Origin: Terramyces sp. JEL0728
Lineage: Eukaryota; Chytridiomycota; Chytridiomycetes; Rhizophydiales; Terramycetaceae
Direction: 5' to 3'
NCBI GenBank assembly: GCA_027603945.1
Contig: JADIIU010000216.1
Coordinates: 1-13,482 of the forward strand
DNA: 13,482 bases
The notes below the pieces were generated by a model, which was not told the origin of the DNA, ran no database searches, and saw only the letters and a program-made list of their open reading frames with translations. Positions within the stretch are counted from its first letter, which is position 1. Each line of letters starts with the position of its first letter. The translations under genes were made by a program, and so were the position numbers. Positions 1 to 13,482 of the stretch are shown here, piece after piece.

Positions 1-38
1 ACTACACTACTCGAAAGAATCTATACTACACTACTCGA
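1..38. repeat. Two copies of a 14-nt direct repeat at the window edge
   Basis: The 14-mer ACTACACTACTCGA occurs exactly at 1-14 and again at 25-38, a 24-nt period. Only two copies are visible and the array may continue to the left of the window. It lies just downstream of the 3' end of the acid phosphatase gene. It could be the edge of a minisatellite. Confidence 0.6.
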
Positions 39-81
39 CCTATTTTAAAACTAACGAATCTTTATTTGCAAGAATAGGAAA

Positions 82-1022
82 TCACTTGCGGGGATTCACT
101 GCAGTGGAATGCAAGATATTTCCATTCAAATCAATGAAATCCACGTGCAAACTAGATTTGGTAATATCTGCTGCAACGAATCCATAAGATGAAGCACCCC
201 AAACCTCGGTAGATCCTTGAATATTATTATTGCAAAGACCTTCAACTTGACCGCCTGCTCCACTCTGGACAAACAAAGTGTTTTGATATTTCGCAGATTT
301 CAATGTATGTTTATGTCCGTACATGTAAGACGTGACTTTGTACTGTTGCAAGAGCTCGAGGAGACTTCCCATGTAAACACCAGTTCCATCACACGTCACC
401 AAATGATGATGGCCAAGAACAATTGTGTATTCGTAGGTATTCATTTGCTGTAATTGAGCTGCAATCCAGTCCAGTTGACGTTGATGTGTTTGGTTTTCAA
501 TTGTCCACCCTTTGGCTTTGAAGTCATCTGCAAGTTGATCATTATATCCCTGTATTAACATTTCTTACATAAAAAAGCAAGTCGGTATCAATAAATACCA
601 AACCAACAGTGAATCCCTGCAGTTGAATGGTTCTAGTGTAAAAGTAATCCGGCAAATTCCAACGTGGATGAATTTTGCTGTATTCGATTTCAGCAACTTC
701 ATTACCGTACCAATCTGATTTAGTACAGATTACCGTGATTGCCGAGAATGCAGTACCATGGTAACTGGCTGGTCAGCCCAGTAAAAGAGTTCAACCACAC
801 ACTTTGCCATTTCGGATCAGTTACAGAGGTTACCCCATTGTTATAGAAATTGTCTCCAAGCGCAATAACGAATTGCGCATTCCTTTGAGTACCAACAGAA
901 TCCATTTGCTTGCCAACTGCCTGCAATTCAGTGATATGATAGTCTGCACCCCAATCACCCAGCGCAAGGAAAGACAGCTTGGTTTGTGCAATAACCAGTT
1001 GAAGCAGAACAGCCAATTTCAT
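82..1022 (-). CDS. Purple (tartrate-resistant type 5-like) acid phosphatase, secreted
   Basis: A metallophosphoesterase that hydrolyses phosphomonoesters at a two-metal centre. Three exons (1022-734, 714-569, 549-82) give 300 residues, close to mammalian TRAP. The family's metal-ligand blocks are all present: GDWG (D23), GDNFY (D57, Y60), GNHDWY (N95, H96), GHHH (H192) and YGHKH (H224, H226). The 19-nt introns are GTAATCTGTACTAAATCAG (715-733), which splits the Asp codon of GNHD, and GTAAGAAATGTTAATACAG (550-568), between codons. Without removing them the frame breaks inside conserved blocks. I chose the Met at 1022 because it starts a short hydrophobic signal-like segment (MKLAVLLQLVIAQ) just before the catalytic domain; an in-frame Met at 1046 is the alternative. 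The protein is probably secreted or vacuolar. An AATAAA on the minus strand (61-66) lies 16 nt after the stop. Confidence 0.93.
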
Positions 1023-1426
1023 TACTTTGGTTATGGTTCCACTCAATTTATAAAGTACTTTGAACGTGCATCGATTTGAATATTGCCATCTCTATCAACA
1101 GACAAAACGTGGTTCTAGAGCATCTTTGGTTATTCTTTTTTATATGGTAAATACTTTATACAACTACTAGAAAGAAGAGCACCTGCCATTAGATAAAACC
1201 TGATTCAATCAATTAGACTCTGCTTCGAGATCGTAGTTGTCCATACCATGTGTTGCAAGCACAAGCTTCTGGAAACACGTTGTGACAAATTAGGTGTCAT
1301 TTGACAAAAAAGAATTGGTTGATATTTCTCAAACGGCAATGTTAAAGAGTGGATCGTAGCTGAAATATCAATGCACTTTGTGTCAATTTAAAACAAAAAT
1401 TTACAATTCCTTTGCATTTATTAGAT
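1023..1426. other. Gap with leftover protein-like minus-strand frames
   Basis: This gap lies between the acid phosphatase start and the Sel1 ORF stop. The right part shows three successive minus-strand open stretches in different frames: a short one just after the Sel1 stop, then 1387-1205, then 1289-1209. The last reads KLVLATHGMDNYDLEAESN before a stop, which looks like a protein C-terminus. None has a start codon and no canonical 18-21 nt intron joins them cleanly. They may be a decayed 3' part of the Sel1 gene or another relic. The part next to the phosphatase start (about 1023-1200) should hold its promoter; no clear TATA box is seen. Confidence 0.3.
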
Positions 1427-1729
1427 TCATCTTCTGGTAAAAGTATTTTGCTTTAAATGAGGTAGAGGGCGGGTGAGCGACTCAATTTTCTGTCGGGCAG
1501 ATGTATTTCCTTGGTTTGCTGCCTTTTGGTACCATTCCAGCGCAGTTGAAAGATCTTTATCTTCGTAGAGTTTTCCAAGGTTGTATTGTGCAGATGAATT
1601 TCCTTTATCTGCAGCATTTTTGTACCGCTCGAATGCCTTTGCATAATCTGGTTCTACCCCCTTGCCGTACTGATAGAGATAACCAATGTTGTTTTTTGCG
1701 AAAAATGTGGGTAGCAATGGTTGAACCAA
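1427..1729 (-). pseudogene. Sel1-repeat (SLR) protein, 5' end missing or broken
   Basis: The translation carries tandem Sel1-like TPR repeats: NNIGYLYQYGKGVEPDYAKA followed by AAD-KGNSSAQYNLGKLYE and ALEWYQKAANQGNTSARQKI. Spacing of about 30-36 residues and the A-x-x-x-LG-x-x-Y and W/R-Y-x-x-AA positions are typical. Sel1 repeats are helical-hairpin scaffolds for protein binding. The frame is closed upstream by a TGA and contains no ATG. No 3' splice site in the right phase is visible, so the N-terminus is missing or the gene has decayed. An AATAAA (minus strand, 1417-1422) lies a few nt after the stop, which suggests this is a genuine 3' end. It is probably a fragment of a longer repeat protein, or a gene broken by an indel in the A6 run near 1698-1703. 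Confidence 0.6.
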
Positions 1730-1785
1730 CCGCAGATATCAAATATCTACAGTAAATATTTTGGACTGCAATCCTACCGCATTAA

Positions 1786-1890
1786 TATTTGCAGACATTG
1801 GAATTCAAAGATCTGACGAATAAAGATATTCTAATTCAGTGCTTGGGATTGATTGGTGATGTTTCCGAGAATTTTTCAACAAATGACTAA
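1786..1890 (+). other. Exon-like open stretch upstream of the 1859-2786 gene, frame +2
   Basis: Between an in-frame TAA (1783-1785) and TAA (1888-1890), the plus strand encodes a peptide ending GLIGDVSENFSTND, preceded by LEFKDLTNKDILIQC. It has normal amino-acid composition and no ATG. It overlaps the start of the next gene in a different frame. A one-base change in the T5 run at 1872-1876 would fuse it to that gene's frame, so it may be the true upstream coding part, broken by an indel. No 18-21 nt GT-AG intron achieves the same shift. Confidence 0.3.
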
Positions 1891-2786
1891 ATTCCAATAC
1901 ACACAAAATAGAGAGCGTTTTCTACTTGCTGGATTCCTATTAAAGTGCAAAGTGGCAATTCCTAAAATCCAGCTAATGACCAATCTTTCTATATTAATGT
2001 TGAATGACTGGAAGCAGCTTTTGATTGATAATAATCTGTTTCAACTTACATTACTGGAATACAATGCAGTTTTGGATCATTATTCACAAAAGTATACTCA
2101 TCCAACACTGCAATTGATAGAGATTGACGATTTCAAGGATAAGTGGCCAGAGAAACATTTATTGCTGCCCAATAGAATGGAAGAGTTTTTGTTTAGCGGT
2201 TTAGGTAGATATTACTAACGTAGAAACGAATCCTTCAGTGGATAGTGCTGTTGCGGATGGGGATATGTTTAATGGGAAATCGCTTTTTAGAACTCGCAAC
2301 CCACCTATTCCAACAACAAATACAACTGCAGACATATATCATGCATTAGTGGATCAATATCTGCACAGGAATTCAGCAAGATCTATTTCTGGATCAAACA
2401 GCCAGCCCATCAGAAGCAACTCTTTTAAACCAAACAGTGTAAACAAGAAATCCACACAAAAACCAGTACTTGCATTTCACAAACGGCAGTCGATTTCTCA
2501 GTCAAGTAGCCCGCAAGTTCATTCTTCAACGCTATCATCTAGAAACCAAAAATCAACTCAACCTTTAATTGAAAAATATCTATTTTCAACTCCAAAACAT
2601 TCTTCAACTGAATATTGGGATTTGCCAACCAAAAAGAGCATTCCATCTGCAGAGTGCACTCTTTCACAACCTCCTGTTGAAACCCCAATAGATTATTTGG
2701 ACGACACAGAAATTGAGCAATGGGATGAAAGTGCATCAGAAGTAGAAGTTGAGATACATACAGATTCAGAGAGTGGATCTATTTAG
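1859..2786 (+). CDS. Unrecognised protein with Ser/Thr-rich middle and acidic tail
   Basis: I do not recognise this protein. Two exons (1859-2204 and 2224-2786) joined over the 19-nt intron GTAGATATTACTAACGTAG give 302 residues with the frame exactly kept, and the intron has a perfect TACTAAC-like branch. Residues 1-115 look like a helical globular segment rich in Leu, Ile and Lys. The rest is low complexity: many Ser, Asn, Gln and Pro, then an acidic end with DDTEIEQWDESASEVEVE, suggesting a disordered regulatory tail. The ATG at 1859 is the first Met of the frame but may not be the real start, because a protein-like frame lies just upstream. Similarly, an open frame at 2812-2943 ends on an AATAAA and could be a further 3' exon. 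It converges with the kinase gene at 2989. Confidence 0.6.
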
Positions 2787-2811
2787 AAGACAGTGCAAGG
2801 ATGGCACATAA

Positions 2812-2943
2812 GGAAAAGCTGTAGATTTACATGGAAATATGCTTGAATTGCATTACAAACCCGCCTTCCCATTGTATTTCAATCCAAAGAAATCTGGATA
2901 TTTGTGTTGCAAAAAGAACACTTATACGGGAAATATCAAATAA
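2812..2943 (+). other. Possible additional 3' exon or relic
   Basis: An open frame follows a TAA at 2809-2811 and reads through KPAFPLYFNPKKSGYLCCKK to a stop at 2941-2943. The stop lies inside AAATAAA (AATAAA at 2939-2944), as in several other genes here, so this could be the real end of the upstream plus-strand gene. A GT at 2773 with an AG at 2812 would keep the frame, but the implied 40-nt intron is twice the local norm and lacks a clear branch site. Left as a candidate. Confidence 0.25.
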
Positions 2944-2988
2944 AAAAAGTATTCAGTTCTATAAATAATTAAAAAACTTTTATTGCAA

Positions 2989-3915
2989 TTAACTGGTTAA
3001 TAACGCAGACAATTCCCTTCGTTCACTCTCTTGCTTTTCAATGGATATATCTTGTGTTGCAAACCCAAAATCAATTATAAACACTCCACCATTTTCATCG
3101 AGCAACACGTTTTGTTTTTTGATATCATTGTGTAGAATCCCTCTTTCATGAATTTTATCAAGTGCATCTAATAACTGCTGTTGTTTTTCATTGGTTAGTT
3201 CATTCAAGTTTGTAGTTGTACCACATACAGAAAACCCAATGCAATACCATTTGTTTGCCAAATATCCTTGGAAAGCCAACACAGGAATGCAATCACCCTG
3301 CAAATCTGATAATTGCTTGTATATTCCAACTTCATTTTGCATTTCCTCCAACATATCTTCATATTTTTGTAATTCACCAACTTTTAGAGCAATGTGTTGT
3401 CCATTAACGTTTTCCAAATATACAGTACATCTACCGCTACCTAAAACTTTTGAAAATTTAAAATCATGTAAATAAAATTGATGACAAATGCCCTGCGTCA
3501 GAGTTGTTTCAGTGCTACTCCTAGCAGATATTCCCATTCTTTTACCATTCTTTCCATTACCAGCATTACCAGATTGTTTATTGATTCTGTTCTTGTTAGT
3601 GTTTTTTCTATTTGGTTGATTATCCCTTTTTGAACTTTTCCTTGAACTGCTAATTGAACTATCCTTTGCATTGAGCCTAGTAGTGATTGTGCGTGGTTCT
3701 CTATGTGTCTGTAAATCTGATTCTTTGATAACACTGTTAAAATAATTGAAACATTGTAAAATGGTCGGACTTGGATTACTACTTGTGTACTGGATTCCTG
3801 GTGATAAATATAACTCAATGGTAGCAATTCCATTTCGTGTAGTGGTTTTAGTATATGCGAACCAAGTTGTTTCATAAGAAGTAAGAATCCCGAATCGCAC
3901 CTTGTTTATAGTCAT
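2989..3915 (-). CDS. Nuclease-fold (Crinkler-associated type) plus protein kinase-like protein, 5' end disrupted
   Basis: From the Met at 3915 it encodes 308 residues. Residues about 150-295 form a small kinase domain: glycine loop LGSGRCTVYL, Lys178 in ALKV, Glu195, catalytic loop ILHNDIKKQN (H262, D264, N269; HND in place of HRD) and IDFG (D282). The domain ends about 25 residues after DFG, as in short kinases that occur in large families in Glomeromycota and chytrids. The N-terminal VRFGILTSYETTWFAY, with QLYRYM just upstream at about 3916-3933, matches the C-terminal half of the restriction-endonuclease-like domain found before such kinases. The two domains are joined by a basic, Asn/Ser/Lys-rich linker (about 80-140). 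The frame is open upstream only to 3981, so the annotated Met is internal to the nuclease domain and the 5' half is broken. An AATAAA (2979-2984) follows the stop. Confidence 0.75.
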   Translation of the reverse strand: MTINKVRFGILTSYETTWFAYTKTTTRNGIATIELYLSPGIQYTSSNPSPTILQCFNYFNSVIKESDLQTHREPRTITTRLNAKDSSISSSRKSSKRDNQPNRKNTNKNRINKQSGNAGNGKNGKRMGISARSSTETTLTQGICHQFYLHDFKFSKVLGSGRCTVYLENVNGQHIALKVGELQKYEDMLEEMQNEVGIYKQLSDLQGDCIPVLAFQGYLANKWYCIGFSVCGTTTNLNELTNEKQQQLLDALDKIHERGILHNDIKKQNVLLDENGGVFIIDFGFATQDISIEKQESERRELSALLTS

Positions 3916-4152
3916 ATATCGATATAATTGTTTGATGGCTGACGCAGCAGCACTTTTGCTTTTGTGGTAGCCAGAAATATACTACAGCATTATTGCCTGT
4001 CTTTTCGAAACTTGATGGTAACTCGACTGTTAACGAGTACAGTTTTTATTAAGAGGTCTAGAAATGAGGTTATTTCGAATTTGCCATTCTCTGACTAATC
4101 AAAGACGAATTTCAAACAAATGTTGCAAATTGAGGAATACCATGGTATACAA
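3916..4152 (-). pseudogene. Disrupted 5' part of the nuclease-kinase gene
   Basis: Upstream of the internal Met the same frame continues (SAIKQLYRYM) to a TAG at 3982-3984. Two other minus-strand frames are open in turn across about 3950-4110, with protein-like content. No 18-22 nt GT-AG intron connects them in phase, so either small indels or decay separate them. The PPP4R4-like gene's stop lies immediately to the right (4153), leaving little room for a promoter. A plus-strand ORF here (4064-4288) looks like an antisense shadow. Confidence 0.4.
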
Positions 4153-6729
4153 TTACTTTTTATTTAATAGTTCGGTGCTCTTTTTTGTTACAACTTTTTT
4201 CTATGTCAGCAAGTCGCTCACCTTTTTTATATCCACTTCCATTGATTTCACTTCTTCCTTTTTCAGCTGTGCCGGAGGTGTGTCTTGATTATTTAAATTG
4301 TACCTTTCTTGAAACTTGGTGCTTTTGGAGTTGGTGGTTTAATAGGCGGCAGCTCTGGCTTTTTAGTAGTACTTATTTTCATTTTTGAGCTCGAGGGTTC
4401 TATTTTCCTAGTTGATCCAGTTGTAATCTTTTTCACAAGCTCCTTTTTTTTGATTGTCAAATTTACAAAGTACTTTGACTCGTATTCTTCCTTTTGCAGA
4501 TCTTTTTCAGGTGTATCCATTGATTCCCACTTGTATGCGGAAAATAAATAAGGATCAGTGATACTTTCATTTGAATTCAAAGTTTTCATTCTCTCATTTC
4601 CAAAGGCTTCTAAACCAAAAGCCTGTGCGACATTTGCAGGTTTTTGGCAGCAGCTTTCCTGATTCAGTAAGCCGTGTTGTGCGTAGAATCTGTTCATTGC
4701 TGCCATGACTTCGTTGTCTGAATCCCTCGTTGCCAATGGCTCCGTTGCATCAATCAATTTACTAAGCAACAAGGAATCTGTAGGCAGGCGGATAATATGT
4801 CTCACCATTGGAAGCAGCGCAACGTACTTTAGTCTGATATTGGGAATCGGGTCTCTGGATAAAGCAAAATATGAAGTCAAGAAATATTCTCTGAAAAACT
4901 TTCCAGAGAATTGTTCAAGAATGCGTTCGCATACATCGAAAAACAATATTCTGATATGGCAATTCTGGTCTTCTTTTACATCCAAGTTAATCAAAAAATA
5001 CCCAGGAATTGTCTGAGCAGATTTTCTTGGGTTTCCATTTTCCTGATGTTGCGGAATATAGAAACTAGTATGTTAATTGATTTGATTTTGATAGTTACAG
5101 GAAAGTTATCTGTGATTAGTTTAAATAGCAATGGTGAATGTTGTTCGTACAATGTTTCTGAATCTATTATTGATATTAATGCATTAAAGGAATCAAGAAC
5201 AAACAAGTGAGTTCTCCAGTCAATATTTGGTGTGTTGTCGAAACTTTTTCTCTTTTCAAGAATTAATTTCAAAATAGACTCTGTATTGTTTCCCTGTTTG
5301 AATGTAGGATCTCTACCAAAGTTGTTTAATATCTTTTCAATGTTTTTGAATACTGGAGTGTAAACCAGCTTGTTTTTAGACAAAACCAAGCGTGGAAATA
5401 GCTCCTTTAGTATTCTGTAGCAGTTGCTACCGAGCATGTCCGTTAACTTGTTAGTATTATGTACCTCGTGGAAAAACGATGCAAATGTGATTGATATTTT
5501 TTCACTCTCGTCATGCACAAAGCTAGCGAGCAGTTTTTCCAGTTTAAAAGACTCAAATAGTGCTGGTTTCATTGCTTTGACAATGGCCGGATAATTGTAA
5601 GCACAGTTCTGTCTAATATTCTCGTCGCTTGATGCTGATAGTGTTTGGTAGTAAGAAACAAAATATTTCTTGTCTGATTCTTTAAGTTCGTCTTTCGCTG
5701 ACCAAATAAATATCCCAAACAATTCAGATATTGTTTTTACCAACTTTGGGTTGTTTTCTTCTACAATTTTTTTCCAATAAGGTATATAATTGTTTACCCG
5801 CTGATCTAGATCCATAAACTCTCCGTAATTAGTATAATTTGTAATTGCCGCGGCTTGCACTGTGATTTCCTCGTCTTTGAGTAGCTCCAGGTACACTGGA
5901 AATATATGCTTTTTTGTAATAGAACTTCCAAGGGCTTTTATGACAGGGTTCAGATGGAAACACATGGATTTCCTCACTTCATAATCCGTATCCTCGCACA
6001 GATTTATAAACTTTTGAAGCACAATCTGGTCAATCTTTTTTGGATCCAGCCGGCATATTATAGTTCCCAGTAGCCTTCCTGTCCAGATTCTAAATTGTGC
6101 TGGTTGTCCTAGGTTTAAATCTCCTATTGTATCTGGCAAAATCTGTACTTAGCATCAATTACTTTTATCCTGACTTCTTCCGACGGTAGTTTGTTGATGC
6201 AGCTAATGAGTACATCCTTCCACACCTTTGACACCTCTTCATTCTTGTATTTAAGCAAAACATTTGCAATCTCCAGTACCTGGTTTACCTTTTGTGCAGG
6301 TAAGCGTGAAATTATTTCCTCTATTGCAAGTCCTACTTCCCGCTGTACTGCCAGAGGTTCCAATTTAACATTATGCTACATTAGTCAATGTAACCAGTAT
6401 TTCAGGCAATAATTTGTCGAAACAGAAATCTCTGTGCGTCCCCATTGATATTCTTTTTAAATTTCTGATCAGACTGCATTTTTGGACCATAGTGCCATTC
6501 CTAAATATTAGGTTTATTTACTTTACAATGTACAGGTATTTATCAGTATCTGAAAGATCATCATCCACTGAAAATTGCTTGATTTCCTCTTCGGTCTATT
6601 TAAAATATCAATTACCCTTCCTGTCTTTTTTGACATGCGGACTTCTGCCATTCCTCTTATTTCGTCTGCTAATGATAGCTCGTCTGCGGGCACAACCTCA
6701 TCCCAATTCCAATCGTCTACTGTAGTCAT
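4153..6729 (-). CDS. PPP4R4: HEAT-repeat regulatory subunit of protein phosphatase 4, PPP4R4 type
   Basis: Seven exons (6729-6616, 6595-6522, 6500-6395, 6375-6163, 6142-4304, 4283-4222, 4200-4153) give about 818 residues, near the animal PPP4R4 length. The PPP4R4 N-terminal signature is recreated only by splicing: GR|TEEEIKQFSVDDDLSD at residues about 37-54. Other family blocks are DTDYEVRKSMC, NCAYNYPAI and FSGKFFREYF, within HEAT-like helical pairs. The tail is Lys/Pro-rich. In animals this protein binds the PP4 catalytic subunit in the cytosol. Introns are 20, 21, 19, 20, 20 and 21 nt (6596-6615, 6501-6521, 6376-6394, 6143-6162, 4284-4303, 4201-4221). The last is least certain; without it the protein ends at the TAG inside it. 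One frameshift is needed: the T6 run (A6 at 4993-4998 on the plus strand) must gain one base. An AATAAA lies just before the stop. Confidence 0.9.
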
Positions 6730-6751
6730 ATTATTGAAAAGGAAATTCTCT

Positions 6752-6911
6752 ATGAGTGACGTGTTCCATGACGTGATTCAAGGCTTCACTGAACAACCCT
6801 ATACTTTAATTAATGTGTTGCCATCTATTGATACAGGCGGTTATTTATGAAGCAGCTGGTGTTTTAAAATGGTTACATTCAAATATATTAGTCCTGGACT
6901 TGCACGTATGA
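6752..6911 (+). CDS. Small unrecognised protein, two exons (candidate)
   Basis: An ATG at 6752, divergent from the PPP4R4-like start with 22 nt between them, opens a frame MSDVFHDVIQGFTEQPYTLI. Removing a 22-nt GT-AG segment (6815-6836, branch-like ATTGAT then ACAG) keeps phase 0 and continues with AVIYEAAGVLKWLHSN to a TGA at 6909-6911, 45 residues in all. Without the intron the frame stops at 6850 (32 residues). The 3' end would overlap the tail of the SYLF-SH3 gene on the other strand by 24 nt. Composition is protein-like and amphipathic-helical, but I recognise no family. The proposed intron is one nt longer than the others here. Confidence 0.4.
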
Positions 6912-7936
6912 TACCGGAAAGACTCCCTTTACACCATCGCAAGACCCTTCAAACCACTCGCCTTCCTGCTTAACGACCCACACCTCCTGCCCCTCTTTGA
7001 TTGGCAAATCACCATCTTGCTGTGGGCTGAAATCGTACAATACAACAGCTTTTCTTGGTTTGCCTGGCTTGCTTGCTGCAGCTGGTTTGACGCTGGCACC
7101 AGCAGGCTTTGATTGTTTAGGTATGAGTGTATTTTTTTTAGAGAAAATGTTTAGTTTAGGCTGAGGGTTTCTGTCGAGACTTCCTGGATAAATAGTATTG
7201 TCTGAGCCGGCTACATCTTGGTTTGTCTTTGTACCGAGATTTCCAAATTTAAGATTCAGCATTCGGTACAAAGGGTCAGCATGTGGGGGTGGGGGTACTT
7301 TTCCCGACAGGATTTCCATGCCCCTAACTTTTCGACCATATAATTCCTTGTTTGCCTTATCTCGTGGTGTGATAATTGTTCCTTCAAATGAAATCCCGGC
7401 AAAGAAACCTTTAGATTTGGAATAAGAATATATTGGTGCTGGATGAATGATGGCTAATATTAATTAGAGTTACATCCTCCAGCTTCTGATGAGCGTCCGG
7501 TTGGTCCTGCTGCAACAGAGATGTTTCCCCCAAGAGTGCAATTTCCGTGAGCAAACGCATGTACTGCTGCTGAATTATTCAAAACAAATATAACATCGGT
7601 TATTTGCGCTCCAATTTGCGCTCCGCTAAGTTAATTACTATTACACTCCAACCCCACCAGCTGCAATGGCACAAGGAGCTGACCATGTTCCATCGTCTAA
7701 TTTCGCAACTACCAATCCAGTTCCTGCTCTTCCAGACCACAAAACTCCGGCTTTGACAATGGTAATGATTGCAATTCTAAAGTCAAGACCGCTTACCCTC
7801 TAGCTTTTTCAATAATGTTTTTTGGAATGAGAGTGGCATCAAGCTGATTAGTTCCCTTTACAAAATGGTCAAGGATAGAAGCTGCTTTATCGCAAGTGAT
7901 AGCCAATGATTCTGGCAGTGGATTATGCAACTTCAT
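6888..7936 (-). CDS. SYLF (Ysc84) lipid/actin-binding domain plus SH3 protein, Lsb3/Ysc84-like
   Basis: Four exons (7936-7797, 7776-7645, 7625-7474, 7453-6888) give 329 residues. Residues 1 to about 195 are a SYLF domain: start MKLHNPLPESLAITCDKAA, then GIAIITIVKAGVLWSGRAGTG, DGTWSAPCAIAAGG, CTLGGNISVAAGPTGR, YSYSKSKGFFAGISFEGT and ILSGKVPPPP. Residues 275-329 are an SH3 domain (ALYDF-like VVLYDF, GEWFEG, GVFPVSYV). In yeast such proteins act at cortical actin patches in endocytosis, with SYLF binding phosphoinositides or actin and SH3 binding Las17/WASP prolines. Introns of 20, 19 and 20 nt (7777-7796, 7626-7644, 7454-7473) all fall inside conserved SYLF strands and are required. The Met at 7936 matches the usual family N-terminus. 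A 12-nt tandem duplication beside intron 2 repeats GAQI. Confidence 0.95.
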
Positions 7937-8021
7937 TAATGTTGGAGAAAATTTACGCGTAAACAATCACGTATTTTCATCGGTTAATTAATTTTACCAC
8001 AATTGGTCAAGATTTTACTTT
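7937..8021. promoter_or_regulatory. Possible divergent promoter with ACGCGT and GTAAACAA
   Basis: This is the 85-nt gap between the SYLF-SH3 start (minus) and a small plus-strand ORF. It contains ACGCGT at 7955-7960, identical to the fungal MCB core, directly overlapping GTAAACAA (7959-7966), a forkhead-type site. In yeast these mark cell-cycle genes. With one copy each this may be chance. Confidence 0.25.
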
Positions 8022-8217
8022 ATGACTCGAATGCAGGCTGTGAAAAGAGAGGACTGAGGAAAATGTTGGATATTTAGGCTTGAATTCCAAGGCAGACAGC
8101 ATTCGGGAATTGATAAATACAGCCCGGACTTGTATTGCAATGATTGGAGATTGCCATGTTTTTATGGCTATGCTGATCAAGCCTCCAGTGGACCACTCTA
8201 AAGTACAGTTTAGTTGA
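8022..8217 (+). CDS. Small unrecognised ORF with a frame break (candidate)
   Basis: The ATG at 8022 starts MTRMQAVK, then the frame stops at a TGA. The +1 frame is open from 8044 to a TGA at 8215-8217 and reads NVGYLGLNSKADSIREL and GDCHVFMAMLIKPPVDHSK, with the look of real coding. The two could be joined by a 19-nt GT-AG segment after GCT (purine-rich, with no good branch site) or by a one-base change in an A4 run, giving about 58-64 residues. The antisense ORF at 8007-8222 has a poorer composition and is taken as its shadow. No family recognised. Confidence 0.35.
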
Positions 8218-8261
8218 GGCAAAATACATTACTTTTTTGCATGTTTATTTAAAGATCAAGC

Positions 8262-8993
8262 CTAAATGTTGAGATGCTTGTCAAAGAAGGTAGCTGCCTT
8301 GGAACAAGCGTCATCTCTTGCTTCTTTAACCACGCTTTCATCACCACGGACGGCAAAACCATGCTTAGTGCCAGGATAATCAACAACAGTCAAATCTACG
8401 CCAGTTTTCTTGAGTATTTGAAGACATTCTTGCTTGATTGGGCCAAACATTTGATCTTGTTCAGCCAACAACAATAATACAGGAACATTGATCTTGGATA
8501 AATCCTTTTCTGGTTCCAATAGAGATGGATGAGCAGAAGCTACAGCTTGCAACCCTAGTTGGCCATAATGCAAAGTGTATTTGCCACCAAAGCAATAGCC
8601 AATAGCACCAATATTGGCTTTGCCCAAACCCTTTAATTGGTTGATGACATGGTCAGTTGTTTTCATATTGGCTTCAGTAGGAAACATCTTTACAAATTCC
8701 AATGTTTCGTACTTTAGATTGCCGGGTTCGCCAATACATAAACCGTTAAAGTAGTCAGGCATGTAAACAGGGATACCAGCTTGACTTGCCATTCTGTCAC
8801 ACAATAACTGAGCGTTTTTTGCTTGATAGCCAAAGATATCATGGATGTACAGAATTGCAGTGTTTGATTGCTTTTGGTGCGATGGCAAGGCAACATAGCA
8901 ATCCAGCTCTCCAAGTTTGGTAACGGTTCCAGAAGGAGTTCCATTCCACAAGTAGCCTTCAACGCAGCAGGGTCCAAGAGTTTCAACAGTCAT
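8262..8993 (-). CDS. Dienelactone hydrolase family protein, copy 1 (intronless)
   Basis: An alpha/beta hydrolase of 243 residues in one exon. The dienelactone-hydrolase triad is clear: Cys134 in GAIGYCFGGKY, Asp180 in LLLLAEQDQMF and His211 in GTKHGFAVRG. Other family blocks are the N-terminal ELDCYVALP, YIHDIFGYQ and VYMPDYF. Bacterial members open dienelactone in chlorocatechol breakdown; fungal and animal homologues (including CMBL) act on small lactones or esters, and the substrate here is unknown. The start at 8993 aligns with copy 2. A TATAAATA lies 28-35 nt upstream, and an AATAAA (8244-8249) follows the stop. It sits head to tail with copy 2, from which it differs by lacking both introns. 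Confidence 0.95.
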   Translation of the reverse strand: MTVETLGPCCVEGYLWNGTPSGTVTKLGELDCYVALPSHQKQSNTAILYIHDIFGYQAKNAQLLCDRMASQAGIPVYMPDYFNGLCIGEPGNLKYETLEFVKMFPTEANMKTTDHVINQLKGLGKANIGAIGYCFGGKYTLHYGQLGLQAVASAHPSLLEPEKDLSKINVPVLLLLAEQDQMFGPIKQECLQILKKTGVDLTVVDYPGTKHGFAVRGDESVVKEARDDACSKAATFFDKHLNI

Positions 8994-9489
8994 TTTAATA
9001 AGGTAGACTGAAATCTAGCTTATTTATACGTGTTTCGGGCGTGGTTAACCCTGGTTCTAATGGTTTTCATGACTCAATTCAGGGATCGGGGGCATTTCGG
9101 TAAAAGCGAATACTACAAGCAGCGCAACCTAAACAATTGGTGGATGCCGGATATGATTACTAACGCAGACATTATACTATGTTAGTAGTGCTACAGTCGT
9201 CAGTAGCGGTTAGTCTACAAATTGATTTTTTTATTTTGATTTCGATTGACCCTGAATTCATAACTTGTGACCCGAATGTTGAAAGCAGTACTTTTTAATC
9301 CATTAAAGACCTACCCCCTGCAGCTTCGAGTATTTTTCCACTTGGTTTAATTGGAATATTTTTCCGTTGAATTATAGGCAAGCTCTGGGACGCAGAGTCC
9401 AAGGATTGTATGCGAAATGCTTATCGTTAAAGATATGTTGGAATGGATAGCAGTTGCCAGCAAACTCGCGGAAATAATTCAGGAACCAT
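8994..9489. other. Intergenic region between the two hydrolase copies
   Basis: This 496-nt stretch holds the copy 1 promoter at its left end. The middle has no convincing gene. On the minus strand, 9420-9295 is open for 42 codons without an early ATG and reads LPIIQRKNIPIKPSGKI and then EAAGGRSLMD before a stop, which resembles a protein C-terminus. On the plus strand, 9162-9174 carries TACTAACGCAG, an excellent branch plus 3' splice motif, but no flanking exon could be identified. Both may be relics. Confidence 0.3.
9021..9028 (-). promoter_or_regulatory. TATA box of hydrolase copy 1
   Basis: TATAAATA on the minus strand, 28-35 nt upstream of the ATG at 8993. This implies a very short 5' leader if it is functional. 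Copy 2 has no equivalent motif at this place. Confidence 0.45.
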
Positions 9490-10251
9490 TCATTTATTCA
9501 AATGCTTGCCAAAGAATGCAGCAGCGTCAGCACAAGCCTTGTCTCTGGCATCCTTCACCACATGTTCATCTCCTCGAACAGCGAATCCATGCGTAGTACC
9601 AGGGAAATCAACAACAGTCAAATCAACTCCATTCTTCTTCAAATAATCCAAAGTAGCAGTCCTGGTTTCTCCTTCAAATGACTGGTCCTGTTCAGCCAAT
9701 AACAGCAAAGTCGGTGCTCTGATTTCCTTGATATCGTCGTCCGGCACAAGTCTAGATGGATGCGCAGCACTAACAGCCTTCAATCCCTTCTGTCCAAAAT
9801 GGAGAGAATACTTTCCACCCCAGCTATGGTAAAACAATTATTACCAGTAACCAATTGCGCCAATTTCAGTCTTTCCAAGTGCGTTCAAATCCTTGATTGA
9901 TTGCGCGACCCGCTTCAAGTTATCTTCAGCAGGAAACAATCCAAGAAAGTCTCTGAAATCCATTGTAAAGTTACCTGGTAGTCCAAGCGACTTTTTGACG
10001 AAAAAGTCTGGCATGTAGACCGGAATGCCTTGTTAGTGATATCTACCTGACTGCGCTGCTAATCTATCACATAGCAGTTTGTTGTTTTGGAATTGAATTC
10101 CAAAGATATCATGGATAAAGAGGATGGCAGTGGATTGTTTTTTGGATTTAGGTTGAGATACATAGCAATCCAATTCGCCTAGTTGGACTATTGAGCCTGT
10201 TGGTGTTCCATTCCACAAGAATCCCTCAGCACAAGCGTCGGTTAAAGTCAT
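9490..10251 (-). CDS. Dienelactone hydrolase family protein, copy 2 (two introns)
   Basis: Three exons (10251-10047, 10028-9845, 9823-9490) encode 240 residues that align end to end with copy 1. The triad is Cys130 in GAIGYCWGGKY, Asp176 in LLLLAEQDQSF and His208 in GTTHGFAVRG. Intron 1 is the 18-nt GTAGATATCACTAACAAG; intron 2 is 21 nt and splits the nucleophile codon TG|C. Reading through either intron gives a stop codon within it. The C-terminal codons AAT AAA before the TGA stop themselves spell AATAAA, so stop and poly(A) signal coincide. The promoter lacks a TATA box but has a CACGTG. Substrate unknown; divergence from copy 1 suggests a distinct role or expression. Confidence 0.95.
9824..9844 (-). 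other. 21-nt intron splitting the catalytic Cys codon
   Basis: It begins GTAATAATTG and ends TTTTACCATAG. Removing it joins TG to C, restoring GYCWGG, which aligns with the uninterrupted GYCFGG of copy 1. Retention gives TGG TAA, an immediate stop. Confidence 0.92.
10029..10046 (-). other. 18-nt intron (shortest in the window)
   Basis: GTAGATATCACTAACAAG contains the 5' GTAGAT, the branch CACTAAC and the terminal AAG. Removal joins AQSG to IPVYMPD, matching copy 1 QAGIPVYMPD. Its length is a multiple of three and it carries an in-frame TAA. Confidence 0.92.
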
Positions 10252-10287
10252 TTAAAGAGTGGGTGAAAACCGGAGATTTTGTACGGT

Positions 10288-10293
10288 CACGTG
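10288..10293. promoter_or_regulatory. CACGTG palindrome upstream of hydrolase copy 2
   Basis: An E-box-type CACGTG lies 37-42 nt upstream of the ATG at 10251. Such sites bind bHLH factors in fungi. A single copy, so function is only a possibility. Confidence 0.25.
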
Positions 10294-10360
10294 CTTAGAA
10301 TGCGAATGTTTGGGATTGCAAAAGTTATTTACATTTATTCAATAGAGGGAAAACAGCCAA

Positions 10361-11113
10361 TCAAGCATTCATAATTAAACTGGCTGCTTTGTAATGCTTG
10401 TTCTGCACTGCGACTTGCTCGTCGACTTTGACGCGTTCATCGTTAATCAGGGTTTCAACAATACTGTACTGGCCGCACAACACCGCTGTTTTGAGTAGCT
10501 TATTGTCATCAAAGGACGGATCAATTCTATTCAACAATAATCGGAATACTCTTACGTGTCCAAATCTAACCGCGTTCATAATTGCTTTATCTGTAACTTT
10601 AACTCGATCAATCATCAGCTGCACTGCCTTGTAATTACCAGTTAAACAAACAGACAGGAAAAGTGTGTTGGTAGGCTGGATATCGAGTAGTAGATATTCA
10701 AATAGATGGAAATAAGCTTGATGGAATAGTTGTAATTTGGTTTGCAGCTCTAAACCTTTGTACTGCATTTGAATAATAAAAAACAGCTGCACTTGTCTGG
10801 GAATTGCAATATCCATTATTTCTAATTTATTAGTGATCTGCAGGCTGATCAATTCATAGATTTGATCCGCTTCAAGTAAATCAATACACAATCTATTGTA
10901 ATCTCGTATACCAGCTAGATTGATTTTCATTGAATGCTTGAATTCTTGGTTGCTTGTAGAATTGAAAAATTGATTTGGATTTAATTCAGGAACAAGTGGG
11001 AGATTGGATTTGCAGCTGTATAGGAATTGGTAGTATGTTTTCAAGTCTAAATATAAGGCGGTTGAGAGCAAGAGGTCGTAAGGAAGCATAAATCTTTTGC
11101 TTTTTACCGCCAT
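10361..11113 (-). CDS. F-box-like / ankyrin-repeat protein
   Basis: A single exon of 250 residues. The N-terminal segment LPYDLLLSTALYLDLKTYYQ (about 10-29) resembles an F-box start (LP, then helix, then a second helix ending in CKSN). Residues about 155-250 form degenerate ankyrin-type repeats: NTLFLSVCLTGNYKAVQLMI, KAIMNAVRFGHVRVFRLLLN, NKLLKTAVLCGQYSIVETLI, then a partial one ending in HYKAASLIMNA. Repeats of this style (short, with V-R-LLL and GH/G-x-Y turns) are abundant in chytrids. If the F-box is real, the protein would present targets to an SCF ubiquitin ligase. An AATAAA (10334-10339) lies 22 nt past the stop. The N-terminal assignment is tentative; the ankyrin part is firmer. Confidence 0.7.
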   Translation of the reverse strand: MAVKSKRFMLPYDLLLSTALYLDLKTYYQFLYSCKSNLPLVPELNPNQFFNSTSNQEFKHSMKINLAGIRDYNRLCIDLLEADQIYELISLQITNKLEIMDIAIPRQVQLFFIIQMQYKGLELQTKLQLFHQAYFHLFEYLLLDIQPTNTLFLSVCLTGNYKAVQLMIDRVKVTDKAIMNAVRFGHVRVFRLLLNRIDPSFDDNKLLKTAVLCGQYSIVETLINDERVKVDEQVAVQNKHYKAASLIMNA

Positions 11114-11263
11114 GTGATTGACAACACTTTGTCCGGGAAACGAGTGGGCTAATGAGATGAGAGATGCAGCTACTCGGTAATGATTGGAAGGTAGTATATC
11201 AATTTGTACCGTGGTTTCCGAGAAAATGATTTCTGATCTAGAAACATCTTTTTTAAAATCATT

Positions 11264-12025
11264 TTATTTGCTTTCTTTGGTGGTGATATTTAATGTAGCC
11301 GACTTTGGAATAATATTAATCTTTAGTTTAGATCCATACGCGATATTCAAAAAACATAGCAGAGGAAGGATAATAAATTCGATTGGAATCAATATTCCAG
11401 TGATTGATGGCCAGGTATTGAGGATAAATGGAATGTACACCACTGTGCGTACAAGACAAAGCACAAGTGCAAATACAATTGAAGTAATCGCCAGTGACTC
11501 TAATCTCTGTGCTCCGTTGGTTTTAATAGGGCCAAGAATCGAGAAAATCTTTAACGCAAAGTAACTGGCTACTATCCCAATATACACTGTATTCATCACA
11601 GTTTTCACTACTCGTTCAGTCGATGGTTCAGATAATACACAGATACCCATTTCCGTCGTGGTAGAGTAAAAGAACTGGCCGACTACTCTTGGTCCAGCAT
11701 CCATCAGAATGAATAAGAAAACCCAGAAATATTTCCAGTCTGTTTCCAAGTATATCACGCGTAGAGTGAATATCCAATCGATATTAGCTTCGACAAAATT
11801 CTTTGTGAATCCTTGCAAGTTCCATAGAATACAAATACTCGTCGATCCTTTCAGCACCAGATACATTGTAATTATTTGGTTCAGTAGCAGTACCAGGCCG
11901 AATAGGATATGGCAGTAGCCAATTACTGAAAGGTTTTGTTTTGAATAGTATATTCCTGTTGCGAATATGTTTATAACTGCAGCGGCGAATTCTATAATTG
12001 ACGCTATGAATTGTGATTCTTGCAT
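11264..12025 (-). CDS. Multi-pass membrane protein of a tandem family, copy 1 (intronless)
   Basis: 253 residues in one exon. About six hydrophobic helices are visible at residues 7-27, 35-58, 98-117, 140-163, 177-202 and 207-230, with a weaker one near 82-93. The tail after residue 231 is short and polar. It shares many blocks with the next copy: GYCH near 37, KNF.EANIDWIFTLRV (about 75-90), KTVMNTVYI (141-149), SWPSITGIL-like NTWPSITGIL and PLCFLNIAYGSKL. I recognise no named family; conserved Asp, Trp, Arg and His residues in or near helices would suit a transporter or receptor-like role, but that is a guess. The stop codon lies inside AAATAAAA, so stop and poly(A) signal overlap. It lacks both introns of its neighbour. 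Confidence 0.8.
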   Translation of the reverse strand: MQESQFIASIIEFAAAVINIFATGIYYSKQNLSVIGYCHILFGLVLLLNQIITMYLVLKGSTSICILWNLQGFTKNFVEANIDWIFTLRVIYLETDWKYFWVFLFILMDAGPRVVGQFFYSTTTEMGICVLSEPSTERVVKTVMNTVYIGIVASYFALKIFSILGPIKTNGAQRLESLAITSIVFALVLCLVRTVVYIPFILNTWPSITGILIPIEFIILPLLCFLNIAYGSKLKINIIPKSATLNITTKESK

Positions 12026-12237
12026 AATGGAAAAAAGATTGTTTGCAGATGTTTCTTTGGATATCTTTGTTCATATGTGGAATCACTGCTATATTTAAGA
12101 GATTGGAGTTCAAATAGCTGGTTGTTTACGTGATTTGTCCAATTCAGAGTATAGAAGAGCGTTGCCGATCAGAAATAACCTCAACTATACTGCAGTCATT
12201 CATGCATAAAAAACACTAAATTCATTTACTAGTATAT

Positions 12238-13104
12238 TCATTCATTGGTATTCATACTCTTTTTAGCAACTTCGCTAATGGTGCTATGCTTAGTAGTCTG
12301 AGTATCTACTTTGATGCCAGATGCACCAGAAGTGCCGCGGACACGAAGTTTAGATCCAAACGCGATATTGAGGAAACACAACGGAGGCAAGATGCACATC
12401 TGGATAGGAACCAAAATACCCGTGATAGACGGCCAGCTATTGAGGATATACGGAATGTAAAACACAGTTCGCGTGACACAGAGCATGATTGCAAACGCGG
12501 TTGATGTAATTGAGAGAGATTCGAATTGCTGTGAATTGGTTCCTATGTGTCTGATCAACTGAACCATCTTGTAGATAAAGTAGCAAGCAACGATAGCAAT
12601 GTACACTGTATTCATCACTGTCTTTACCAACCTTGGTGTTGCTGGATCCAACAAAGTACATAGACCTTAATGTTATAAAAGAGTACCTGACGGCTGTACA
12701 GTAGTTACATACAAGCACAGTGCAACTATTCTTGGGATTGCGTCCAAAGCGGCAAATAGGAATAGCCAAGTGTACTTTACCCACGGGGTTCGTTCCAGAA
12801 AGTAGACGCGAAGAGTAAAGATCCAGTCAATGTTTGCTTCAGCAAAGTTTTTGGTTATTCCCTATCGTTACAATAACTTTACCTGAAGAAACCATGCGCC
12901 GCAAAAGGTAGTTGTGTTTCCCTGGAGTATCAATGTAAAAGTGACAATTTGATTTGCAAGATAGACAACCCCGAATACCATGTGACAGTACCCAATCAGA
13001 GTCCGTTTGTTCTTATAATAGTACGGAACCATTACGATGATATTGATAATACCAACGATTAGTTCAGCCAGAGTGGCTATATACGACGGAGTGATGGCGA
13101 CCAT
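12238..13104 (-). CDS. Multi-pass membrane protein of the same tandem family, copy 2 (two introns)
   Basis: Three exons (13104-12883, 12861-12687, 12665-12238) encode 274 residues that align along their length with copy 1. Introns are both 21 nt: 12862-12882 (branch TGTAAC) lies between Gln and Gly of FLQ|GITKNF, and 12666-12686 (branch TATAAC) lies in PSG|LCTLLDP. Both carry in-frame stops if retained. Hydrophobic helices occupy the same positions as in copy 1, and residues from about 233 form a longer polar tail rich in Thr, Ser and Lys. Part of the 3' coding region is identical at the DNA level to the third copy. Function unknown. Confidence 0.85.
12368..12422. repeat. 55-nt block identical to 13428-13482
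   Basis: The sequence from TTGAGGAAACACAACGGAGG onward is the same in the last helix of membrane copies 2 and 3. The match runs to the window end, so its true length is unknown. Flanking sequence differs between the copies, including the rest of the tail. Confidence 0.9.
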
Positions 13105-13309
13105 TAGTTGTGAATTTCAATTGGCAGTGCTTTCAAAAATCAGTGCAATACTTGAGTGGACAATGAGAAAATTGGAGATTGTAACGTCATGAATGTGTGA
13201 AATATGAAGCGCGTCATAGTTGATATATGGATAATAGCAGACGCTGCAGGATAAATACAATCCAGCATCAATAAGCTATCTAGATGAACGCACTTTTACA
13301 ATCTCATAT

Positions 13310-13482
13310 TTATTTATAGTTTTGCACTTTTTTTGTACTAGTATTCACATCTTCTGTCTTGCTACTCTGCGTCTCCAAATTACCTGATTTTGCACTGCGG
13401 AACTTTAATTTAGATCCATAAGCAATGTTGAGGAAACACAACGGAGGCAAGATGCACATCTGGATAGGAACCAAAATACCCG
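13310..13482 (-). CDS. Multi-pass membrane protein of the same tandem family, copy 3 (3' part only)
   Basis: The frame runs from the window edge to a TAA at 13310-13312, giving 56 residues: GILVPIQMCILPPLCFLNIA, YGSKLKFRSAKSG, and a polar tail ending KKVQNYK. It corresponds to the last transmembrane helix and cytosolic-type tail of copies 1 and 2. The upstream part lies outside the window. AATAAA overlaps the stop region (TATAAATAAATATG). The tail sequence has diverged although the helix is identical at DNA level to copy 2. Confidence 0.85.
   Translation of the reverse strand, partial: GILVPIQMCILPPLCFLNIAYGSKLKFRSAKSGNLETQSSKTEDVNTSTKKVQNYK
13428..13482. repeat. 55-nt block identical to 12368-12422
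   Basis: Partner of the block in copy 2; it continues beyond the window. It is consistent with recent duplication or gene conversion within the tandem array. Confidence 0.9.

Follow-up and report, generated by a model that had tools for sequence, protein, structure and literature searches.

Introns of 18 to 21 bp have been described from an intracellular symbiosis, which we read as the nucleomorph of Bigelowiella natans (extracts of PMC10245619), and a length of 18 nt is given for B. natans introns in extracts of PMC12316389. According to the consulted extracts of the respective papers, Stentor coeruleus has introns of 15–16 nt, with the branch adenosine mostly at nucleotide 10 and no strong consensus, and its Slu7 and Prp18 are listed as not available (PMC9505925); the lengths in the intracellular parasite Mikrocytos mackini are very narrow (16–17 nt; 224 introns; PMC10245619); Trichomonas introns of 23 nt are among the shortest known, in an intron-poor genome with a second intron type of 56–196 nt (PMC12316389); and the ciliate Paramecium has short introns only, of ~25 nt (PMC5014332). 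The fungus Cryptococcus neoformans likewise has introns termed ultra-short, a term that in the consulted part of PMC11913375 means under 60 nt, with an average of 56 nt and a small group under 40 nt that is poorly spliced. According to the same paper, SPF45 (RBM17) takes the place of U2AF65 on short human introns whose tracts are weak. Comparably short introns were thus, among the literature examined in extract, those of a relict nucleus, ciliates, Trichomonas and intracellular parasites. Among the matches listed from the open-licence PMC literature, as far as their extracts go, no report of a chytrid with such introns was found.

The window analyzed here is the whole 13,482-nt stretch of DNA from the chytrid Terramyces sp. 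JEL0728. We take the genus to consist of soil saprotrophs, and JEL is presumably a culture-collection code. All 16 introns claimed in the original prediction could be located in the window, one of 18 nt and five each of 19, 20, and 21 nt. A GTA start, said to be nearly general, was seen in 14 of them, the other two having GTG and GTT, and all 16 end in AG. All lie on the minus strand except 2205–2223, which is on the plus strand. The introns, together with one further possible intron and two intronless genes that serve as internal controls, are as follows:

550–568, minus strand, 19-nt intron of the acid-phosphatase-like gene 82–1022; gene model and Pfam
715–733, minus strand, 19-nt intron of the acid-phosphatase-like gene; GNHDWYGN restored on removal
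2205–2223, plus strand, putative 19-nt intron between two open frames of gene 1883–2786; frame and motif only
4201–4221, minus strand, putative 21-nt intron of the HEAT gene, close to its 3′ end, with GTG donor; frame and motif only
4284–4303, minus strand, putative 20-nt intron, HEAT gene; frame and motif only
4973–5001, minus strand, possible 29-nt intron, HEAT gene; flat-prior model, frame only, boundaries uncertain
6143–6162, minus strand, putative 20-nt intron, HEAT gene; frame and motif only
6376–6394, minus strand, putative 19-nt intron with GTT donor, HEAT gene; frame and motif only
6501–6521, minus strand, putative 21-nt intron, HEAT gene; frame and motif only
6596–6615, minus strand, putative 20-nt intron, HEAT gene; frame and motif only
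7454–7473, minus strand, 20-nt intron of the SYLF (Ysc84)-SH3 gene 6888–7936; junction within the Ysc84 match
7626–7644, minus strand, 19-nt intron of the SYLF-SH3 gene, with its junction on the border of the Ysc84 match
7777–7796, minus strand, 20-nt intron of the SYLF-SH3 gene, with its junction beyond the Ysc84 match
8262–8993, minus strand, intronless dienelactone hydrolase; internal control for gene 9490–10251
9824–9844, minus strand, 21-nt intron of the second dienelactone-hydrolase gene 9490–10251; GYCWGG restored
10029–10046, minus strand, 18-nt intron, second dienelactone-hydrolase gene
11264–12025, minus strand, intronless paralogue; internal control for gene 12238–13104
12666–12686, minus strand, 21-nt intron of the membrane-protein-like paralogue gene 12238–13104; placed by hand
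12862–12882, minus strand, 21-nt intron, same paralogue gene 12238–13104; placed by hand

A gene model restricted to intron lengths of 17–23 nt made 17 calls in the window, namely 14 of the 16 introns and three doubtful ones (3550–3569, 5447–5464, and 7844–7861) that were not counted, being in-frame or unneeded. The gene at 12.2–13.1 kb was left unmodelled by it, and its two introns are those placed by hand. At 4973–5001 a branch-like A stands at the usual position and the next AG lies 14 nt further. This one window junction fits 29 nt and departs from the length rule, and the data are compatible with longer introns in a minority of cases.

The best supported of the window introns are those of the phosphatase, second dienelactone hydrolase, 12.2–13.1 kb, and SYLF-SH3 genes. 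Splicing of the phosphatase raised its Pfam Metallophos score from 25.6 bits for one exon to 52.5 bits. The two dienelactone hydrolases (9490–10251 and 8262–8993) share 61% identity over 239 columns with no gap at either junction, and 12238–13104 shares 54% identity with the intronless 11264–12025, one junction adjoining a one-residue gap. In the SYLF-SH3 gene, two of the three junctions fall within the Ysc84 match. The six putative introns of the HEAT gene and the one at 2205 were placed by frame and motif only. HEAT and PPP2R1A-like matches were found for the HEAT gene, whose narrower PPP4R4-like identity is a name given in the original prediction. A homologue search with the HEAT ORF gave no hit, probably since its full-length relatives are longer than that search admits. 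All nine chosen proteins spliced with such introns matched a Pfam family above its cut-off, and 22 of their 35 introns fall inside a matched Pfam domain. DRC4 as spliced here (six introns of 20–23 nt) agrees in 480 of 480 residues with its GenBank counterpart from Terramyces sp. JEL0728, which identifies the organism as a chytrid of the Rhizophydiales; the public DRC4 gene model is thus one that already splices predicted introns of this size.

From the assembly that contains the window (15.0 Mb), ~220 kb were sampled. A motif scan over lengths of 10–120 gave a peak at 19–21 nt, with counts of 117, 106, and 74 at lengths 19, 20, and 21 against 36, 32, and 30 in a Markov control, the next highest count outside this range being 53 at length 54 (control 30). 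Given a flat length prior from 14 to 160 nt, a gene finder placed 263 of 345 introns at 18–23 nt. Few introns were recovered with a flat penalty and no splice motifs, as codon bias is a weak signal by itself. The original prediction had set a genome-wide mode well above 30 nt against itself; the sampled mode of 19–21 nt equals that of the window, so that within the ~220 kb the prediction passed its own test. The sampled population is narrow with a mode below ~25 nt, as in ultra-short-intron genomes.

The sampled loci contain 354 model introns, which are 70% AT. Their branch adenosine is mostly the 14th–16th nucleotide of the intron (13–15 nt precede it), while TRA is absent at the expected branch place in 40 of the 354. 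The short branch-to-AG spacing originally predicted was confirmed, its range of 3–6 nt being amended to 4–7 nt, mostly 5–6, from the A to the final G. A joint spacer table showed an excess at branch index 13–15 with 4–7 nt to the last G, and the combination of index 13 with 5 nt was counted 64 times, where spacings 20–59 averaged 4.3. The two spacers vary independently (p = 0.72, n = 269 introns). One fixed branch spacing (33 of 36) was rejected, as it came from a seed pattern forcing an index of at least 14; without that minimum, the index was 13–15. The 5′ consensus is AAG|GTAATT, not GTAAGT, and the usual G at +5 is lost. GT-AG ends and a YTRAY branch motif at a narrow position a few bases before the AG, as in U2-type introns, are thus supported in a true fungus.

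From these sequence features, we regard the segments as almost certainly major (U2-type) spliceosomal introns of a flagellated chytrid, in which most detectable introns have shrunk to 18–23 nt with a mode of 19–21. That they are instead no introns, and are translated, bypassed by frameshifting, or sequencing errors, could be argued from the segments that are multiples of three and from the 27% of the 81 model introns in the 21-nt class that lack an in-frame stop. This is highly improbable, since segments of 19 or 20 nt alter the reading frame, the GT..YTRAY..AG anatomy recurs at narrow spacing, and conserved domains are continuous only when the segments are removed. Moreover, two near-identical contig copies show single-base differences inside two introns and no indel in predicted exons, and both genic indels between them sit inside the segments. 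Excision at the DNA level, as of the internal eliminated sequences of ciliates, would agree with short, AT-rich insertions in genes, but we find it scarcely credible for a chytrid genome that encodes Prp8, Slu7, Prp18, U2AF2, and U2, and for segments whose GT-AG ends and branch motif are a spliceosomal signature.

Somewhat less remote, although still very unlikely, is that introns of this organism are ordinarily longer and that short ones make up only a small part of them. The flat-prior gene finder did place 79 of 345 introns at 24–160 nt, yet these scatter over 137 lengths (~0.6 each) without a mode, and its 151-nt and 49-nt calls in the window resolved, under the restricted model, into two short introns with an exon and into one intron of 19 nt, respectively. 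Loose motifs also gave a weak, diffuse excess above a reversed-order control at spacings 16–300 (121 ± 47 for GTA-YTAAY and 97 ± 37 for GTA[AT]-YTAAY), whereas there was none with the GTAATT donor (7.9 ± 10.2, same spacings and control). No comparable peak was observed up to a spacing of 399: the GTA-YTAAC spacing gave 29.3 per nt at 13–15 against bin averages of 2.0–4.6 from 16 to 399.

The same genome encodes a U2 snRNA (140 bits, carrying GTAGTA), a piece of Prp8, U2AF2, Slu7, and Prp18; Prp8 and U2 snRNA mark the major spliceosome. U2AF2 itself rose from 251.7 bits for the best unspliced stretch to 324.7 bits when spliced (cut-off 310.3). Loss of Slu7 and Prp18 owing to the near AG was rejected, as both genes were found. 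No match was obtained for U1 snRNA in a search of a kind that does not establish absence. Of the components singled out for inspection in the original prediction, U2 and U2AF2 were thus found, while U6 was not found by Rfam or by searches with 28-, 13-, and 17-base core pieces. Two Rfam hits that fell short of the gathering score were rejected, both being located in coding sequence; the 28-base core had no match with three mismatches allowed; and two matches to the 13-base piece were rejected as lacking U6 flanks. The 17-base half gave 13 matches, 12 with two mismatches each and one exact, the latter rejected since its region reads as RecQ-like coding sequence without an Rfam U6 match. The spliceosome adapted to almost no spacing, presented as implied in the original prediction, is inferential; the components found here match their families ordinarily.

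With U2-type splicing as the preferred reading, U2 would pair with a branch motif that nearly touches the 5′-site duplex. With the AG reachable from the branch site, a polypyrimidine tract would have no room and be unused. The independent variation of the two spacers suggests that the spliceosome may limit the 5′ site–branch and branch–AG distances separately, and the tight space left for U1/U6 pairing may explain the loss of the G at +5. More tentatively, Terramyces could have an intron-rich fungal genome near the physical minimum of the spliceosome, with two independent spacers (13–15 and 5–6 nt) and with U2AF2, Slu7, and Prp18 kept. The GTAATT 5′ site might then have co-evolved with U1 and U6 that are unrecognised by standard models or themselves interrupted, and U2AF2 might act without a polypyrimidine tract, perhaps on T-rich sequence preceding the branch, or be bypassed by another factor.

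As far as the cited extracts go, Terramyces shares the 18–21 nt range and narrow distribution with the B. natans nucleomorph, which is a relict algal nucleus, whereas the introns described here are in a fungal nucleus of 15.0 Mb. Stentor has a similarly narrow branch position, and its most abundant intron starts with GUAAUU, the commonest Terramyces donor. Terramyces differs in its branch A at nt 14–16 within YTRAY and in the presence of Slu7 and Prp18, in which respect it is not Stentor-like. The very narrow lengths of M. mackini are also shared, but the Terramyces model introns in the sampled loci alone outnumber those of the parasite; Trichomonas is unlike Terramyces in its scarcity of introns and its second type, and Paramecium introns are longer. 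Terramyces brings the minimal-spacing problem to the opisthokonts, a group with solved spliceosome structures, and combines ~20-base introns with factors seemingly dispensable for such tiny introns. It is now testable what determines the minimal spacing between 5′ site and branch, whether a polypyrimidine tract is necessary for U2AF2, and whether Slu7 and Prp18 play a role with an AG 5–6 nt from the branch. Users of gene finders with larger minimum intron settings should be cautious. In a Prp8 tree, the genome was placed next to Phlyctochytrium with modest support (SH-aLRT 88).

All 16 introns of the original prediction were located in the window, which comes from an assembly of 15.0 Mb in 231 contigs, and the predicted lengths of 18 nt (one intron) and 19, 20 and 21 nt (five introns each) were confirmed. 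All 16 end in AG and 14 start with GTA. Both the observation and its reading as ultra-short spliceosomal introns hold. Gene models limited to 17–23 nt recovered 14 of the 16, and the introns at 12666–12686 and 12862–12882 were, unlike the other 14, placed by hand. Three extra calls of the same models in the window (3550–3569, 5447–5464, and 7844–7861) are doubtful. At 4973–5001, a junction is compatible with a 29-nt intron whose branch-like A is at the normal place, 14 nt before the next AG.

Across 218 kb of this genome, the pattern GT[AG]..YTRAY followed by AG 1–6 nt past the motif was found 117, 106, and 74 times at lengths of 19, 20, and 21 nt; a third-order Markov control gave 36, 32, and 30. 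The highest count at any other length between 10 and 120 nt was 53, at 54 nt (control 30). When the distances from the first G to the branch A and from there to the first AG were tallied as separate spacers, the excess fell at branch indices 13–15 (the 14th–16th intron nucleotides) combined with 4–7 nt, the most enriched cell containing 64 cases where the mean was 4.3. Likewise, GTA-to-YTAAC spacings numbered 29.3 per nt at 13–15, against bin averages of 2.0–4.6 over 16–399. With motifs in reversed order as control, looser motifs gave a diffuse excess at spacings of 16–300 (121 ± 47 for GTA and 97 ± 37 for GTA[AT]), while GTAATT donors showed none over the same range (7.9 ± 10.2); some longer introns may therefore exist, though without a visible mode.

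Of the 345 introns called by a simple gene finder, which used splice motifs with weights trained on short candidates and a flat length prior of 14–160 nt, 263 measure 18–23 nt, three 16–17 nt, and 79 24–160 nt; these counts include some introns twice where a few loci overlap. The 17–23 nt model, in which the length range is presupposed and roughly a sixth of the calls are doubtful as judged from the window, yielded 354 unique introns in genes scoring at least 15 outside the window (5, 4, 93, 130, 81, 31, and 10 at 17 to 23 nt, respectively). The excess of GTA-YTAAY motifs, about 178 introns in 213 kb, corresponds to roughly 12,500 in 15.0 Mb, and the 312 model introns in 200 kb, false calls included, to roughly 23,000 genome-wide, both estimates being rough because the assembly contains some near-duplicate contigs.

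In 303 of the 314 model introns that carry TRA close to their end, the branch A lies at index 13, 14, or 15 (150, 124, and 29, respectively), and 5 or 6 nt from the last G in 275. The two spacers vary independently (chi-square p = 0.72, n = 269), a pattern more in keeping with a limit on each spacer than with a single limit on overall length. Donors follow the consensus AAG/GTAATT, and in the window as in the sampled loci L009–L030 T replaces G at position +5. Among the 354 introns, +5 is T in 51% and G in 15%, GTAATT is the most frequent hexamer (64, against 15 for GTAAGT), and the acceptor is TAG in 221. In 21-nt introns, stops are modestly more common in the reading frame of the gene (73%) than in the other two frames (60%). 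The commonest donor is the same as the start of the most abundant Stentor intron, GUAAUU (PMC9505925).

Beyond the observed anatomy, restored frames and gene content, we infer that U2 and the 5′-site duplex (U1, later U6) would be placed nearly side by side, and the weak +5 position may reflect crowding between them. The AG would be selected by its nearness to the branch, and the polypyrimidine tract would be unused, since branch motif and AG are only a few nucleotides apart. According to PMC11913375, Cryptococcus introns average 56 nt and those below 40 nt are spliced poorly, so the Terramyces spliceosome should differ somehow; no such difference came to light in the components recovered. A U2 snRNA (140 bits) carries an intact GTAGTA, a Prp8 piece of 1,196 residues matches solved Prp8 chains along its length, and the U2AF2 match spans both RRMs and the C-terminal domain. 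Slu7 and Prp18, listed as "not available" for Stentor in PMC9505925, are both encoded in Terramyces, ruling out their loss in this tiny-intron chytrid. No U1 or U6 snRNA was recognised in the whole assembly, U2 being canonical; possible reasons are divergence, one or more introns within U6, an assembly gap, or limits of the search. Ultra-short introns are of a kind already known in other organisms, and among the matches listed in the open-licence literature we found no report of them in a chytrid.

Removal of the introns restored protein domains. All nine spliced proteins compared with Pfam, picked by us for their introns, exceed a family cut-off, with coverage of 295/295 for coproporphyrinogen oxidase, 199/200 for GAS, 204/211 for IFT46, and 362/363 for the RCC1-like domain. 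U2AF2 scores 324.7 bits when spliced and 251.7 in its best raw stretch (cut-off 310.3). Of the 35 introns in the nine proteins compared with Pfam, 22 lie inside a matched domain and 13 outside. Flagellar genes at three loci (DRC4/GAS at L011, NYD-SP28-like at L029, and IFT46 at L025) have five or six tiny introns each.

Paralogues provide a further control. The dienelactone hydrolase gene at 9490–10251 shares 61% identity with its intronless neighbour at 8262–8993, and both junctions are gap-free. The gene at 12238–13104 is 54% identical to an intronless paralogue at 11264–12025, with a clean first junction and a second adjoining a one-residue gap. The window holds two tandem families, dienelactone hydrolases (8262–10251) and a membrane-protein-like family (11264–13482), of which an additional copy seemingly extends past the window end; in both compared pairs one member lacks introns. 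Two contig copies, L031 on C199 and L032 on C111, are 98.9% identical across 3.1 kb; uncollapsed haplotypes or a recent duplication would account for such a pair. In their two predicted genes, both single-base indels fall in predicted introns (21 vs 20 nt each) and none in exons; the remaining indels are intergenic or at the locus end. On another contig, C184, one pair of Ras-family matches is present twice (6033 and 11851).

Terramyces sp. JEL0728 is assigned by NCBI taxonomy to Chytridiomycota, Rhizophydiales, and a Prp8 tree of 39 rows is consistent with a fungus close to chytrids. The dynein regulatory complex subunit 4 (DRC4) of contig C2, after removal of six introns of 20–23 nt, is identical to a GenBank protein of this strain over 480/480 residues; the public gene model therefore already has tiny introns. 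Five of its six junctions lie within gap-free aligned segments of eight relatives, chosen by us among the 120 matches listed, and the sixth follows residue 1. The reading frames of two chytrid-like DRC4 relatives among database proteins diverge from Terramyces DRC4 at its intron positions (P0227 at residues 62 and 371, P0155 at residue 435), a hint that these relatives may have introns at the same positions.
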